A DNA stretch of 64,000 bases from an uncultured Flavobacteriaceae bacterium (GTDB taxonomy: Bacteria > Bacteroidota > Bacteroidia > Flavobacteriales > Flavobacteriaceae), in contig CANMSB010000001.1 of assembly GCA_947500445.1 (NCBI GenBank), positions 186,001-250,000 of the forward strand, written 5' to 3'. The first letter of the stretch is position 1. Every line of letters begins with the position of its first letter. Shown here one piece after another: positions 1-64,000 of this stretch. Made by a program: the position numbers and the translations under genes. The notes below the pieces were generated by a model, which was not told where the DNA came from, did no database searches, and saw only the letters and a list, made by a program, of their open reading frames with translations.

Positions 1-306
1 CAAGGCGTAATAGGGAAAATCGAAAAGTCTGGTGATATTTTGCATACTTAGTTTCTGATAGGTTATTGCAAAATAGGAAAAGAAGGTTGGATTTGTTACG
101 GATCTATGAAAAATTTATATCTCAAATCGTCAAATTGTGAATAGACCAAGCTTTTTTTGATAGAAAACCACGTTACATTTCGGGTTTTTTCAGCTCGTCC
201 ACAATAAAACGTCATTTATCGTGTTCTAAATGCTGTTTGACTTAATGTAGGAAAAAACCTATAAAATATTTCCTATGTTAGCACAAATAACCCTAAATCT
301 TACTTT
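1..306. other. AT-rich non-coding left edge, upstream of the T9SS cargo gene
   Basis: This stretch has no open reading frame that resembles a protein. It is AT-rich and directly precedes the 869-residue secreted protein gene, so it probably holds that gene's promoter. A TTG near 237 followed about 20 nt later by TATAAAAT is a weak promoter candidate but does not match the TANNTTTG consensus well. Confidence 0.4.
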
Positions 307-2916
307 ATGAATCAGACCTATACTCCATTATTACTTTGGTTTCGACAGTCGAAACTTTTCACATTGTTGTGCTGCGGTATCGGTTTGGGCGCGTATGCCC
401 AATCGGAACCTTTTCAGTGCGATTACAATGCATACCTCTTCCAGTACAACGACATTTATGCTCTAGATCTTGCTTCGGGCAGCGCCTACTTGGTGGCCGA
501 GGATATCACGAGCGGAAACGTAAATGCAGCGGCTTATAATAGCGCGGACGGTTACATCTGGGGATATCTTTCCACCCCTGCAAAGACCATTGTACGCATC
601 GGGAAAAACTTTCAGACCGAATCGTACAATATTCCGGAACTTCCCGATTCCAACAACAAATATGTAGGCGATGTCAGTATCGACGGTATATATTACCTAA
701 GATCGGGCTCTTCCACCTATTATTCCATTGATTTAAATCCAGAATCCAATACCTACCTGGAGTTTTTGAACAGTCATGTGCTCAATAAGAGTATCAGTGT
801 TCACGATTGGGCCTTTAATGCTGTGGACGGTAAACTTTACACTGTTGAAAAAAATACCAACCACTTGTACCGGATTACTGCGGATACCGGTGATGTGGAG
901 GATTTGGGAGAAGTTCCCATTTTGTCGGGACTTAACTATACCTATGGGGCAGTCTATTTCGACGCGGACGGTAACTTTTATGTATCCGCGAACCAGACTG
1001 GTTCGGTCTATATCATTTCCAACGTACAAAACGCGGTGGTGAACGGTATCAGTTCGAACATTTTTGCTTTTGGTCCTTCTAGTTCGTTGAACGATGGTGC
1101 GCGCTGCCCTACCGCACCCGTTCCCCAAGAAGATTGTATCAACGGTTTGGACGATGATGGTGACGGATTGGTCGACTGTGACGACCCTTCCTGTTCCGGT
1201 GTAAGTAGTTGCCCGGTAATTACCCCTACTTCCAGTGGTAATAACGGAGGTTTGGAAAGCAACGATCGTTTGGCCGGAGTCATCGGAAGAAGAAATTATC
1301 AACGGGCCAAAAGAGGATATCGTTTTGATAACCTGACGGCAAAACAGGTCAGGAAAAGCAAATCGTACAAAAAAGCGGGGAAATATTCAAAAAACAATAT
1401 ACCGCTAGCTACACTGGTGCCGCTTGGCGTAATTGGTGAAACGGAAACGGTGGAATCCACACCGACCGATTTATTGAACCTTACCAATGCATCGGAAATT
1501 TATACTGTCGATTATTTGAAAAATAAAGAAACAAAGGGTGCTCTTATGGTGATCAAGACCGAAAATGGGGTATACGAGCATAGTAAGTTCATCTGTGATC
1601 GTTTTCTGGGAGCGGAACTTTTATCGGTCTCCACGATCAACATTCAAGAGCATTCTTTTATCAAATCCATTATCAAACAAGCCGATGGCAGTATAGAGTA
1701 CGTACTGATGCTCTCCGCCCGTTTGAACGGGGACAATCAGTTTGTGGTGGAATCGCACTGGAACATCGATGCCTATGAGAAAGGCGCGGCTTTTTACAAT
1801 TTTCAGGTATGGGCCAATTCCGTGGATGACCTAGTGACGCTGGGCGAAGAAATTTTGGCCCTTTTGGCCGTAAATGCCCCGATAACCGATTACAAGGCCT
1901 CCACACCGCCACCGGTGTTCGTAAAGTCGGCACGGTATCGTAACGGTAGTCTTGAAATGGAGTTGGTCAATACCAATAAGAGTAATGCGATTCGCATGGA
2001 GGGCGGTATGAAACTGACGGAAACCAGTACTTCGGAGACCATCCGTTTTGAAAAGTCGTTAGCGGGCTATCTGGATTCGGTACGCGTTGATACCGGTGCA
2101 TTGTTCGATTTTGGCTTTCGCATCCAAAATGAAAAAGGGGACACCCCGGACGACCTTTTTGTGGCCGATGCCCCTTGGGGACTGGACGCATCCTATAATA
2201 CCAGCACCGCAAAGATTTTTGAGATACTGCCAAACGAAGAGGCGTATCGGGGCGATGGGTATCGTGTAGAACGGAACGTTCATTTAGAAGGGACCACCAA
2301 CGATTACTTGGGGGTATACCGCGCCTTGAGTCCACGTTTTGCTCCAGTAGACCTATCCGCTTTTCAACATTTGGTTTTTGAAGCTTCCGGAACGGGACAA
2401 CTACAGGTAAAACTGCTTAAGGGTAACGGAATGGCCTACCGTACCACGGTCCAACTATCCGATGCGAAAAAGGTATATACCCTTTCGGCGGAATTGTTCA
2501 AGTCGGACGCCAATGAGATAGCGGATTTTAAGGACTTGAAAGTAATATCGTTCGAACTTCACGCCAAAAACGGTACGGATGAGGAAAAGAAAATAATGCT
2601 TGAAGATGTGGAATTTGCCAACTTTGATACTACCAATGACTTTATTTTGGCCGATACCAAAAAGTCGATTTTGATGCCAAATCCGATGAGCCGGTCCAGT
2701 ATCCTTTATTTTTATGAGGATACGGCCGCTACCTATACTTTTGAGCTGTATACGATGAACGGGAAAATAGTACCCTCGCATCGTTATGCCGGGGAGAGCC
2801 GGCCCGGTCAAAATCAATTTACCTTGGAAAGGGGAGGACTTCCTTCGGGGATCTACCTCTACAAATTGCAAAGTAGCAACGAAAAAACGTGGAGCGGTAA
2901 ACTTATGGTAAGGTAA
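307..2916 (+). CDS. secreted protein with T9SS type A C-terminal sorting domain
   Basis: The 869-residue product starts with a hydrophobic signal segment (about residues 17-31, ending AYAQ). Residues about 35-270 form a repeated, beta-rich region that reads like a propeller-type LpqB/DUF6923 domain. Around residues 277-300 lies an acidic, cysteine-containing GLDDDGDGLVDCDDP motif like the calcium-binding MopE-type repeats of other secreted Bacteroidota proteins. A linker and a beta-sandwich-like region follow. The last 80 residues (MPNPMSRSS... LPSGIYLYKL... GKLMVR) match the T9SS type A sorting domain, which directs export through the outer membrane and surface attachment or release. No enzymatic motif was recognised, so its ligand is unknown. 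It is monocistronic and convergent with the GNAT gene 33 bp downstream. Confidence 0.8.
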   Translation: MNQTYTPLLLWFRQSKLFTLLCCGIGLGAYAQSEPFQCDYNAYLFQYNDIYALDLASGSAYLVAEDITSGNVNAAAYNSADGYIWGYLSTPAKTIVRIGKNFQTESYNIPELPDSNNKYVGDVSIDGIYYLRSGSSTYYSIDLNPESNTYLEFLNSHVLNKSISVHDWAFNAVDGKLYTVEKNTNHLYRITADTGDVEDLGEVPILSGLNYTYGAVYFDADGNFYVSANQTGSVYIISNVQNAVVNGISSNIFAFGPSSSLNDGARCPTAPVPQEDCINGLDDDGDGLVDCDDPSCSGVSSCPVITPTSSGNNGGLESNDRLAGVIGRRNYQRAKRGYRFDNLTAKQVRKSKSYKKAGKYSKNNIPLATLVPLGVIGETETVESTPTDLLNLTNASEIYTVDYLKNKETKGALMVIKTENGVYEHSKFICDRFLGAELLSVSTINIQEHSFIKSIIKQADGSIEYVLMLSARLNGDNQFVVESHWNIDAYEKGAAFYNFQVWANSVDDLVTLGEEILALLAVNAPITDYKASTPPPVFVKSARYRNGSLEMELVNTNKSNAIRMEGGMKLTETSTSETIRFEKSLAGYLDSVRVDTGALFDFGFRIQNEKGDTPDDLFVADAPWGLDASYNTSTAKIFEILPNEEAYRGDGYRVERNVHLEGTTNDYLGVYRALSPRFAPVDLSAFQHLVFEASGTGQLQVKLLKGNGMAYRTTVQLSDAKKVYTLSAELFKSDANEIADFKDLKVISFELHAKNGTDEEKKIMLEDVEFANFDTTNDFILADTKKSILMPNPMSRSSILYFYEDTAATYTFELYTMNGKIVPSHRYAGESRPGQNQFTLERGGLPSGIYLYKLQSSNEKTWSGKLMVR

Positions 2917-2949
2917 CGATACATAATGTTACGGTATTTTCGTAGCAGA

Positions 2950-3411
2950 TCATAGATGTAACTTCATGCCTTCGTGGCTTGCAGCAAAACCTAATTTTTG
3001 ATAAAATAAAAGCGCTTTCGGGCGCTTTTTGTCCGTTGTGAGCTGTACTACATGCGCTCCTTTCGTTTTTGCACGAGCGATCGCCCATTCAAAAAGTAGT
3101 TGTCCGATACCCGTACCCCGATGGTCTTCATGAATTCGGACCGCTTCTATTTGGGCACGCGTTCCTCCCCGGTAGGTGAGGTATGGGATAAAACTGAGTT
3201 GTAAGGTGCCGATGATTTTTTGGTCCTTGTTTTCCAATACGGTCAACTCTTGGTTCGTGTCTTTTTGGATACGGACAAATGCCTCATGGTAGCTATTGGG
3301 AAGCGGTTGTTCATAACGTTCACGTTGGGCGCCCAAGGCATCGTTGGCCAATAGTTGGACGATATAGGGCAGGTCGTTTAATTCGGCAGGTCGTATCGTC
3401 ATGTGCGTCAA
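2950..3411 (-). CDS. GNAT family N-acetyltransferase
   Basis: The 153-residue protein has the size and order of motifs of a stand-alone GNAT acetyltransferase. It begins ITIRPAELNDLPYIVQLL-like (here MTIRPAELNDLP), has the motif B strand RGGTRAQIEAVRIHEDHRG and the acetyl-CoA pyrophosphate loop RGTGIGQLL at about residues 96-104, and ends with the typical FYQKLGF segment near residue 143. GNAT enzymes move the acetyl group of acetyl-CoA to an amine; the substrate cannot be read from the sequence. M1 is TTG-free ATG at 3411; an internal Met at residue 4 is equally plausible because the family motif begins there. It lies between a convergent gene and purL, 51 bp downstream of purL's stop. Confidence 0.85.
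   Translation of the reverse strand: MTHMTIRPAELNDLPYIVQLLANDALGAQRERYEQPLPNSYHEAFVRIQKDTNQELTVLENKDQKIIGTLQLSFIPYLTYRGGTRAQIEAVRIHEDHRGTGIGQLLFEWAIARAKTKGAHVVQLTTDKKRPKALLFYQKLGFAASHEGMKLHL
3008..3030 (+). terminator. hairpin plus T-run lying inside the convergent GNAT gene
   Basis: AAAAGCGC (3008-3015) and GCGCTTTT (3022-3029) form an 8-bp stem with a 6-nt loop followed by T residues on the plus strand. It would terminate the upstream secreted-protein transcript, although it lies within the last codons of the opposing acetyltransferase gene. The same bases encode part of that protein, so coincidence is possible. Confidence 0.45.
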
Positions 3412-3462
3412 TCGGTTTTAATTATTTTTAAATTATCGAACCGCCAGAATTTCATAAACATG

Positions 3463-6400
3463 TCATTTTTTGGCCATATCGTTCAGCCATTTCTTGGCGT
3501 TTAAGAAGGCCTCTAGCCATGGCGATACGGTATCTTCCTTTCTCGAAGCGGGGTAGTAGGCCCAATTCCAAGGAAAAATGGAACGTTCGATATGGGGCAT
3601 GGTCACCAAGTGCCTACCGGTTTTATCGCAGAGCATTGCCGTATTGAAATCACTTCCATTCGGGTTTGCCGGATACCCGTCATACCCATACTTGGCCACT
3701 ATTTGATAGTGTTGTTCCGCTTCCGTAAGGCTGAACTTTCCTTCTCCGTGCGATATCCAAACACCTAAAGTGGTGCCGGCCAAAGAAGATAGCATTACCG
3801 AATTATTTTCCTCAATGGTGACCGATGTAAAACTACTTTCGTGTTTTTGGGAATCGTTATAGGTCATCTTACCGTGAACGGCATGTTCCGGATTGATCAG
3901 GTCGAGTTCCATAAAAAGTTGACATCCATTACAGATGCCGATAGACAAGGTATCCGGTCGGGCAAAAAAGTTTTTTAAGGCCCTATTTGCTTTCTCATTG
4001 TATTTGAACGCTCCGGCCCATCCTTTGGCGCTGCCCAACACATCGGAATTGGAAAAACCTCCGACGGCCCCTATAAATTGAATTTCCTCTAACGTTTCCC
4101 GGCCACTGATCAGATCGGTCATATGAACGTCCTTAACATCAAAACCTGCCAGGTACATGGCGTTTGCCATTTCCCGTTCACTATTGCTTCCCTTTTCCCG
4201 CAAAATCGCCGCTTTTGGTCTTTGGGCCGGCCCGTGTTGCGGTATGGCCTGCGTCCACGAATCGGGGAAACGAAAGGTCAATTTCTGATGCTTATAATTT
4301 TCAAAACGTGCTGCCGCCAATCCATTAGCGGTTTGTTTTTGATCTAAAAGGAAAGAGGTTTTGTACCAAGTATCCCTTATGGTCTCGATGTTAAGCCCCA
4401 TTTCCATACCGCCGTTTCTGATCAGTAGGGTAGGTGTTTCGGTGACCTTACCTATCTTGTTCACTTCTATTCCCGCTTCAAGGAACAGGCTTTCAACGGC
4501 GTCGTCCTTGGCCTGAAAAACAATACCAATGTTTTCCGAGAACAGTAGTTTAATGGTATCGGCTTCCCCTAAGGCCGATAGGTCCAATTCGGCACCCAAA
4601 TCGGTATCCGCAAAGCAGAGCTCCAATAAAGTAACGATCAGCCCTCCCGATGCAATATCGTGGCCTGCGGCAATACGGCCTTCCTTAATACAGTACTGCA
4701 TGGTATCAAAGGCTTTTTTGAAGTAATCCGCATCCGTGATGGTCGGTGCCTCTTGCCCGATAGCATTGCGTACCTGCCCAAAAGAGGAACCGCCCAAACG
4801 ATATGCGTCCCGGCTTAGGTTGATATGGTAAATACTTCCCGCATCTTTTTGCAGTACGGGTTCCACCACCTGTGTAATGTTTTCGCAATGTGCGGCGGCG
4901 GAGATGATTACGGTACCTGGGGAAATAACATCTTCTTCCGGGTAGCGTTGTTTCATGGACAGCGAGTCCTTGCCGGTGGGTACATTGATGCCGAGTTCGA
5001 TCGAAAAATCGGAAACAGCTTTCACCGCTTGGTACAAACGGGCGTCTTCGCCTTCGTTTTTACAGGGCCACATCCAATTTGCGGAGAGGGAGACGGAGCT
5101 TAGTCCATTTTTAAGCGGAGCCCAAACGATGTTGGTCAATGCCTCGCCGATACTGTTTTTGCTTCCGGCCGATGGATCGATCAATCCTGAAATTGGGGAA
5201 TGGCCAATACTTGTGGCGATTCCTTCCTTTCCCTTGAAATCCAATGCCATCACGCCCAAATTGTTTAGCGGTAGCTGTAAGGGTCCAGCACATTGTTGTT
5301 TGGCCACCTTGCCACCCACGCAACGGTCTACCTTATTGGTGAGCCAATCTTTACAACCCACGGCTTCCAATTGCAACACCTGATCGAGATAATCGTGAAA
5401 AAATTCTAGGGAATATTCCGCATCTGCATAGTTCCGCTGCACCGTAACATCGTTCATGACGGTTTTGGGCGAACTGCCGAACATGTCCTCCAAGTCCATA
5501 TCCATTGGTTTTTCACCACTGGTCGCCGATGCAAAGGTAAACCTGTCATCGCCCGTAACCGTTCCCACTTTATAGAGCGGGGAACGTTCCCGTTCGGCAA
5601 TACGTTCCAAAAGGGCGGCATCGTTTTTTCCGATGACCAGACCCATACGCTCTTGCGATTCGTTGCCGATAATTTCTTTGGCCGAAAGGGTGGGATCCCC
5701 TACCGGTAGTCGATCTAAGTCTATGGCACCACCGGTCTCTTCCACCAATTCGGAAAGACAGTTCAAATGTCCCCCAGCCCCATGGTCATGTATGGATACA
5801 ATGGTATTGTGATCGCTCTCGACCATTCCCCTGATGGCGTTGGCGGCCCGTTTTTGCATTTCGGGATTCGACCGCTGTATAGCGTTCAACTCGATGGAGG
5901 AGCTGAATGCACCGGTGTCCGCACTGGAAACGGCGGCACCTCCCATACCGATACGGTAGTTGTCACCGCCCAAAATGATGATTTCGTCACCATTTTCAGG
6001 GGTTGCCTTTAAGGCTTGTTCGGCCTTACCATAGCCGATACCGCCTGCCTGCATAATCACTTTATCGTAAGCCAATTTACGGGGCTGTCCTTCGTTGGAT
6101 GAGGTGCTTTCATCATGTTCAAAGGTCAGTACCGAACCACTTATCAACGGTTGTCCAAACTTGTTGCCAAAGTCGGAAGCCCCGTTGGACGCCTTTATCA
6201 AAATATCGATAGGGGTTTGGTATAGCCATTTTCTAGCGGGCATTGCCTGTTCCCAAACACGATCTTTTTCCAATCGCGAATAGGCGGTCATATACACCGC
6301 GGTCCCGGCAAGTGGCAAAGAACCCTTTCCACCGGCCAACCGGTCGCGAATTTCGCCTCCGGATCCCGTTGCCGCCCCATTGAATGGCTCTACGGTGGTC

Positions 6401-7155
6401 GGAAAGTTATGGGTCTCCGCCTTTAGGGAAATCACGGAATCAAAAGTCGATTCTTGATAAAAGTCAGGTACGTCCGCACTTTTTGGAGCAAATTGTACGA
6501 CTTCCGGACCTTTTACAAAGGCTACGTTGTCCTTGTACGCGGAAACGATCCCGTTGGGGTTTTCCTTAGAAGTTTGTTTTATCAGTTTGAATAGGGAACC
6601 CGGTTTTTCCGCTCCATCGATTACAAAGGTACCGTTGAATATTTTATGACGGCAATGTTCGGAATTTACCTGACTGAACCCAAAAACTTCCGAATCGGTC
6701 AAAGGTCTGCCCAGTTTTGAAGCGAGTGCTTCCAGATAGTCTACTTCCTCAGTGCTCAATGCCAAACCTTCCTGATCGTTAAAAGCGGCGATGTCCTTGA
6801 TGTCCAGTACCGGTTCGGGAACGATATCAATGGTAAAGATATCCTGGTCCAAACCGTCGAACTTTTGAGAGAGCATGGGATCAAAATCGTTAAAATCGGC
6901 GGCTACGTTATAAAACTCTTCGATACGCAGTATACCCTCGATACCCATATTTTGAGTGATTTCGGTAGCATTGGTACTCCAAGGCGTAACCATTGCCGCT
7001 CTGGGACCAATAAAAAAGGCGTCGAGTGACGCCGTATTTATTTTTGGTCGGTTTCCGAACAACCAAACTAATTTATCGATGTTTTCTTGTGAAAGTTCTT
7101 GTGCTGTGGCTACAGCAAAAACCTTGTTTTTTACCTCTCCGAAAAAGTGAATCAT
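3463..7155 (-). CDS. purL: phosphoribosylformylglycinamidine synthase (large single-chain PurL)
   Basis: This 1230-residue enzyme makes formylglycinamidine ribonucleotide from FGAR, glutamine and ATP, the fourth step of purine biosynthesis. It is the large form in which the synthetase and the glutamine amidotransferase (PurQ-like) domains are fused. The N-terminal PurS-like part covers about residues 1-150. The motif NSEHCRHKIFNG near 168 and the glycine-rich AIR-synthase-like halves follow. The C-terminal class I glutaminase begins about residue 960, with the nucleophile in GICNGCQLF near 1074 and the MPHIER His/Glu pair near 1188. Length agrees with the family. A TAAATTTG promoter element is 33 bp upstream of the start. 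purB, a later gene of the same pathway, is about 45 kb away in this window. Confidence 0.96.
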   Translation of the reverse strand: MIHFFGEVKNKVFAVATAQELSQENIDKLVWLFGNRPKINTASLDAFFIGPRAAMVTPWSTNATEITQNMGIEGILRIEEFYNVAADFNDFDPMLSQKFDGLDQDIFTIDIVPEPVLDIKDIAAFNDQEGLALSTEEVDYLEALASKLGRPLTDSEVFGFSQVNSEHCRHKIFNGTFVIDGAEKPGSLFKLIKQTSKENPNGIVSAYKDNVAFVKGPEVVQFAPKSADVPDFYQESTFDSVISLKAETHNFPTTVEPFNGAATGSGGEIRDRLAGGKGSLPLAGTAVYMTAYSRLEKDRVWEQAMPARKWLYQTPIDILIKASNGASDFGNKFGQPLISGSVLTFEHDESTSSNEGQPRKLAYDKVIMQAGGIGYGKAEQALKATPENGDEIIILGGDNYRIGMGGAAVSSADTGAFSSSIELNAIQRSNPEMQKRAANAIRGMVESDHNTIVSIHDHGAGGHLNCLSELVEETGGAIDLDRLPVGDPTLSAKEIIGNESQERMGLVIGKNDAALLERIAERERSPLYKVGTVTGDDRFTFASATSGEKPMDMDLEDMFGSSPKTVMNDVTVQRNYADAEYSLEFFHDYLDQVLQLEAVGCKDWLTNKVDRCVGGKVAKQQCAGPLQLPLNNLGVMALDFKGKEGIATSIGHSPISGLIDPSAGSKNSIGEALTNIVWAPLKNGLSSVSLSANWMWPCKNEGEDARLYQAVKAVSDFSIELGINVPTGKDSLSMKQRYPEEDVISPGTVIISAAAHCENITQVVEPVLQKDAGSIYHINLSRDAYRLGGSSFGQVRNAIGQEAPTITDADYFKKAFDTMQYCIKEGRIAAGHDIASGGLIVTLLELCFADTDLGAELDLSALGEADTIKLLFSENIGIVFQAKDDAVESLFLEAGIEVNKIGKVTETPTLLIRNGGMEMGLNIETIRDTWYKTSFLLDQKQTANGLAAARFENYKHQKLTFRFPDSWTQAIPQHGPAQRPKAAILREKGSNSEREMANAMYLAGFDVKDVHMTDLISGRETLEEIQFIGAVGGFSNSDVLGSAKGWAGAFKYNEKANRALKNFFARPDTLSIGICNGCQLFMELDLINPEHAVHGKMTYNDSQKHESSFTSVTIEENNSVMLSSLAGTTLGVWISHGEGKFSLTEAEQHYQIVAKYGYDGYPANPNGSDFNTAMLCDKTGRHLVTMPHIERSIFPWNWAYYPASRKEDTVSPWLEAFLNAKKWLNDMAKK

Positions 7156-7494
7156 TGAGTGCTGGGATTGTTGGGTTTTAGAAAAGCCAAATTTACGGTA
7201 TTTGCTAGAAATTAGATGTTGAAATGCAGAAGGGATTCCGATGAGAAATCAACAGTTTTCAGAACGAATTGTTCATTACTTCCCTGCTCAGGGGATATCG
7301 CATCAAAGGAATGCGACCTACAGATACATGGGCCGGATTCGATGGGCCGAACACCTTTTGAACCGCGAAGCGGCAAAAACACGCTGAAATCGCTCTTGGC
7401 GGACCAATGTTCCCTTTTCTTTATAAGGGTATTCTGTTATCGTACTTTAGATAGCCAATTTATCCACCATTTTGATGTGGGAACGGTTTGCCGG
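7156..7494. other. 339-bp gene-free gap between purL and the rRNA methyltransferase gene
   Basis: Apart from the putative purL promoter element near its left end, no gene, RNA or repeat was recognised. An open frame on the plus strand crosses it (7216-7551) but has no recognisable protein features and runs into the methyltransferase gene on the other strand. Base composition is not obviously lower in GC than neighbouring genes, which is slightly unusual for a spacer. Confidence 0.4.
7188..7195 (-). promoter_or_regulatory. putative -7 element of the purL promoter (TAAATTTG)
   Basis: On the minus strand TAAATTTG matches the Bacteroidota -7 consensus TANNTTTG and sits 33 bp upstream of the purL start codon. 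No good TTG -33 element was seen at the expected distance, so this is a partial match. Confidence 0.45.
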
Positions 7495-8706
7495 TCACTT
7501 CTTTTCCAACAAGGCCATGTAGAAGCCATCAAAACCACTGGTAGCGGCTGAAATCTTTTTTTCTGCTGTTAAGGAAAACGCACTTCCGGCCTCCGATGCT
7601 AAAAATGCCTTTACCTGGTCTTGATTCTCTTGAGGTAAGATGGAACAGGTAGCGTAAACCATTTTTCCTTCGGGCTTTACCATTTTACTGTAGTTCTGAA
7701 GAATGTCTTGCTGAACTTTGGTTATTTTTTCCAGAAATTCCGGTTGTAGTTTCCATTTGGTATCGGGATTTCTTCTGATAACGCCAAGCCCTGTACAGGG
7801 TGCATCCAACAAGAGCCGGTCGGCCTTCCCATGCAATTTTTTAATGACCTTACTCGATGTAATTTCCCTAGGTTCAATATTGTGGGCACCATTTCTTCGG
7901 GCACGGCGCTTGAGTTCCTTTAGTTTGCTACCATAGATATCCATGGCGATGAGCTGTCCTTTATTTTCCATAAGACCGGCCAAATGAAGGGTCTTTCCAC
8001 CGGCTCCGGCGCAAGCGTCCACTACACGTTGCCCGGCTTTTACATCCAATAAAGCCGCGACAAGCTGGGAACTGGCATCTTGTACTTCGAACCACCCATC
8101 TTTAAATGCTTTTGTTAAAAATACATTCGTACGTTCCGGTAACCGTAGGGCCAAAGGATATCCCTTGATGGACTCCGTTGTTATGTTTTCGTTTTGCAAT
8201 GCCTTTTGCAAATCGCTTTTGGTAGTCTTTAAAGGATTGGTGCGTAGGATGACCTCTGCTTTTTTGTTGAGGGCCGTAAGCTCAGCAGTCCATTTTTTTT
8301 CGCCCAGGGCCGATACGCCTAGCGCATCGATCCAATCGGGTACCGCCTCCTTGAACTTTCTAATTTTGGAAAGTTCGTCGAACCTGCCCTTTATCCTTCT
8401 TTCCGGTGTGGGTTCGATCTGTTTCCAATCGGGTAGTGCTATGCCTTTTAAAACGGCCCAAACGGCCCACATGCGGAACAAGTCCGGTCGACCAAAAGGC
8501 GCTTTTACCTCTGCAATTTCGGTATATAACCTTTTATAACGGACCATTTCATAAGTAGTTTCAGCAATAAAACCTCGGTCCCTAACACCCCAACGTTTGT
8601 CGTACTTTAATACCTTTTGTACCACTTTGTCGGCATATTCCCCTTCGTTAAAAATAAGGTTGAGGGCATCTATAACCGCAAAAACAAGGTTTCTATGTAG
8701 TTTCAT
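7495..8706 (-). CDS. RsmB/NOP-family rRNA (cytosine-C5) methyltransferase
   Basis: The 403-residue protein is an S-adenosylmethionine-dependent RNA m5C methyltransferase. The N-terminal half (about 1-150) resembles the helical NusB/RsmB-type RNA-binding region. The catalytic Rossmann domain shows motif I DACAGAGGKTLHLAG (about 230), motif IV DAPCTGLGV with the release cysteine (about 305) and motif VI YATCSILPQEN with the nucleophilic cysteine (about 355). I start it at ATG 8706 (MKLHRN) rather than the ATG 42 bp upstream, because homologues begin with this short stretch. The exact rRNA target cannot be told from sequence; 16S rRNA m5C967 is the usual RsmB target. Confidence 0.88.
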   Translation of the reverse strand: MKLHRNLVFAVIDALNLIFNEGEYADKVVQKVLKYDKRWGVRDRGFIAETTYEMVRYKRLYTEIAEVKAPFGRPDLFRMWAVWAVLKGIALPDWKQIEPTPERRIKGRFDELSKIRKFKEAVPDWIDALGVSALGEKKWTAELTALNKKAEVILRTNPLKTTKSDLQKALQNENITTESIKGYPLALRLPERTNVFLTKAFKDGWFEVQDASSQLVAALLDVKAGQRVVDACAGAGGKTLHLAGLMENKGQLIAMDIYGSKLKELKRRARRNGAHNIEPREITSSKVIKKLHGKADRLLLDAPCTGLGVIRRNPDTKWKLQPEFLEKITKVQQDILQNYSKMVKPEGKMVYATCSILPQENQDQVKAFLASEAGSAFSLTAEKKISAATSGFDGFYMALLEKK

Positions 8707-8895
8707 CTTCCAAAAATAAGAGTGCAAAGGTATTCTTTCTTTTTTCAAAAGCGGTAGTAGGTGACTTCAAATACCAAAAAGCTTAAACCTTGCGTTGGTA
8801 AAAGCAAAAATGGTATAACACCGGTCCTTTTGGCAATTTTTCGCGCCGATTATATGTTGCCGATGGTATTGGAATAACGCATTTTGCGAGGAATC

Positions 8896-8926
8896 AAAAA
8901 AAGGGAAATCAATATTGATTTCCCTT
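8896..8926 (-). terminator. intrinsic terminator of the sigma-factor operon
   Basis: AAGGGAAATCAA (8901-8912) and TTGATTTCCCTT (8915-8926) form a perfect 12-bp stem with a 2-nt loop. Read on the minus strand it is followed by seven T residues. It lies 37 bp beyond the stop of the last gene of the ECF sigma operon. Confidence 0.85.
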
Positions 8927-8962
8927 GGGTCAAACGCGTTCAGTATTATTCGAAGTTACCAA

Positions 8963-9415
8963 TCAATTGCCGACTTCACGATTCTGTCGATACCTTTTAA
9001 TCAATTCCCGTTTAAAGTCTTCTTCGGCCTTTAAAAGTGCAAAAGTTTTCTTTGGGGACAACAGGCCTTTTACTTTTCGTATCAGTTTTTCCTGTTCCTC
9101 GTGTTTTTCCGCTTCAAGATCCAGGTGTTTTTCGAGGAGTTTGTCCGCTTCGGCTTCCGATACTCCGTCCAAATTTCTAAGTTTTGCCCTAATTTGGGTG
9201 CGTTCGGCCACTCTAAGGTCTTCCATTACCTTTTCATGCTCGTTATAAATGGGCCAAAAGGCTTGGGCTTCCTTACTGGTCAAATTCAACCGCTCGGTGA
9301 TAAAAGCGACCTTCAGGGATTTTATCTTATCCCTTACCGGTCGATTTTGTGCGAAGCCTACGGTGCAGCACAGCAACAGCGCCAGCGCCAGTATTGTTCT
9401 AATAGATTTCATCAT
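8963..9415 (-). CDS. small secreted helical protein (Spy/sensor-like), last gene of sigma operon
   Basis: The 150-residue protein has a clear signal peptide (SIRTILALALLLCCTVGFAQ). The mature part is predicted to be almost entirely charged alpha helix: it contains LNLTSKEAQAFWPIYNEHEK near residues 44-63, a motif common in Bacteroidota Spy/LTXXQ-like periplasmic proteins. Its 5' end overlaps the anti-sigma-like gene by 17 bp, so the two are translationally coupled and co-transcribed. A role in envelope stress sensing or protection, under the sigma factor, is an inference from context; no enzyme motif is present. M2 is an alternative start. Confidence 0.7.
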   Translation of the reverse strand: MMKSIRTILALALLLCCTVGFAQNRPVRDKIKSLKVAFITERLNLTSKEAQAFWPIYNEHEKVMEDLRVAERTQIRAKLRNLDGVSEAEADKLLEKHLDLEAEKHEEQEKLIRKVKGLLSPKKTFALLKAEEDFKRELIKRYRQNREVGN

Positions 9416-9926
9416 CTTCTAAATTTAATTCTTCAAAATCATCTATGTTTTCGTCGATATAGTCAACGATATTCTCTTCTTCCAAGGACGCTTTCATAAA
9501 ATCGTCCATATCCACGTCTTCCAAGGGCAATACCTCCGCAATTTCAGAGGGGCTAAGGCCAACATCGTGATTTTCAAAATAGATGTCGATTTCAGAGCTG
9601 GCAATATCCTGAAAGGTCAATGGTTCCTGGCTTTCCCAATTCAATCCGACAACGGTCACAATAATGGCCGCAATGGCAGCTGCGGCAAGATAATACTTGC
9701 GGTAAGGGCGCAATGGAATTACCTTGCTTTCCGGTTCGCTTATTTTTTGAGACAGCTGTTGTTGCAGCTGGTCAAAATAGTCCTCGGGGACCACGAACCC
9801 ATCTTCCTTGGGCAGGTCGTGTTCTTCCGATACCGCCTCGATCCGGTGCATCAAACGTTCCTGAAAATTATCAAAGTAACCTTCTGGAACCGCAAAACCT
9901 TCCTTTTTATCTTCCAATTCGTCCAT
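9399..9926 (-). CDS. single-pass membrane anti-sigma-like protein with duplicated N-terminal motif
   Basis: The 175-residue protein has a cytoplasmic-looking N-terminus, one transmembrane segment (YLAAAAIAAIIVTVVGL, about residues 80-96) and a very acidic C-terminus with many Asp/Glu. The N-terminal part contains two copies of a short motif, GFAVPEGYFDNFQERL (about 10-25) and GFVVPEDYFDQLQQQL (about 44-59). It follows an ECF sigma gene with a 28-bp gap. This order, one membrane span and cytoplasmic N-terminus fit a membrane-anchored anti-sigma factor, but no zinc-binding anti-sigma HxxxCxxC motif is present, so the role is inferred. Confidence 0.6.
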   Translation of the reverse strand: MDELEDKKEGFAVPEGYFDNFQERLMHRIEAVSEEHDLPKEDGFVVPEDYFDQLQQQLSQKISEPESKVIPLRPYRKYYLAAAAIAAIIVTVVGLNWESQEPLTFQDIASSEIDIYFENHDVGLSPSEIAEVLPLEDVDMDDFMKASLEEENIVDYIDENIDDFEELNLEDDEIY

Positions 9927-9954
9927 TATCGAACATTTCTTTTTACTCGTTTCG

Positions 9955-10500
9955 TTACGAGGTGGTTTTTAAAAACGCCTCTATTTTTTTTGCCGCCAAA
10001 TGATAGGAGGCCTTTAACCCTCCGACCGATGTTTCCAGAATTTCCGAAATCTCTTCATATTTCAATTCCTGAAAGTATTTCATGTTGAACACCAATTTTT
10101 GTTTTTCCGGTAATGTAGCAATGGCCTTTTGAAGTTTAAGCTGAATGGCTTCCCCTTCAAAATAAACATCTGCCTGAAGATTGGCTATCATTTGCTCTTG
10201 CAGCTGCCCATCGCTCAATCCTAATTTTTTTGATTTACTTTTTATAAAACTCAACGCCTCGTTGGTGGCAATGCGATACATCCAGGAGTAGAGTTTACTT
10301 TCTTGTTTAAAACTTCCGACATTTTTATAAATCTTAATAAAGGTATTCTGCAATACATCATCGGCATCGTCATGGTTGAGTACAATACGTCGGATATGCC
10401 AGTACAGTCTTTTTTGATAGGTCTGCACCAACTGTCCAAAGGCCTTTGATCGGGTCTGTTCGTCAGTTAAGGCTGCTATTAATTGTTTTTCGGCCAACAA
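9955..10500 (-). CDS. ECF-type RNA polymerase sigma-70 factor
   Basis: This 181-residue protein has the sigma-70 region 2 core (about residues 25-95, including HDDADDVLQNTFIKIYKNV and the W-R-IATNEALSF stretch that binds the -10 element) and region 4 (about 120-175, with the helix-turn-helix LKYEEISEILETSVGGLKAS). The length and lack of regions 1 and 3 mark it as an extracytoplasmic function sigma factor. It is followed by a membrane anti-sigma-like gene and a secreted helical protein in the same direction, so the operon probably encodes its own regulator. Confidence 0.9.
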   Translation of the reverse strand: MLAEKQLIAALTDEQTRSKAFGQLVQTYQKRLYWHIRRIVLNHDDADDVLQNTFIKIYKNVGSFKQESKLYSWMYRIATNEALSFIKSKSKKLGLSDGQLQEQMIANLQADVYFEGEAIQLKLQKAIATLPEKQKLVFNMKYFQELKYEEISEILETSVGGLKASYHLAAKKIEAFLKTTS

Positions 10501-10617
10501 CGGTTGTTTGCTTGAATTCTACTTTTAGACTTGAATTTAAGAAAAAGGTTTAATAAGGCCCTGATTAAAAGATTGTTTTGGGCAATTCATCGGAATAATA
10601 TGGTGTTCACCGTGGTA

Positions 10618-12444
10618 TTAGGCGCCTAACGATTGCAAGGTCACCAATTTTTTATAGGTGCCATTGGCCGCAACCAATGCTTCGTGGGTGCCTTGTTCCA
10701 CAATTTCCCCTTTTTGAAGGACTACGATAGTGTCGGCGTTTTGAATGGTCGATAGCCGGTGCGCGATTACGATGGAAGTACGGTTGCGCATCATTTTTTC
10801 CAGGGCATCCTGTACCAAACGTTCACTTTCGGTATCCAGGGCGGATGTGGCCTCGTCCAAGATCATAATCGGCGGGTTTTTTAACACCGCACGGGCTATG
10901 GAAAGCCGCTGCTTTTGTCCGCCACTGAGTTTATTGCCGCTATCTCCGATATTGGTGTCGTATCCCTTAGGAAGTTCGCTTATGAAATCATGGGCATTCG
11001 CAATTTTAGCGGCTTCCATGATTTCTTCTTGGGTGGCGTTTTCTTTTCCAAGTCCAATGTTTTTGGCCACCGTGTCATTGAACAGTATAGAGTCCTGGGT
11101 CACCAACCCGAGCAGGCCTCTTAACGACTTTTTTGTAAGCTGTTTGATATCGGTGCCATCTATTGCGATGCTTCCCTCATTGACATCGTAAAAGCGGGTC
11201 ACTAAATTAGCTAGGGTACTTTTGCCGCTTCCCGACTGCCCGACCAGGGCTACCGTATGCCCTTTTGGTACCTGCAGGTCGAAATGCCGCAATACAAATT
11301 CATCTTCATATTTAAAGGACACATCGGTAAGGGTGATCCCCGTCTTAAAATGTTCTTTTTCAAGGGCATCGGGCACTTCGGAAATCGGGTTTTCGGTCTC
11401 CAATATTTCCAGTACCCTTTCAGCGGCCGCATTCCCTTTTTTAACCCCGTAGGAGGCTTTACTGATGGCCTTGGCGGGAGTAAGGATTTGATAGGCCAGC
11501 CCCATATAGGTAATGAAAAGTCCAGGTTCCAAGGTTTTTTCGATCAGTACCATTCGACCGCCGAACCATAAAATAACACCGATGGCAGCTATACCGAAAA
11601 ACTCGCTTGTGGGAGAGGCCAAATTTTGTCTGTTCAGAAGACTGTTTGAAAACGCATAAAATCTTTTGGTCGACCTTTGAAAGATATCTGTAAACCTTCC
11701 TTCGGCATTAAATGCTTTAATTACCCTTAGTCCGCTTAGTGTCTCCTCCAGTATGGACAAGAAGTAACCTTGTTCCTTCTGTACTTTATCAGATTGTCGT
11801 TTCAGGGATTTTCCGATAAGGGATATCAAAAAACCAGAAACAGGAAGAAAAATAAAAACAAAAAGAGTCAGTTTAGCGCTAATGGTGAGCATTGCTATAA
11901 TTGTAAAAATCAATGTCAACGGTTCTCTTACAATAAGTTCTAGAATTGAAAGGAAGGAATGTTGTATTTCAAGCACGTCCGAAGTTATTCTGGCTATGGT
12001 ATCCCCTTTTCGTTTTTCAGAAAAATAGGAAACAGGTAAGTCTATTGTTTTTTGGTACAGCTCATTTCTTAGATCCTTGAGCACTCCATTTCGTAAAAAA
12101 GTGATGAAATACATTGCCAGATACCCGAAAATGTTTTTCAAGAAAAACATGGTTATTACCAAAACAACCATAAAGACCAAAGCCTGTCCTTCGCCTTCAT
12201 CCGCTTTGGCGGTTACAAAAAAGTTTAGATAATCCAGCACGTAGGCTTTCGCATTCGAAATACCTTTCCAAACCGGTTTCACATATACACTTTCCGTTTG
12301 TTTGAACAATACGGCCAGCATTGGAAAAAGCGATACCATTGCCAAGGTTGCGAAAAGGGCATAAAAAATATTGGAAATAATATTTAGAACAGCAAAAATC
12401 CGATAAGGCTTCGCAAAGCGAAGGATCTTTTTAAAATAGTTCAT
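10618..12444 (-). CDS. MsbA-like ABC exporter (half-transporter, TMD fused to NBD)
   Basis: The 608-residue protein combines an N-terminal type I ABC exporter membrane domain (six hydrophobic segments, about residues 15-330) with a C-terminal ATPase. The ATPase shows Walker A GQSGSGKST (about 400), signature LSGGQKQRLSIARA (about 505) and Walker B IMILDEATSALD (about 525) followed by the H-loop histidine. Two copies would form the working transporter. Closest functional type is MsbA/multidrug exporters that flip lipids or drugs across the inner membrane; substrate is unknown. Its start codon overlaps the stop of the upstream phosphohexomutase gene by one base (TAATG), so the two form an operon. 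Confidence 0.88.
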   Translation of the reverse strand: MNYFKKILRFAKPYRIFAVLNIISNIFYALFATLAMVSLFPMLAVLFKQTESVYVKPVWKGISNAKAYVLDYLNFFVTAKADEGEGQALVFMVVLVITMFFLKNIFGYLAMYFITFLRNGVLKDLRNELYQKTIDLPVSYFSEKRKGDTIARITSDVLEIQHSFLSILELIVREPLTLIFTIIAMLTISAKLTLFVFIFLPVSGFLISLIGKSLKRQSDKVQKEQGYFLSILEETLSGLRVIKAFNAEGRFTDIFQRSTKRFYAFSNSLLNRQNLASPTSEFFGIAAIGVILWFGGRMVLIEKTLEPGLFITYMGLAYQILTPAKAISKASYGVKKGNAAAERVLEILETENPISEVPDALEKEHFKTGITLTDVSFKYEDEFVLRHFDLQVPKGHTVALVGQSGSGKSTLANLVTRFYDVNEGSIAIDGTDIKQLTKKSLRGLLGLVTQDSILFNDTVAKNIGLGKENATQEEIMEAAKIANAHDFISELPKGYDTNIGDSGNKLSGGQKQRLSIARAVLKNPPIMILDEATSALDTESERLVQDALEKMMRNRTSIVIAHRLSTIQNADTIVVLQKGEIVEQGTHEALVAANGTYKKLVTLQSLGA

Positions 12445-14153
12445 TAACCCAAATTGAGTTCGGCAACGATGCGTGCTATTTTATCGTTGAGCTCGCCGTC
12501 CGTTGCCTTAAATTCCGAAGCATTTTCCATAACCGTGTTGGTACTGATGTAGAACTTCACTTTTGGTTCCGTACCGCTCGGCCTTGCCGCGATTCGGGTA
12601 CCATCTTCCGTTTCGTATATCAATACATTGCTATTGGGGATATCCATGGTTTTTTCTTCACCGCTAAGCACATTTTTGGCAATGCCCGTATTGTAGTCTT
12701 CGATCCACTTAACTTTTGAACCGGCGACCGATACCACGGGGTTTTCCTTGAAATCGATAAGCATTTGCTTTATTTCTTCGGCGCCACTGATTCCTTTTTT
12801 TGTCAACGATATCAATTTTTCCTTGTAAAAACCATAAGCAACATAACAGGATATCAGGTCTTCGAAAAAAGAGCTGCCGTTGGCTTTTGCCTGTGTTGCG
12901 ATTTCACATGCCAGTAGGGTAGCGGTCACAGCATCCTTGTCACGTACAAAATCACCGACCATATACCCGAAACTCTCTTCTCCACCTCCTAAAAATTCCG
13001 ACTCGGGAAAATCCTTGATCATTTTACCGATCCATTTGAAACCGGTCAACGCGGTTTTGAATTCAACGCCGTACGATTTTGCCATGGCCTCCATCATTGG
13101 GGTGGATACAATGGTGGTCGCTATAAATTCATTGCCCTTGAACCCTTTGTTTTTTCTTTTTTTCAGCAGGAAGTCGGTCATCAGCACCATGGTCTGATTT
13201 CCATTTAAAATTTCCATTTTACCGTCCAGGTTGCGTACCGCAATTCCTAGGCGGTCGCTGTCAGGGTCGGTACCCACTACCATATCGGCACCTATCGCTT
13301 CAGCCTTTGCTATGGCCATGGAAAGGGCCTCCGTTTCCTCCGGGTTGGGAGAGTCAACGGTAGGGAAGTTTCCGTCGGGTTCGGCCTGCTCCTCGATAAT
13401 GGTAACGTTCTTATACCCCGCCCTTTTTAAAACTTCAGGTATTGCGGTTATGGAGGTACCATGCAAAGAGGTGAACACTATTTTAAAATTATCTTTTCCG
13501 TCCGCATTAAAGCTGCCATTGGCGACCGAGGCGGTAATAAAGGCTTCGTCCACTTCCTTGTCGATCAAGGAAATAAGTTGTTCGTTGGCCTTGAAGTTCA
13601 CATCCTCATAGGATAGCGCATTAATTTCTTCGATAATGGCCCCATCCTGTGGTGGTACAATTTGTCCGCCATCGGTCCAATACACTTTATAACCATTGTA
13701 TTCCGGAGGATTGTGCGAGGCCGTCAATACAATACCGGCTTGGCATTTTAAATGCCTGACCGCAAAAGATAGTTCCGGGGTGGTGCGCAATTCCGAGAAC
13801 AGAAAGACCTTGATTCCATTGGCGGAGAACACTTCGGCCACGGTCCGGGCCAACGTATCGCTGTTGTGACGACAATCGTAGGCTATAACAACTTGTATGT
13901 CGGTATCCGTGTATGTTTTTTTTAAATAGTTGCTCAGGCCTTGTGTACTTTTTCCTAGCGTGTATTTGTTAATACGGTTAGTGCCAACTCCCATGATACC
14001 GCGCATACCACCGGTACCAAATTCCATGTTTTTATAAAAACGATCCTGTAATTCTTCGGTGTCATTTTCGATCAGTGCGGAGATTTCCTTTTTGGTGTCG
14101 GCGTCAAAAAAGTCGGTAAGCCAGCTTTTGGCAGTATCTATAATTGTATTCAT
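12444..14153 (-). CDS. phosphoglucomutase/phosphomannomutase
   Basis: This 569-residue protein is an alpha-D-phosphohexomutase that interconverts hexose 1- and 6-phosphates, feeding sugar-nucleotide synthesis. The phosphoserine loop TASHNPPEYNGYK is near residue 145, the metal-binding loop GTDPDSDRLGIA near 295, the sugar-specificity loop GGGEESFGY near 385 and the phosphate-binding loop RPSGTEPKVKFY near 525. Domain order and length are standard. It is co-oriented with and overlaps the ABC exporter downstream by one base. Whether it prefers glucose or mannose cannot be read reliably from the motifs. Confidence 0.92.
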   Translation of the reverse strand: MNTIIDTAKSWLTDFFDADTKKEISALIENDTEELQDRFYKNMEFGTGGMRGIMGVGTNRINKYTLGKSTQGLSNYLKKTYTDTDIQVVIAYDCRHNSDTLARTVAEVFSANGIKVFLFSELRTTPELSFAVRHLKCQAGIVLTASHNPPEYNGYKVYWTDGGQIVPPQDGAIIEEINALSYEDVNFKANEQLISLIDKEVDEAFITASVANGSFNADGKDNFKIVFTSLHGTSITAIPEVLKRAGYKNVTIIEEQAEPDGNFPTVDSPNPEETEALSMAIAKAEAIGADMVVGTDPDSDRLGIAVRNLDGKMEILNGNQTMVLMTDFLLKKRKNKGFKGNEFIATTIVSTPMMEAMAKSYGVEFKTALTGFKWIGKMIKDFPESEFLGGGEESFGYMVGDFVRDKDAVTATLLACEIATQAKANGSSFFEDLISCYVAYGFYKEKLISLTKKGISGAEEIKQMLIDFKENPVVSVAGSKVKWIEDYNTGIAKNVLSGEEKTMDIPNSNVLIYETEDGTRIAARPSGTEPKVKFYISTNTVMENASEFKATDGELNDKIARIVAELNLG

Positions 14154-14196
14154 AATCGTTTTGCAACAAGGTTATTCTTCAAAAATACAAAGAATT

Positions 14197-15159
14197 TTAG
14201 CGCGCGGTTTGGAGCGGTTCAATTTCTTCGGCGATACTATAGCGGTTACCGTTGGTTTTGGAACGGATAACGATTTCCCCTAAAAATCCTGCCAAAAAAA
14301 GCTGTGTACCGAGGAGCATGGCCGTAAGCGCAATAAAAAACTGGGGCCTATCGGTAATCAATCTTCCGGTTTTATTGATGAAGAGTTTGTCTATTCCCAA
14401 ATACACCGAAAATCCGAATCCGATAATGAACATGACCACCCCCCAAGCCCCGAACAGGTGCATGGGCCGTTTACCAAATTTGGAAACGAACCAAATGGTG
14501 ATCAAATCTAGAAAACCGTTAATGAACCGTTCCATGCCAAATTTGGTTTTCCCATATTTACGGGCCTGGTGTTGTACCACTTTTTCGCCGATTACCCCAA
14601 AACCGGCATTTTTGGCAAGTACAGGGATATAACGGTGCATTTCCCCCGATACTTCAATGGTTTTTATAACTTCTTTTCGATAGGCCTTTAGTCCACAATT
14701 AAAATCGTTCAGTTGTACTCCGGAGGTTTTTCGGGCCGCCCAATTGAACAGTTTGGAAGGGAGGTTTTTGAAAAGAATGGAGTCGAAACGTTTTTTTTTC
14801 CAGCCCGAAACCAAATCGTATTTTTCCGTTACGATCATGTCGTACAATTCCGGAATTTCTTCGGGATTGTCCTGGAGGTCCGCATCCATGGTAATAACAA
14901 CATCGCCCATGGCCGCTTTAAAGCCTGCATGTAATGCCTGTGATTTTCCAAAATTCCTTAGAAATCGTATTCCCCTGACCGAAGGATCTTTCCGGGAAAG
15001 CTCGGATATGATATTCCAGGAATTGTCGGAGCTCCCGTCGTCTATAAAAAGAATTTCATAAGAGAAGCGATGCTCCTGCATGACGTTCACGATCCATTTG
15101 TGAAGTTCGGTAAGGGACTCGTCCTCGTTCAATAAGGGAATTACAACGGATAGGTTCAT
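14197..15159 (-). CDS. GT2 glycosyltransferase, polyprenol-phosphate sugar transferase type
   Basis: The 320-residue protein has a GT2 GT-A domain in the first 230 residues: SVVIPLLNEDESL at the start, the DD of FIDDGSSDNSW near 40, DADLQDNPEE (the metal-binding DAD-like element) near 95, and GLKAYRKEV near 165. Two transmembrane segments follow at about 235-260 and 270-295, as in DPM1/GtrB-like enzymes that add a sugar to undecaprenyl phosphate at the inner membrane. It is 43 bp upstream of the phosphohexomutase gene in the same direction, which suggests a shared role in envelope glycan supply. Sugar donor unknown. Confidence 0.87.
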   Translation of the reverse strand: MNLSVVIPLLNEDESLTELHKWIVNVMQEHRFSYEILFIDDGSSDNSWNIISELSRKDPSVRGIRFLRNFGKSQALHAGFKAAMGDVVITMDADLQDNPEEIPELYDMIVTEKYDLVSGWKKKRFDSILFKNLPSKLFNWAARKTSGVQLNDFNCGLKAYRKEVIKTIEVSGEMHRYIPVLAKNAGFGVIGEKVVQHQARKYGKTKFGMERFINGFLDLITIWFVSKFGKRPMHLFGAWGVVMFIIGFGFSVYLGIDKLFINKTGRLITDRPQFFIALTAMLLGTQLFLAGFLGEIVIRSKTNGNRYSIAEEIEPLQTAR

Positions 15160-15274
15160 TCAGTATAACTGACGGGTATAATGACTACAACGGTCTGCGT
15201 AAACAAAATAGCAATAATGTACACCTGCAGTATACCGTATTTTCAAATATCGCTTCAAAAATACGATTTTGAAC

Positions 15275-15802
15275 TTAATCTTGTACGTTTTGTTTTTTCA
15301 TGATAAGCCCCGCAATTAAAGATATGATGGAGCCAAAAAACAAGCTGGCCACCAGCCCCATAACGGCCATTACAGAGGGTTTTGTGAACATGCGTATCGT
15401 TTTTTCACCTTGGGCGATTTGCTCATCGGTCAAGGTGGGGTTTTGTTGTATCATTTCTACTTTGCTCCTTTCTACAACGTTCTCCATAAAGTCCGGTTCG
15501 ATTACGTTCATGAAAACCATTTGCCACAACACCCCTACAATACCGGCAATGACGGCGATGCCCAATCCTACTTTCATGGCCTGTCCCAAACTAAGAAAAC
15601 CGGCATTTGCTTTTTTAAATTGATAGATTCCTATGGATATCACACTGATCATGATGATAACGCTTACTAAATTTACGGCCCATCCACGCTCATAGTGAAG
15701 GTTTTGAGAATAGAGGATAAGGCCTAGGGCGACGCTTATTGCCGACAATATAAGCCCGTATACAAGTCCGAATTTCCCGGTTTTTGGTGGTGTTGTTTCC
15801 AT
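15275..15802 (-). CDS. DUF4199 family membrane protein
   Basis: The 175-residue protein has four hydrophobic segments (about 12-30, 38-58, 73-95 and 140-165) and the glycine-rich loop GLGIAVIAGIVGVLWQ between them, the layout of DUF4199 proteins, which are widespread in Bacteroidota and lack a known function. The N-terminus (METTPPKTGKFG) is polar and no signal peptide is present. It is upstream of, and in the same direction as, the GT2-mutase-exporter run, 115 bp apart. Confidence 0.8.
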   Translation of the reverse strand: METTPPKTGKFGLVYGLILSAISVALGLILYSQNLHYERGWAVNLVSVIIMISVISIGIYQFKKANAGFLSLGQAMKVGLGIAVIAGIVGVLWQMVFMNVIEPDFMENVVERSKVEMIQQNPTLTDEQIAQGEKTIRMFTKPSVMAVMGLVASLFFGSIISLIAGLIMKKQNVQD

Positions 15803-15896
15803 TTTTATAGTTGTTGTTTCAAGGCATTAGTATCAAAAAAGGATCTTCGGTTACAAATAACGGCTTAAATTTTGATTTTTCTTTTTGGCTATTGTA

Positions 15897-15926
15897 TTGC
15901 GGGTTTCTGAAAATTAACTAAATTTG
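15897..15926 (+). promoter_or_regulatory. promoter of rpmE2 (TTG-N19-TAAATTTG)
   Basis: A TTG at 15897-15899 and TAAATTTG at 15919-15926 are separated by 19 nt, an exact match to the Bacteroidota primary promoter pattern TTG-N19-TANNTTTG. Transcription would begin near 15933, leaving a leader of about 43 nt before the L31 start codon. Confidence 0.8.
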
Positions 15927-15975
15927 CAATCCAAAAATAGTGCCTGTCGGAATGGGCGCGATAAATGTTACTACA

Positions 15976-16272
15976 ATGAAAAAAGGGATACACCCGGAAA
16001 GCTATCGTTTGGTCGCTTTCAAAGACATGTCCAACGATGATGTGTTCATTACAAAATCAACAGCCGAAACGAAGGAAACCCTAACGGTGGACGGCGTTGA
16101 TTATCCGTTGATAAAACTCGAAATTTCACGAACATCGCATCCATTTTATACTGGAAAAGCGAAATTCTTGGATACTGCCGGACGGATCGACAAGTTCAAA
16201 AGCAAATACGAAAAGTTTAAAAAGAAACCTGCCAAAGTGGAGGAGGAAGCTCCAAAGGAAGAGGGTAAATAA
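15976..16272 (+). CDS. rpmE2: 50S ribosomal protein L31 type B
   Basis: The 98-residue product begins MKKGIHPESYRLVAFKDMS, the standard bL31 N-terminus. It lacks the CxxC pairs of zinc-binding L31 (type A), so it is the zinc-free type B (RpmE2/YkgM-like). The HPFYTGK motif is near residue 60. The C-terminus has a Lys/Glu-rich tail (about residues 75-98) that is common in Bacteroidota L31. I choose the ATG at 15976; an in-frame upstream ATG (15940 region) would add twelve residues that no L31 has and would lie almost on the transcription start. The gene has its own strong promoter and terminator. Confidence 0.95.
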   Translation: MKKGIHPESYRLVAFKDMSNDDVFITKSTAETKETLTVDGVDYPLIKLEISRTSHPFYTGKAKFLDTAGRIDKFKSKYEKFKKKPAKVEEEAPKEEGK

Positions 16273-16295
16273 TCTTTTTGACACGTCTATAGTAA

Positions 16296-16324
16296 AACGC
16301 CTTCGAATTTCGAAGGCGTTTTTT
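16296..16324 (+). terminator. intrinsic terminator after rpmE2
   Basis: AACGCCTTCG (16296-16305) pairs with CGAAGGCGTT (16311-16320) around a 5-nt loop, followed by a T-run on the plus strand. It lies 23 bp after the L31 stop codon. Confidence 0.9.
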
Positions 16325-16439
16325 GTATGTTTAAGAAAGATTGTTCCGGTCACGGTTTCGTAGGTTATACCATTTTTCATTTAAAATTGTATAATACGCC
16401 ATTTAGCGAAACGCACTTATGCTCGGTAAGGGCTTGATG

Positions 16440-16472
16440 TTGCCATTTTCCAGAGTAGCTTTACTATTTTTG
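16440..16472 (+). promoter_or_regulatory. candidate promoter of the GlmU-like gene (TTG-N22-TATTTTTG)
   Basis: TTG at 16440-16442 and TATTTTTG at 16465-16472 are separated by 22 nt. The -7 element matches TANNTTTG well; the spacing is a little long. The start codon follows at 16492. Confidence 0.45.
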
Positions 16473-16491
16473 TCGCAAACATTTGATACTT

Positions 16492-17673
16492 ATGAATTAC
16501 GTCCTTTTTGATGGGGAAGTGCGAAACAACCTATTACCGTTTACCTTTACCCGGCCCGTTGCCGATATTCGTGTTGGAATATTGACCATACGCGAAAAAT
16601 GGGAGCGTTATCTTGGGCAAACGATCAGTACAAAAACGGAGGACTATCTCTCCGAGAAATATCCCTTAAAGGCGGGGCGTACCAATACGATGATCAATGC
16701 GTCGTTTTTGCCGAATCCCGATCTTATCCGTCAGGTAAACGCCTTAAAGGAAAAAGAGGCTTTGCTTTGGGATGAAGTGGTGGTGGCCTATCGAACGGAA
16801 TCGGTAAACGATTCCTTTGTTTTGACTGACTTTAACTGTATCGCCGTTAACGAAGTACCCTTACGAATTGTACATACCTGGGATATTTTTTCCAAAAATG
16901 GAGATGCGCTCCAGGCCGATTTCGATATGATTACCAAAGACCGAAAAAGCGCGCCCATTTCCCCGACCAATAGCCTTATCAATCCCGACCAGATTTTTTT
17001 GGAAGAAGGTGCCAGCGTGGAGCATAGTATTTTGAACGCAACGGAAGGTCCTATATATATTGGAAAGGACGCTCAAGTGTGGGAAGGGAGCCTTATTCGC
17101 GGTGCTTTGGCGCTTTGCGACAACGCAACGGTAAAAATGGGGGCCAAAATTTATGGTGCCACTACCATCGGTCCGTTTGGAAAAGTATGTGGCGAGATCA
17201 GTAATTCCGTATTGTTCGGCTATTCGAGCAAGGGACACGAAGGATACCTGGGAAATGCGGTATTGGGGGAATGGTGCAATATTGGTGCGGATAGCAACAA
17301 CTCCAACCTAAAAAATAATTATGCCAAAGTGCGTTTATGGAACTACGCTACCGAGAAATTTGAGCACACCGGGTTACAATTTTGTGGTCTGATGATGGGC
17401 GACCATAGTAAAACAGCCATCAATACTATGTTCAATACCGGTACGGTAATAGGGGTAAACTGTAATGTATATGTTCCCGGATTCCCAAGAAATTTTATTC
17501 CCAGTTTTAGTTGGGGCGGTGCCTCTGGCTTTAGTACCTATCCTACGAACAAGGCTTTTGATACCGCAAAGGTAATGATGGCCCGAAGGGCAGTGGAGTT
17601 CGATGCCGTTGAGGCCAGAATTTTGGAGCATGTTTTTGATGAAACCCGTAAATGGAGAAACTATGACAACTGA
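16492..17673 (+). CDS. GlmU-like sugar nucleotidyltransferase with left-handed beta-helix domain
   Basis: This 393-residue protein is annotated in related genomes as GlmU-family or putative sugar nucleotidyltransferase. The N-terminal half (about 1-190) begins NYVLFDGEVRNNLLPFTFTRPVADIRVG, where the RPVADIRVG pattern and following IREKW resemble the degenerate nucleotidyltransferase domain of this flavobacterial family. The C-terminal half contains the hexapeptide-like repeats of a left-handed beta helix (GPIYIGKDAQVWEGSLIRG, then TTIGPFGKVCGEISNSV and so on), which normally carries an acetyltransferase. The classic GlmU loop GGxGTR is not visible, so catalytic activity is uncertain. I start at ATG 16492; the TTG nine bases upstream is less likely. 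Confidence 0.75.
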   Translation: MNYVLFDGEVRNNLLPFTFTRPVADIRVGILTIREKWERYLGQTISTKTEDYLSEKYPLKAGRTNTMINASFLPNPDLIRQVNALKEKEALLWDEVVVAYRTESVNDSFVLTDFNCIAVNEVPLRIVHTWDIFSKNGDALQADFDMITKDRKSAPISPTNSLINPDQIFLEEGASVEHSILNATEGPIYIGKDAQVWEGSLIRGALALCDNATVKMGAKIYGATTIGPFGKVCGEISNSVLFGYSSKGHEGYLGNAVLGEWCNIGADSNNSNLKNNYAKVRLWNYATEKFEHTGLQFCGLMMGDHSKTAINTMFNTGTVIGVNCNVYVPGFPRNFIPSFSWGGASGFSTYPTNKAFDTAKVMMARRAVEFDAVEARILEHVFDETRKWRNYDN

Positions 17674-17757
17674 TCTATTTGTTTTTTGGCAATCCACTGT
17701 CGTAGTAAGCATCGGGACTTTAGCGAATCGTAATATTGCAACCCTTTTGTTGATATA

Positions 17758-19071
17758 ATGAAAAAGAAAGTCGCATTCTATACCTTGGGTTGTAAGCTCA
17801 ATTTTTCGGAAACCGCTACAATCGCCAGAGGTTTTGAACAGGAAGGTTTTGATCGGGTCGCATTTGACCAACCTGCCGATATGTATGTGATCAATACCTG
17901 TTCGGTTACGGAAAATGCGGACAAACGCTTTAAGACCATCGTAAAACAGGCCCAAAAAGCTAATCCCATGGCTTTTGTTGCGGCGGTAGGGTGCTATGCC
18001 CAGTTAAAACCGAACGAATTGGCGGCAGTGGACGGTGTAGACCTGGTATTGGGCGCTACCGAAAAATTTAAAATCACCGATTATATCAACGACCTTAGTA
18101 AAAATGACTTTGGTGAAGTGCATTCCTGCGAAATTCAGGAAGCGGATTTTTACGTGGGCAGTTATGCCATCGGCGATCGTACGCGCGCGTTTTTGAAGGT
18201 GCAGGACGGTTGCGACTATAAATGTACCTATTGCACCATACCCTTGGCCAGGGGAATATCGCGTAGCGATACCTTACAGAATGTGCTGCAGAATGCAGCC
18301 GAGATTTCAAGCCAGGGAATTAAGGAAATTGTATTGACCGGTGTAAACATAGGGGATTATGGCAAGGGAGAGTTCGGGAACAAAAAGCACGAACATACGT
18401 TTTTAGATTTGGTCAAGGCCTTAGATCGGGTAGCGGGCATAAAGCGTTTGCGCATTTCTTCCATCGAGCCAAACCTGCTCCGCAACGAAACCATCGATTT
18501 TGTAGCCAAGAGCGAGGCATTTGTACCCCATTTTCATATTCCTTTACAGAGCGGTAACGATGCTATTTTAAAACAGATGCGGAGAAGATACCTTACCGAG
18601 CTGTATGTCGATAGGGTACATCGGATCAAGGACGTTATGCCCCATGCCTGTATCGGCGTGGATGTAATCGTTGGTTTTCCCGGCGAAACGGACGAACAGT
18701 TTTTGGAAACCTATCATTTTCTCAATGACCTGGAGATTTCCTACCTCCACGTATTTACATATTCCGAACGCGACAATACCGTTGCCGCAGAGATGAGCGA
18801 GCCAGTAGCCCCGGAAATCCGCCGGAAGCGTAGTAAAATGCTACGGGGACTTTCCGTAAAAAAAAGAAGGGCTTTTTATGAGGGACAATTGGGTACGACG
18901 CGTACCGTGCTTTTTGAAGGGGAAAACAAGGAAGGGTACATTCATGGGTTTACGGAGAACTATGTAAAGGTAAAGGCACCATGGAATCCCGACTTGGTGA
19001 ATACATTACATAGGGTGAAGCTTTTGCGGATCGACGAGGATGGGCTTGTCCGTTTTGAGTGGAGAAAATAA
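17758..19071 (+). CDS. mtaB: tRNA (N6-threonylcarbamoyladenosine(37)-C2) methylthiotransferase MtaB
   Basis: The 437-residue enzyme is a radical SAM methylthiotransferase that converts t6A37 in ANN-decoding tRNAs to ms2t6A37. The N-terminal UPF0004 domain carries the three auxiliary-cluster cysteines in TLGCKLNFSE, VINTCSVT and VGCYAQLKP (about residues 11, 47 and 82). The radical SAM motif is CDYKCTYCTIP near 150. A TRAM-like C-terminal domain follows (about 375-437). The absence of MiaB-specific features and the MKKKVAFYTLGCKLNFSET start fit MtaB rather than MiaB or RimO. The gene stands alone downstream of the GlmU-like gene. Confidence 0.93.
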   Translation: MKKKVAFYTLGCKLNFSETATIARGFEQEGFDRVAFDQPADMYVINTCSVTENADKRFKTIVKQAQKANPMAFVAAVGCYAQLKPNELAAVDGVDLVLGATEKFKITDYINDLSKNDFGEVHSCEIQEADFYVGSYAIGDRTRAFLKVQDGCDYKCTYCTIPLARGISRSDTLQNVLQNAAEISSQGIKEIVLTGVNIGDYGKGEFGNKKHEHTFLDLVKALDRVAGIKRLRISSIEPNLLRNETIDFVAKSEAFVPHFHIPLQSGNDAILKQMRRRYLTELYVDRVHRIKDVMPHACIGVDVIVGFPGETDEQFLETYHFLNDLEISYLHVFTYSERDNTVAAEMSEPVAPEIRRKRSKMLRGLSVKKRRAFYEGQLGTTRTVLFEGENKEGYIHGFTENYVKVKAPWNPDLVNTLHRVKLLRIDEDGLVRFEWRK

Positions 19072-19091
19072 GAAATTAAAATAAACCTAGT

Positions 19092-19802
19092 ATGAAGTTC
19101 AAAAAACTGAAAATAAATTTAACAAAAGCTTTTAAGAATTTAAAGGGGAGCATATGGCATAACAATTGGGTTGTTACTCTGACTGCAACGTTAATAGGGG
19201 TTTTTTTAGCCTTGTACCTTAACGAAAAAGTATCTGCCAAAAACAGAGATGCGCAAAAAAGCGTGGCAATTGAAAATATAATATCTGAGATAAACGAAAA
19301 CAATAAAAAACTCAAAAAAACGGTAAAGAAGCTAAAGACTATTCTGTCTATACATGAATTTACCAATGCCTATAGGGATGATGAAAAACGTTTGATCGTA
19401 TCTTCCGATAGTATGAGCAGGTTTAGAAGGGAGCATCCGGGAATACTAACCGTCTTGGATTCGGTTTTGATAAGCGGTCAAAACTACCATTACAAGGGAG
19501 AATTGGATGTCGAATTTAATGTATCCAATATAGAAGTAACCTCAGTGGCTTGGCAAACTCTGAAAAATAGTGGATTAAGTTCCACTTTTGGTTTTGACTG
19601 TCTTCTGCTTTTAGAAATGATGGATAATAGCAGGAAAGAAATGTTAGTGCATGAAAGGATTTTGCTGGACCACTTTTCAGGGGCCCAGGAGTTTGATACC
19701 AATGAGAAACTAATTGAGCATTTAAAACTTCTAATTGGCTATAATGAGGCTATAATTTCAAATTATGAAAGTACTAGGGAAAACCTTAAAAACTGTAAAT
19801 AG
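19092..19802 (+). CDS. uncharacterised single-pass membrane protein
   Basis: I do not recognise a family. The 236-residue protein has a very basic first 25 residues, one transmembrane segment at about 30-49 (WVVTLTATLIGVFLALYL), then a long, charged, probably coiled-coil region (about 50-100) rich in Lys/Glu and a globular C-terminal part. The layout, short basic N-tail, one span and a coiled-coil periplasmic or cytoplasmic domain, resembles the Bacteroidota DUF6090 group but the sequence is not a clear member. It is 20 bp downstream of mtaB in the same direction, so co-transcription is likely. The codon use is more AT-rich than its neighbours. Confidence 0.6.
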   Translation: MKFKKLKINLTKAFKNLKGSIWHNNWVVTLTATLIGVFLALYLNEKVSAKNRDAQKSVAIENIISEINENNKKLKKTVKKLKTILSIHEFTNAYRDDEKRLIVSSDSMSRFRREHPGILTVLDSVLISGQNYHYKGELDVEFNVSNIEVTSVAWQTLKNSGLSSTFGFDCLLLLEMMDNSRKEMLVHERILLDHFSGAQEFDTNEKLIEHLKLLIGYNEAIISNYESTRENLKNCK

Positions 19803-19871
19803 GTATTATTTTACAAAAGAAGTTTAGTTTTTCTTTTCTGTATCTAATGATAACGTAAACGTTGTTGAAAT

Positions 19872-19900
19872 AAAAAAACCTCCAGAATGGAGGTTTTTTT
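19872..19900. terminator. bidirectional intrinsic terminator
   Basis: AAAAAAACCTCC and GGAGGTTTTTTT pair around a 5-nt loop (AGAAT) with A- and T-runs on both sides. It separates the convergent membrane-protein gene and the small GNAT gene, and would work for either strand. Confidence 0.9.
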
Positions 19901-19919
19901 AAAATCGTTCATCAGGTCC

Positions 19920-20213
19920 TTAGATGCGGATGCCCACTGGCAACATTTCCTTATACTGCCTATTTTTTCTTAGAAATCCAGCAATTTGCGGACTTGTGGG
20001 AACCACTCTTAAATTTTGGTCCTGGATATGATGTAAAACCGATTTGATAAAATCTTCCTTAAAGGATTCTCTTTGGATTTCCTCAGGAATCACCAGCTTT
20101 GTTAAAAAGACCTTACGTTCTTGAGAGGAATACTCAATTTTAGCCAAATGTCCATCAACATTTGTTTCAAATTGGCGCAAGAAACTGTTGTCTTTAATTT
20201 CTACTTCATTCAT
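19920..20213 (-). CDS. small GNAT-like N-acetyltransferase (YjdJ/COG2388 type)
   Basis: The 97-residue protein belongs to the short, single-domain GNAT group related to YjdJ. It shows the core strand LTKLVIPEEIQRESFKEDFIKSVLHHI, where the family's acetyl-CoA binding helix follows the conserved beta strand, and the terminal VPTSPQIAGFLRKNRQYKEM segment typical of the family. It lacks the extended N-terminal arm of larger GNATs. Substrate unknown. Its stop lies 20 bp from the bidirectional terminator. Confidence 0.75.
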   Translation of the reverse strand: MNEVEIKDNSFLRQFETNVDGHLAKIEYSSQERKVFLTKLVIPEEIQRESFKEDFIKSVLHHIQDQNLRVVPTSPQIAGFLRKNRQYKEMLPVGIRI

Positions 20214-20378
20214 ATAGTGTGATTTTAAAATTGGTCTTAGACAAAAAAATCACGACAGATCAATCGTAATTTCGAAAATGTTGTAATAAAGTTAAAACTG
20301 AGGGATTCTCTTACTTTCAATGCAAAAGTACTTAAAAAAATGCTAAATTCCTAGTAAAATCATAAGCTTTGTAGTGCA

Positions 20379-21038
20379 ATGACCGATATTACCCATGTCT
20401 ATTTTATGCCCGGAATGGCGGCCAACCCCTCGATTTTTAAGCATATTCGACTGCCAAAAGATCGGTACCGCCAGCATTTGCTTTCGTGGTTCGTACCAAA
20501 AAAGGGAACTACGCTATCCGAATATGCCGAAGAAATGGCGCAACAGGTCGAACACGGGAATTGTGTTTTGGTCGGCGTATCTTTCGGGGGGCTGTTGGTA
20601 CAGGAAATGGAACCCTTTGTTAAGCCTAAAAAAGTTATCGTCGTTTCCAGTGTAAAACACGAGTCGGAACTTCCAAAACGGATGCTGTTCGCAAAATATA
20701 CCAAAGTCCATAAGTTATTGCCGACCGGCTTGGTGAACAACGTAGAGCTGCTTGCAAAATACGCCTTTGGCGAAACCGTACCGAAAAGACTTGCGCTGTA
20801 TGAGGAGTACCTTTCCATAAGGGACAAATATTATATCGATTGGTCCATTGACCAAATTGTAAATTGGAAGCATAAAAGTCCTATCGACAATCTTGTTCAT
20901 ATCCATGGCGAAAAAGATGCCGTGTTTCCCATTGCAAATATTTCTGAATGTATCCGGGTCAAAAACGGTACGCATACCATGATCATTCACCGGGCCAAAT
21001 GGTTTAATGACCACTTGCCCACAATTATTTCCGAATAA
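20379..21038 (+). CDS. alpha/beta hydrolase family protein
   Basis: The 219-residue protein has an alpha/beta hydrolase fold with the nucleophile elbow GVSFGG (Ser near 76), an acid in HGEKDAVFPI (Asp near 183) and a histidine in NGTHTMIIH (about 203). The first strand and oxyanion region are FMPGMAANPS near residues 7-17. No signal peptide is present, so it is cytoplasmic. The family includes esterases and lipases; specificity is not visible. A lytic transglycosylase gene with its own promoter starts 55 bp downstream. Confidence 0.8.
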   Translation: MTDITHVYFMPGMAANPSIFKHIRLPKDRYRQHLLSWFVPKKGTTLSEYAEEMAQQVEHGNCVLVGVSFGGLLVQEMEPFVKPKKVIVVSSVKHESELPKRMLFAKYTKVHKLLPTGLVNNVELLAKYAFGETVPKRLALYEEYLSIRDKYYIDWSIDQIVNWKHKSPIDNLVHIHGEKDAVFPIANISECIRVKNGTHTMIIHRAKWFNDHLPTIISE

Positions 21039-21043
21039 AAAAG

Positions 21044-21073
21044 TTGTAATACTATAAGGGTAACATACCTTTG
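21044..21073 (+). promoter_or_regulatory. promoter of the lytic transglycosylase gene (TTG-N19-TACCTTTG)
   Basis: TTG at 21044-21046 and TACCTTTG at 21066-21073 are separated by exactly 19 nt, an excellent match to the Bacteroidota promoter pattern. It lies between the hydrolase stop and the transglycosylase start at 21094, leaving a leader of only about 15 nt. Confidence 0.8.
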
Positions 21074-21093
21074 GGTAATTCTAAAACATAGCG

Positions 21094-22035
21094 ATGAAAT
21101 TTTTAAAAAATACTTTAATGCTACTGGGCGTTTTTTTCGTCATCAGTACGCTTGTTTTTGCCGTTCAGGAAAGCAGACAGGACACAGTGGAAAATGACGA
21201 TGACGAGAAGGATACAACGGTAAATACGGGTGCCTATCAAATAACGGCCATCGATATTCCTGCCGATCTCAACTTTGCAGGGGAAACGGTTCCTTTGGAC
21301 GACCCCGAGGTTTTGGAACGGGTGGACCGGGAGTTTCTGGTAAACACTTATTGGCAGTCCAATGCGGTATTGCTTATAAAACGCGCACACAAATACTTCC
21401 CAGTTATTGAACCGATTTTGGCAAAAAATGGTATTCCGGACGATTTTAAATATTTGGCCGTCGCGGAGAGTGGTCTGCAGAATGTGGTGTCGCCAGCAGG
21501 TGCTACCGGCTTTTGGCAAATTATGAAAGCGACCGGTCGTGAGTACGGGTTGGAGGTGAATAGCAATGTAGATGAACGGTACCATTTGGAGAAGGCCACC
21601 GAGGTCGCCTGTCGTTATCTTAAAAAATCAAAGGAACGTTTCGGTACTTGGACCCTTGCCGCGGCCTCGTACAATGCCGGACCGGGATCGATCAATAAGT
21701 TTTTGGGTGTTCAAAAAGCGGATAGCTATTACGATTTATTGCTAGGGCAAGAGACCGGCAGGTACGTTTTTCGCATTATGGCGATCAAGGAAATTTTGAA
21801 CAGTCCAGAAAAGTATGGGTTTTTAATAGAAGAGGAAGATATGTACAAGGCGGTGCCCACCTTTCAGATAGAAGTGGCCGAACCTGTTTTTAGTTTTGCC
21901 GACTTTGCCAAGGAGTACGAGATCAGCTATAAAGTGTTAAAAAGACACAATCCGTGGTTACGACAGCCGCATTTGAACAATGCCTCTAAAAAGAAGTACA
22001 CCATCCAAATTCCCAATAAAGGCTATTACAAGTAG
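21094..22035 (+). CDS. periplasmic lytic transglycosylase (SLT/MltD-like)
   Basis: The 313-residue protein starts with an N-terminal hydrophobic signal segment (LLGVFFVISTLVFAV). The SLT goose-lysozyme-like domain occupies about residues 95-230: the catalytic Glu is in LAVAESGLQN (about 127), followed by SPAGATGFWQIMKAT and the AAASYNAGPG motif near 190. A C-terminal region (about 250-310) resembles a LysM-like peptidoglycan-binding segment (EPVFSFADFAKEYEISY...KYTIQIP). It cleaves peptidoglycan glycan strands with 1,6-anhydro ring formation. The two-part architecture matches MltD, although MltD usually has two or more LysM repeats. Confidence 0.9.
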   Translation: MKFLKNTLMLLGVFFVISTLVFAVQESRQDTVENDDDEKDTTVNTGAYQITAIDIPADLNFAGETVPLDDPEVLERVDREFLVNTYWQSNAVLLIKRAHKYFPVIEPILAKNGIPDDFKYLAVAESGLQNVVSPAGATGFWQIMKATGREYGLEVNSNVDERYHLEKATEVACRYLKKSKERFGTWTLAAASYNAGPGSINKFLGVQKADSYYDLLLGQETGRYVFRIMAIKEILNSPEKYGFLIEEEDMYKAVPTFQIEVAEPVFSFADFAKEYEISYKVLKRHNPWLRQPHLNNASKKKYTIQIPNKGYYK

Positions 22036-22055
22036 CCGAACACCGGAAAACTTTC

Positions 22056-22095
22056 ATACCATTTTTAAGGGGTAATTTTAAGGTAGAAATGGTAT
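22056..22095. repeat. palindrome ATACCATTT...AAATGGTAT (solo member of the dispersed repeat)
   Basis: Nine-base perfect arms ATACCATTT (22056-22064) and AAATGGTAT (22087-22095) enclose a 22-nt loop. The arms are shared with the ends of the full repeat elements near 33.2 and 60.8 kb. It lies 21 bp after the transglycosylase stop. Confidence 0.6.
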
Positions 22096-22250
22096 AAATA
22101 AACAATGGCAAGTAAAAGCCATAATCGTTTTCAAATACGGCGGTCAAAAAGTGCTCTAGATACAGTACCATTGTTGCCGCTTGGCATGCGTAAATGGATT
22201 GGAAAATAAGTAGCGGGAAAAGACCGAAATTGAAGTTATCTACTGGAGGG

Positions 22251-22766
22251 CTATATTTTTTTCATTTGGTCCTTCATCATTTTGATCTGCTCCGTAAGCA
22301 TATTGTTTTTATCCAGTTTTTTTGCTTCCTGCAGCAGGGTAGTGGCTTCACGTTTGCGTCTTTTTTGCATCGCAATTCCTGCAAGGCTCAATTTGGCCAT
22401 TGCCACATCATAATCCATGGTAAGCCCTAGTTTGAGGGCTTTTTTAAAGAATTTCTCGGCCTGCGTCAAGTTCTTTTGGGAATGGATGATCCCGTGAAGG
22501 TAATTGTAATACCCCTGTTGCTTGACGGTAAGGGCGGCCTCGGGTTTGTTGATTTTATCCAGCCACTTTTGAGTACCGATAAGGTCTTGTTTTCGCATTC
22601 TTAGGAATGCCAACAAAATCATCTCGTTCCTGAAATAGAGAAAGATGAAAATACCCGAAAGCAGTAACAAAAAAATACCGTTACCGATGTTTCCCTCTAT
22701 AAATTGATACACTGCATAGCCAATGATCAAGGCCGCAATGACCAACTTAATATTTTTATTGAACAT
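22251..22766 (-). CDS. small membrane protein with C-terminal TPR-like helices
   Basis: The 171-residue protein has two hydrophobic segments at its N-terminus (about residues 8-25 and 30-46), the layout of DUF2892-type domains, followed by a soluble alpha-helical region (about 55-171). That region has paired helices (QQGYYNYLHGIIHSQKNLTQAEKFFKKALKLG, then AMAKLSLAGIAMQKRRKREATTLLQEAKK) that read as one or two TPR repeats. It may recruit partners at the inner membrane. It lies 3 bp downstream of a DUF6263 gene and is almost certainly co-transcribed with it. Function unknown. Confidence 0.6.
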   Translation of the reverse strand: MFNKNIKLVIAALIIGYAVYQFIEGNIGNGIFLLLLSGIFIFLYFRNEMILLAFLRMRKQDLIGTQKWLDKINKPEAALTVKQQGYYNYLHGIIHSQKNLTQAEKFFKKALKLGLTMDYDVAMAKLSLAGIAMQKRRKREATTLLQEAKKLDKNNMLTEQIKMMKDQMKKI

Positions 22767-22769
22767 GTG

Positions 22770-23654
22770 TTAGTTGTTGATTAATTGGTAGGTAACGGTC
22801 GATTTGATCTTTGTGGGTATGATCTGGTCGCCCAATTGCGCCATGGTGGCCGATCCTTCGGCCAAACCTTCTACGGTCATCGTTTTTACGAAGCCCGAAT
22901 TGCGGTCGGTGGTCACCGTGGTCTGTTGTTCACCGTTCAGGGTCATTGAGGTAGTCGGTTCGGAAACTTCCATCACCACGTCCGCCGAACCACTGATTTC
23001 CGCATCCGTATCGGATACGGCGGTAAGCGTCCATAGGTTTTTGGCCGTCAATTTGCCAACGTATTCGTTTTCCCAAGTATCGCCTATCTTCACTCCCTCT
23101 GAAGGGTAAATAAAGGTCATCTGTTCGTAGCTGTTGGAAAGCGCTTCCGAACCAAATTCTTTTTCCAACGATTTTTTCATCATGTTTAATGAAAACTCGT
23201 CCTCTATACCGGAGGCCTCGGCCATTTTTAAAACCAAACTATCCCCGCCGATCACCTCTATAATCGCTCCTGTCTTGGATAAGGTCATGGTCACGGGAAT
23301 ATCCAAAAGACTATGGAACATCTCCGATTGCATATCACCTTCTTCAACTTCTTTTGCCTTAACGTTCATTAACTCTCCCTGTATGCTGGAGGTCATTTTC
23401 ATATTGAGGTCTTTAAAACGTAGGGCAATCTCAAAGTTGCCGCCCGTTTCCCCGATTACCTTAAACTCTATGACACCATTGATACTGTTTCTTATTTCGT
23501 GTACGGCGCCATCCATATTTTGGGTAATCACCTGTTCAGCATCTTGTTGAATGGTAAATACTTCGTCTTTTTTTAAGTCGTAGCCAAGGGTGGTCTGGGA
23601 AAACCCTAAGGTTCCCAATACCAAGATAAAAAAGGTGGTAACGGCGAATTTCAT
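22770..23654 (-). CDS. secreted DUF6263-type protein
   Basis: The 294-residue protein has a signal peptide (MKFAVTTFFILVLGTLGFSQ) and a beta-rich mature part with many Thr/Val/Glu. The order of motifs, LKKDEVFTIQQDAEQVITQNM near 30, then GDTWENEYVGKL near 200 and a final conserved TKIKSTVTYQLI, fits DUF6263, a Bacteroidota family of unknown function that resembles lipoprotein or outer-membrane carrier folds. It is exported but shows no lipobox Cys. The start is preceded by a TACTTTTG element on the minus strand (23691-23684), a possible -7 box without a good -33. Confidence 0.7.
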   Translation of the reverse strand: MKFAVTTFFILVLGTLGFSQTTLGYDLKKDEVFTIQQDAEQVITQNMDGAVHEIRNSINGVIEFKVIGETGGNFEIALRFKDLNMKMTSSIQGELMNVKAKEVEEGDMQSEMFHSLLDIPVTMTLSKTGAIIEVIGGDSLVLKMAEASGIEDEFSLNMMKKSLEKEFGSEALSNSYEQMTFIYPSEGVKIGDTWENEYVGKLTAKNLWTLTAVSDTDAEISGSADVVMEVSEPTTSMTLNGEQQTTVTTDRNSGFVKTMTVEGLAEGSATMAQLGDQIIPTKIKSTVTYQLINN

Positions 23655-23859
23655 TTGTAATGCTATAGGTTTTTAAAATCATGCAAAAGTAATAAAAACA
23701 AATCGAATTTTCCCCTTGTGGGGTCGATATTCACGGGTATGATGGTCTTTTTTAGGAGGGATTTTACATGATAACAAACCTTAATCGTCATCGCCATCCA
23801 GTCGAGTTGTGCATTGCGTCACAAAAAGTGGAATTCTTACAAACATTTTGCGCATTGCG

Positions 23860-23890
23860 TTTGGCAATGCAAAAACTCTTTGTATATTTG
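23860..23890 (+). promoter_or_regulatory. promoter of rpmH (TTTG-N19-TATATTTG)
   Basis: TTTG at 23860-23863 and TATATTTG at 23883-23890 are 19 nt apart, a textbook match to the Bacteroidota promoter. The start codon of L34 follows 67 bp downstream, so the leader is about 60 nt. The region 23655-23859 upstream holds nothing else recognisable except the putative promoter of the minus-strand DUF6263 gene. Confidence 0.85.
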
Positions 23891-23956
23891 CGCCCAGTTT
23901 TACGGTATGGATGTGAAATGCCAACGTAAATTCGGTTTAACACAATTCTATAGCAA

Positions 23957-24124
23957 ATGCCCGGAAGTAAAAGAACATATCAGCCATCAAAACGAAAAAG
24001 AAGGAATAAACATGGGTTTAGGGAACGTATGGCTTCTGTAAACGGCAGAAAGGTGCTAGCGCGCCGACGGGCCAAAGGAAGAAAGAAACTCACTGTATCC
24101 TCAGAACCGAGACACAAAAAATAA
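23957..24124 (+). CDS. rpmH: 50S ribosomal protein L34
   Basis: This 55-residue, very basic protein is a short gene easily lost in automatic calls. It begins [20 protein letters not shown], then [14 protein letters not shown] and [16 protein letters not shown], the standard bL34 sequence, and ends PRHKK. It has its own strong promoter 67 bp upstream and an intrinsic terminator 27 bp downstream. A larger reading frame in another frame overlaps it (23814-24041) but codes for nothing recognisable. L34 is usually next to dnaA in many bacteria; here carB is downstream instead. Confidence 0.96.
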
Positions 24125-24150
24125 TGCAAAATTATTTTTAAAATATAAAT

Positions 24151-24184
24151 GGTGTTACTTTTTTAAAAGTAGCACCTTTTTTTT
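24151..24184 (+). terminator. intrinsic terminator after rpmH
   Basis: GGTGTTACTTTT pairs with AAAAGTAGCACC (12 bp with one G-T pair) around a 2-nt loop, followed by eight T residues. It ends the rpmH transcript before carB. Confidence 0.9.
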
Positions 24185-24237
24185 GCGCTGATATTTCGGC
24201 ACAATAGGAAATACTAACATAAAATACGCTCTCAAAA

Positions 24238-27090
24238 ATGCCCAAAAGAAAAGATTTAAACTCCATTTTGATTATTGGTTCCGGTCCTATAATAATAGGT
24301 CAGGCCTGTGAGTTCGACTACGCAGGTTCACAGTCGTTACGATCGTTGCGTGAAGACGGTATTGAAACTATTTTGATCAATAGCAACCCGGCTACCATTA
24401 TGACCGACCCTTCCATGGCCGATCATGTGTATTTGAAACCTTTGAATACCAAGTCGATCGTGGAGATCTTAAAAGCGCATCCACAAATTGATGCTGTGTT
24501 ACCTACTATGGGCGGGCAAACGGCATTGAACCTTTGTATCGAAGCGGACGAAAAAGGGATATGGGAAGATTTTGGGGTAGAGTTGATCGGGGTCGATATC
24601 GACGCCATTAATATTACCGAAGACCGTGAAAAGTTTCGCGAACTGATGCTCAAGATCGGTATCGGTATGGCACCACAGGCAACGGCTACCTCCTTTTTAA
24701 AAGGAAAAGAGATCGCTCAGGAATTCGGTTTCCCCTTGGTCATCAGGGCATCCTACACCTTGGGCGGTGCGGGAGCGTCAATCGTATATAAACCAGAAGA
24801 TTTTGATGAGCTGTTGAGTCGTGGGTTAGAGATTTCCCCGATTCATGAGGTCATGATCGATAAGGCTTTAATGGGCTGGAAAGAATATGAACTGGAATTG
24901 CTTCGGGACAAAAATGACAATGTGGTCATTATTTGTACTATTGAAAATATGGATCCCATGGGCATCCATACCGGAGATTCAATTACCGTTGCTCCCGCAA
25001 TGACGTTATCGGACCGTACCTTTCAAAAAATGAGGGATATGGCCATTAAGATGATGCGCAGTATCGGCGACTTTGAAGGAGGTTGTAACGTACAGTTCGC
25101 CGTGAGCCCCGACGAGGCCGAAGATATCATTGCCATTGAAATCAACCCAAGGGTTTCCCGTTCTTCCGCATTGGCATCGAAGGCCACGGGATATCCCATA
25201 GCAAAGGTCGCGACCAAGTTGGCCATCGGGTATTCATTGGACGAATTGGAAAACCAGATCACACGTTCCACCTCGGCCTTGTTCGAGCCTACCTTGGATT
25301 ATGTTATTGTAAAAATACCACGGTGGAATTTTGATAAGTTCGAAGGTTCGGACCGCACCTTAGGACTACAAATGAAATCGGTAGGAGAAGTGATGGGCAT
25401 CGGCCGATCCTTTCAGGAAGCGTTGCACAAAGCGACCCAATCGTTGGAAATAAAACGAAACGGACTGGGTGCCGATGGCAAAGGATATCGGGATTACGAT
25501 CAGATTCTTGAAAAACTGGCAGTACCCAGTTGGGATCGGGTATTCGTCATTTATGATGCGATCCAAATTGGGATTCCGTTGAGCCGCATCCATGAGATTA
25601 CCAAAATAGACATGTGGTTCTTAAAGCAGTATGAAGAACTACACCTTTTAGAGAAGGAAATTTCAAAATATACGATAGCCACCTTATCGCGGGAGTTGCT
25701 TTTGGAGGCCAAACAAAAAGGATTTGCAGATCGGCAAATTGCCTACATGCTCGATTGTTATGAAAGCGAGGTGTACAATAAAAGAACCGAATTGAACATC
25801 AACAGGGTGTATAAGCTCGTAGATACCTGTGCTGCGGAATTCAAGGCCTTGACGCCCTATTATTATTCGACCTTTGAGGCGGAGATCGAAACTGCTGACG
25901 GTAAGCGCTATGTAGAGAACGACAGTGTGGTTACCGATAAAAAGAAAATAGTGGTGCTCGGTTCGGGACCCAATAGGATCGGACAGGGAATAGAGTTCGA
26001 TTATTGCTGTGTACACGGTGTGCTGGCAGCTGCCGAATGTGGGTACGAGACCATAATGATCAATTGTAATCCCGAAACGGTTTCTACCGATTTTGACACT
26101 GCTGACAAACTGTATTTTGAACCGGTGTTCTGGGAACATATTTACGATATTATCCGCCACGAAAAACCGGAGGGCGTTATTGTACAATTGGGAGGGCAGA
26201 CCGCCTTGAAATTGGCCGAGAAACTATCCAAATACGGGGTGAAAATTATCGGAACAAGTTTCGAGTCCTTGGATTTGGCGGAGGACCGTGGTAGTTTTTC
26301 CACTTTGCTCAAGGAAAACAATATTCCCTACCCAAGGTTTGGCACTGCGGAAACCGCTGATGAGGCGCTGCAACTTTCCGATGAACTCGGATTCCCGCTA
26401 TTGGTTCGTCCCTCTTACGTTTTGGGAGGTCAGGGTATGAAAATCGTAATCAATAAGGAGGATCTGGAATCGCATGTAGTAGATCTGTTGCGAAAGATAC
26501 CCAACAACAAACTGTTATTGGACCACTACCTCGACGGTGCCATCGAAGCCGAAGCGGATGCCATATGTGATGGCGAAAATGTACAGATTATCGGTATTAT
26601 GGAGCATATAGAGCCCTGCGGAATCCATTCCGGAGATTCCAACGCTACGTTGCCCCCTTTTAATTTAGGAGAATTTGTACTGCAACAAATAAAAGACCAC
26701 ACCCGAAAAATTGCCTTGGAACTGAATACGGTAGGTTTGATCAACATTCAGTTTGCGATCAAGGATGACAAGGTGTATATCATCGAGGCGAACCCACGGG
26801 CCTCTCGAACGGTTCCTTTTATTGCAAAGGCCTACAAACAACCTTATGTGAATTTTGCAACGAAGGTGATGCTGGGGGAGAACAAGGTGACGGACTTTAC
26901 ATTTGATCCTCAGCTGGAAGGCTTTGCCATTAAACAGCCTGTTTTCTCGTTCAATAAGTTTCCTAACGTGAACAAAAATTTAGGCCCCGAGATGAAGAGT
27001 ACCGGAGAGAGTATTTTGTTCATCGATAGCTTAAAGGACGATCAGTTTTACGAACTATACCATCGTAGAAAAATGTACTTATCTAAATAA
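24238..27090 (+). CDS. carB: carbamoyl-phosphate synthase large subunit (lacking C-terminal MGS domain)
   Basis: The 950-residue enzyme makes carbamoyl phosphate for pyrimidine and arginine synthesis, with the small subunit CarA encoded elsewhere. Both ATP-grasp halves are visible: the first begins GSGPIIIGQACEFDYAGSQ and the second GSGPNRIGQGIEFDYCC near residue 580. The second ATP-grasp and its oligomerisation region run to about 940. E. coli CarB has about 1073 residues because it ends with an allosteric methylglyoxal-synthase-like (MGS) domain; the protein here stops at GESILFIDSLKDDQFYELY... and has no MGS domain, so UMP inhibition by that route should be absent. Confidence 0.95.
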   Translation: MPKRKDLNSILIIGSGPIIIGQACEFDYAGSQSLRSLREDGIETILINSNPATIMTDPSMADHVYLKPLNTKSIVEILKAHPQIDAVLPTMGGQTALNLCIEADEKGIWEDFGVELIGVDIDAINITEDREKFRELMLKIGIGMAPQATATSFLKGKEIAQEFGFPLVIRASYTLGGAGASIVYKPEDFDELLSRGLEISPIHEVMIDKALMGWKEYELELLRDKNDNVVIICTIENMDPMGIHTGDSITVAPAMTLSDRTFQKMRDMAIKMMRSIGDFEGGCNVQFAVSPDEAEDIIAIEINPRVSRSSALASKATGYPIAKVATKLAIGYSLDELENQITRSTSALFEPTLDYVIVKIPRWNFDKFEGSDRTLGLQMKSVGEVMGIGRSFQEALHKATQSLEIKRNGLGADGKGYRDYDQILEKLAVPSWDRVFVIYDAIQIGIPLSRIHEITKIDMWFLKQYEELHLLEKEISKYTIATLSRELLLEAKQKGFADRQIAYMLDCYESEVYNKRTELNINRVYKLVDTCAAEFKALTPYYYSTFEAEIETADGKRYVENDSVVTDKKKIVVLGSGPNRIGQGIEFDYCCVHGVLAAAECGYETIMINCNPETVSTDFDTADKLYFEPVFWEHIYDIIRHEKPEGVIVQLGGQTALKLAEKLSKYGVKIIGTSFESLDLAEDRGSFSTLLKENNIPYPRFGTAETADEALQLSDELGFPLLVRPSYVLGGQGMKIVINKEDLESHVVDLLRKIPNNKLLLDHYLDGAIEAEADAICDGENVQIIGIMEHIEPCGIHSGDSNATLPPFNLGEFVLQQIKDHTRKIALELNTVGLINIQFAIKDDKVYIIEANPRASRTVPFIAKAYKQPYVNFATKVMLGENKVTDFTFDPQLEGFAIKQPVFSFNKFPNVNKNLGPEMKSTGESILFIDSLKDDQFYELYHRRKMYLSK

Positions 27091-27137
27091 GACCGATAAG
27101 AAAAGGGGTAGCGCATATCCTTTTAAATACAACGACG

Positions 27138-27178
27138 AAAATCCCGCACATGATCATACGGTCCCTGTGCGGGATTTT
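27138..27178 (+). terminator. intrinsic terminator after carB
   Basis: AAAATCCCGCACA (27138-27150) pairs with TGTGCGGGATTTT (27166-27178) around a 15-nt loop. The A-run on one side and T-run on the other make it usable in both directions; it separates carB from a convergent hydrolase gene. Confidence 0.75.
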
Positions 27179-27186
27179 GTGCTATT

Positions 27187-27212
27187 ATACCATTTCAAAG
27201 GTAAAATGGTAT
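27187..27212. repeat. palindrome ATACCATTT-N8-AAATGGTAT (solo member of the dispersed repeat)
   Basis: Perfect 9-base arms ATACCATTT (27187-27195) and AAATGGTAT (27204-27212) enclose eight bases (CAAAGGTA). The arms and loop match the ends of the full repeats at 33.2 and 60.8 kb. It lies 6 bp from the stop of the minus-strand hydrolase gene. Confidence 0.7.
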
Positions 27213-27218
27213 CAATTA

Positions 27219-28052
27219 TTAAGTGTTGTTTGAGGCGGTGGTATTTAAGAAGTTTATGGTTTGGTCTACTACTGCTGGTGTTCTTAAAATGCGAAAGTGC
27301 CCTGTGCCCGTAATTTCTTGAAATTCAGAATTTGCCCATTGATGATGCACATTTTTTGACCGTTCGATAGGAATGATCTTGTCGTTTTTGTCATGTATGA
27401 TCAAGGCATGGTCAACGTTGATGTTTTTAACAAAAAAGCTCACATTGGTCGTTGTAAGGTCCAGTTGCGTTTGATCGCCAATATGTTGTATCAATTTGGC
27501 CTTCACTTTTGGGGTAATTCCTATTTGTTCGCAAACGTCGTCGATACGCTGGCTAAATTTATCCGGAACGGTCAGCAACACATATTTTTTCAAAGACAAA
27601 TCCCGGTTTTCGTATAGCGCATAGGTAACGGCAACACCGCCAAAGGAATGGCTTATCAGTTTGGTTACCCGGTATTTTTGAATCATAAGGCCTACCAATT
27701 CCGTGAACTCAAAAAGGTTGGTGTTGCCGCGGCTGCTATACCCGTGCGAGGGAGCATCAAAGGCATATACCGTATAACCCTTTGAAAGTAAGGGGGGGAT
27801 AAAGTCCGAAAAATTTCCTGCTTGCCCCTCCCAGCCGTGGACGAGCAAAACGCGCTCGGCACCATCTCCCCATCGGTAGCATCGTATGCTATGGGTTTTA
27901 AAGGCAAGTGTTTCCTTGGTACTTTTTTCCAGAACGGCTACTTCATGGGCCCGTAATTTTCGTACTTGCGGATTGGACAGTTGGTCGAAGGCAAATTTTA
28001 CGACCCTATTCGGAAAAAGGAGGGAAGCGAGCCGAACCAATACTTTTTTCAT
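27219..28052 (-). CDS. alpha/beta hydrolase family protein
   Basis: The 277-residue protein has the alpha/beta hydrolase motifs HGWEGQAGNF (oxyanion region, about residue 72), the nucleophile elbow SHSFGG (Ser about 138), an acidic residue in IHDKNDKIIPIE (about 228) and a histidine in GTGHFRILR (about 258). No signal peptide or lipobox is present, so it acts in the cytoplasm. Its esterase or hydrolase substrate is unknown. A palindromic repeat sits immediately downstream and a GIY-YIG-like gene is 107 bp upstream in the same direction. Confidence 0.82.
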   Translation of the reverse strand: MKKVLVRLASLLFPNRVVKFAFDQLSNPQVRKLRAHEVAVLEKSTKETLAFKTHSIRCYRWGDGAERVLLVHGWEGQAGNFSDFIPPLLSKGYTVYAFDAPSHGYSSRGNTNLFEFTELVGLMIQKYRVTKLISHSFGGVAVTYALYENRDLSLKKYVLLTVPDKFSQRIDDVCEQIGITPKVKAKLIQHIGDQTQLDLTTTNVSFFVKNINVDHALIIHDKNDKIIPIERSKNVHHQWANSEFQEITGTGHFRILRTPAVVDQTINFLNTTASNNT

Positions 28053-28135
28053 CTGTTTAAAATTTTGCTGTTTTCTGAAAATGAAGAAACAAAAAGTTTC
28101 TACAAGTCCAGTAATACCACTGTAGATTCGCCTTT

Positions 28136-28159
28136 TACCATTTCAAAGCTAAAATGATA
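28136..28159. repeat. palindrome TACCATTT-N8-AAATGATA (solo member of the dispersed repeat)
   Basis: TACCATTT (28136-28143) and AAATGATA (28152-28159) form a near-perfect dyad with an 8-nt loop (CAAAGCTA). It abuts the stop codon of the GIY-YIG-like gene. Like the copies at 22.06 and 27.19 kb, it uses the same arms as the full elements. Confidence 0.6.
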
Positions 28160-28510
28160 TTAATTATACCAGACCGCATATCCTTTTCGTCGAAGTTCCA
28201 GTGCCAAGGTAGCTTCCATTTTTAATGCCTCCGCCCTTGAATCGAGGGGGGAAATATGTTGGTACAGACTTGACCTCAGATACATCCCATATTTTTGAAC
28301 GATTTTGGCGGCAAGTCCGTGTCCCTTTTTGTTAACGTATCCGTTTTTATGTTGCGCAAAACGTTCTTTAGGGGTTTTGCTGGTCATTCCTACGTAGAGG
28401 CATTGCAATACCCCGTTAAACTGCGGATTGGCCTCGCGGAACCTTCTGTCTTCCGTAAATACCCGTTTCGAAAGTTCTATTACATAAATGCTGTATTTCG
28501 TTTTTGGCAT
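28160..28510 (-). CDS. GIY-YIG nuclease-like protein
   Basis: The 116-residue protein looks like a small stand-alone GIY-YIG domain: YSIYVIEL near the start is the GIY-like strand, LQCLYVGMTSKTPKERFAQH is the YIG-like strand with the conserved Arg after it, and the final helix has a Glu in LALELRRKGYAV. I start it at ATG 28510 (MPKTKYS); the longer frame from 28585 has no family match. Stand-alone members of this superfamily act in repair or on mobile elements; the role here is unknown. It directly precedes, in the same direction, the hydrolase gene. Confidence 0.55.
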   Translation of the reverse strand: MPKTKYSIYVIELSKRVFTEDRRFREANPQFNGVLQCLYVGMTSKTPKERFAQHKNGYVNKKGHGLAAKIVQKYGMYLRSSLYQHISPLDSRAEALKMEATLALELRRKGYAVWYN

Positions 28511-28629
28511 TTTTTGGAAACGATTTAGATTGCTTAGCCTACTAACACCAGAAATGGTATAAAACCGTTGTGCGGAATGGCCCAATAACCGCTATATACC
28601 CCGTAATCGCAATTCACTCCAGAATTCCG

Positions 28630-30039
28630 TTAAGCTTCCCATTCGGTATGGAAAATGCCTTCCCTGTCGAGCCGCTCATAGGTATGGGACCCGAAATAAT
28701 CGCGTTGTGCCTGAATAACATTGAGTGGCAAGCGGGAGGAGGTATAGGCGTCAAAATAGGTAAGGGAGTTTGATAGCGCTGGCAACGGAATGCCATTTTC
28801 GGCACCGTAAGCGACCAATTTTCGTGCCGCACCAACGGTACTCCTTACCTTTTCGATAAAGGATGGTGACAACAAAAGGTTTGGCAGGGAAGCATCTTCT
28901 TTGAATGCCTCGGTAATATCGGCCAATAGCCCGGCCCGAATAATACAACCTGCACGCCAGATTTTTGCAATGGTGGCAATATCCACATCATATCCATATT
29001 CTTTGGAGGCATCGGCCAATTGATGGAGTCCTTGGGCGTAGGTGATGATAAAGGCGAAATACAGCGCTTCTTCCGAAAGTTTTTCCAACACCTTTTTATC
29101 CATTTTTTTAACCTGCGGCCTGTCATACAACGCATCCGCCCGTACCCGTTCTTCCTTTAGGGCGGAAATCTCGCGCATGCTAACGGCAATATCAATGGAT
29201 GGTACCGGTATTCCAAGATCCATGGCGTTTTGTGAAGTCCATTTTCCGGTCCCTTTTTGTTTGGCCTTGTCCAGAATTTGATCGACCAGTCTTCCATCAT
29301 CAAGTGGGTCTTCCTGTTCAAATATTTCAGAGGTGATCTCTACTAAAAAAGACTGTAAACGTCCTTCGTTCCAGTTGCTATAGGTGCGATGCAGTTCATC
29401 ATTGGAAAAATCCCCACCTTTTTTAAGTACGTCGTAAATTTCCGAGGTAAGCTGCATCAACCCATATTCGATGCCGTTATGCACCATTTTAACATAGTTT
29501 CCGGCAGACTTTGGTCCCAAATACGCAACACAGGGTTCTCCTTTGTATTTCGCGGATACCGCTTCAAAAATAGGTTGTACGGCGGCATACCCTTCTTTAG
29601 AGCCTCCGGGCATGATGCTGGGTCCCTTGCGGGCCCCTTTTGCACCTCCCGAGACCCCCGCACCAAAAAAGTGGATTCCTTTTTCGCTAAGGTAGGCCTC
29701 GCGCCGATCGGTATCGGTAAAAAAGGAGTTACCGCCGTCAATCAAAATATCGCCCGCATCGATATGTGGCAATAGTCCTTCGATTACCGCATCCACGATC
29801 TTCCCTGCAGGAACGAGCATCATGATTTTCCTGGGTTTCGATAGCGCGGCCACAAAGGTGACTACGTCGGTAGTAGCGTTTACCTTGTCCAAATCGCCGC
29901 CTTCTTCCTTTAAAGCGTTTACCTTCTCCTCATCAAGATCATTACCATAGGCCGTAAAACCGTTATCGGCCACGTTCAATATAAAATTACGTCCCATTAC
30001 CCCAAGACCTATCAAACCAAAATCGTATGCTTTTTTCAT
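28630..30039 (-). CDS. gnd: 6-phosphogluconate dehydrogenase (decarboxylating)
   Basis: The 469-residue enzyme oxidises 6-phosphogluconate to ribulose 5-phosphate with NADP, the third step of the oxidative pentose phosphate pathway. The NADP-binding GLGVMGRNFILNVADNG is at the N-terminus, and the catalytic region contains GNYVKMVHNGIEYGLMQ (about 185) with the lysine and the HNGIEY substrate motif, followed by GTGKWTSQNAMDLGIPVP near 265 and the C-terminal dimer tail. Length is that of the homodimeric form. It is divergent from zwf, sharing the intergenic region, so the two genes for linked steps may be co-regulated. Confidence 0.96.
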   Translation of the reverse strand: MKKAYDFGLIGLGVMGRNFILNVADNGFTAYGNDLDEEKVNALKEEGGDLDKVNATTDVVTFVAALSKPRKIMMLVPAGKIVDAVIEGLLPHIDAGDILIDGGNSFFTDTDRREAYLSEKGIHFFGAGVSGGAKGARKGPSIMPGGSKEGYAAVQPIFEAVSAKYKGEPCVAYLGPKSAGNYVKMVHNGIEYGLMQLTSEIYDVLKKGGDFSNDELHRTYSNWNEGRLQSFLVEITSEIFEQEDPLDDGRLVDQILDKAKQKGTGKWTSQNAMDLGIPVPSIDIAVSMREISALKEERVRADALYDRPQVKKMDKKVLEKLSEEALYFAFIITYAQGLHQLADASKEYGYDVDIATIAKIWRAGCIIRAGLLADITEAFKEDASLPNLLLSPSFIEKVRSTVGAARKLVAYGAENGIPLPALSNSLTYFDAYTSSRLPLNVIQAQRDYFGSHTYERLDREGIFHTEWEA

Positions 30040-30117
30040 TTCTTTTGCGGATATGTTAGTGCTGCTATCGCTTGTTTCAAAATTAAATGAAAATATTCAG
30101 TTTTAAGCGCCATTGAC

Positions 30118-30147
30118 TTGGAAACTCCGACAGGTTGGCTATATTTA
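30118..30147 (+). promoter_or_regulatory. candidate promoter of zwf (TTG-N19-TATATTTA)
   Basis: TTG at 30118-30120 and TATATTTA at 30140-30147 are 19 nt apart; only the last base of the -7 box differs from TANNTTTG. It lies in the gnd-zwf divergent region, 49 bp before the zwf start. A short inverted repeat (GGGAG-N3-CTCCC at about 30154-30166) follows in the leader. Confidence 0.6.
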
Positions 30148-30195
30148 AATAATGGGAGAGGCTCCCGTTACGGAATACTATATAGAAGAAAGTAA

Positions 30196-31725
30196 ATGAA
30201 GAAGACAGCTAATCAAATGCTCGTTATTTTTGGCGCCTCGGGCGACCTCACCGCACGAAAACTAGTGCCTGCCATATACAATTTGTTCAAAGGGGGACAC
30301 CTGCCCGAGAACTTTGTAGTACTTGGGGCAAGCAGGTCCAACCTCTCCGATGAAGACTTTAGAAAACGTGTGGTGTTGGAAAGCAGCTACTTAAAGAACG
30401 ATTTAAAGGAAGCCGCCGCCGATGTGATCGAGGCGTTTGCGAACAAGATTTTTTATACGGACCTGGGTAACGATTATGATACCGAGTACACCCAGTTGGC
30501 CGAACGCATCACGACCTTGAACAGCGAACACGGCACGAACCATAACTACATCTTTTACCTTTCAACACCGCCAAGCTTGTATGAGGCGATTGCCAAAAAT
30601 ATCAGCGAACAACAGCTGGCGTCCGAGGAAAAGGGATGGAAGCGATTGATTGTCGAAAAACCTTTTGGCTATAGTTTGGAAACCGCCAAGCAATTGAATG
30701 ACGGACTTCACAAGTATTTTAAAGAACCGCAGATTTACAGGATCGACCATTATTTGGGAAAGGAGACCGTACAGAATCTGCTCGTCACCCGTTTTGCCAA
30801 TAGCATTTTTGAACCGCTTTGGAACCGAAACTATATTCACCATGTGGAGATCACCAATGCGGAAAGCGGTGGTGTCGAAAAAAGGGGAGGCTATTATGAT
30901 AAATCGGGCGCTTTGCGGGATATGTTTCAAAACCATCTACTGCAAATAGTTTCCTTGGTGGTTATGGAACCCCCTATAGGAGCGAATGCCGAGGAGATCA
31001 GAAACGAAAAGGTGAAGGCCCTGAAATCTTTACGGGTGATGCGTGATGCCAAAACACTTCATGAAAACACCATTCGCGCACAATATGTCAGTTCAACCAT
31101 CGATGGCGAGCGGGTAAACGGATATCGCGAAGAAGAAGGAGTGGATCCCGATTCAACCACGGAAACGTTTGCCGCAATTAAGTTTTTTGTAGACAATTGG
31201 CGGTGGGCCGATGTTCCCTTTTACGTACGTACGGCCAAGCGTATGCCGACAAAAGTAACCGAGGTGGTCATCCATTTTAAATCGCCGCACCACCAAATTT
31301 TTAGGGATGCCGGGGTTAACGACAAGGCCAATAAATTGGTCATACGCATACAGCCCGATGAAGGTATTTTGATCAAGTTTGGGGTAAAGGTTCCTGGTCA
31401 AGGGTTTAAAGTAGAACGGGCAAACCTCGATTTTTACTATTCCAGTTTGACCGAGACCCATGTTATGGAAGCCTATGAGCGGTTATTGTTAGATGCCATG
31501 CAGGGCGATGCCACACTGTATGCGCGGGCAGATGAAGTAGAGGCCGCTTGGGAATTTGTAAATCCCATTTTGGAGTATTGGAAAAATTCGGACGAGAAGG
31601 TCTACGGGTATTCTGCGGGGGTATGGGGGCCTGAAAACAGCCATGATCTGATCGAAGGAATAGGGGAATGGCGCAATCCGAGCAAAAATTTGGCGGATGA
31701 TCCGGGATTCTGCGTCATTTGTTAG
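30196..31725 (+). CDS. zwf: glucose-6-phosphate 1-dehydrogenase
   Basis: The 509-residue enzyme catalyses the first step of the oxidative pentose phosphate pathway. The N-terminal dinucleotide site is IFGASGDLTARKLVPAIYNL, and the catalytic/substrate motif RIDHYLGKETVQNLL is near residue 178, including the lysine and the histidine of the active site. The C-terminal half is the conserved beta+alpha domain. Length matches bacterial Zwf. gnd is divergent on the other side; pgl follows 770 bp downstream, after an ankyrin gene. Confidence 0.96.
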   Translation: MKKTANQMLVIFGASGDLTARKLVPAIYNLFKGGHLPENFVVLGASRSNLSDEDFRKRVVLESSYLKNDLKEAAADVIEAFANKIFYTDLGNDYDTEYTQLAERITTLNSEHGTNHNYIFYLSTPPSLYEAIAKNISEQQLASEEKGWKRLIVEKPFGYSLETAKQLNDGLHKYFKEPQIYRIDHYLGKETVQNLLVTRFANSIFEPLWNRNYIHHVEITNAESGGVEKRGGYYDKSGALRDMFQNHLLQIVSLVVMEPPIGANAEEIRNEKVKALKSLRVMRDAKTLHENTIRAQYVSSTIDGERVNGYREEEGVDPDSTTETFAAIKFFVDNWRWADVPFYVRTAKRMPTKVTEVVIHFKSPHHQIFRDAGVNDKANKLVIRIQPDEGILIKFGVKVPGQGFKVERANLDFYYSSLTETHVMEAYERLLLDAMQGDATLYARADEVEAAWEFVNPILEYWKNSDEKVYGYSAGVWGPENSHDLIEGIGEWRNPSKNLADDPGFCVIC

Positions 31726-31869
31726 CACGGCCGAACAAACTTTTAAAAAGGGACCGTTTTTTTTACGGATTTCAGGAAATGACCAACAGGCCAAGGATTA
31801 CGAGAAAGAACAGTTGTTTCGGGCCATGTGGTATTACCAACTTTCTATTTAATTTTTAAGAAACGTGAA

Positions 31870-32436
31870 ATGCAGTTCGAAAAAGAACTCTTTAGAGCAT
31901 TGTTTGAAGCGAATAGGGATTGTGTGGTCGCCCTTATAGAAGCGCATAACATTGATATCAATGGACACTCGCTTTTCTCTGACGAAAATTCCATTTTGAT
32001 AGAATCCCTTTTATGTCATTCCGATTATAGAGGTTCGATAGGACAGCTCGAAATCGTTACCTATTTGATTGAAAACGGCGCCGAACTAAACTGGAAAAAC
32101 AAACTTGGACGGAACGCGCTACATATTGCACTGGAATATCACGACCTATCTAAAGTAGCACTCGTCTTGATCGATACCGATAAGATAGACGTCAATGTTG
32201 TGGAGGACAAAAACGGAAACAGTCCTATTTTTACTGCCATTAGGGAGTATGGAAAAACTTGGCGAGCGGAACAGAAAGAGTTGAATGGGATACGATTTGA
32301 AATTATCGAAGCCTTGCTAAAGCGTGGTACGGATATGGACAAGGTCAATCATCATGGAATTTCAGCAAGACGTTGGATCGAGATTTCCAATGATGAAAAA
32401 TTGCATGGATTGATTGAAAAACATGACGCAAAATAA
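31870..32436 (+). CDS. ankyrin-repeat protein
   Basis: The 188-residue protein consists of ankyrin repeats. Recognisable units include NCVVALIEAHNIDING (with the xxxLLxxGADxN-like core weakened), GQLEIVTYLIENGAELNWKNKLGRNALHIALE near 65-95, and a final FEIIEALLKRGTDMDKVNHHGIS (about 148-170). No signal peptide or second domain is visible, so it is probably a cytoplasmic protein-protein interaction scaffold. I start at ATG 31870 because the preceding 14 codons of the frame carry no repeat. It sits between zwf and pgl; the codon use is more AT-rich than that of those genes. Confidence 0.7.
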   Translation: MQFEKELFRALFEANRDCVVALIEAHNIDINGHSLFSDENSILIESLLCHSDYRGSIGQLEIVTYLIENGAELNWKNKLGRNALHIALEYHDLSKVALVLIDTDKIDVNVVEDKNGNSPIFTAIREYGKTWRAEQKELNGIRFEIIEALLKRGTDMDKVNHHGISARRWIEISNDEKLHGLIEKHDAK

Positions 32437-32494
32437 TGTAAGGCATTTAAGCTTATAAACCTTAAGGGCCCTGCTCAACTTATAATATCAGCAA

Positions 32495-33214
32495 ATGAAG
32501 ACAAAAATAGCAACGGACAAGGCAAATGTTGCGGTGGATTTTTCCCGTTATTTGGCCATTTTGATTTCATCGAAAAAAACGGTGCACATCGCTTTATCGG
32601 GCGGTAGTACGCCCAAAGTAGTTTTTGATGAACTGGCCGCCAACTTTCAGGCCGATATCGACTGGTCCAAGGTGCATTTGTATTGGGGCGACGAACGCTG
32701 TGTTCCTCCAGAGGATGATCAAAGCAATTATAAGATGACAGAGACCCATCTGTTGTCCAAAATTAAGATTCCAAAAGAAAACGTACATCGGGTGCTTGGG
32801 GAGGACGATCCTGAAAAAGAGGCGGCCCGTTATGCCGCGCTGTTGGAAGACCATCTGCCTTCCGTGGACGGACTTCCGCAATTTGACCTGGTTATACTGG
32901 GGATGGGGGATGACGGGCATACCGCTTCCATTTTCCCCCATGAAATCGCCCTTTGGCAATCTGAAAAGTACTGCGAAGTGGCCACGCATCCCGATAGCGG
33001 GCAAAAGCGTATTACCATTACCGGCAAGCTAATCAATAATGCGGTTATCGTCGCTTTTTTGGTCACCGGTAAAAACAAGGCCCCAAAGGTAGCAGAGATC
33101 ATCCATAAAAAGGATTCGTTCGAAGCATACCCTGCAGCTTTGGTAGCCCCAAAAAGTCAGAAGTTGCTCTGGTTTTTGGACGCCGAGGCGGCCCAAGCGC
33201 TTACACCATTTTAA
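32495..33214 (+). CDS. pgl: 6-phosphogluconolactonase
   Basis: The 239-residue enzyme hydrolyses 6-phosphogluconolactone, the second step of the oxidative pentose phosphate pathway, of which zwf and gnd are neighbours. It shows the DevB/Pgl motifs HIALSGGSTPKVVFDEL (about 28-44) and LGMGDDGHTASIFP (about 140-153). Its last codons and stop (CCA TTT TAA) coincide with the left end of a dispersed repeat element, so the element's end forms the 3' end of the gene. Confidence 0.95.
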   Translation: MKTKIATDKANVAVDFSRYLAILISSKKTVHIALSGGSTPKVVFDELAANFQADIDWSKVHLYWGDERCVPPEDDQSNYKMTETHLLSKIKIPKENVHRVLGEDDPEKEAARYAALLEDHLPSVDGLPQFDLVILGMGDDGHTASIFPHEIALWQSEKYCEVATHPDSGQKRITITGKLINNAVIVAFLVTGKNKAPKVAEIIHKKDSFEAYPAALVAPKSQKLLWFLDAEAAQALTPF

Positions 33215-33364
33215 CTTTGAAATTGTAGGTATAGAAATTGAATTATTTTTAGGTATTCAAGGCGAAAAACCTAAGCATATAGCCGTAGCTACGGTTATTT
33301 TTTTTAATGAAGAACAACTGAAAAAGAAACCATTTATTAGTGCTATTTCAAAGTTAATATGGTA
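33205..33364 (+). repeat. dispersed MITE-like repeat, full copy A
   Basis: The element starts with ACCATTTTAACTTTGAAAT (33205-33223) and ends with its near-perfect inverted copy ATTTCAAAGTTAATATGGT (33345-33363). Its centre contains the palindrome CCGTAGCTACGG and a TAAGCAT...AGCC motif. It aligns along nearly all its length with the reverse complement of the copy at 60808-60989. No gene is inside. Its left end overlaps the end of pgl and its right end abuts the stop codon of the thioesterase gene, so it fills the whole convergent intergenic space. Confidence 0.85.
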
Positions 33365-33910
33365 TTACTTAAGCGCTATCTTAAGATTTTCATTGGCCAA
33401 TCCCTTTTGGTATTTGGAAGCGTCAAAGTTGTTTTCGTCAAATTTGGTATCCCTTTTAAAAGCGGCCTCCTTTCGGAACTTGCTCCTTGCAAAACGGCGA
33501 ATGCCCTGTTTGTCCTGTACTAAAAGTCCCGGAACGGGAGTACTGTTTCCTTCGTCATCTTTGGCGACCATGGTAAAATAGGAGGAGTTGCAATGCCTTT
33601 TTTTTCCGCTGGTCACGTTTTGCGATTCCACGCGAACACCGACAACCATTGACGTACGGCCGGTATAGTTGATAGATGCCTTAAGGGTCAAAAGTTCACC
33701 GACCTCTACCGGACTTAAAAAATCGACCCGGTTCACCGATGCGGTCACACAGTATTTTCGGGAATGTTTGGAGGCACAGGCGAACGCGATCTGATCCATT
33801 AAACTTAAAATATGGCCGCCATGGATCTTGCCCCCAAAATTGGAGTGGGAGGGTAGCATCAATTCGGTAATCGATAACCTTGACTCCCTAGCCGTTTTGA
33901 ATTCTTTCAT
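33365..33910 (-). CDS. acyl-CoA thioesterase (hotdog fold)
   Basis: The 181-residue protein has a 4-hydroxybenzoyl-CoA/acyl-CoA thioesterase hotdog domain of the YciA/ACOT type. The motif SNFGGKIHGGHILSLMDQIAFACASKHS (about residues 22-49), with the catalytic Asp in HILSLMDQ, and CVTASVNRVDFLSPVEVGEL are typical of acyl-CoA hydrolases. The C-terminal 40 residues are a charged extension (RFARSKFRKEAAFKRDTKFDE), common in this family. It likely hydrolyses short to medium acyl-CoAs in the cytoplasm. It is convergent with pgl across the repeat element. Confidence 0.88.
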   Translation of the reverse strand: MKEFKTARESRLSITELMLPSHSNFGGKIHGGHILSLMDQIAFACASKHSRKYCVTASVNRVDFLSPVEVGELLTLKASINYTGRTSMVVGVRVESQNVTSGKKRHCNSSYFTMVAKDDEGNSTPVPGLLVQDKQGIRRFARSKFRKEAAFKRDTKFDENNFDASKYQKGLANENLKIALK

Positions 33911-33974
33911 CTGTTTAAGATTTTGTAGTCCGCTGACAATGAAGAAACTAAAAGTCTTTGCTCATTACACACCC

Positions 33975-34340
33975 TTAATTTCTCAAATGTGGGGACTGCT
34001 CTTTTTCAACTTGGGTCACAAAATATTTGGTATCGCCCAGCCAAAAGAATGTGGCAAAACGTTCCGTGTAATGTAGTTTTACATAATTGCCCTGATATTC
34101 CTGAAGCTTTTCGATAACCTGTTCGTCCTTGTCGAGTACGGAAAAAGTAAAAATTTGAGCTCCGGAAACACCTTGACTAATTTCCCCTTCCCAAGTTTTT
34201 ACCATTACCCCTTTGTGACTAATTTTTATCAGCTCGCCAGAGCGTACCCCTTCGCTATAGGGAACAAAATAAATGAAGGCGTAGTATACCGCCAATATGA
34301 CCATAAGGCCCAAAATTGCTATTGTAATTATTTTCTTCAT
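33975..34340 (-). CDS. small single-pass membrane protein
   Basis: The 121-residue protein has one N-terminal transmembrane segment (ITIAILGLMVILAVYYAFIYFVP, about 4-26) followed by a beta-rich extracytoplasmic domain (EGVRSGELIKISHKGVMVKTWEGEI). Similar Bacteroidota proteins have sometimes been labelled 6-phosphogluconate dehydrogenase in databases, an error: no dehydrogenase motif is present. The function is unknown. It is in the same direction as rmuC, 166 bp downstream across the tandem repeat, so the two may be co-transcribed. Confidence 0.65.
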   Translation of the reverse strand: MKKIITIAILGLMVILAVYYAFIYFVPYSEGVRSGELIKISHKGVMVKTWEGEISQGVSGAQIFTFSVLDKDEQVIEKLQEYQGNYVKLHYTERFATFFWLGDTKYFVTQVEKEQSPHLRN

Positions 34341-34448
34341 GTATTGTTTTTACGGTGTCCTAGGAATTTGTTAAGAAGTGCTGTATATGAGGGGCACGAC
34401 AGTGAGATGACTTGAATTTCCCATTTTTCAACCAGTTTTTTATTTTTT

Positions 34449-34504
34449 AACCACTAACCACTAACCACTAACCACTAACCACTAACCACTAACCACTAAC
34501 CACT
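34449..34504. repeat. heptanucleotide tandem repeat, 8 perfect copies of AACCACT
   Basis: Eight exact copies of AACCACT run from 34449 to 34504 (56 bp). They begin immediately 3' of the rmuC stop codon (34507-34509, on the minus strand) and end before an A/T-rich stretch. Because seven is not a multiple of three and each unit on the minus strand includes TAG across its junction, the array provides stop codons in all three frames. Such perfect short tandem repeats often vary in copy number. Confidence 0.95.
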
Positions 34505-34506
34505 CA

Positions 34507-35850
34507 CTAAACCTTCCCTATTTCTTCAAAATCGTCTTCCTGGGCCCGCTTTAAAATGGGGTCGGGAATCGATTTTTTTGCCTTTGCCCCCATCTTTTTC
34601 AGCTTTTCGATACTGATAACGATGTTACCACGACCTTCCACTAGTTTGTTCATGGCCCCTTTATACTCCGATTTTGCCTCGTCCATCTTTTTCCCCACCT
34701 TGGTCAAATCGGTTACAAAACCTTCAAACTTATCGTACAACGCTCCCGCCTGCCGTGCAATTTCTATGGCGTTCCGTTGTTGTTTTTCATTGTTCCACAT
34801 GCTGTCTATTGTGCGTAGGGTCGCCAACAGGGTAGACGGTGTTACAATAACGATATTTTGTTCAAATGCCTTATTGTATAACAAGTTGTCATTATTGATG
34901 GCAATCGCAAAAGCGGGTTCTATAGGCACGAACAAAAGCACAAAGTCCGGGCTTTCCATTTCATAAAGATCTTCATACTTTTTTGCGGAAAGTTGGTCAA
35001 CATGTCTTCTTAGGGAATTGATGTGATCTTTCAAATGGCGGGCCCTCAAATCGTCATCTTCCTCGTTTACATAGCGCTCATAATCGGTAAGCGAAACCTT
35101 TGAATCGACGACCATTTTTTTTCCATCGGGAAGGTGTATGATTACATCGGGCAATACACGGTTCCCTTCTGCCGTAGTAAAATGCTGTTGTACGGAATAT
35201 TCCCGATCTTTTTCCAGTCCCGACTTCTCCAAAACCCGTTCCAATACCAGTTCTCCCCAGTTTCCCTGCATTTTACTGTCCCCTTTCAAGGCTTTGGTCA
35301 GGTTTTCGGCCTCCTGTGTAATCTTTAGGTTTTGCGACTGTAAATTGAGTAGTTGTTCTTTTAGGGCGGAATGGATGCTGATGTTTTCCTTTTGACTTTC
35401 TTCTACCTTTTTTTCGAAAAGTTGTATTTTTTCGTTTAGCGGTGTCAAAATGTTCTTGATGTTCTTTTCGTTTCTTTCGGTAAACTTCAAGCTTTTTTCC
35501 TCCAATATCTTATTGGCCAAATTTTCAAATTCCTTGGTGAATTTTTCTTGCAATTGCTCCACCTCCTCTTTTTGCTCCCTATTTTTCAATCGTAGGTTTT
35601 CCATATCGGCTTCGGTACGGACGAGTTGGTTGCCCAAATTTTCCTTTTCCTGCTGTAGCCGATTTTTGTGTTCTTCCGAATCGGCCAGCCTACCTTCCAG
35701 AGCGGTCAGGCTTTGACGGAGCTGTTGCTCCCTTTCGTGCAATGCGCTTTGGTGCGACTGCGTCTTTAGTTTTTGGATGTAAACCCCTAATAGATACCCT
35801 ATTGCCAAGCACAATAGGGTCAGTAATGTATAGATCAAATATGGGTTCAT
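34507..35850 (-). CDS. rmuC: DNA recombination protein RmuC
   Basis: The 447-residue protein has an N-terminal transmembrane segment (IYTLLTLLCLAIGYLLGVYI), a long coiled-coil part (about residues 30-180, rich in Gln/Glu/Lys) and a C-terminal RmuC domain (about 200-440) with the conserved MQGNWGELVLERVLEKSGL and VDSKVSLTDYERYV motifs. RmuC limits inversions at short inverted repeats in E. coli. I start at ATG 35850 (MNPYLIYTLL); the in-frame ATG at 35949 would add a hydrophilic 33-residue leader that no family member has. An ABC ATPase gene starts 65 bp upstream on the same strand. Confidence 0.9.
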   Translation of the reverse strand: MNPYLIYTLLTLLCLAIGYLLGVYIQKLKTQSHQSALHEREQQLRQSLTALEGRLADSEEHKNRLQQEKENLGNQLVRTEADMENLRLKNREQKEEVEQLQEKFTKEFENLANKILEEKSLKFTERNEKNIKNILTPLNEKIQLFEKKVEESQKENISIHSALKEQLLNLQSQNLKITQEAENLTKALKGDSKMQGNWGELVLERVLEKSGLEKDREYSVQQHFTTAEGNRVLPDVIIHLPDGKKMVVDSKVSLTDYERYVNEEDDDLRARHLKDHINSLRRHVDQLSAKKYEDLYEMESPDFVLLFVPIEPAFAIAINNDNLLYNKAFEQNIVIVTPSTLLATLRTIDSMWNNEKQQRNAIEIARQAGALYDKFEGFVTDLTKVGKKMDEAKSEYKGAMNKLVEGRGNIVISIEKLKKMGAKAKKSIPDPILKRAQEDDFEEIGKV

Positions 35851-35914
35851 TGCTACGAGCGGTGTTTCCCGTAAAGATACGGGATCACCCGGAAAAAGTG
35901 AGACCCCTACAGGC

Positions 35915-36697
35915 TTACTTTTGTATGCGAAAGCTATTGGTTTTTGCATCGAAGACTACGGTGTCCGATGGAAAAAGGGTATCAAGATGTCCGTTTTTCG
36001 TAAGCTCGGACGGTCTTCCGAAAGGGTTGTCCGCTCCATTGAGGATAAGCAAGGTATCACAGAGCTGCAGGCACATTTCTATCTCATGGCTGGTAAAAAA
36101 AATGGTCTTGTTCGTTTTATGGGCGATACTTCTAAGCAGTTTGAAAATACCGACCTTATGATAGAGATCCAAATGGGTCGTCGGCTCGTCCAGCAACATG
36201 ATATCGGTATCCTGCGCCAAAGCCCGTGCGATCAATACGCGCTGCAATTGTCCATCGCTTAACGTATGGCACTTTTTTTGGCTAAGTTCCCCTAGGTCCA
36301 ACATTTTTATGGCCTCCGTTATTTTTTGTATATCGGTCTTGGTCAGTGTTCCTATCCAGTTGGTATAGGGCTGTCTGCCAAGGGCCACCAATTCCGATAC
36401 GGTTAAATTTTTCGTGGCCAGAGGTTCGGTCAATACCAGGCTGATGGTCGTAGCAACCTTTTCAGAGGCTAATTGGGGTAACGGAACACCATTTATCTTA
36501 ATTTCCCCAGAAAGCGAGGGGTGTATGTTTCCCAGGGTCCGTAACAAGGTCGATTTCCCGATACCGTTACTGCCGACCATTGCTGATAACTCACCTGCCC
36601 GTAGGTCCAATGTAATGTCGCCTATAATAGGTTCCGCTCCGTAACCTATGGCCAGCTTTGTAGTACTCAGAGTAATATGTCGTTCTTTAGTTTTGAT
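35915..36697 (-). CDS. ATPase subunit of iron/cobalamin-type ABC importer (BtuD/FecE-like); unusual start codon
   Basis: The ATPase shows the Walker A loop GSNGIGKST, the Q-loop, the signature LSDGQLQRVLIARAL and the Walker B MLLDEPTTHLDL. It belongs with the permease and binding protein downstream in the B12 operon. A normal family N-terminus precedes Walker A by about 35 residues. The first ATG-type codon (TTG 36610) lies only 15 codons before Walker A and would drop the A-loop aromatic (LAIGYGAEP). The frame remains open upstream to a TGA at 36704-36706 but has no ATG, GTG or TTG. I place the start at ATC 36697 as the best candidate; ATT 36676 is another. Confidence is in the gene, not the exact start. 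Confidence 0.85.
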   Translation of the reverse strand: MKTKERHITLSTTKLAIGYGAEPIIGDITLDLRAGELSAMVGSNGIGKSTLLRTLGNIHPSLSGEIKINGVPLPQLASEKVATTISLVLTEPLATKNLTVSELVALGRQPYTNWIGTLTKTDIQKITEAIKMLDLGELSQKKCHTLSDGQLQRVLIARALAQDTDIMLLDEPTTHLDLYHKVGIFKLLRSIAHKTNKTIFFTSHEIEMCLQLCDTLLILNGADNPFGRPSELTKNGHLDTLFPSDTVVFDAKTNSFRIQK

Positions 36698-36714
36698 AGT
36701 TTTTCAGGTATGCG

Positions 36715-37740
36715 TTAAAACACTATGTTACGTTTACGGAGCAATAGCCAAATGACAACGGGCGCGCCAATGATACTGGTAATGGCATTTATCGGGAGTA
36801 CCGATGCGGAACCGGGCAATTGTGCCACGGCATCACAAAGTAACATTAAAATCGCTCCATAAAGAAACACGGCCGGAATCAAGGTTTTGTGGTCATTGGT
36901 ATTAAAGAGTTGGCGGGCAAGGTGTGGAACCGCAAGCCCGACAAAGGCGATTGGTCCCGCAAAAGCCGTAATCCCACCTGCAAGTAGTCCTGCTGCGGCT
37001 AATATCAGGTATCTGGTTTTTTTTAGCCGGATGCCCATACTCTGGGCATAGTGCTCCCCCAGCAATAAGGCATTCAACGCCTTTATGGATAGTACGCCCA
37101 AAAAAGTACCCAATATAACGATTCCTGAAAGTAGTGCAACTTGGTTCCAGTTTAAGTTCCCTACGCTTCCAAAGGACCAAAAAATGAATTGTTGGAGCTG
37201 TTCCGCACTGGAAAAATAGGAAAGTACACTTACCATGGCCGCGGTAATGCTGCCGAACATCAAACCAATGATCAATAGGGCCATGGTATCCCTAATTCTT
37301 GTGGCCACAAGGATTACGGCGAACAATACGACAAAACTGCCAATACTTGCCGCAATGATTACCGTTAGGTCGTTCACCAAATAAAAAGCGATTCCCCCCG
37401 ATAACAAGGTTCCGCCCAGTAGCAATAAGGCCGCACCTAAACTGGCCCCGGAACTGATCCCCAAAACGAAAGGCCCGGCCAAGGGATTGCGAAATAAGGT
37501 CTGCATTAGAAGACCGCTGATGCCCAGACCGCTTCCGACCAATATGGCGGTAAAGGCTTTGGGGAGGCGGTAGTCCCAAATAATATAGGACCATGATTCG
37601 TTAGATGCCTCCCCAGAAAGAATGTTCAAGAGGGCTTTAAAAGGGATGTTTACCGATCCTAGGCTAACGTTTAGGAGTACGCTACAAAGCAAAGCAGTAC
37701 CAAGTAGTAGGAACGAATATCTGTTGCTGGTAGTCCGCAT
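36715..37740 (-). CDS. FecCD-family permease of a cobalamin/iron ABC importer
   Basis: The 341-residue protein has the 10 hydrophobic segments of a BtuC/FecCD permease and the family motifs GSGLGISGLLMQTLFRNPLAGPFVLGISSGASLGA (about 65-100), where the long glycine-rich loop lies, and PIAFVGLAVPHLARQL (about 265-280) near the C-terminus. The inner-membrane pore delivers a metal chelate or cobinamide to the cytoplasm. It lies 3 bp from the binding-protein gene and is followed directly by the ATPase, forming one ABC importer unit. Its gene neighbours make cobalamin the likely substrate. Confidence 0.93.
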   Translation of the reverse strand: MRTTSNRYSFLLLGTALLCSVLLNVSLGSVNIPFKALLNILSGEASNESWSYIIWDYRLPKAFTAILVGSGLGISGLLMQTLFRNPLAGPFVLGISSGASLGAALLLLGGTLLSGGIAFYLVNDLTVIIAASIGSFVVLFAVILVATRIRDTMALLIIGLMFGSITAAMVSVLSYFSSAEQLQQFIFWSFGSVGNLNWNQVALLSGIVILGTFLGVLSIKALNALLLGEHYAQSMGIRLKKTRYLILAAAGLLAGGITAFAGPIAFVGLAVPHLARQLFNTNDHKTLIPAVFLYGAILMLLCDAVAQLPGSASVLPINAITSIIGAPVVIWLLLRKRNIVF

Positions 37741-37743
37741 TGT

Positions 37744-38913
37744 TTAGTGTAAAGGCTTAAAAAAAACCGATTGGTGATCGGGCAATACCGTCGGATGGAA
37801 AATAGCGATCAAATCTTTTAAAACCAAATCAGGCCGCTGGGGCGCCAATTCGTAAAAAAGTAACCCTCCCGTTGGTCCTTTGGCTATTGCATTCGAAAAT
37901 ACCTTTTCATTTTTAAAGGCGTCGAACCGACCATAATGCCGGTTAGCGGCCTTCATTTCGGAGTAGGAGGTATGCATGGAGGGATTCAACCAAAATTCGG
38001 CATTTGTACCTCGTTCCAAAACGTTTTCTACACTTAATGGAATGCTACCCGTTTCCTTGGTTTCGCGCCATAGGTAATTGGTATTGGCATCGTTTAGAAA
38101 GGCTGCCATCCAACTTTTTCCACCGGCCACGTACCAAACATCTTTATAGAGACCACCGCTAAGTACCGTTGGTGTTTTTTTGACATTTTTGACCATATTT
38201 TTGGCTTGTTCGTAGTTCGTTTCAATTTCGCGAAAGAGACTGTCGGCAGTTTTTTCGGTATCAAAAAACGCGGCAAAAAACTTGATCCATTCGGCTTTCC
38301 CCAATGGTGTTCGCTCTGTCCAATCCCCATTGTATACAACAGGTATACGAGCCCGCTGCAAGGTGTTGTACCCTTTGTTTTGGTCGTTGATCCCAAAACC
38401 GATGACTACATCAGGTTTCAGCGCCAAGGTCATTTCGGGGTTAAGGGTTTCGTTGTTGCCCAAATCTTTTATCGTGCCCTTGTCGATCAAAGACCGGGCC
38501 TTTTTAGAGGAAACAAAATCCGTATTGGGAAACCCTACCAAATGATCAAGAACATTTAAGGCGTCCAGGGCCGGGATATGGGTGGTCGATGTAACCACGA
38601 TCTTATCTACCGGCGTGTATATGATGGCATCGTAAGCGTCGGCGTTCAATGTGATGTGGGCCATCTTACTTTTTGGGACCAATGCATAGGTATAAGTGTT
38701 CTCCGCATCGGGCCAAGGGGAATTTACTTTTAATAGCGTTACTCCGGTGGCCATTTTTTCCATTGTAAAGCCTTTGGCATGATCTATAGTAGTTTTGCTA
38801 TGGTTTTTTACAGCTTTTAATGGACTTGTTTTTACCTCATTTTTGCAGGAATGACAGATAGCGGTAAGGGCAAATAAAAAAACAATCGAGAATATCCGTT
38901 TACTCCTTTTCAT
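37744..38913 (-). CDS. substrate-binding lipoprotein of cobalamin/iron ABC importer (BtuF-like)
   Basis: The 389-residue protein has a lipoprotein signal (FSIVFLFALTAICHSC with the lipobox Cys near residue 22). The mature part has the class III periplasmic binding-protein pattern: IVVTSTTHIPALDALNVLDHLVGF (about 115-138), LNPEMTLALKPDVVIGFG near 165, then the helical backbone and C-terminal lobe. In the B12 gene context it is most likely a cobalamin or cobinamide receptor at the outer face of the inner membrane, although FecB-like ferric-chelate binding cannot be excluded. Genes downstream encode the permease and ATPase. Confidence 0.85.
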   Translation of the reverse strand: MKRSKRIFSIVFLFALTAICHSCKNEVKTSPLKAVKNHSKTTIDHAKGFTMEKMATGVTLLKVNSPWPDAENTYTYALVPKSKMAHITLNADAYDAIIYTPVDKIVVTSTTHIPALDALNVLDHLVGFPNTDFVSSKKARSLIDKGTIKDLGNNETLNPEMTLALKPDVVIGFGINDQNKGYNTLQRARIPVVYNGDWTERTPLGKAEWIKFFAAFFDTEKTADSLFREIETNYEQAKNMVKNVKKTPTVLSGGLYKDVWYVAGGKSWMAAFLNDANTNYLWRETKETGSIPLSVENVLERGTNAEFWLNPSMHTSYSEMKAANRHYGRFDAFKNEKVFSNAIAKGPTGGLLFYELAPQRPDLVLKDLIAIFHPTVLPDHQSVFFKPLH

Positions 38914-38916
38914 GGG

Positions 38917-39483
38917 TCATTTTATTTGAAGTCCTTTTTCAATATTAAAAGTAGCGTCTTTGTAAGACAAATGAACGACATGACCGTAATTAAGTTGAAT
39001 TGCAAAGGAATCTTTTAACGGAATTTTCTTAATGTATGCGAGTAACGCCCGTATTGGTCCGGCGTGGGACACAATTATCAAAGATTTTTGAGCGGGTAGA
39101 ATACGCTCGTTCAAAAAAGAGACCATTCTTTTTTGCAAGGTGACATAGGATTCTCCATTAGGTGCCGGAAGGGTAACAAAATCGTTCATCCAAGGGGTTA
39201 TTTCTTCCGAGGGAATGTGGTCCCAAGCTTTCATTTCCCATTCCCCAAAATTGAGTTCCATCAAACGGGCGTCCTCCACAACCGCTTCGTCAAAAGTATT
39301 CGCTAGTTTTTTACATCGCTTTAAGGGACTACTGAATACTTGCATGCCTTCAGCAAACGATATTTTTTTGTGAACCGCTTTATATTCCGTTTCAAAACTA
39401 TCGGTAACATCCAAATTGGTCTGGCCATAGCAAATACCTTTGTCAATTGCGGGAGTGGTATGTCGGACTAAATAAATTTCCAT
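38917..39483 (-). CDS. cobC: histidine phosphatase, CobC-like alpha-ribazole phosphatase
   Basis: The 188-residue protein is a branch-1 histidine phosphatase, with the phospho-acceptor LVRHTTP at the N-terminus (RH core), a second basic region FSSPLKRC, and the proton-transfer Glu/His in VVSHAGPIRALL (about 143-154). In this operon it most likely dephosphorylates alpha-ribazole phosphate, the last-but-one step of the lower ligand, as CobC does. It overlaps cobS by 16 bp and is followed by the ABC importer genes, so it is part of the B12 operon. Confidence 0.82.
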   Translation of the reverse strand: MEIYLVRHTTPAIDKGICYGQTNLDVTDSFETEYKAVHKKISFAEGMQVFSSPLKRCKKLANTFDEAVVEDARLMELNFGEWEMKAWDHIPSEEITPWMNDFVTLPAPNGESYVTLQKRMVSFLNERILPAQKSLIIVSHAGPIRALLAYIKKIPLKDSFAIQLNYGHVVHLSYKDATFNIEKGLQIK

Positions 39484-40229
39484 AATACAATAACGCTAAG
39501 ATAAAATACAAGTTCTGAGAGTTGTTGTACGGCTCCTGCGCAGTCTCCGGTTTGCCCACCTATCCATTTGCCGAATTTCTGCCCAAGGTATAATTTTGAT
39601 AGATACATGGGGATCAGCAGCAAAAACACCCAACCTGTTTGAAAAAAAAGAAGTGGCAAACAACCGAAAAAACAGGATATCAGCAATAGGGTGACCGTAA
39701 GGTTTTGCGCTGCGGGCTTTGCTTTGCTTTCGTCCTCTTCACGAACGTATGGGTGCGTGAAAATAAGGGTTGTTGCAATGAACCTACTAGCCGAATGGCC
39801 CGCAACCAATACAAAAGGTACCAATGGAGTGGAAATTTGACAAAGGGCCAAGAATTTCAGCGCTAGGACCATTGTAATCCCTATGACACCATAGGTGCCC
39901 AAACGGGAATCTTTCATGATTACCAGTATTTTTTCTTTTGTCCACCCCCCACCAAAACCGTCGCATACATCGGCAAAGCCATCCTCGTGAAAGGCTCCTG
40001 TGGTATAAATGGTAGCGACCATACTCAATAATAGGGCAATTTCTTTGGACCAGATGATAGATGAACCATAGAAAACCAGCGCACCAATACTTCCGACAAT
40101 CGTTCCTACAAGGGGGAAATACTTGGCACTTTTTTGCAGATAGCCCGGATCATGGGTAATCCATTTTGGGCATGGAATTCTGGTGAAAAACATAAGTGCG
40201 GTAAAAAAAATGTCGATTTCCTTTTTCAT
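39468..40229 (-). CDS. cobS: adenosylcobinamide-GDP ribazoletransferase CobS
   Basis: The 253-residue integral membrane enzyme joins activated cobinamide with alpha-ribazole to form adenosylcobalamin (or its phosphate). It has 6-7 hydrophobic segments and the CobS hallmark FHEDGFADVCDGFGGGWTKEKILVIMKDSRLGTYG (about 88-122), where two acidic motifs bind the metal, with the family ending QKFGKWIGGQTGDCAGAVQQLSE (about 215-238). It overlaps cobT by 4 bp (ATGA) and cobC by 16 bp, so all three are translationally coupled. Confidence 0.94.
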   Translation of the reverse strand: MKKEIDIFFTALMFFTRIPCPKWITHDPGYLQKSAKYFPLVGTIVGSIGALVFYGSSIIWSKEIALLLSMVATIYTTGAFHEDGFADVCDGFGGGWTKEKILVIMKDSRLGTYGVIGITMVLALKFLALCQISTPLVPFVLVAGHSASRFIATTLIFTHPYVREEDESKAKPAAQNLTVTLLLISCFFGCLPLLFFQTGWVFLLLIPMYLSKLYLGQKFGKWIGGQTGDCAGAVQQLSELVFYLSVIVLWKFI

Positions 40230-41257
40230 ATACTGCTCACTTTTGCTTGCTCAAAACTGGCCATGTCGTTTAAAAAGCCCGTTGCGCATTGTACCAAAGG
40301 AAATGCCAAGGCTGCCCCTGTACCTTCTCCCAAACGTAATTGCAGGTTCAATAAGGGTTTCCTTTTAAGGAACCCCAATAGTTTTGAGTGTCCCTGTTCT
40401 CCTGAAGAATGGGCAAAAATACAATAGTCCAAAATATTTTTTTCCATTGCATGTGCGGCCAATAGTGCGGCACTTACTATAAAACCATCTACGATAATGG
40501 TACAATGCAGAGCAGCGGCTTTTAATATGGCCCCCGTCATCATAGCGATTTCAAAACCGCCAAAGGTTGCCAATGCTTCCATTGGTTCGTTGGGTCGGTG
40601 CTTTTTAATCGCTTTTTGGAGTTGTTGTGTCTTCTGTAAAATACCTTTTTTGGAAAGACCCGTGCCCGCACCTACACATTCTTTGATATCCATTTTTGTA
40701 TAGTAACTCATAAGAAGGGCCGCCGCACTGGTGTTACCTATTCCCATTTCGCCAAAACCAATGGTATTGCATCCTTCTGCATGCAACTGGGTCATGATGT
40801 CCGCGCCCTTTTGAATAGCTTGCTTGCATTGTGCCAAAGTCATTGCCATTTGTGTGAGGTAATTTTTTGTTCCGAACGCTATTTTGGCATCGATCAGTCC
40901 CGTTGTGTTTGAAAAGGAATGGTTTACACCCGCATCTACTACCCGAAGCGCAAGGTTGTTTTGTTTGCAAAAAACGTTTATCGCAGCTCCGCCTTCCAAA
41001 AAATTATAGACCATTTGGGCAGTGACAGCCTGGGGATATGGATTCACTTTGCCTTCTTTTGCAATGCCATGGTCCCCGGCAAAAATCAATATGCTGGGGT
41101 TTTCTATCCTTGGTGTAACGGTATTTTGGATCAGTCCGATTTGTAACGCAAGCTTTTCCAGTACTCCCAAAGAGCCGGATGGCTTGGTTTTTTGGTCTAT
41201 TTTATGTTGTAGCTTCTGCTCAAGAGATCGGTTCAACGGTGAAATATTAAACTCCAT
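40226..41257 (-). CDS. cobT: nicotinate-nucleotide-dimethylbenzimidazole phosphoribosyltransferase CobT
   Basis: The 343-residue enzyme transfers ribose 5-phosphate from nicotinate mononucleotide to the lower-ligand base, making alpha-ribazole phosphate. Typical motifs are FAGDHGIAKEGKVNPYPQAVTAQMVYNFLEGGAAINVF (about 60-100), GEMGIGNTSAAALLMSY (about 165-180) and DGFIVSAALLAAHAMEKNI (about 260-280). Length fits the family. It lies 7 bp downstream of cobU and overlaps cobS. Confidence 0.95.
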   Translation of the reverse strand: MEFNISPLNRSLEQKLQHKIDQKTKPSGSLGVLEKLALQIGLIQNTVTPRIENPSILIFAGDHGIAKEGKVNPYPQAVTAQMVYNFLEGGAAINVFCKQNNLALRVVDAGVNHSFSNTTGLIDAKIAFGTKNYLTQMAMTLAQCKQAIQKGADIMTQLHAEGCNTIGFGEMGIGNTSAAALLMSYYTKMDIKECVGAGTGLSKKGILQKTQQLQKAIKKHRPNEPMEALATFGGFEIAMMTGAILKAAALHCTIIVDGFIVSAALLAAHAMEKNILDYCIFAHSSGEQGHSKLLGFLKRKPLLNLQLRLGEGTGAALAFPLVQCATGFLNDMASFEQAKVSSI

Positions 41258-41264
41258 ATGAGGC

Positions 41265-41771
41265 CTATTTTTTGATTGTTACCGGTATTCTCGATACCAT
41301 TAAAATTGCTTTTTCAGCATAATTTGCAATGTACTGGTTCATCCAACCTTGCACTTCCGTAAATTTTCTTCCTACAGCCGTTTCGGTATGGACTCCCATT
41401 CCTATCTCGTTGGATATGATTATGATAGTGGCGTTAATGTCAAGTAGTTTTTTAAATTCTTTCTTTGCTTGTTCCAGTGTTTTTTCCACATCATTTTTGG
41501 TGTCCGAAAAAAAATTGGTGAGCCAAAGCGTAACACAATCGATTACTACCGTTTCTCCTTCATGGATAACCTTTGAAAGTACTTTTTCTTCCGTAACGGA
41601 TAGCCACCGCTCGCCTCTTTCGGCAATGTGCCGATCAATTCGGGCCTTATGGTCATTGTCCCAAATTCTTGAGGTGGCAACATATTTGGGTTTTGAACAA
41701 AGTTGAAGGGCCAATTCTTGCGCATACCTGCTTTTTCCCGAGCGTTCCCCTCCGGTAATGTAATACATCAT
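41265..41771 (-). CDS. cobU: bifunctional adenosylcobinamide kinase / adenosylcobinamide-phosphate guanylyltransferase CobU
   Basis: The 168-residue enzyme phosphorylates and then guanylylates adenosylcobinamide. The Walker A loop GGERSGKSRYAQELAL begins at residue 6, followed by LWDNDHKARIDRHIAERGERW near 40-60 and the VIDCVTLWLTNFF motif near 80. I start at ATG 41771 (MMYYITGG), where homologues start. The longer frame (41882, or ATG 41807) has a leader that reads into the riboswitch on the other strand. It is the first gene of the minus-strand B12 operon; no cobalamin riboswitch was found on this strand. Confidence 0.9.
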   Translation of the reverse strand: MMYYITGGERSGKSRYAQELALQLCSKPKYVATSRIWDNDHKARIDRHIAERGERWLSVTEEKVLSKVIHEGETVVIDCVTLWLTNFFSDTKNDVEKTLEQAKKEFKKLLDINATIIIISNEIGMGVHTETAVGRKFTEVQGWMNQYIANYAEKAILMVSRIPVTIKK

Positions 41772-41829
41772 ATCGGGTTGTTTTTTTACGGGCCCAATAT
41801 TAGACATTTTTTTAGGAGCAAAAACAATG

Positions 41830-41862
41830 TTGAAGTAGTTCTGCAAAAAAGAAGTACATTTA
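41830..41862 (+). promoter_or_regulatory. candidate promoter upstream of the cobalamin riboswitch (TTG-N22-TACATTTA)
   Basis: TTG at 41830-41832 and TACATTTA at 41855-41862 are 22 nt apart. The -7 box differs from TANNTTTG only in the last base. Transcription would start near 41868, just before the riboswitch, as expected for the btuB operon. The spacing is at the long end. Confidence 0.5.
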
Positions 41863-41881
41863 CTCCGAATTTTGGTTTCCA

Positions 41882-42051
41882 TCGGTTTTCGTGATGGAAT
41901 TAAAAGGGAATCCGGTGTAAATCCGGAGCTGTTCCCGCAACTGTAAGCTTTGTTTGCATAAATGCAAATGTTTGTTACCAGCTACAAGACCACTGTCTAT
42001 TTCAACTGGATGGGAAGGTGGGTAACGAAACGCAAGTCAGGAGACCTGCCG
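41882..42051 (+). promoter_or_regulatory. cobalamin (B12) riboswitch controlling btuB operon
   Basis: The leader contains the conserved cobalamin riboswitch elements in order: GGTTTTCGTGATGGAAT, then GGGAATCCGGTG, GCTGTTCCCGCAACTGTAA, then CCACTGTC near 41991, GATGGGAAGG near 42010, and the B12 box AGTCAGGAGACCTGCC at about 42036-42051. In the bound state such RNAs usually switch off translation or transcription. It ends about 49 bp before the btuB start codon. An open reading frame in phase with btuB passes through its second half (41962 onward), so the leader could be misannotated as coding. Confidence 0.95.
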
Positions 42052-42099
42052 AATTCGGAACTAAAAACTATAGACTTTCGGGTAAAAGGTCTTTTGTGT

Positions 42100-43938
42100 A
42101 TGAAAACAATATTCACTATTCTGGTGCTATTTGGTGGTGCCGTATCTCTTTTTGGACAAAATAATGAGGTCATCGTTCTCGATGAGGTCATTTTGGCCGA
42201 TGTGAAGTTGCGACAGTTTTCCGATGGTATAAAAACCTTGACGCTAAACGACTCCGTTGCGCGCCGTAATTCCGGTACGTTTACCGATAACCTACGGTTT
42301 AACACCAACCTTTATTTTAAGGAGTACGGGTATGGAATGACTTCCACGGTCGCCTTCCTGGGTACGGGAGCGTCACAGACCGCGGTAGTTTGGAACGGAA
42401 TCAACATCAATTCGCAAATGAGCGGCCAAACCGATTTCAACACCTTACTTTCGCAATCCGTCAATGAAGTTGTTGTACGTAGCGGTGGTGGCAGCACACA
42501 ATATGGTACCGGGGCCATTGGCGGTAGCGTACATTTGAATTCCGTACTCAAGTTTGAAGAACACACATCGCACAACGTAAATATGGGTTATGGTGCCTTT
42601 GATACCCGCTCCCTTTTCTACAATACTTCTTTAGGAAATACAAAAAGTGCTTTTAAGATAGGGGTAGGATATTTTGGTTCTGAAAACGACTACAAGTATT
42701 TGGGGACCGAGCGTAGCAATGAGAACGGTGCCTTTGACAACACCGCGATCGATCTTTCCTATGGTCTGGTGTTGGGAAAGACGAATATCATTCAGGCGTA
42801 CCATCAAAGTTTTTTGGGTGACCGTAACTTTTCGAGCACGTTAACGGCTCCTTCCAATGACCGCTATCGAGATTACAATTCCAGGTCGTTGTTGGAATGG
42901 GTCAATTTCGGGAGCAAGACCGTACAACGGGTAAAGGCAGCGCATTTATACGAACGCTACCGGTATTATCCGAACAATGCGGTGGAAGACTTTAGCACTG
43001 GGAAAGCATCGACCGCACTCTTCAATTATGATTTGAAGTATCGTTTTAAAAAAGTGGTAATAAACGGAATTTCGGAGTTTCAATATATCGATGCCGAAGG
43101 ATCCTCCATACGTTCCGAAAACCGACAAATACTCACAGGCATGCTATTGGTACGGCATACTCCAAGCGAAAAGTTTCGGTATGGGGTGAATCTTCGGAAA
43201 GATTGGGTAAGTGGTTATGAGAGTCCGCTGCTGTTTTCAGCTAACGGAAGCTATGATATTACAAAGGCCTACACCGTGAGCTTTCAGGCATCAAAAAACT
43301 TCAGGATTCCAACGTTCAACGATTTGTACTGGCAGGGTGCCGGGGCCGGTGGTAATTCCGATTTGGTTCCGGAAACGGCATTGCAAGGAGAGCTCGGACA
43401 ATCCTTACGGTTCAAGAATGTTCTCTTTCAACTGAACGGATATTACATCGCCACCAGGGACCTCATACAATGGCGGCCTGATTTGGCCGGGGTATGGACA
43501 CCGGTCAATGTTAACGAAACGGAGCAGTTCGGTTTTGAACTGGAATCGCAATGGAATAAAAAAATGACATGGGCAGAGGTATCCGTAAACGGGGCGTACG
43601 CTTTTACCAAATCATTGGATGCGGAAACGGGAAACCAATTGTTATACGTACCCTTGCATACGGCTAGGGCCAATATTGCTCTGGTAAAAGGGAAATGGAC
43701 CACCTATTATCAAACACTTTACAATGGTGAGGTGTTTACCACTACGGATAACAAGCAGACATTATCGGATTATGTTATCGGCAATTGGGGGTTGGAGTAT
43801 GAGCTGCCAAAGTTCTTGGATATGACGGTAACCGCGGCTTGTAAGATAAACAATATTGCCAATGTCGAATACCAAAATATAGCGTTCAGGCCCATGCCGA
43901 ACCGAAACCTGCACTTTCAACTTAACTTTAATTTTTAA
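42100..43938 (+). CDS. btuB: TonB-dependent vitamin B12 outer-membrane transporter BtuB
   Basis: The 612-residue protein has a signal peptide (TIFTILVLFGGAVSLFGQ) and the plug/barrel layout of TonB-dependent transporters: a plug domain (about 30-140, with RRNSGTFTDNLRFNTNLYFKEYG and TGASQTAVVWNGININSQMSGQ) and a 22-strand barrel ending HFQLNFNF with the C-terminal Phe. The riboswitch immediately upstream and the cob genes next to it make cobalamin or cobinamide the substrate. I start at ATG 42100 (MKTIFTI); longer in-frame starts lie inside the riboswitch. The gene ends 3 bp before the BtuG-like gene. Confidence 0.92.
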   Translation: MKTIFTILVLFGGAVSLFGQNNEVIVLDEVILADVKLRQFSDGIKTLTLNDSVARRNSGTFTDNLRFNTNLYFKEYGYGMTSTVAFLGTGASQTAVVWNGININSQMSGQTDFNTLLSQSVNEVVVRSGGGSTQYGTGAIGGSVHLNSVLKFEEHTSHNVNMGYGAFDTRSLFYNTSLGNTKSAFKIGVGYFGSENDYKYLGTERSNENGAFDNTAIDLSYGLVLGKTNIIQAYHQSFLGDRNFSSTLTAPSNDRYRDYNSRSLLEWVNFGSKTVQRVKAAHLYERYRYYPNNAVEDFSTGKASTALFNYDLKYRFKKVVINGISEFQYIDAEGSSIRSENRQILTGMLLVRHTPSEKFRYGVNLRKDWVSGYESPLLFSANGSYDITKAYTVSFQASKNFRIPTFNDLYWQGAGAGGNSDLVPETALQGELGQSLRFKNVLFQLNGYYIATRDLIQWRPDLAGVWTPVNVNETEQFGFELESQWNKKMTWAEVSVNGAYAFTKSLDAETGNQLLYVPLHTARANIALVKGKWTTYYQTLYNGEVFTTTDNKQTLSDYVIGNWGLEYELPKFLDMTVTAACKINNIANVEYQNIAFRPMPNRNLHFQLNFNF

Positions 43939-43941
43939 CAA

Positions 43942-45003
43942 ATGAACTTTAGAAAAATTGTATTGGCCTTGGCCTTAGGGGGAATCATCATCGCCTGTGA
44001 AAACGATGATAACAATGATCCGGTAATGGCCCAAGGAGATTTTGAAAATGGTATTCTGGTCACCAATGAAGGCCCGTTCAATAATGGTACCGGAACGGTG
44101 TCCTTTATATCGGAAGCCTTGGACACGGTGGGGAATGCCATTTACAACAGCGTAAACGGTTCCGATCTTGGGAACATCGTACAGTCTATCGGTTTTTCCG
44201 GCAACAAGGCCTACATCGTCGCCAATGTCTCCAACACCATTACCGTAGTCGACCGCTATACTTTTGAGGAATTGGCCTTGATCGATACGGGCTTGGATAA
44301 CCCCAGGTATTTTGTTGCCGTAAATGGAACAGGTTACGTAACCAATTGGGGAGACGGTATGGACGAGACCGACGATTTTATTGCATTGGTAGACTTGGAA
44401 AGTAATACAATAACGGGAAGTATTCCCGTTCCTTTTGGTCCCGAGGACATTTTGGCCAGTGGCAGCACCGTGTATGTGGCCCACCAAGGCGCTTTTGGTT
44501 TTAATGATAAAATTTCCGTAATCGATACGGATACCGATGCCGTATCCGATACCATAACCGTAGGGGCGGTGCCGAACTCCATGCAATTGGATGCTGCAGG
44601 AGACCTTTGGGTGCTCTCGGCCGGAAAGCCCAATTTTTCTGGAGAGGAAACCGCTGGAAGGTTGCAGAAGATTGCGGTACAAACCGCTACGGTGACCACA
44701 ACCTTCGATTTTGAAGTAACGGAACACCCCAATCACCTAAGTTTGGACGGTAGTACCTTGTATTATAGTTTGGACGGAAACGTTTTTGGATTGGATACGG
44801 ACGCCACCGCCCTGCCCGCGGAAAGCGATTTTTCCGGTTTAAGTATTTATGGAATGACAACGAATAGGGGTAGGTTGTATACTACGGATGCCAAGGACTT
44901 CGCCAGTAACGGTGATTTAAACATTTTCTCATTGGACACCAAATCCGAAATCGGGTCGTTTGAGGTCGGTATTATTCCGGGTGGTGTCTACTTTAATGAA
45001 TAG
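43942..45003 (+). CDS. BtuG-like surface lipoprotein (beta-propeller, YncE/DUF5074 type)
   Basis: The 353-residue protein has a lipoprotein signal (VLALALGGIIIACENDD, lipobox Cys about residue 19) followed by a seven-bladed beta-propeller-like region (about 40-345) of YncE/DUF5074 type, with repeated units such as NKAYIVANVSNTITVVDRYTFEE and STVYVAHQG. In Bacteroides, BtuG is a surface-exposed propeller lipoprotein that binds cobalamin with very high affinity and covers the BtuB barrel. This gene has the same fold, same lipid anchor and same position 3 bp behind btuB under the riboswitch. Identity with BtuG cannot be confirmed by sequence alone. Confidence 0.8.
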   Translation: MNFRKIVLALALGGIIIACENDDNNDPVMAQGDFENGILVTNEGPFNNGTGTVSFISEALDTVGNAIYNSVNGSDLGNIVQSIGFSGNKAYIVANVSNTITVVDRYTFEELALIDTGLDNPRYFVAVNGTGYVTNWGDGMDETDDFIALVDLESNTITGSIPVPFGPEDILASGSTVYVAHQGAFGFNDKISVIDTDTDAVSDTITVGAVPNSMQLDAAGDLWVLSAGKPNFSGEETAGRLQKIAVQTATVTTTFDFEVTEHPNHLSLDGSTLYYSLDGNVFGLDTDATALPAESDFSGLSIYGMTTNRGRLYTTDAKDFASNGDLNIFSLDTKSEIGSFEVGIIPGGVYFNE

Positions 45004-45039
45004 CGTTGCCTGTTTCAGTTGGTCCTAAATTAAATTTTT

Positions 45040-45978
45040 ATGCTAAAGGTTTGTTCATTTCTACCCGCCGTTACCCAAATGATATACGATATGGGGTTGC
45101 AGGAACACCTTTACGGCGTTACGTTCGAATGTCCCCAGGTAGCACTTTTTGAAAAGAACGTGGTCGTTCGTTGTGTTTTGGAGGGTAAAGCATATAGCAG
45201 CCGTGAAATAGATAGGCTTTTCTCTGAAAGTAAGCGTACGGGGAAAAGCCTGTATTATGTGGAAGAACAGCTGATGGAAGAACTCGCTCCCGACGTGATT
45301 TTTACCCAGGACGTTTGCGATGTATGCCAAATAGATACTGCAGCTACCTCCGCAGCAATTGCGCATTTGAAAAAAAGACCGCTTTTGATTTCGATAACGC
45401 CGAATACATTAGAGGATGTATTTGATAACGCTTTGACCATTGCTGCAGCAATTGGAAAAAAAGCGATCGGTATGGCATATGTGGAGCGGTTAAAGCAACG
45501 AATGTCCGTTGTTACCGCACGATTAAAGAAGTATAAGGTAAAGACAAAACGCATTTCACTTTTAGAGTGGATCGATCCCTTGTTCAATTGTGGGCATTGG
45601 ATTCCCGATCAAATCGCCGCTGCCGGCGGTGTCGATTTGTTGTCGAACCCATCTGGCAACAGCACTGTTTTGCAATGGGAAGATTTGACGGCATACGACC
45701 CGGAAATTATTGGTGTCGCTCCCTGTGGATTTACTGTAGAAAGAACCTTAAAAGAAATCCGGCTGCTTACGGATAGAACTGGTTGGGTCACGCTTTCGGC
45801 AGTGCGATCAAATGCGGTCTATAGCATCGATTTTGATTTGTTTACACAATCTTCGGCCAGTACTTTGGTCGATGGAATAGAACTATTGGCGGCATTATTT
45901 CACCCGGAGGCCATACCTTTTCCAAAACGTTTGGTACATAAGATAAAGCGCTTATCAGGAGTGGCGTTATTGGAATGA
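45040..45978 (+). CDS. BtuF-like cobalamin-binding protein without a signal peptide
   Basis: The 312-residue protein matches class III periplasmic cobalamin-binding proteins (COG0614): LKVCSFLPAVTQMIYDMGLQEHLYGVTFEC at the start, APDVIFTQDVCDVCQID near 90, SLLEWIDPLFNCGHWIPDQIAAAGG near 180, and HPEAIPFPKRL near the end. Unlike the canonical BtuF it begins directly with the binding fold and has neither a signal peptide nor a lipobox. It may therefore bind corrinoids in the cytoplasm or be exported otherwise. It is the third gene of the riboswitch-controlled operon, 36 bp after the BtuG-like gene, and is followed by a terminator hairpin. Confidence 0.82.
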   Translation: MLKVCSFLPAVTQMIYDMGLQEHLYGVTFECPQVALFEKNVVVRCVLEGKAYSSREIDRLFSESKRTGKSLYYVEEQLMEELAPDVIFTQDVCDVCQIDTAATSAAIAHLKKRPLLISITPNTLEDVFDNALTIAAAIGKKAIGMAYVERLKQRMSVVTARLKKYKVKTKRISLLEWIDPLFNCGHWIPDQIAAAGGVDLLSNPSGNSTVLQWEDLTAYDPEIIGVAPCGFTVERTLKEIRLLTDRTGWVTLSAVRSNAVYSIDFDLFTQSSASTLVDGIELLAALFHPEAIPFPKRLVHKIKRLSGVALLE

Positions 45979-46045
45979 AGTTCGTTTTATACCATTTCTG
46001 GTATTATGTGGTAACAAAAAGCGAACTGTTATGAAATATCATATC

Positions 46046-46084
46046 AAAAAAAATGGTGATCACTAACAATAGTGATCACCATTT
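46046..46084 (-). terminator. intrinsic terminator between B12 operon and S41 peptidase gene
   Basis: AAATGGTGATCACT (46051-46064) pairs perfectly over 14 bp with AGTGATCACCATTT (46071-46084), with a 6-nt loop. Read on the minus strand it is followed by eight T residues, so it is strongest as the terminator of the minus-strand peptidase gene; the T-run on the plus side is poorer. Confidence 0.85.
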
Positions 46085-46102
46085 CTATATTAAGTAATAT
46101 TC

Positions 46103-47605
46103 TTATTCGGAAGGCCGCATTGCCGCAGGCAATCTTTTAACATACATGTTGTCCTTGGTGGGGCCGTTCATCTTAGACGTACTGAAATCGTTGATTGGCA
46201 TTCTGGGTGTGGTTCGTCCACTTTTGGCCGAAACTCCGCTGATTGCGTCCAAAGCCGCCTTTAACAAGGGCTCGTTTTCATCACCTAAAACTCCGAGATC
46301 GTCAATTTCTTCTTCCAAAACAATATCGGGAATCAGACCGCTGGTATAATCAAAGAAGCCGTCGGCGTTCGCACTTCGTCCGATAAGCGGTTGAATGGCC
46401 CATTGGTTGTCCGGGTTAATTTCGTTTTCGCGTTCCGGGTTATAAATGTAGGGGCCAAAGTTACTGTTCACATCATCGACCATCGTTGTTGAGAATTCAT
46501 TTTTTCCCCTTGTAGTATCGCCCACATGAATAACGTCCATATAAGGAACCAAGCTATTGATGACCAATTCACTGGCAGAAGCCGAACTACGGAGGGCAAT
46601 CACATAAACTTGGCTAAGGTTTAAGCTATTCAATGCTTGGCCTTCCACATTATCTTGAAAATAACGGTTTACATCCACATTTTCCGCTGTTAAAAAAGCA
46701 TTGTACTTGTCGTTGTAAATAGACTTGGAGAATACCCGGTCCGTGGAATTATCATAGATCATACTGGCCAAACGTTGGGATGTAAGAACACTACCACCGG
46801 GATTGTACCGAAGGTCGAGGACCAAATCGGTAATCCCTTCACTCTTAAAACGGCCAAAAACCTCGTTCAACGCCGTATCAAATTCATCTAAAAATTGATT
46901 ATACACCAAATAACCGATGCGTCGCCCATTTTGTTCAATGATTTTTTCCATTAAAATCGGTTGGGACTGAAAACCGGCCTGTTTGGTAAGAGTCACCTCT
47001 TCATCGGTAGGGGTAATCGTATTGTTGCTGATGGTAGCCAAATTAAGGGTATACGTTGAATTGTCCCCAAAAAGAAGACCAATATAGTTGTCCAAGGTAA
47101 GCGCTTGTCCATCAACACCTGTAAAGAGATCTCCACGTGCTATATTTTTACCAGCGGCATCGGAATTTGGTTCTATATACTGTACATAACCAAAAAGGTC
47201 GTTCCCGGTATTGAAGCGAACAAGGCCGAACTCTAATCCATTACTGCTCGATACCCCCGACAAACTCTGGGTCAACTCTTTATAATTGCTGGAGTAGAAG
47301 GTGAAACGGTCTTCTGCAAAGCGTAATTTGTTATCGAACAATGCTCCAGGATCGCTCTCCGAAGCCAAAAAGTCCGTATAGTCTTCCGTTGTCGTAAATG
47401 CATCATCGGCCAAATTGGGAACATCTTGTTGCCAGAAATACCATAAATTGGTGGCTTTCCATATAAAATCCTGTGAAACAACATTAACCGTATCCAAGGG
47501 TTCCTGTCCCGTAGGTTCGGGTGTGTCAGGCCCATCATCATTGTTACAAGCGGTAAATAATAGTCCCGTAATAAGGGCAAAAGACAAAAACTTTCTCATA
47601 TTCAA
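46103..47605 (-). CDS. S41-family periplasmic peptidase (lipoprotein)
   Basis: The 500-residue protein has a lipoprotein signal (SFALITGLLFTACNNDD). A PDZ-like segment lies at about residues 130-200 (GLVRFNTGNDLFGYVQYIEPNSDAAGKNIARGDLF), followed by the S41 peptidase domain: LVLDLRYNPGGSVLTSQRLA near 270, the catalytic serine in ALRSSASASELVINSLVPY near 340 and the catalytic lysine in GDTTRGKNEF near 365. Tail processing proteases of this family cleave unfolded C-termini. Its length is large because of an N-terminal domain of about 120 residues. Its promoter region is next to the deleted repeat copy at 47715. Confidence 0.88.
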   Translation of the reverse strand: MNMRKFLSFALITGLLFTACNNDDGPDTPEPTGQEPLDTVNVVSQDFIWKATNLWYFWQQDVPNLADDAFTTTEDYTDFLASESDPGALFDNKLRFAEDRFTFYSSNYKELTQSLSGVSSSNGLEFGLVRFNTGNDLFGYVQYIEPNSDAAGKNIARGDLFTGVDGQALTLDNYIGLLFGDNSTYTLNLATISNNTITPTDEEVTLTKQAGFQSQPILMEKIIEQNGRRIGYLVYNQFLDEFDTALNEVFGRFKSEGITDLVLDLRYNPGGSVLTSQRLASMIYDNSTDRVFSKSIYNDKYNAFLTAENVDVNRYFQDNVEGQALNSLNLSQVYVIALRSSASASELVINSLVPYMDVIHVGDTTRGKNEFSTTMVDDVNSNFGPYIYNPERENEINPDNQWAIQPLIGRSANADGFFDYTSGLIPDIVLEEEIDDLGVLGDENEPLLKAALDAISGVSAKSGRTTPRMPINDFSTSKMNGPTKDNMYVKRLPAAMRPSE

Positions 47606-47714
47606 TTCATTTTTTAATGTTCGGGTATCTTCCCGGATAGATACGTAATAAGAGGGCGGTGTAGATTTCCATTCCTAGAATGGATAACAACCATTACGAT
47701 GAAAACCCTACCGA

Positions 47715-47790
47715 ATATCAATTTAATTTTGAAATAGCACTAACAAATAATTCCATATCTATACAGGCCATTTCAAAGTTAAAGTGATAT
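47715..47790 (+). repeat. dispersed MITE-like repeat, internally deleted copy C
   Basis: The left end ATATCAATTTAATTTTGAAAT (47715-47735) and right end ATTTCAAAGTTAAAGTGATAT (47770-47790) are inverted copies with 19 of 21 matches. Next to the left end, GAAATAGCACTAACAAAT matches the full copies, but the about 100-bp centre with the CCGTAGCTACGG palindrome is missing. The element is 76 bp. Confidence 0.7.
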
Positions 47791-47890
47791 GGAATTCGGG
47801 TTTTTAATGCAACATAAACCGCTTTACCATGTTTAATATTAGTGTTAACAGGGGCAAAATACTTACTTCAAAAAGAATAAAAAATTTTTT

Positions 47891-47915
47891 GTAACAAAAT
47901 TCGATGTTCTTCGTC
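47891..47915 (+). promoter_or_regulatory. candidate ECF-type promoter of the sigma operon (GTAAC-N16-CGTC)
   Basis: GTAAC (47891-47895) and CGTC (47912-47915) are separated by 16 nt, a common arrangement of ECF sigma-factor promoters (AAC at -35, CGTC at -10). It would start transcription near 47922, 41 bp before the sigma-factor start, consistent with self-activation. Only one instance was found in this window, so this is a candidate. Confidence 0.45.
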
Positions 47916-47962
47916 TTCCTTATGTGAACTGCTAACAACGGTTTAAAAACAACCCGACCATA

Positions 47963-48472
47963 ATGCAACAGTCAGAATTTTTGAATGTAGTAATGCCCTT
48001 TAAGGATAAGTTGTTCCGGTTGGCGAAAAGGCTATTGGTTTCCACACAAGAGGCCGAGGACGCTACCCAGGAGATTCTGTTAAAGTTATGGTCTAAAAAA
48101 AAGGTGATGGACTCTTATAATAATGTAGAGGCATTCGCGATGACCATGACCAAGAATTTCTGTTTGGATCGGTTGAAATCCAAACAGGCGAACAACCTAA
48201 AGTTGGTCCATAGCAATTATGCAGAGGAGAATTCGGGACTACAAAAGCAGTTGGAAGCAAAGGATAGTGTGGGTTGGGTACAACGGATTATGGAGGAACT
48301 GCCAGAGCAACAAAAACTGGTTTTGCAGTTACGGGACGTAGAGGAATATGATTTTGATGAAATTTCCCAAATGTTGGATATGCAACCTACTGCGGTACGT
48401 GTAGCATTATCTAGGGCAAGAAAAGCGGTAAGAGAAAAATTAGTACAAAAACATCGATATGGAATCGGCTAA
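47963..48472 (+). CDS. ECF-type RNA polymerase sigma-70 factor
   Basis: The 169-residue protein has sigma-70 region 2 (about residues 15-85, with STQEAEDATQEILLKLW and AFAMTMTKNFCLDRLKS) and region 4 (about 105-160, with YDFDEISQMLDMQPTAVRVALSRARKAVREKL). As usual for ECF sigmas, regions 1 and 3 are absent. Its last 14 bases overlap the start of the next gene, a membrane anti-sigma-like protein, so the two are translationally coupled. It is the first gene of a five-gene operon ending in three DUF4252 genes. Confidence 0.92.
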   Translation: MQQSEFLNVVMPFKDKLFRLAKRLLVSTQEAEDATQEILLKLWSKKKVMDSYNNVEAFAMTMTKNFCLDRLKSKQANNLKLVHSNYAEENSGLQKQLEAKDSVGWVQRIMEELPEQQKLVLQLRDVEEYDFDEISQMLDMQPTAVRVALSRARKAVREKLVQKHRYGIG

Positions 48473-48899
48473 AATAGAAGAATTATTAGAGAAGTATTTT
48501 GAAGCTACCGCTACGGTGGCGGAAGAAGAAACCCTGAGGAAGTATTTCAATCAAGAAAGTGTGGCAACACATCTAAAGACGTACGCCCCAATGTTTCAAT
48601 ATTTTTCGAGCGCCAAGAACGAGCGGTTTACGAAACAAATCCCATTAAAACCTAGAAAAAACTATTTGAAATGGGCCGCTGTAGCAGCAGTAACGATACT
48701 TGCCATTGGTGTTTACATGAACTGGTCTTCAGGGACCGGCACCGAAGATCCCTGGGAAGGGCAATATACCCAAGCAGAAATTGAATCTGCACAGGAAGCA
48801 TTGGCCATGTTGGGGATGAACTTTCAAAAAGGTACGGAACAGTTGTACCACTTGGAAAAATTTGAAGAAACCACGAATAAATTTTTAATCAAAGAATAA
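48459..48899 (+). CDS. single-pass membrane anti-sigma-like protein
   Basis: The 146-residue protein has a cytoplasmic-like N-terminus (about 1-65), one transmembrane segment (LKWAAVAAVTILAIGVYMNW, about 70-89) and a short acidic extracytoplasmic tail. It overlaps the sigma-factor gene by 14 bp. Position, size and topology fit a membrane anti-sigma factor, but no zinc-binding motif is present. Its tail contains EEA-like helical sequence (YTQAEIESAQEALAMLG). Function inferred from context. Confidence 0.6.
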   Translation: MESAKIEELLEKYFEATATVAEEETLRKYFNQESVATHLKTYAPMFQYFSSAKNERFTKQIPLKPRKNYLKWAAVAAVTILAIGVYMNWSSGTGTEDPWEGQYTQAEIESAQEALAMLGMNFQKGTEQLYHLEKFEETTNKFLIKE

Positions 48900-48905
48900 A
48901 AAATC

Positions 48906-49457
48906 ATGAAAAGAATAGCAGTTATCATCCTTTTGACCATAGCACCCCTATTTTCTTATGGTCAGGACATTTTCGATAAATATGAAGATGACGACAAGGT
49001 CACCTTTGTGGCAATGCAGCCCAAAATGTTTCAAATGCTCGGTAAAATGAGTGTTAGCTCCGATGATCCCGAGGCAAAAGAATTTTTCAAATTGGTCAAC
49101 TCCATTACCAGTTTTAAGGTAATCACAACGGAGGACGGTACCATTTCGAAGGATGTCGGCACTTGGGTGACAAAACGTTTAAAAAGTTCGGCCTTTGAGG
49201 AATTGATGCGGGTACGCGATGGGGACTCCAATGTAAAGTTTTATGTGAAGGAAGGGAAAGACGATGATCACGTAAAAGAGTTATTGATGTTCGTTACGGG
49301 TATCAAGGAACAGAACATTGAAATAAACGGTAAAAAAATGGAAACGGTATTGTTGTCCCTTACCGGTGATATCGATCTCAGAAGTATTTCCAAGTTGACG
49401 CAAAAAATGAACCTTCCCGGTGGAGACCAACTGGGCAAGGCCGGCGATGGCAACTGA
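48906..49457 (+). CDS. DUF4252 family secreted protein (copy 1)
   Basis: The 183-residue protein has a signal peptide (IAVIILLTIAPLFSYGQ). The mature part is a DUF4252 domain, with the IFDKYEDDDKVTFVAMQPKMF start and FEELMRVRDGDSNVKFYVKEGKDDDHVKELLMFV core (about 95-130). Its core is clearly paralogous to the next gene, suggesting duplication. The family is found in Bacteroidota behind ECF sigma genes; function unknown. It is 7 bp after the anti-sigma-like gene. Confidence 0.8.
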   Translation: MKRIAVIILLTIAPLFSYGQDIFDKYEDDDKVTFVAMQPKMFQMLGKMSVSSDDPEAKEFFKLVNSITSFKVITTEDGTISKDVGTWVTKRLKSSAFEELMRVRDGDSNVKFYVKEGKDDDHVKELLMFVTGIKEQNIEINGKKMETVLLSLTGDIDLRSISKLTQKMNLPGGDQLGKAGDGN

Positions 49458-49593
49458 TCATTGTCGTTTACAGTCCGAACCGCGTTCGAATTTAATCACG
49501 GCTCGCGCGGATTTATAGAAAAATTAGTACACATTTAATATTCATCAATCAACGGAAATGGAGCTTTCAGGTTCGATTTCAAAAACAGTAATC

Positions 49594-50133
49594 ATGAAAA
49601 AATACATCACACTATTTGCATTGGCAGTCTTACCGGTTTTGGGATATTCCCAATCTATTTTTGACAAATATGAAGAAATGGACCATGTTGCGGCCATTAG
49701 TATCAACAAGGGCCTAATCGATTTGGTCAGTGCCGTAGATATCGACGGCGATGAGGATGCCAAGGAATTTGTAGAAATGGCAAAGGGCCTAAACGGAATA
49801 AAGGTTTTCGTAACGGAGGATAAACGAGTTTCGGCAGATATGGCGACCTCCGTTAAAAAGCATCTTCGTAACGCGAAGTTGGAGGAGTTGATGCGTATCA
49901 AAGATCGCGATACTAACGTAAAGTTCTATGTGAAGGAGGGCAGGGACGACAATCACGTTGCTGAACTTTTGATGTTCGTTTCCGGTTTTGAACATACGGA
50001 CATCGACATTAACGGTAGAAAATTGGAAACCGTTCTGGTAACGGTGACCGGAGATATCGATCTGCGAAAAATAGCGACCTTAACGGAGAAAATGAACCTA
50101 CCGGATGAGCTTAATAAGGCAGGTGAGCGATAG
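49594..50133 (+). CDS. DUF4252 family secreted protein (copy 2)
   Basis: The 179-residue protein begins with a signal peptide (YITLFALAVLPVLGYSQ) and continues with a DUF4252 domain (IFDKYEEMDHVAAISINKG ... EELMRIKDRDTNVKFYVKEGRDDNHVAELLMFV). It shares IFDKYE, ELMR, NVKFYVKEG, DIDLR and EKMNLP with the copy directly upstream. I start at ATG 49594; the in-frame ATG 36 bp upstream has no signal-peptide context. A 136-bp gap from copy 1 is the longest within this operon. Function unknown. Confidence 0.8.
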   Translation: MKKYITLFALAVLPVLGYSQSIFDKYEEMDHVAAISINKGLIDLVSAVDIDGDEDAKEFVEMAKGLNGIKVFVTEDKRVSADMATSVKKHLRNAKLEELMRIKDRDTNVKFYVKEGRDDNHVAELLMFVSGFEHTDIDINGRKLETVLVTVTGDIDLRKIATLTEKMNLPDELNKAGER

Positions 50134-50160
50134 TAGTACCAACCCATTAAAAGAAAGGTC

Positions 50161-50703
50161 ATGAAAATATTGAAATTAATCGCTGTCATCCTGTTGCCGC
50201 TGGTATTGCTATCGGCATGTTCCAGCACACAAAGTTTACAGGAGTACTTTGTAGATAGTTCCGAAAATCCAAACTTTCTTTCCGCAGACCTGCCCGTAAG
50301 TTTGCTGAACTTGGAGAAAGTCGATTTGAATGCGGAAGAGAAGGATGCGTTGGCCTCGTTGCAAAAGTTGAATGTTTTGGCATTCAAAAAGGCAGCGGAC
50401 AATGCTATGGAATATGACGTGGAAAAGAAAAAGGTAAAGGCCATATTAAAACGGGACAAATTTAACGAGTTGATGCGGATGAACACTTCCTATGGCAAGG
50501 CGACCATTAAATACCTAGGAGAGAACGATGCAATCGATGAGGTCATCATCTATGGTGATAACAAGGAAAAAGGGTTCTTACTGGTTCGGGTTTTGGGCGA
50601 TGATATGAATCCGGCTCACATCATGCAATTTATTAAAGCGATCCAGAAGTCCGACTACAAAGGGGAAGGGCTAGGTGAATTAGGCGAATTTATAAGGGGC
50701 TGA
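50161..50703 (+). CDS. DUF4252 family lipoprotein (copy 3)
   Basis: The 180-residue protein has a lipoprotein signal (LIAVILLPLVLLSACSS, Cys about residue 20). Its mature part keeps the DUF4252 core features FNELMRMNTSYGKATIKYLGENDAIDEVIIYG but is more diverged than the two secreted copies. It is probably anchored to the periplasmic or outer membrane. The operon thus makes two free and one lipid-anchored DUF4252 protein, which may form a complex. Function unknown. Confidence 0.75.
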   Translation: MKILKLIAVILLPLVLLSACSSTQSLQEYFVDSSENPNFLSADLPVSLLNLEKVDLNAEEKDALASLQKLNVLAFKKAADNAMEYDVEKKKVKAILKRDKFNELMRMNTSYGKATIKYLGENDAIDEVIIYGDNKEKGFLLVRVLGDDMNPAHIMQFIKAIQKSDYKGEGLGELGEFIRG

Positions 50704-51166
50704 ACCGGTTCTAACACTATTTTTTATTTGGGTAGTTTTAAGGTGGAAATGGTATAAAGTATAAAAACATATCCCGTTTCGTTTTGGCGAAACGGGATTT
50801 TTCATTTTATACCATACGCGGAAAAGAACAGTTTTTAATGGGTAACTTAACATTGGAAATAGTGTTAATTGTTACTTCAGCATATTGGTTTAACCCGGAT
50901 TATGCATTAGAACTTCGTAATGAAGCTTTTAGCTGCGATAAAATATGATATTTTATGAATGTAAGCATAGCCCCGAAACTTCGGGGCTACGGTTACGTTT
51001 AAAAATGTAGCGCAGCACTATATTTTGAAGTAGCTGGAAGCTGTAATAGATTTTCCAATGCATAAAGCGGGTTTAAAGCTCATCACCTAACTATTAATTT
51101 TTTACACACGAATGCTTATCTTGCGTTGATAACTATAAACATAAATTTAATTTTAAACACTAAAGT
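50704..51166. other. 463-bp non-coding gap with terminator, hairpins and degenerate repeat
   Basis: The region contains the DUF4252-operon terminator (50771-50802), flanked by ATGGTATAAA and TTTATACCAT arms, and a stretch (50838-50875) like a decayed repeat end. A 9-bp GC-rich hairpin at 50969-50988 (AGCCCCGAA and TTCGGGGCT) lies within TAAGCATAGCC...GGCTACGGTTA, which is the core of the dispersed repeat. No gene was recognised. Confidence 0.5.
50771..50802 (+). terminator. intrinsic terminator of the ECF sigma/DUF4252 operon
   Basis: ATCCCGTTTCG (50771-50781) pairs perfectly over 11 bp with CGAAACGGGAT (50788-50798) around a 6-nt loop, followed by T residues. It lies 67 bp beyond the last DUF4252 gene. 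Confidence 0.9.
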
Positions 51167-51985
51167 ATGGAAGACGCACAAGTATGGATTGACAAAGGCA
51201 TTGCTTTTGCCGCGGATTATGGCCCAAAAATTATTGGAGCGATACTCATTTACATTATCGGTTCCTGGGTAATTAAAAAATTGGTAGGGCTGTTACGAAA
51301 GGGAATGCTTGCCAAAGAGTATGACGAATCCCTTCAAAAATTCTTATTGAACCTTGTTTCCTGGGCCCTGAAAATCTTTTTGATCATTATGGTCATTTCC
51401 AAATTGGGGGTAGAAACGACCAGTTTTGCCGCTATAATCGCCGCTGCCGGTCTTGCCATTGGATTGGCCTTGCAAGGGTCCTTGTCCAACTTTGCCGGTG
51501 GGGTATTGTTGATCCTGTTCAAGCCTTACAAAATTGGGGATTTAATAGAAGCACAGGGTGTACTTGGTGTGGTAAAGGAAATTGAGATTTTCACTACCAA
51601 ACTGGTATCCCCCGATAACAAATTACTTATTGTGCCCAATGGGGCAATGGCCAACGGGAATATTACCAATTATACCGCAGAGGGCAAGATTAGGGTAGAT
51701 ACCGTAATCGGGGTCGCCTATGAAGAAGATATCAAAAAAGTCAAAGAAGTATTGATGGAAGTTTTGACGTCGAATCCACAGGTATTAAAGGACCCTGCAC
51801 CGTCGGTAAACGTATTGGAACTTGCCGACAGTTCGGTAAATTTCGCGGTCAGGCCGTTCGCCAAACCGGAGCATTACTGGGATGTATATTTCGCAACCTA
51901 CGAAGGTTGTAAAATAGCGCTTGATAACGCAGGCATTGAAATTCCTTACCCACACGAAGTGGAGGTTGTGAAAACGGTCAAATAG
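51167..51985 (+). CDS. small-conductance mechanosensitive channel (MscS family)
   Basis: The 272-residue protein has three transmembrane segments (about 18-38, 62-84, 90-112) and then the MscS beta and C-terminal domains. Conserved features are the pore-lining helix ALKIFLIIMVISKLGVETTSFAAIIAAAGLAIGLALQGSLSNFAGG, rich in Ala/Gly, and the PYKIGDLIEAQG, VGVVKEIEIFTTKLVSPDNKLLIVPNG stretch that matches E. coli MscS. It releases solutes under hypo-osmotic shock. The gene has its own terminator 24 bp after the stop. Confidence 0.94.
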   Translation: MEDAQVWIDKGIAFAADYGPKIIGAILIYIIGSWVIKKLVGLLRKGMLAKEYDESLQKFLLNLVSWALKIFLIIMVISKLGVETTSFAAIIAAAGLAIGLALQGSLSNFAGGVLLILFKPYKIGDLIEAQGVLGVVKEIEIFTTKLVSPDNKLLIVPNGAMANGNITNYTAEGKIRVDTVIGVAYEEDIKKVKEVLMEVLTSNPQVLKDPAPSVNVLELADSSVNFAVRPFAKPEHYWDVYFATYEGCKIALDNAGIEIPYPHEVEVVKTVK

Positions 51986-52294
51986 GAACCATCTATATAA
52001 ATAGGATAAACCCCGGCCAATTCGGCCGGGGTTCTTTTTTTGTATATTAAGGCTGAAAACAATGCCTAAAAAAGGAACATTGTCGTTTTACTTTTCTTGC
52101 AAGTATTTTTCGTATCTACGACTGTGCAAAACCCTTGCGACGTCAGTAAATCAAAAGGTAACTTCGGTATTTTAAATGGTAAATTGGTAATAATGTGGTT
52201 AAAACCAATTTTCGATGATTTTCCTCCGAGTACTGGAAGCAAGTAAAGTGACCGTAACGGATACTGCACAGAACCTACTTTAATACGACCAATC
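51986..52294. other. 309-bp gap between mscS and purB, mostly featureless
   Basis: After the mscS terminator there are about 250 bp before the end of purB on the opposite strand. A minus-strand open frame (52066-52269) is present but has no recognisable protein features. Nothing else was seen. Confidence 0.5.
52009..52041 (+). terminator. intrinsic terminator after mscS
   Basis: AACCCCGGCC (52009-52018) pairs with GGCCGGGGTT (52024-52033) around a 5-nt loop, followed by C and seven T residues. Confidence 0.92.
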
Positions 52295-53638
52295 TTAAAT
52301 ACCGGTGTAGTTTTCCGGGGTAATCTGTTTCAATTCCCGCTTTATTTCGTCGGAAACCTCGAGGGTGTCGATAAAAGTTGATATCGACTCCTTGTTAATG
52401 GTAGTATTGGTACGTGTTAGCCCTTTAAGCGCTTCGTAGGGGTTCGGATACCCTTCGCGTCGCAGAATGGTCTGTATCGCTTCCGCGGCCACCGCCCAAT
52501 TGTCTTCTAAATCTTTTCTGATTTTCGTTTCGTTCAATAACAGTTTGTGCAGTCCTTTTAAGGTCGCCTGAAAAGCGATTGCCGTGTGTGCAAAGGGAAC
52601 ACCTACATTACGCAATACCGTACTATCGGTCAGATCGCGTTGTAAACGGGATACCGGCAGTTTGGCAGATAAGTGTTCGAAGAGGGCGTTGGCGATGCCA
52701 AGGTTGCCTTCCGAATTTTCAAAATCGATAGGATTCACCTTATGGGGCATGGCGGAGGAGCCCACTTCTCCTTTTTTGATTTTTTGTTTAAAGTAATCCA
52801 TGGATACGTAGGTCCAAAAGTCCCTATCAAGGTCCAGAACAATCGTATTGATCCGTTTTAAGGTATCGAACAAAGCCGCCATATGGTCATAATGTTCTAT
52901 TTGCGTGGTGGGAAAAGAATGGTGAAGTCCCAATTTTTCTTGAACGAACCGTTTTCCAAAGGCTTTCCAGTCGATATCGGGATATGCCACAAAATGGGCA
53001 TTAAAATTTCCTGTAGCACCTCCGAATTTGGCGGCACTGGGAATATCGTTCAATAAATTGAACTGTTCCTGCAAGCGTACCACGAACACCTCTATTTCCT
53101 TGCCCAATCGGGTAGGGGAGGCGGGTTGCCCATGGGTCCTCGCCAATAATGGAATGTTTTCCCATTCCTTTACCAACTGCTTTAAGGCATTCAAAAGCTC
53201 AAAATACAAGGGTACGTACACCTCGTTCATAGCCTCTTTTATAGAAAGTGGAATAGAAGTGTTATTGATATCCTGTGAGGTGAGCCCAAAATGGATAAAC
53301 TCCTTAAAAGCGGAAAGTTCGAGCGCATCGAACTTTTCCTTGATAAAGTATTCCACCGCTTTTACATCGTGGTTGGTTATTTTTTCGATATCCTTTATGG
53401 CCGTGGCGTCCGCTTCGGTAAATTCTTCATAAATGGCACGTAGGGCGTCTAACTTCCGTTTATCGAATGCCGTCAACTGTGGCAGCGGCACTTCACATAG
53501 GGCTATAAAATATTCTATCTCGACTCGAACACGATACTTGATCAACGCCTGTTCGGAAAAAAAGGGTGCTAGGTTACCCGATTTGTTTCGGTATCTTCCA
53601 TCAATGGGCGAAATGGCATTTAAAGCGGTCAGTGACAT
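52295..53638 (-). CDS. purB: adenylosuccinate lyase
   Basis: The 447-residue enzyme splits adenylosuccinate and SAICAR, two steps of purine synthesis. It has the fumarase/ASL fold with GSSAMPHKVNPIDFENSEGN as the catalytic serine loop (about 280-300), and TSQDINNTSIPLS near 120 as the first conserved region. The C-terminal helix region follows. It is 160 bp downstream of a small 190-residue gene in the same orientation, which is often its companion in this group. A TATATTTG -7 element lies 33 bp upstream. Confidence 0.95.
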   Translation of the reverse strand: MSLTALNAISPIDGRYRNKSGNLAPFFSEQALIKYRVRVEIEYFIALCEVPLPQLTAFDKRKLDALRAIYEEFTEADATAIKDIEKITNHDVKAVEYFIKEKFDALELSAFKEFIHFGLTSQDINNTSIPLSIKEAMNEVYVPLYFELLNALKQLVKEWENIPLLARTHGQPASPTRLGKEIEVFVVRLQEQFNLLNDIPSAAKFGGATGNFNAHFVAYPDIDWKAFGKRFVQEKLGLHHSFPTTQIEHYDHMAALFDTLKRINTIVLDLDRDFWTYVSMDYFKQKIKKGEVGSSAMPHKVNPIDFENSEGNLGIANALFEHLSAKLPVSRLQRDLTDSTVLRNVGVPFAHTAIAFQATLKGLHKLLLNETKIRKDLEDNWAVAAEAIQTILRREGYPNPYEALKGLTRTNTTINKESISTFIDTLEVSDEIKRELKQITPENYTGI

Positions 53639-53670
53639 AAGTTCAAGATTACTTTTTAGATTTAAAGTGG

Positions 53671-53678
53671 CAAATATA
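53671..53678 (-). promoter_or_regulatory. -7 element of the purB promoter (TATATTTG)
   Basis: On the minus strand TATATTTG matches TANNTTTG exactly and sits 33 bp upstream of the purB start. The -33 TTG is not clear. Transcription would start near 53664, leaving a short leader. Confidence 0.55.
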
Positions 53679-53798
53679 CCGATATGAAAGGTAGCTTAAA
53701 AGCGAAAATGCACCATACTTTTCGGCATGCAAAGCTTTGGGAGGCTTGAGGCGACCAAGGAAGTAAAGGTATAATTCGCGGGGGCAAGTGTGGTCCGT

Positions 53799-54371
53799 TC
53801 AAGACCGGGTCCGTTTTAGTTTTGCGAACACCTGTCGGGAACGCGCCTTGTAGGCCGCGCTCCCGGTGTGGTAGTTTTTCTCTAAAATAAGTAGCAATTC
53901 GGGATGTATCCAATCGAACTCTTCCCCTAAATGCAGCAAACATATCATTGCATACGCTTGCGGGGCTACCTTTTGCTCGCTGATCAGCCAATCGAAACAG
54001 GCGGCCGTAATTTTTTCTCGATGTGTTTTTTTTAAAACCTCCTGTACCGCGTTCTTGTCCTTAGCGAAGTACGCGATGATCAAGTGCTCACAAATCTTTG
54101 CGATAGGCCGTACGGAAGAGTCCAGATGCACCGACCCCAAATTATCCGTGAATACCTTTATGTAAGGGAAAAGGAGTTCGATATCTGTTTTTAACGTAAA
54201 ATCCAGCACCCAACAGGCCCTAGAGGAGACAGGACTTTGGTTCTCATAGGCAATTTCCAAAAGTTTGGGTATCCAACTAGGATTTTGGCGTAAGAATGCG
54301 ACCACTGTTTTCCGTTTCGCTCTGGAATGGTCCACATAATCTAATATTTCGTAAAGGTTTTTTTGAGACAA
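53799..54371 (-). CDS. hypothetical helical protein companion of purB
   Basis: I recognise no named family. The 190-residue protein is all alpha-helical in appearance with repeated short helix pairs (ILDYVDHSRAKRKTVVAFLRQNPSWIPKLLEIAYENQ, then SSRACWVLDFTLKTDIELLFPYIKVFTD), reminiscent of HEAT/Armadillo-like repeats. It has no signal peptide. In related genomes such genes beside purB are mislabelled adenylosuccinate lyase; no lyase motif is present here. The start is TTG with a strong AGGAG ribosome-binding site 4 bp upstream, which is unusual for this region. It lies 160 bp upstream of purB on the same strand. Confidence 0.6.
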   Translation of the reverse strand: MSQKNLYEILDYVDHSRAKRKTVVAFLRQNPSWIPKLLEIAYENQSPVSSRACWVLDFTLKTDIELLFPYIKVFTDNLGSVHLDSSVRPIAKICEHLIIAYFAKDKNAVQEVLKKTHREKITAACFDWLISEQKVAPQAYAMICLLHLGEEFDWIHPELLLILEKNYHTGSAAYKARSRQVFAKLKRTRS

Positions 54372-54381
54372 AATGCTCCTC

Positions 54382-54404
54382 TTTTTATCGCAGCGCGATA
54401 AAAA
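54382..54404. promoter_or_regulatory. perfect 10-bp palindrome TTTTTATCGC-N3-GCGATAAAAA upstream of the purB-linked gene
   Basis: TTTTTATCGC (54382-54391) and GCGATAAAAA (54395-54404) form a perfect inverted repeat with a 3-nt loop. It ends about 10 bp upstream of the TTG start, immediately before the AGGAG site. It could be a repressor operator, a leader hairpin or a terminator of the upstream transcript. Confidence 0.4.
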
Positions 54405-54581
54405 TACTAAAAAAGGGTTTGGTTGCGCTCCTTTCCCATAAGCGTGAGTTTGAAAAGCTATTCCATTAATAGGGCATTACCATTTAGTCCATGTTGGACA
54501 ATGCTTACGCAACGCCTGGTCGAGACCGTTTATGAAGAACTCATGCGGGGTTCTATGTTCAAAAGCAAAAAGGAAGGATGT

Positions 54582-55277
54582 TCAGGAGACTTTTTTTATT
54601 AAATCGTTTACAAGATCGGGAACGCCGGACACCGCCGTTTTGGGAATGATATGAAGGTTGTTGAAATCCCCTTCCGAAATGGCCGGTTTGGGGTCTACGA
54701 AATATATGGGTGTGCCGGTTTTTGCGTAATCGACCAATCCCGCTGCCGGATACACCTGCATGGAGGTACCGATGATCAAAACAATATCGGCCGTCTTCAC
54801 TTCTTTCACGGCATTTTCCATTTGCGGTACCATTTCCCCGAACCACACAATGTGTGGGCGTAATTGGTTCCCACCCGGGCATTTATCCCCTAAAAACAGA
54901 TCTTTCGTCCAATCGAGGATTGTTTTTTCGTCGGTAGTGCTCCTGACCTTTAAAAGTTCACCATGCAAATGAATGACGTTGGTACTCCCAGCGCGCTCGT
55001 GTAGGTCGTCAACATTTTGAGTGACTATGGATACGTTATAGTGGTACGCTAGTAACGTTAATGCGATATGTGCCGCATTTGGGGCCACCGTTAACAATTG
55101 TTTTCGGCGTTGATTATAAAAGTCCAGTACCAGTTCGGGATTTCTTTCAAAACCTTGGGGCGATGCTACCTCCATCACGTCATGACCTTCCCACAATCCA
55201 TTGGAATCCCGAAACGTACGGATTCCGCTTTCGGCACTTATTCCCGCTCCGGTAAGCACAACAATCTTTTTTTTCAT
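54582..55277 (-). CDS. cobB: NAD-dependent protein deacylase (CobB-type sirtuin)
   Basis: The 231-residue protein is a class III/SIRT5-like sirtuin. It shows GAGISAESGIRTFRDSNGLW (NAD-binding, about 10-30), the deacylase Tyr/Arg pair in DFYNQRRKQL (about 62-71), TQNVDDLHERAG (about 98) with the catalytic His of HLHGELLKVR (about 113), and IVWFGEMVP plus GTSMQVYPAAGLV in the C-terminal part. The Tyr-x-x-Arg pair is typical of enzymes that remove succinyl and similar acidic acyl groups. The zinc module is poor in cysteines: only one (CPGGNQL) is seen, whereas classical sirtuins have four. I start at ATG 55277 (MKKKIVVL). Confidence 0.88.
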   Translation of the reverse strand: MKKKIVVLTGAGISAESGIRTFRDSNGLWEGHDVMEVASPQGFERNPELVLDFYNQRRKQLLTVAPNAAHIALTLLAYHYNVSIVTQNVDDLHERAGSTNVIHLHGELLKVRSTTDEKTILDWTKDLFLGDKCPGGNQLRPHIVWFGEMVPQMENAVKEVKTADIVLIIGTSMQVYPAAGLVDYAKTGTPIYFVDPKPAISEGDFNNLHIIPKTAVSGVPDLVNDLIKKVS

Positions 55278-55399
55278 ATAATTTCCGTAATCTATTTTCA
55301 ATAAGGCCGCCAGCTATCAAAACATCGGGTACGCTGCGTTTCGGATCGACGGTCGGCGATGCCACTGTTCTAAAATAGTGTTTTTTGTATTTTAGTTGT

Positions 55400-56056
55400 A
55401 TGGGGAACGACGATTTACTTGCATATTTGGAAGGTTTTATCAGTACCGAACGAAAGCAACGGTTTGAAACCGTTCTGGAAAAACGGACCAAGTACATTAC
55501 CGTTGCCATGGAGGACGTTTTTCAATTGCACAATACCAGTGCCGTTATCAGGAGCTGTGAGGTTTTTGGGATTCAGGAGGCGCATGTTATCGAAGGCCGA
55601 TTTGGAAAGCGGTTGGATAAGAACATTGCCATGGGCGCTGAAAAATGGGTAGATGTCCACCGTTACCCAGAGGCAGCTACTTGTATAGGGCATTTAAAAG
55701 ATTCGGGATATCAGATTATTGCGACCACGCCACATAACGATTCCTGCTTGTTGGCCGATTTTGAAATCACCCAAAAAACGGCCTTGTTTTTTGGAACGGA
55801 AAAAGAGGGGTTGAGCGAGGGAGTACTCCAACGGGCAGATGGGTTTTTAAAAATACCGATGGCGGGTTTTACCGAGAGCTTAAACATTTCGGTGTCCGCC
55901 GCAATTATTTTACAACGGTTAACGGGAAAATTAAGGGAAACGGACCTGCCATGGCAGCTATCACAATCGGAAAAACGGGAAAAGCGATTGGATTGGACCA
56001 AAAAATCCATAAAGAGCATTACCGATATCATGGCCCGTTATCACCTTCGTGAATAA
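55400..56056 (+). CDS. trmH: tRNA (guanosine(18)-2'-O)-methyltransferase TrmH
   Basis: The 218-residue SpoU-family enzyme methylates the 2'-O of G18 in tRNA. The SPOUT motifs are visible: motif 1 NTSAVIRSCEVFGIQEAHVIE (about 43-63), motif 2 LFFGTEKEGLSEGVL (about 125-140) and motif 3 IPMAGFTESLNISVSAAIIL (about 150-170), which together build the knotted SAM-binding site. I start at ATG 55400 (MGNDDLL); the preceding five codons of the frame are not conserved. It is divergent from the sirtuin gene. Confidence 0.93.
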   Translation: MGNDDLLAYLEGFISTERKQRFETVLEKRTKYITVAMEDVFQLHNTSAVIRSCEVFGIQEAHVIEGRFGKRLDKNIAMGAEKWVDVHRYPEAATCIGHLKDSGYQIIATTPHNDSCLLADFEITQKTALFFGTEKEGLSEGVLQRADGFLKIPMAGFTESLNISVSAAIILQRLTGKLRETDLPWQLSQSEKREKRLDWTKKSIKSITDIMARYHLRE

Positions 56057-56130
56057 CAGTGTTTTGGGGTTGTATGCTCTTGTACCGTACATTTCCGGGG
56101 TTCTCTAGGCCGTTATTTCTATTCTACGGA

Positions 56131-57825
56131 TTATTCGGCCAATTCCAAGAGGGCGATGTCGTTGGGGTTGTCCAAAATGACTTTCCCATTTTTTACGACT
56201 ACCTCGGTTTCCGAATAGGTGTCGAACAAGGTTGTTCCATCACCAAAAAAACCTTTCACCCAAAGCGATTTTTTACCGGCCGGTAAATCCAGCCCTACGA
56301 CTACCTTATCCTTAAAATCACCGTTTACGTAGGTACGACTGAATACATAGGGCGATTTTGCCAAACGTTTATGCTTTCCAGCGCCCACGGCAGGGTGGTT
56401 TCTTCTAAATTGTCCGAGTTTTTGCCAGTGTTTATGAATTTTTTGCGTTTCCGGTAAACTATCCAGGTCGGACCAATTCATAAAAGAGCGTAGGGTGGCA
56501 TCACCTTCCGCACCTTCAATGGTCAAACTTCGAGAAGTTTCGTCCCCATAATATACCTGTGATGTACCTGGCGTCAAAAGAAGCACGTTGGCCGATTTAT
56601 ACGGATTTTTGCGTTCCTTGTCGAAAGGTGCACCATCGTCATGGGAGGTCAGGTAATTCACTACCCCTTTGCCTTGAAATTTGGTGGTCAACAGTTCATT
56701 ATACTTACTAAAAATAGCGTCATAGGGTTTTTGTGCATCGTATTTCAATTCAAAATTGATGAGGCTATGGAACCCATAATCAAAATAGTCTACTTTTTTA
56801 TCACCGAAATCAAAATCGCGTCCACCGGATAGGCCATAATTATAGACTTCGCCTACCATATAGAAAGGGTTGTCGTCCAAAATAGCGTCCGGATTCCTTT
56901 TCTTCCAAGTATCGAAGGCATGGGAAGCTTCTTTGTATAGTTCGCTCCAAGCGGTTTCGCTCGCATGTTTTACGGTATCCACACGAAAACCGTCTATTCC
57001 GAGATCGTTCACATAATCGGCCAACCATTTGATAATGTAAAATCGGGGCGCCCTTGGGTACCCGGTCCGTTCAAAAAACAATTGCAGTTCATCCAATTCA
57101 TTGCTCAGTCGGCCCTCTTCTTTCCATTTGGCCAAGAGTGCATCCGGCAACTCAACGGCAGTGTCGGATTCGGTCAAAATATCGGGAAGGTTTTTTACCA
57201 ACGTACAGGCTGTGGTATTTTCATAGGTGGTAAAGGCGCATGGTGGTTCCGTACGTACCCATTCCGCTGGCCAAACCGCATCGACATCGGTTACGGGCCC
57301 GGTGTGGTTCAACACCACGTCCATAAGAATGCGTATTCCATTGTCATGGGCCGTACCTACCAGTTTTTCCAGTTCCTTTTTTGTTCCAAAATTGGGATCG
57401 AGTGCGGTCCAATCCTTTGTCCAATACCCATGATACCCATAGGTATTACCGGTTCCTTCGTTGGTGGCACCATGTATTTGTTCGACAACGGGCGTAAACC
57501 AAATGGCATTGATACCCAGGTCCGTAAAATATCCCGATTCAATTTTTTTGGTAATCCCTTCAATATCGCCACCCATAAATCCCCTTAAAACTGCGGTAGA
57601 ATCCGTTCGTTCAAAGTTGATATCGTTTTTGGGGTTTGCGTTATTAAAGCGATCGGTGAGCAAAAAATAAATGTTCGCCGCATCCCAATCAAAAGGGACT
57701 TTTTTCGCTTCCTTCACAGGAATGGTGTCGGTAGTCTTAGCAAGGGTAACAGGTGGCGCTTTTTTTTCCTCCTTACAGGCGATAATCAAAAAAAGAAGGG
57801 AAACGGCAATGAGAGTCTTGGTCAT
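56131..57825 (-). CDS. secreted alpha-amylase/cyclomaltodextrinase-like GH13 lipoprotein
   Basis: The 564-residue protein has a lipoprotein signal (LIAVSLLFLIIACKEE, lipobox Cys about residue 17) and a full GH13 catalytic barrel. The four conserved regions are DVVLNHTG (about 165), GFRVDTVKHASE with the catalytic Asp (about 275), MVGEVYNYGLSGG with the acid Glu (about 325), and YLTSHDDGAPF with the third acid (about 395). A C-terminal beta domain follows. The enzyme hydrolyses alpha-1,4-glucans at the cell surface or periplasm. It is next to a carboxypeptidase-regulatory-like gene rather than a Sus-type transporter. Confidence 0.92.
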   Translation of the reverse strand: MTKTLIAVSLLFLIIACKEEKKAPPVTLAKTTDTIPVKEAKKVPFDWDAANIYFLLTDRFNNANPKNDINFERTDSTAVLRGFMGGDIEGITKKIESGYFTDLGINAIWFTPVVEQIHGATNEGTGNTYGYHGYWTKDWTALDPNFGTKKELEKLVGTAHDNGIRILMDVVLNHTGPVTDVDAVWPAEWVRTEPPCAFTTYENTTACTLVKNLPDILTESDTAVELPDALLAKWKEEGRLSNELDELQLFFERTGYPRAPRFYIIKWLADYVNDLGIDGFRVDTVKHASETAWSELYKEASHAFDTWKKRNPDAILDDNPFYMVGEVYNYGLSGGRDFDFGDKKVDYFDYGFHSLINFELKYDAQKPYDAIFSKYNELLTTKFQGKGVVNYLTSHDDGAPFDKERKNPYKSANVLLLTPGTSQVYYGDETSRSLTIEGAEGDATLRSFMNWSDLDSLPETQKIHKHWQKLGQFRRNHPAVGAGKHKRLAKSPYVFSRTYVNGDFKDKVVVGLDLPAGKKSLWVKGFFGDGTTLFDTYSETEVVVKNGKVILDNPNDIALLELAE

Positions 57826-57918
57826 AAATTACGCTTTGTTCTGGAATTGGGGTGCACGCGGATAACATGATACCCGTATTTTGTCTAAAGCTATAAAATG
57901 CTTGGGGAACTAGAAAAT

Positions 57919-58698
57919 TTATTTTTTACGGTTCAGGACTTTAAATTCTTCGTAGCAATTGCTAATGGCATCCAGTATTTGCAGGTCGTTTGCAGTTGTA
58001 ATAAACGATTTGGAATAATTGCAATTGGTAAGGATGTCTTGAATGTCGACCTTTTCGATTTGGAGCAGTTCCATTAGGACTTCCCTATCGAATTTTGTGG
58101 CAAGAAGGTCCCTAATTTCATCCTCTTTTTTTATTTTCCGAAGTTTTCGCATTTGGTTGGGCTGCTTCCCAAAGAGGTTACGTAACAGATCCGCCGGATT
58201 GAGAATCGCTCCGAGCACCTTGGTAACGGCACTAGGGCTCTTGCTGCCCGCTTCATACCCTACCGAAAGGCCCGATATGCTATATTGGTACGAGTCGTTC
58301 AAAGGAAGGTTTTTGATGTCTATTTCCAAATAGCCCGTAAGTTGATAAGGGGTGACAATTACTTCTTCGAGGGCGTAGGCCAACTCGGTGAGCGATATTT
58401 TGGTGTCCTTGAACTTGAACATATCATTGGTTACCCTTACTTTCTGCGATTTAAAACCTAAAAATGAAAAGTATAAGGTGTCGTTTACCTTTGCCGATAT
58501 GGCAAACGCACCATCTTCGTTGGTAATGGTACCGACCACCTCGTTCAAATTGATGATATGCACACTTTCAAGGGGAGCATCGGTCTGCGCGTTGATGACA
58601 ACGGCCTTTATTTCCTTTAGGGGAGCCGAGGTATCGTCATCTTGACTAAAAACTATGAAAGGGAGGATTATGAAAATCCATTTGAGGTATTTGGCCAT
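57919..58698 (-). CDS. carboxypeptidase regulatory-like domain protein
   Basis: The 259-residue protein has a signal peptide (KYLKWIFIILPFIVFSQ), then a CarboxypepD_reg-like beta-sandwich (about 30-115: KAVVINAQTDAPLESVHIINLNEVVGTITNEDGAFAI ... DTLYFSFLGFKSQKV), and a helical C-terminal half (about 150-259) with no recognised domain. The domain is usually the N-terminal part of TonB-dependent receptors; here it is not followed by a barrel, so it is a stand-alone secreted or periplasmic protein. Function unknown. It lies 120 bp downstream of the helicase gene on the same strand. Confidence 0.75.
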   Translation of the reverse strand: MAKYLKWIFIILPFIVFSQDDDTSAPLKEIKAVVINAQTDAPLESVHIINLNEVVGTITNEDGAFAISAKVNDTLYFSFLGFKSQKVRVTNDMFKFKDTKISLTELAYALEEVIVTPYQLTGYLEIDIKNLPLNDSYQYSISGLSVGYEAGSKSPSAVTKVLGAILNPADLLRNLFGKQPNQMRKLRKIKKEDEIRDLLATKFDREVLMELLQIEKVDIQDILTNCNYSKSFITTANDLQILDAISNCYEEFKVLNRKK

Positions 58699-58736
58699 GC
58701 GTTCGTTATCCAGAGGTAAAAGTACTAAACATAACC

Positions 58737-58762
58737 AAAAAATACGCCGAAGCGTATTTTTT
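58737..58762 (-). terminator. intrinsic terminator of the DEAD-box helicase gene
   Basis: AAAAAATACGC (58737-58747) pairs perfectly with GCGTATTTTTT (58752-58762) around a 4-nt loop. A- and T-runs on both sides make it bidirectional. It lies 56 bp after the helicase stop. Confidence 0.85.
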
Positions 58763-58818
58763 AGTGAAGAATTAACATTGCCGCTTAGCTCGGGCTTCCA
58801 ATGGAAAATGGTACCGTT

Positions 58819-60579
58819 TTAAAAGAAATCGCTCCGTCGGGTACTTCTTCTTTTACCGGAATGTACGGCATTGCCGCGTTTTTCTTTTCGATCTCCCCGT
58901 TTTTTTCCTTGAAATCCTTTATCCCTTCGTCTCCCCTTATTTTTGCCGCCGCGTTGACCGCCGCCGGGACTTTTGGAAACTTCAACGTTTACAAACCGCC
59001 CCTTTACCTTAAAATCGGTAAAGGTTTCCAGAATACGGTCGGTAACATCGGCCTCGGTATTGAAAAACGAAAAACTGTCCTTTACATCTACTTTGAACAA
59101 ATCGTCCCTTCCCAAACCGGCCGTGTCGCGGATAAAATCTTTTAGGGACATCCAATCATAACCGTCCTTTTCGCCTACATTGATGAAGTAGCGTACCGCC
59201 CCATTGGAATTGTAGCTATCCCGTCCGCGACCGTCGCCTCTGCTATCGTTGGCACCAGAGGTATTCAAGTCTTTGGACTTACTATAATAACTGGAGAATC
59301 GGCCAAACTCTACGGAAACCATTTTTTTGATGAGTTCGTCACGATCGACACCTTGCAATACATCATAAATAGCGGGTAAATATTCCTCTACTTCAGAGTC
59401 TACCGGTGTATTTTTGATTTTACTGGCCAGATGGTATAATTGTATTTCACAGATTTCGGCGCCCGAAGGTATTTTCTTCGTCAAGAACTCTTGATTGATT
59501 TTGCGTTCGATCGCCTTTATTTTTCGGAGTTCGCTTCTGGTGACAATGACCATCGATATTCCCGATTTTCCCGCTCTTCCCGTACGACCACTTCGGTGGG
59601 TATAGGTTTCGATCTCGTCCGGCAATTGGTAGTTGATTACGTGTGTAATGTCGTCCACATCGATACCGCGTGCCGCTACATCGGTAGCGACGAGCATTTG
59701 GATCTGTTTTTTCCGAAAAGAGCTCATGACCAGGTCTCGCTGATTCTGACTGAGGTCACCGTGAAGCGCCCCCGCGTTGTAACCGTCCTCAATAAGGTTT
59801 TCGGCAACCTTTTGGGTGTCTCTTTTGGTCCTACAGAAAACCACCGAAAAAATATCGGGATGGGCATCCGCCAATCGTTTTAATGCGGGGTAGCGATCTC
59901 TACCGCCTACTACGTAATATTCGTGCTGCACGGTGGATGCTCCGGAATTTTTGGTGCCTACAGTGATTTCTTGGGGACTGTGCATGAACTTTTTGGCAAT
60001 GACCGATACCTCTTTTGGCATGGTAGCTGAAAAGAGCCAAGTCGATTTTTCCGAGGGCGTGTTGGAAAGAATGTCCTTAATGTCCTCATAGAACCCCATG
60101 TTCAACATTTCATCGGCCTCGTCCAAAATACAGTAGTCGATTTTGGAGATGTTGACCAGTCCACGACCGATCATGTCTTTCATACGACCGGGAGTGGCCA
60201 CTACGATCTGTGCGCCCCTCTTGATTTGTCGTGCCTGTTCGGTAATACTGGCGCCACCGTAAATGGCCACCACGTTTACACTTTTTTCGTATTTGGAATA
60301 GGATTTTAACTCATTGGTGATCTGCAAGCAGAGTTCACGGGTAGGGGATAGGATGAGCCCTTGTGTGGTACGGCTAGCCGTATCTATTTTTTGAATAAGC
60401 GGAAAACCGAACGCTGCGGTCTTACCGGTACCGGTTTGGGCCAGGGCTACCAAATCAATTTCATCTTCCAATAAAAGGGGGATCGCTTTTTCCTGTACTT
60501 CGGAAGGGGTTTCGAACCCCATGTCGGCAACGGCATCCAATAAGGATTGCTGAAGGCCTAATGCTTCAAATTTTGTCAT
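58819..60579 (-). CDS. DEAD-box RNA helicase with DbpA-like RNA-binding domain
   Basis: The 586-residue helicase unwinds RNA in ribosome assembly or cold adaptation. The helicase core (about 1-370) has motifs Q, I AQTGTGKTAAFGFPL, II DEADEMLNMGF, III SATMPKE, and VI HRSGRTGRAGK. A DbpA-type RRM-like domain follows (about 470-545: YFINVGEKDGYDWMSLKDFIRDTAGL), and a basic, Lys/Arg/Gly-rich tail (about 550-586) resembles CsdA/DeaD. The long intergenic region upstream holds a TACCTTTG -7-like element about 110 bp before the start, consistent with a long cold-shock-type leader. Confidence 0.92.
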   Translation of the reverse strand: MTKFEALGLQQSLLDAVADMGFETPSEVQEKAIPLLLEDEIDLVALAQTGTGKTAAFGFPLIQKIDTASRTTQGLILSPTRELCLQITNELKSYSKYEKSVNVVAIYGGASITEQARQIKRGAQIVVATPGRMKDMIGRGLVNISKIDYCILDEADEMLNMGFYEDIKDILSNTPSEKSTWLFSATMPKEVSVIAKKFMHSPQEITVGTKNSGASTVQHEYYVVGGRDRYPALKRLADAHPDIFSVVFCRTKRDTQKVAENLIEDGYNAGALHGDLSQNQRDLVMSSFRKKQIQMLVATDVAARGIDVDDITHVINYQLPDEIETYTHRSGRTGRAGKSGISMVIVTRSELRKIKAIERKINQEFLTKKIPSGAEICEIQLYHLASKIKNTPVDSEVEEYLPAIYDVLQGVDRDELIKKMVSVEFGRFSSYYSKSKDLNTSGANDSRGDGRGRDSYNSNGAVRYFINVGEKDGYDWMSLKDFIRDTAGLGRDDLFKVDVKDSFSFFNTEADVTDRILETFTDFKVKGRFVNVEVSKSPGGGQRGGKNKGRRRDKGFQGKKRGDRKEKRGNAVHSGKRRSTRRSDFF

Positions 60580-61043
60580 AATGTGTTATTCGTTAATCGC
60601 TAATAGGTGTGTTGCATAGAGCGATTATCGATCATAACCCATTGGACTCCTCGCAACACCTGCCATACCGGCGGCTTAGATTAAAGCGGCAAAGGTACTG
60701 CTAATTATTAACATAGTGTGCCCGGTACCCGATTGTCGAAAAAGTGGGTCGTTCAAAGGTATTATATGCTAGTGCCCCTGGCCTGAAATAAGGTTTCCGG
60801 AGCTATTACCATTTTAACTTTGAAATAGCACTAATAAATCGTTTCTTTTTCAGCTGTTCTTCGTTAAGAAATATAACCGTAGCTAAGGCTATGCTTAGAT
60901 TCCCGGTCAAGCCGGGGACAGGCTTTTTGCCTCGAACAACTGAAAAAATAATTCAATTTCTATACGCGCGATTTCAAAGTTAAAATGGTATAAGTATTGT
61001 GGCGCTTGCCGTAAAAAGAGGTGTCGTGGAGAACTGGTCCGGG
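60580..61043. other. 464-bp gap with helicase promoter region and full repeat copy B
   Basis: The left part (60580-60800) is the leader of the helicase gene, with a TACCTTTG element on the minus strand (60697-60690) but no clear -33 box. The right part holds the full repeat copy (60808-60989). No protein or RNA gene was recognised. Confidence 0.6.
60808..60989 (-). repeat. dispersed MITE-like repeat, full copy B
   Basis: The ends ACCATTTTAACTTTGAAAT (60808-60826) and ATTTCAAAGTTAAAATGGT (60971-60989) are perfect 19-bp inverted repeats. Read as reverse complement, it aligns nearly throughout with copy A. It contains a roughly 24-bp segment not found in copy A that is itself palindromic (CCCGG-N5-CCGGG, 60902-60916). 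TA dinucleotides flank both sides, as with TA-target elements. No gene is inside. Confidence 0.9.
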
Positions 61044-61622
61044 TCATCCGACGGTTTTTAAAAATTCCAATAGCGCTTTTATGGCCTTTCCCCTATGGCC
61101 GATTTCGTTTTTTACGGAAAGTGGAAGCTCGGCAAAGGTTTTGGTGTATCCTTCCGGCCTAAAAATAGGATCGTAGCCAAAACCTTTGGTTCCCTTTTTT
61201 TCCAGCGTTATTTCTCCTTTAACAACTCCTTTGAAGGTATGGAGCTCCTCTTTCAACCGAAGGGCAATGACCGTTTGAAACGCCGCAGAGCGATCGCTTA
61301 CGTCCTTTAAATTGCGTAAAAGTAACTCCATGTTGTCCTCCGCGCTCTTTTGCGTTCCGGCATAGCGTGCTGAATATACGCCCGGTGCCCCGTTTAAACT
61401 GTTTACGAGCAATCCGGTATCGTCGGCAAAACAGGACATGCCGTAGGTGTTGGCCACATGATCGGCTTTTAACCGTGCGTTCGCTTCAAGTGTCGTTCCG
61501 GTTTCGGCAATGTCTTCATTACATCCGATAGCGGTCAATGATAAAAGGGAAATCGAGGCGGGAAGCAATTTTTCAACTTCTTGAAGTTTGTTGGTGTTGT
61601 GAGTGGCGAAAACGAGTTGCAT
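61044..61622 (-). CDS. rdgB: XTP/dITP diphosphatase (RdgB/Ham1)
   Basis: The 192-residue enzyme removes inosine and xanthosine triphosphates from the nucleotide pool. It has the family pattern LVFATHNTNKLQEVEKLL at the N-terminus, CFADDTGLLVNSLNGAPGVYSARYAG (about 65-90) and GFGYDPIFRPEGYTKTFAELPLSVKNEIGHRGKAI (about 150-185). I start at ATG 61622 because the longer in-frame leader (61670) would overlap the divergent ICMT gene. It is divergent from that gene with only 26 bp between, so the promoter for one lies in or beside the other. Confidence 0.95.
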   Translation of the reverse strand: MQLVFATHNTNKLQEVEKLLPASISLLSLTAIGCNEDIAETGTTLEANARLKADHVANTYGMSCFADDTGLLVNSLNGAPGVYSARYAGTQKSAEDNMELLLRNLKDVSDRSAAFQTVIALRLKEELHTFKGVVKGEITLEKKGTKGFGYDPIFRPEGYTKTFAELPLSVKNEIGHRGKAIKALLEFLKTVG

Positions 61623-61648
61623 AAGGGTAAAAGTAGTAATTTTATCAA

Positions 61649-62101
61649 ATGAAATTGAAAATACCGCCACTGCTGGTCTTGCTCATTTTTATAGGGGCGA
61701 TGTACGTACTCGATAGGTTTTTGCCCGTTGGCGATTTTGATTTTTTTGGGAGTACTATTCTAATTTATGGTCTACTCGGACTTTCTGGTGTCATAGGTGC
61801 GGTAGCTTTATGGCATTTTTTTAGGGCAAGGACCACCATTGACCCCAGAACACCTTCGAAGGCTTCGCAACTGGTGACGAACGGACTATATGCGTATACC
61901 CGTAACCCGATGTATTTGTCGTTTTTATTGATTCTTTTGGCTTGGGGCTTGTGGTTGGGCAATGCTTTTAATACACTGCTGGCCGCTGGTTTTGTAGGCT
62001 ATATGAACCGGTTTCAAATACTACCGGAGGAAGAGGCCCTGTCCCGATTGTTCGGAAAAGAGTACCAACGGTATTGTATTGCCGTACGGAGATGGTTCTA
62101 A
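61649..62101 (+). CDS. isoprenylcysteine carboxyl methyltransferase-like membrane protein
   Basis: The 150-residue protein has four hydrophobic segments and belongs to the bacterial ICMT/phospholipid N-methyltransferase group (PEMT/isoprenylcysteine methyltransferase). Typical are LVTNGLYAYTRNPMYLSFLLILLAW (about 70-95), where the RNPMY motif binds SAM, and EEEALSRLFGKEYQRYCIAVRRWF at the C-terminus, with the PEE.L...FG..Y..Y signature. The bacterial substrate is unknown. Its stop is followed at once by the SatD operator array; its neighbours do not indicate a pathway. Confidence 0.88.
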   Translation: MKLKIPPLLVLLIFIGAMYVLDRFLPVGDFDFFGSTILIYGLLGLSGVIGAVALWHFFRARTTIDPRTPSKASQLVTNGLYAYTRNPMYLSFLLILLAWGLWLGNAFNTLLAAGFVGYMNRFQILPEEEALSRLFGKEYQRYCIAVRRWF

Positions 62102-62114
62102 AAACCAACTAAAA

Positions 62115-62223
62115 ATTATAAGCCTTTTGACTTATAATAACCACTTATAAGCTTTTCGACTTATAATTGCTATTTATTAGCATTTTTGCTTATAAATGTA
62201 TAAATTAGCGCTTTGGCTTATAT
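62115..62223 (+). promoter_or_regulatory. array of four dyad-symmetric operator-like sites upstream of satD
   Basis: Four inverted repeats of the type TTATAAG-N8-CTTATAA lie at 62116-62137, 62145-62166, 62174-62195 and 62202-62223. The left arms are TTATAAG, TTATAAG, TTATTAG and AAATTAG; the right arms CTTATAA, CTTATAA, CTTATAA and CTTATAT. Every unit has an 8-nt centre with a pyrimidine-rich CTTTT core, and their starts are spaced 29, 29 and 28 bp. The last site ends 2 bp before the satD start codon. This regular, phased array looks like a cooperative operator, most plausibly bound by the HTH of SatD itself. Confidence 0.85.
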
Positions 62224-62225
62224 TT

Positions 62226-62834
62226 ATGATAGCAATTATAACGGGCGATATCGTTAATTCCGAAGATTATGTTTCATCGGAATGGTTGGAAGTCCTCAAA
62301 AAAAGTTTTTCCAAATGGGGGGAAACCCCTAGTGATTGGGAGGTGTATCGCGGCGATGAGTTTCAGCTCCGTGTATCGGTGGCCCATGCACTGGAAGTAG
62401 CGATTACCATAAAGGCGTTGATGAAAACGTTCAAGGAGCTAGATGTGCGAATAGGAATCGGTTTGGGGGACGAAACGTTTGTGGGGGCCAGTGTAAGCGA
62501 ATCGAACGGGTCTGCCTATCAACGTTCGGGGAGAACCTTTGAGTCGTTAAAAACACAAAAACGAAACCTTGCCATAGCCACGGGAAATCCGGTCTATGAT
62601 CGTACCTTTAAATTGGTATTGGGGCTTGCCCTTGATTTTATGGACGATTGGAGCATCGTTTCGGCAGAAATTGTTGCCTTGGCATTAGAAAGACCCGAAG
62701 CTTCACAAATGGAGATTGCGGGACTGCTGGACATTCAGCAATCTGCGGTGAGCCAAAGACAAAAACGTGCGCGTTTGGATCTTGTTTTAGAACTTTTGGA
62801 GTATTACCGGACCACAGTAAAAGAATTGATGTAA
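62226..62834 (+). CDS. satD: SatD family protein with C-terminal helix-turn-helix
   Basis: The 202-residue protein matches the SatD family, named after a gene of the streptococcal secretion and acid tolerance locus. The N-terminus starts MIAIITGDIVNSEDYVSSEW; the GDIVNS loop and YRGDEFQL near residue 40 recall the metal- and nucleotide-binding elements of GGDEF/cyclase-type folds. The C-terminus has a helix-turn-helix (MEIAGLLDIQQSAVSQRQKRA, about 160-180). I start at ATG 62226; upstream codons of the frame lie inside the operator array. It overlaps the DUF3307 gene by one base (TAATG). The arrangement suggests a regulator that binds a nucleotide or stress signal and controls its own operon. 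Confidence 0.85.
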   Translation: MIAIITGDIVNSEDYVSSEWLEVLKKSFSKWGETPSDWEVYRGDEFQLRVSVAHALEVAITIKALMKTFKELDVRIGIGLGDETFVGASVSESNGSAYQRSGRTFESLKTQKRNLAIATGNPVYDRTFKLVLGLALDFMDDWSIVSAEIVALALERPEASQMEIAGLLDIQQSAVSQRQKRARLDLVLELLEYYRTTVKELM

Positions 62835-63532
62835 TGACCTTATTCTTAAAAATCTTCCTTGCACACCTTATCGTAGACTTTTTGCTACAGCCCGATCGAT
62901 GGGTACGCCATAAAGAAATGCACAAGGCCAAGTCAAAATACCTATACATTCATGTTGCCTTACATTTTGTGGTAACCATGCTATTGCTTTGGGATTTTTC
63001 GTATTGGGGGCTTGCCTTGATCATAACGGTATCGCACTATTTTATCGATCTATTGAAACTGTACGCCACACCCTTGTTCAAACACGCGAATATTCCGTTT
63101 TTTATCGACCAATTACTGCATATATTGGTGCTTTACTGTTGTGCGTTTTATGGAGGGCTTTGGGAACATACCGGCACCTTTTTCCGTCATTTGGATTGGG
63201 GCATGGCATCGGGCATCGTTTTTTTAAGTTTTCCAGCGGCAATTATAATGGGGAAATTATTGGAACGCATGTCCGCCCAAATCGCATTGGATCACGATTC
63301 GCTGCCCAATGCGGGGAAATATATCGGTATTATTGAACGTCTTTTTGTTTTTCTGTTCATTTTATTGGGAAAATGGGAGGCGATCGGGCTATTGATTACT
63401 GCCAAATCCGTTTTTCGCTTCAACGATTTAAAAGAAAGCAATAACCGAAAGCTGACCGAGTATATTCTGATCGGGACCTTGCTCAGTTTCGGTATGGCCA
63501 TGTTGACCGGACTCCTTTACGTGTACGTTTGA
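62834..63532 (+). CDS. DUF3307 family membrane protein
   Basis: The 232-residue integral membrane protein has about six hydrophobic segments and the DUF3307 signature LAHLIVDFLLQPDRWVRHKEMHKAKSKYLYIHVALHFV (about 8-45), with the H..VDF.LQ motif and a second His-rich ISHYFIDLLKLY near 65. I start at ATG 62834, overlapping the satD stop. The internal longer frame from 62648 is in the satD gene. DUF3307 proteins are often found next to SatD; their function is unknown. Transport or membrane modification under acid or envelope stress is only an inference. Confidence 0.8.
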   Translation: MTLFLKIFLAHLIVDFLLQPDRWVRHKEMHKAKSKYLYIHVALHFVVTMLLLWDFSYWGLALIITVSHYFIDLLKLYATPLFKHANIPFFIDQLLHILVLYCCAFYGGLWEHTGTFFRHLDWGMASGIVFLSFPAAIIMGKLLERMSAQIALDHDSLPNAGKYIGIIERLFVFLFILLGKWEAIGLLITAKSVFRFNDLKESNNRKLTEYILIGTLLSFGMAMLTGLLYVYV

Positions 63533-63536
63533 TTTC

Positions 63537-63555
63537 ATCCGATTTACGGATTTTT
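63537..63555 (+). terminator. weak terminator-like hairpin after the satD operon
   Basis: ATCCG (63537-63541) and CGGAT (63547-63551) form a 5-bp stem with a 5-nt loop followed by five T residues. The stem is short, so it may be a weak terminator of the satD operon. Confidence 0.35.
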
Positions 63556-63728
63556 CAATTTTAGTCTGCGATTACTACGAAATTAATATCAAAATTACCC
63601 AGATTGGTGATAGGGATAACTTTTGATAAGATTCTCCCGATTGCACCCGAATTAATTTTTACATTTACTTTTTTCAACCTGAAAATGGATGCATTTGTCC
63701 TTTGGGTTTGAAAGTGAAAAGAAATAAA

Positions 63729-64000
63729 ATGATAAGCGAAGTGGCACGTAAATACGTTTTCGATTTTGACAGCACGCTCACACGGGTAGAAGCACTCGAT
63801 GTTTTGGCGGAAATGACCCTAGAGGGAAAGGCAAATAAGGATGAAGTGGTAGCCGAGATCCAGCGCATTACCAATTTGGGTATCGATGGGGATATCTCCT
63901 TTACCGAATCCTTGGAAAAGCGGATCCAGTTGTTAAAGGCGAACAAATCCGATTTGGAGGCCCTGGTGGCGGAACTGCGGTTGAAAATTTCCAAGTCCAT
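63729..64000 (+). CDS. phosphoserine phosphatase domain, N-terminus; probably SerB-SerA fusion (cut by window edge)
   Basis: The 90 visible residues begin MISEVARKYVFDFDSTLTRVEALDVLAEMTLEG. KYVFDFDSTLTRVEAL is the HAD motif I (DFDST) of phosphoserine phosphatase, with TNLGIDGDISFTESLEKRIQLL as the conserved cap helix. The frame stays open to the window end. In Flavobacteriaceae this domain is often fused to D-3-phosphoglycerate dehydrogenase (SerA), giving a chain of about 630 residues; the window does not show the rest, so this is a likely but unverified fusion. ATG 63729 is the chosen start; a GTG lies 15 bp upstream. Confidence 0.85.
   Translation, partial: MISEVARKYVFDFDSTLTRVEALDVLAEMTLEGKANKDEVVAEIQRITNLGIDGDISFTESLEKRIQLLKANKSDLEALVAELRLKISKS

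Follow-up and report, generated by a model that had tools for sequence, protein, structure and literature searches.

The window (here and below, the whole analysed stretch of 64,000 nucleotides from an uncultured Flavobacteriaceae bacterium) contains the satD gene, preceded by an array of palindromes whose upstream neighbour is a PEMT/ICMT-type methyltransferase gene. The gene downstream encodes a DUF3307 protein and shares 1 nt with satD, its start codon overlapping the satD stop (TAATG). The satD start at 62226 was favoured over the longest-ORF start at 62196 by comparison with relatives. The features of the locus are:

62116..62137, no strand: putative operator copy 1, TTATAAGCCTTTTGACTTATAA, arms perfect
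62145..62166, no strand: putative operator copy 2, TTATAAGCTTTTCGACTTATAA, arms perfect
62174..62195, no strand: putative operator copy 3, TTATTAGCATTTTTGCTTATAA, one arm mismatch
62202..62223, no strand: putative operator copy 4, AAATTAGCGCTTTGGCTTATAT, degenerate, ending 2 bp 5' of the satD start codon
62226..62834, plus strand: satD, 202 aa and stop, start set by homology
62226..62588, plus strand: SatD residues 1–121, nucleotidyl-cyclase/GGDEF-like palm domain, D8 and D44 conserved
62706..62768, plus strand: SatD helix-turn-helix (HTH), model helices 161–168 and 172–181
62739..62768, plus strand: SatD recognition helix, residues 172–181, with specificity residues S173, A174 and Q177 predicted from co-variation
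62834..63532, plus strand: DUF3307 membrane-type protein, PF11750 at E 5.3e-25

The name of SatD comes from the Streptococcus sat locus and stands for secretion and acid tolerance. The window protein matches the Pfam family PF16264 over residues 2–188 with 29 bits, the cut-off being 29. In the genome-wide search satD is the only match to this family (E <= 0.001), with 27.8 bits, just under the cut-off; out of 30 SatD relatives, 25 match it at E <= 0.1. An assignment of SatD to sigma-70 region 4 was rejected, as the PF04545 score of 18.4 bits is below the curated cut-off of 24.1. PADLOC yields no match to SatD or DUF3307, PHROGs matches DUF3307 only to a membrane-protein family, and the window SatD has no match among phage records at E <= 1e-5. 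Among the matches listed, the literature on SatD, DUF3307 and PF16264 describes no DNA binding, operator or palm domain for SatD.

The four copies start at 62116, 62145, 62174 and 62202, and both the sequence and a repeat finder bear out the spacing of 29, 29 and 28 bp given in the preliminary description. The gap between the ICMT stop (ending at 62101) and the satD start is 124 bp, as also stated there, given that satD starts at MIAIITGD. The proposed word TTATAAG-N8-CTTATAA is exact in copies 1 and 2 and has one mismatch in copy 3, whose form, TATTAGC...GCTTATA, is frequent within the genus. Copy 4 has four mismatches in 14 arm positions, as counted by eye, and hence is a copy by register and not by sequence. 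The operator words of the window may be written as TATAAG/TATTAG-N8-CTTATA, with linkers of 9, 9 and 8 bp between the palindromes. The copies were earlier called phased, which is wrong: 28/10.5 and 29/10.5 give 2.67 and 2.76 helical turns, so that the copies are evenly spaced but do not lie on one face of the helix.

Over the 200 bases 5' of 62226 the array scores 9, compared with the maximum of 2 in 20 dinucleotide shuffles. The tandem form of two copies (at most 3 mismatches) occurs in the 5.2-Mb assembly only in the satD leader, the reversed control giving 0. In the 64-kb window, single loose matches with at most 3 mismatches fall short of significance: seven are observed with 4.68 expected, and 22 of 100 shuffles reach seven. 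A wider regulon was considered and rejected: single genome matches with at most 2 mismatches are seen in 24 places, fewer than the 50 for the reversed control. Since the loose matches are below the control and the tandem form occurs at satD only, we propose no further regulon members.

The satD gene is present in all ten genomes of the genus and in 165 of the 299 sampled genomes of the family, and a search with alignment found it in 104 of 395 genomes of the phylum. We collected 305 loci (L006–L310), of which 21 with identical SatD were dropped, leaving 284 with distinct SatD; the 80 named loci are the best 80 of 519 and are biased to close relatives. The general unit TATxyz-N8-z'y'x'ATA, 20 bp in length, was derived from 97 leaders and then all 284 loci were scanned. 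The score is at least 4 in 228 of the 284 distinct upstream regions, compared with nine of 5,680 shuffles, and it reaches this level in all nine genus relatives sampled besides the window. With distances of 26–33 bp permitted, the copy-to-copy spacing is 28 bp in 382 of 474 gaps and 29 bp in 89. As the inner gap and the linker are both 8 bp at the 28-bp spacing, half-sites follow each other every 14 bp in alternating direction.

The xyz letters depend on the clade: WAG, TAC, CGG, CTG, CGT, TCC, CAC and ATG are observed. The preliminary description had proposed, as a test, to look for TTATAAG-N8-CTTATAA itself in front of other satD genes. The exact word turned out to be clade-specific and not widely conserved, whereas the layout recurs, with other letters, in the 97 leaders; hence a test of exact-word conservation would have been misleading. 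In the 56 loci under the score cut-off, a motif-free detector finds tandem palindromes in 14 (seven of 560 shuffles), and several other low-scoring loci look by eye like eroded arrays. No array is visible by eye in the 180 bases upstream of satD at L253, L255, L256, L259–L263 and L268, which form one family. These loci encode a diverged Bacteroidota SatD and are not among the five loci without DUF3307.

At 278 of the 283 loci with enough downstream sequence, satD is followed by DUF3307 on the same strand. DUF3307 is present in 176 of the 299 sampled family genomes, and comparison of the two lists by eye gives 163 genomes with both genes, two with satD only (G114 and G158) and 13 with DUF3307 only. 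Of the last group, ten of the 13 were fetched, and in all ten a profile reveals a diverged SatD just upstream. At six of these ten loci (L319–L323 and L325) the leader has tandem palindromes that outscore the locus's own 20 shuffles; at the other four (L317, L318, L324 and L326) the shuffles are not exceeded.

The comparison of the xyz letters with SatD is not circular, since the array scan used no protein information. It covers the 228 loci with arrays, the 56 below score 4 being excluded, and a reduced set of 121 loci with less than 70% identity; gap-rich or low-variation SatD columns were excluded. Residue 177 has the top excess mutual information with x, y and z and with xyz jointly, both in the 228 loci and in the 121 diverged ones. 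Residues 173 and 174 are next for joint xyz information in the diverged set, and all three fall within the model helix 172–181. The correspondence is simple: SAQ at positions 173/174/177 goes with WAG in 68 of 70 cases, AAR with TAC in 35 of 35, SSE with CGG in 11 of 11, DAK, NAK or EAK with TCC in 14 of 16, NTE or STE with CGT in 10 of 11, and SNE with CTG in eight of ten.

Relatedness was controlled for in three ways, and the results agree. In pairs matched by identity of the N-domain, the effect of residue 177 is 1.35, followed by residue 174 with 0.59, the median over 178 columns being 0.04. When the xyz letters are predicted from the 173/174/177 triple between loci with less than 50% N-domain identity, base accuracy is 0.86 and the exact xyz is obtained in 62 of 105 predictable loci (of 228); the best of 38 random residue triples reaches 0.61. 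The majority baseline is 0.40 and the nearest-relative baseline 0.41, both of which refer to the full 228 loci and not to the same 105. The triple accuracy is 0.84 at the identity cut-off of 45% and 0.88 at 60%. Finally, on the N-domain tree of the 121 loci, where AAG and TAG were merged into one operator class, residue 177 changes on 18 of the 40 branches with an operator-class change (5.5 expected), and its branch overlap (Jaccard) is the best of 180 columns. At that, the triple is not the whole code, because the exact xyz is wrong in 43 of the 105 distant cases. Columns 145, 137, 138 and 191, outside the recognition helix, show some signal too, which is what common descent would produce, and by the tree odds ratio residue 165, which belongs to the other HTH helix, is on a par with residue 177 (10.1 vs 9.8). 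A literature search on co-evolution of recognition helix and operator yielded no match.

As the half-site co-varies with the recognition helix, the operator letters shifting in step with the predicted DNA-reading residues, SatD very probably binds its own array. We have good confidence that the array serves the satD–DUF3307 operon as its autoregulatory operator, with SatD as the binder. This agrees with the earlier suggestion that SatD acts here on its own operon, which is now strongly supported computationally, both by the co-variation of the half-site with residues 173, 174 and 177 and by the joint occurrence of satD and DUF3307, usually with the array. We infer direct binding with one dimer per palindrome: each 20-bp palindrome would be read by the HTH recognition helices of one SatD dimer, one helix to each TATxyz half-site, and xyz would be selected by residues 173, 174 and 177. 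Repression is the likeliest regulatory sign: since the array extends through the leader as far as the start codon, its occupied sites would most likely keep satD and DUF3307 from being transcribed. The co-variation by itself does not tell repression from activation.

SatD might instead bind an array situated upstream of the −33 element and chiefly activate its operon, or regulate it in both directions. This overlaps with autoregulation by SatD, so that the two do not add up, and we consider it unlikely. The evidence comes from TAnnTTTG, which we take to be the Bacteroidota −7 box. It is found in 124 of the 228 leaders, a raw count without chance control; the last occurrence per leader was counted, and boxes at most 4 bases inside the array end were scored as downstream. 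In 48 of the 124 the box starts 20–28 bp after the last copy, which, if this presumed box is the right one and the count exceeds chance, would place the array just upstream of −33 as in activation. But the box and the last-copy end overlap in 31 leaders, and in 16 the box is situated between the copies, 30–33 bp before the last-copy end, the remainder being elsewhere. In the window, TAnnTTTG was not found at 61991–62240, and a scan for sigma-70-type promoters gives a single site, on the other strand and within chance. On the other hand, in the window and its nine sampled genus relatives the last copy found ends about 5 bp or less from the start codon, which would put the protein over the leader. 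Repression is also the common mode of autoregulators that act on repeated palindromes in front of one operon, which argues against activation. HipB is an example (PMC3920265).

Much less probable is that another transcription factor occupies the array, SatD being merely the product of a regulated gene. In favour of this, the SatD HTH is by sequence only weakly similar to solved HTH proteins (best E 0.024), but the half-site tracks residues of the SatD recognition helix beyond relatedness, and the gene pair and the array travel together also on a Vibrio lentus plasmid and at three viral-contig loci. We give slightly less credence still to the palindromes acting as RNA hairpins that control translation or termination in the leader. 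The satD leader does fold better than its shuffles (−24.7 kcal/mol, z −3.94), as expected of any palindrome array; however, no intrinsic-terminator-like sites were found at 61900–62400 (0.8 in shuffles), and hairpins require neither the 28/29-bp spacing nor arm letters following the residues of a DNA-reading helix. A neutral tandem repeat, or what is left of a repeat element, is hardly credible as an account of the array: slippage can produce tandem copies and there is a repeat element some 1.1 kb upstream, but arrays with different letters and a similar layout recur before satD, including relatives at 25–36% identity, and this genome has no second tandem copy.

The element in question is MITE-like and occupies positions 60807–60990 of the window. 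It has 30-nt terminal inverted repeats that are 87% complementary, and it is seen in at least 37 further near-full-length places of the genome at 77–98% identity (40 of 225 candidates scored). A second copy in the window is situated at about 33200–33367 on the minus strand (G000:C1:219200–219367).

The closest working model for autoregulation by SatD is HipB, the antitoxin and autorepressor of the E. coli hipBA operon, which represses cooperatively at four palindromic operators, TATCC-N8-GGATA (PMC3920265). The likeness lies in four operators preceding the protein's own operon and in half-sites that start with TAT and are separated by N8. Comparison of the SatD profile with solved structures yields weak matches only, and the best of them, the one at E 0.024 in the HTH, is again HipB. 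The window half-site is one base longer than that of HipB (TATxyz-N8), and the window arms do not read TATCC-N8-GGATA. The partner of SatD is DUF3307 (278 of 283 loci) and not a HipA-type kinase; SatD has the N-terminal palm domain, and its operator letters vary by clade. In a transposon study of S. pyogenes, satD is described as an essential accessory gene (PMC11323703), which would be in keeping with repression of a harmful partner, although this is only suggestive.

The model of SatD residues 1–121 has the fold of the palm of nucleotidyl cyclases, GGDEF proteins and Cas10, with a TM-score by query of about 0.4; Y-family DNA polymerases score nearly as well. D8 is kept in 281 and D44 in 282 of 284 SatD proteins. 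D8 lies where strand 1 ends and D44 in the strand 2–3 hairpin, presumably the metal-holding places of the cyclase, GGDEF, Cas10 and mCpol enzymes, and this position in the fold points to D8 and D44 as candidate metal binders. The likeness to class III nucleotidyl cyclases, GGDEF, Cas10 and mCpol lies in the fold and in the placement of the aspartates; SatD differs from them in that its palm is fused to an HTH.

The DUF3307 model is all-helical with the mean pLDDT of 75.5 and is weak past approximately residue 120. Its N-terminal helices carry conserved HxxxD, HxxxH, HxxxD and DQxxH motifs, and residues H11, D15, H40, H44, H68, D72, D92 and H96 are kept in 251–271 of 274 proteins. These His/Asp motifs suggest a membrane metal site. 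With a predicted palm in SatD and a predicted helical partner carrying the His/Asp motifs, the sensor–effector label that the preliminary description gave to satD–DUF3307 is plausible and fits the anatomy of the pair.

SatD joins a cyclase-fold domain and an HTH within about 200 residues, and this combination in one protein suggests nucleotide-controlled transcription. The cyclase-like palm would probably bind or process a nucleotide and thereby alter DNA binding, although the nucleotide ligand, cooperative or polymeric occupancy of the array and DUF3307 as the effector are speculative. A more elaborate possibility, which we regard as doubtful in its entirety, is that SatD is a nucleotide-gated repressor coating the leader as a lattice, dissolved by a nucleotide signal to release DUF3307 as a metal-enzyme-like membrane effector, the whole being an accessory switch for stress or conflict with a fast-diverging code. 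In 28-bp arrays the half-sites alternate every 14 bp, or 4/3 of a helical turn, and the gaps within and between the palindromes are both 8 bp, which could allow two alternating SatD dimer contacts to build a helical filament on DNA; the 28-bp regularity would then reflect the protein lattice. Quick divergence of the operator code would perhaps avoid cross-talk between copies.

If SatD binds the array, as we propose, satD–DUF3307 is a module of two genes that regulates itself, has been little studied and recognises DNA by a readable code. An uncharacterised but common gene pair would then acquire a testable regulator whose binding site is defined and whose residues map onto bases in a simple way, and the satD loci would form a natural data set on joint change of specificity in a regulator and its operators.

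Outside the sampled genomes, a SatD relative followed by DUF3307 is encoded on plasmids of Vibrio lentus, Salinivibrio and Segatella copri. No clear array is seen in the satD leader of the Segatella copri plasmid. On the Salinivibrio plasmid there are two direct repeats at 28 bp, with a palindrome score inseparable from that of shuffles, and the Vibrio lentus leader contains three palindromes with the spacing of 28 and 28 bp. Distant satD–DUF3307 pairs, at 25–28% identity, are also present on the IMG/VR viral contigs L327, L328 and L329, and judging from these pairs the module may reside on mobile elements as well. Each of the three viral-contig loci has three tandem repeats spaced by 29 and 29 bp, with other letters.
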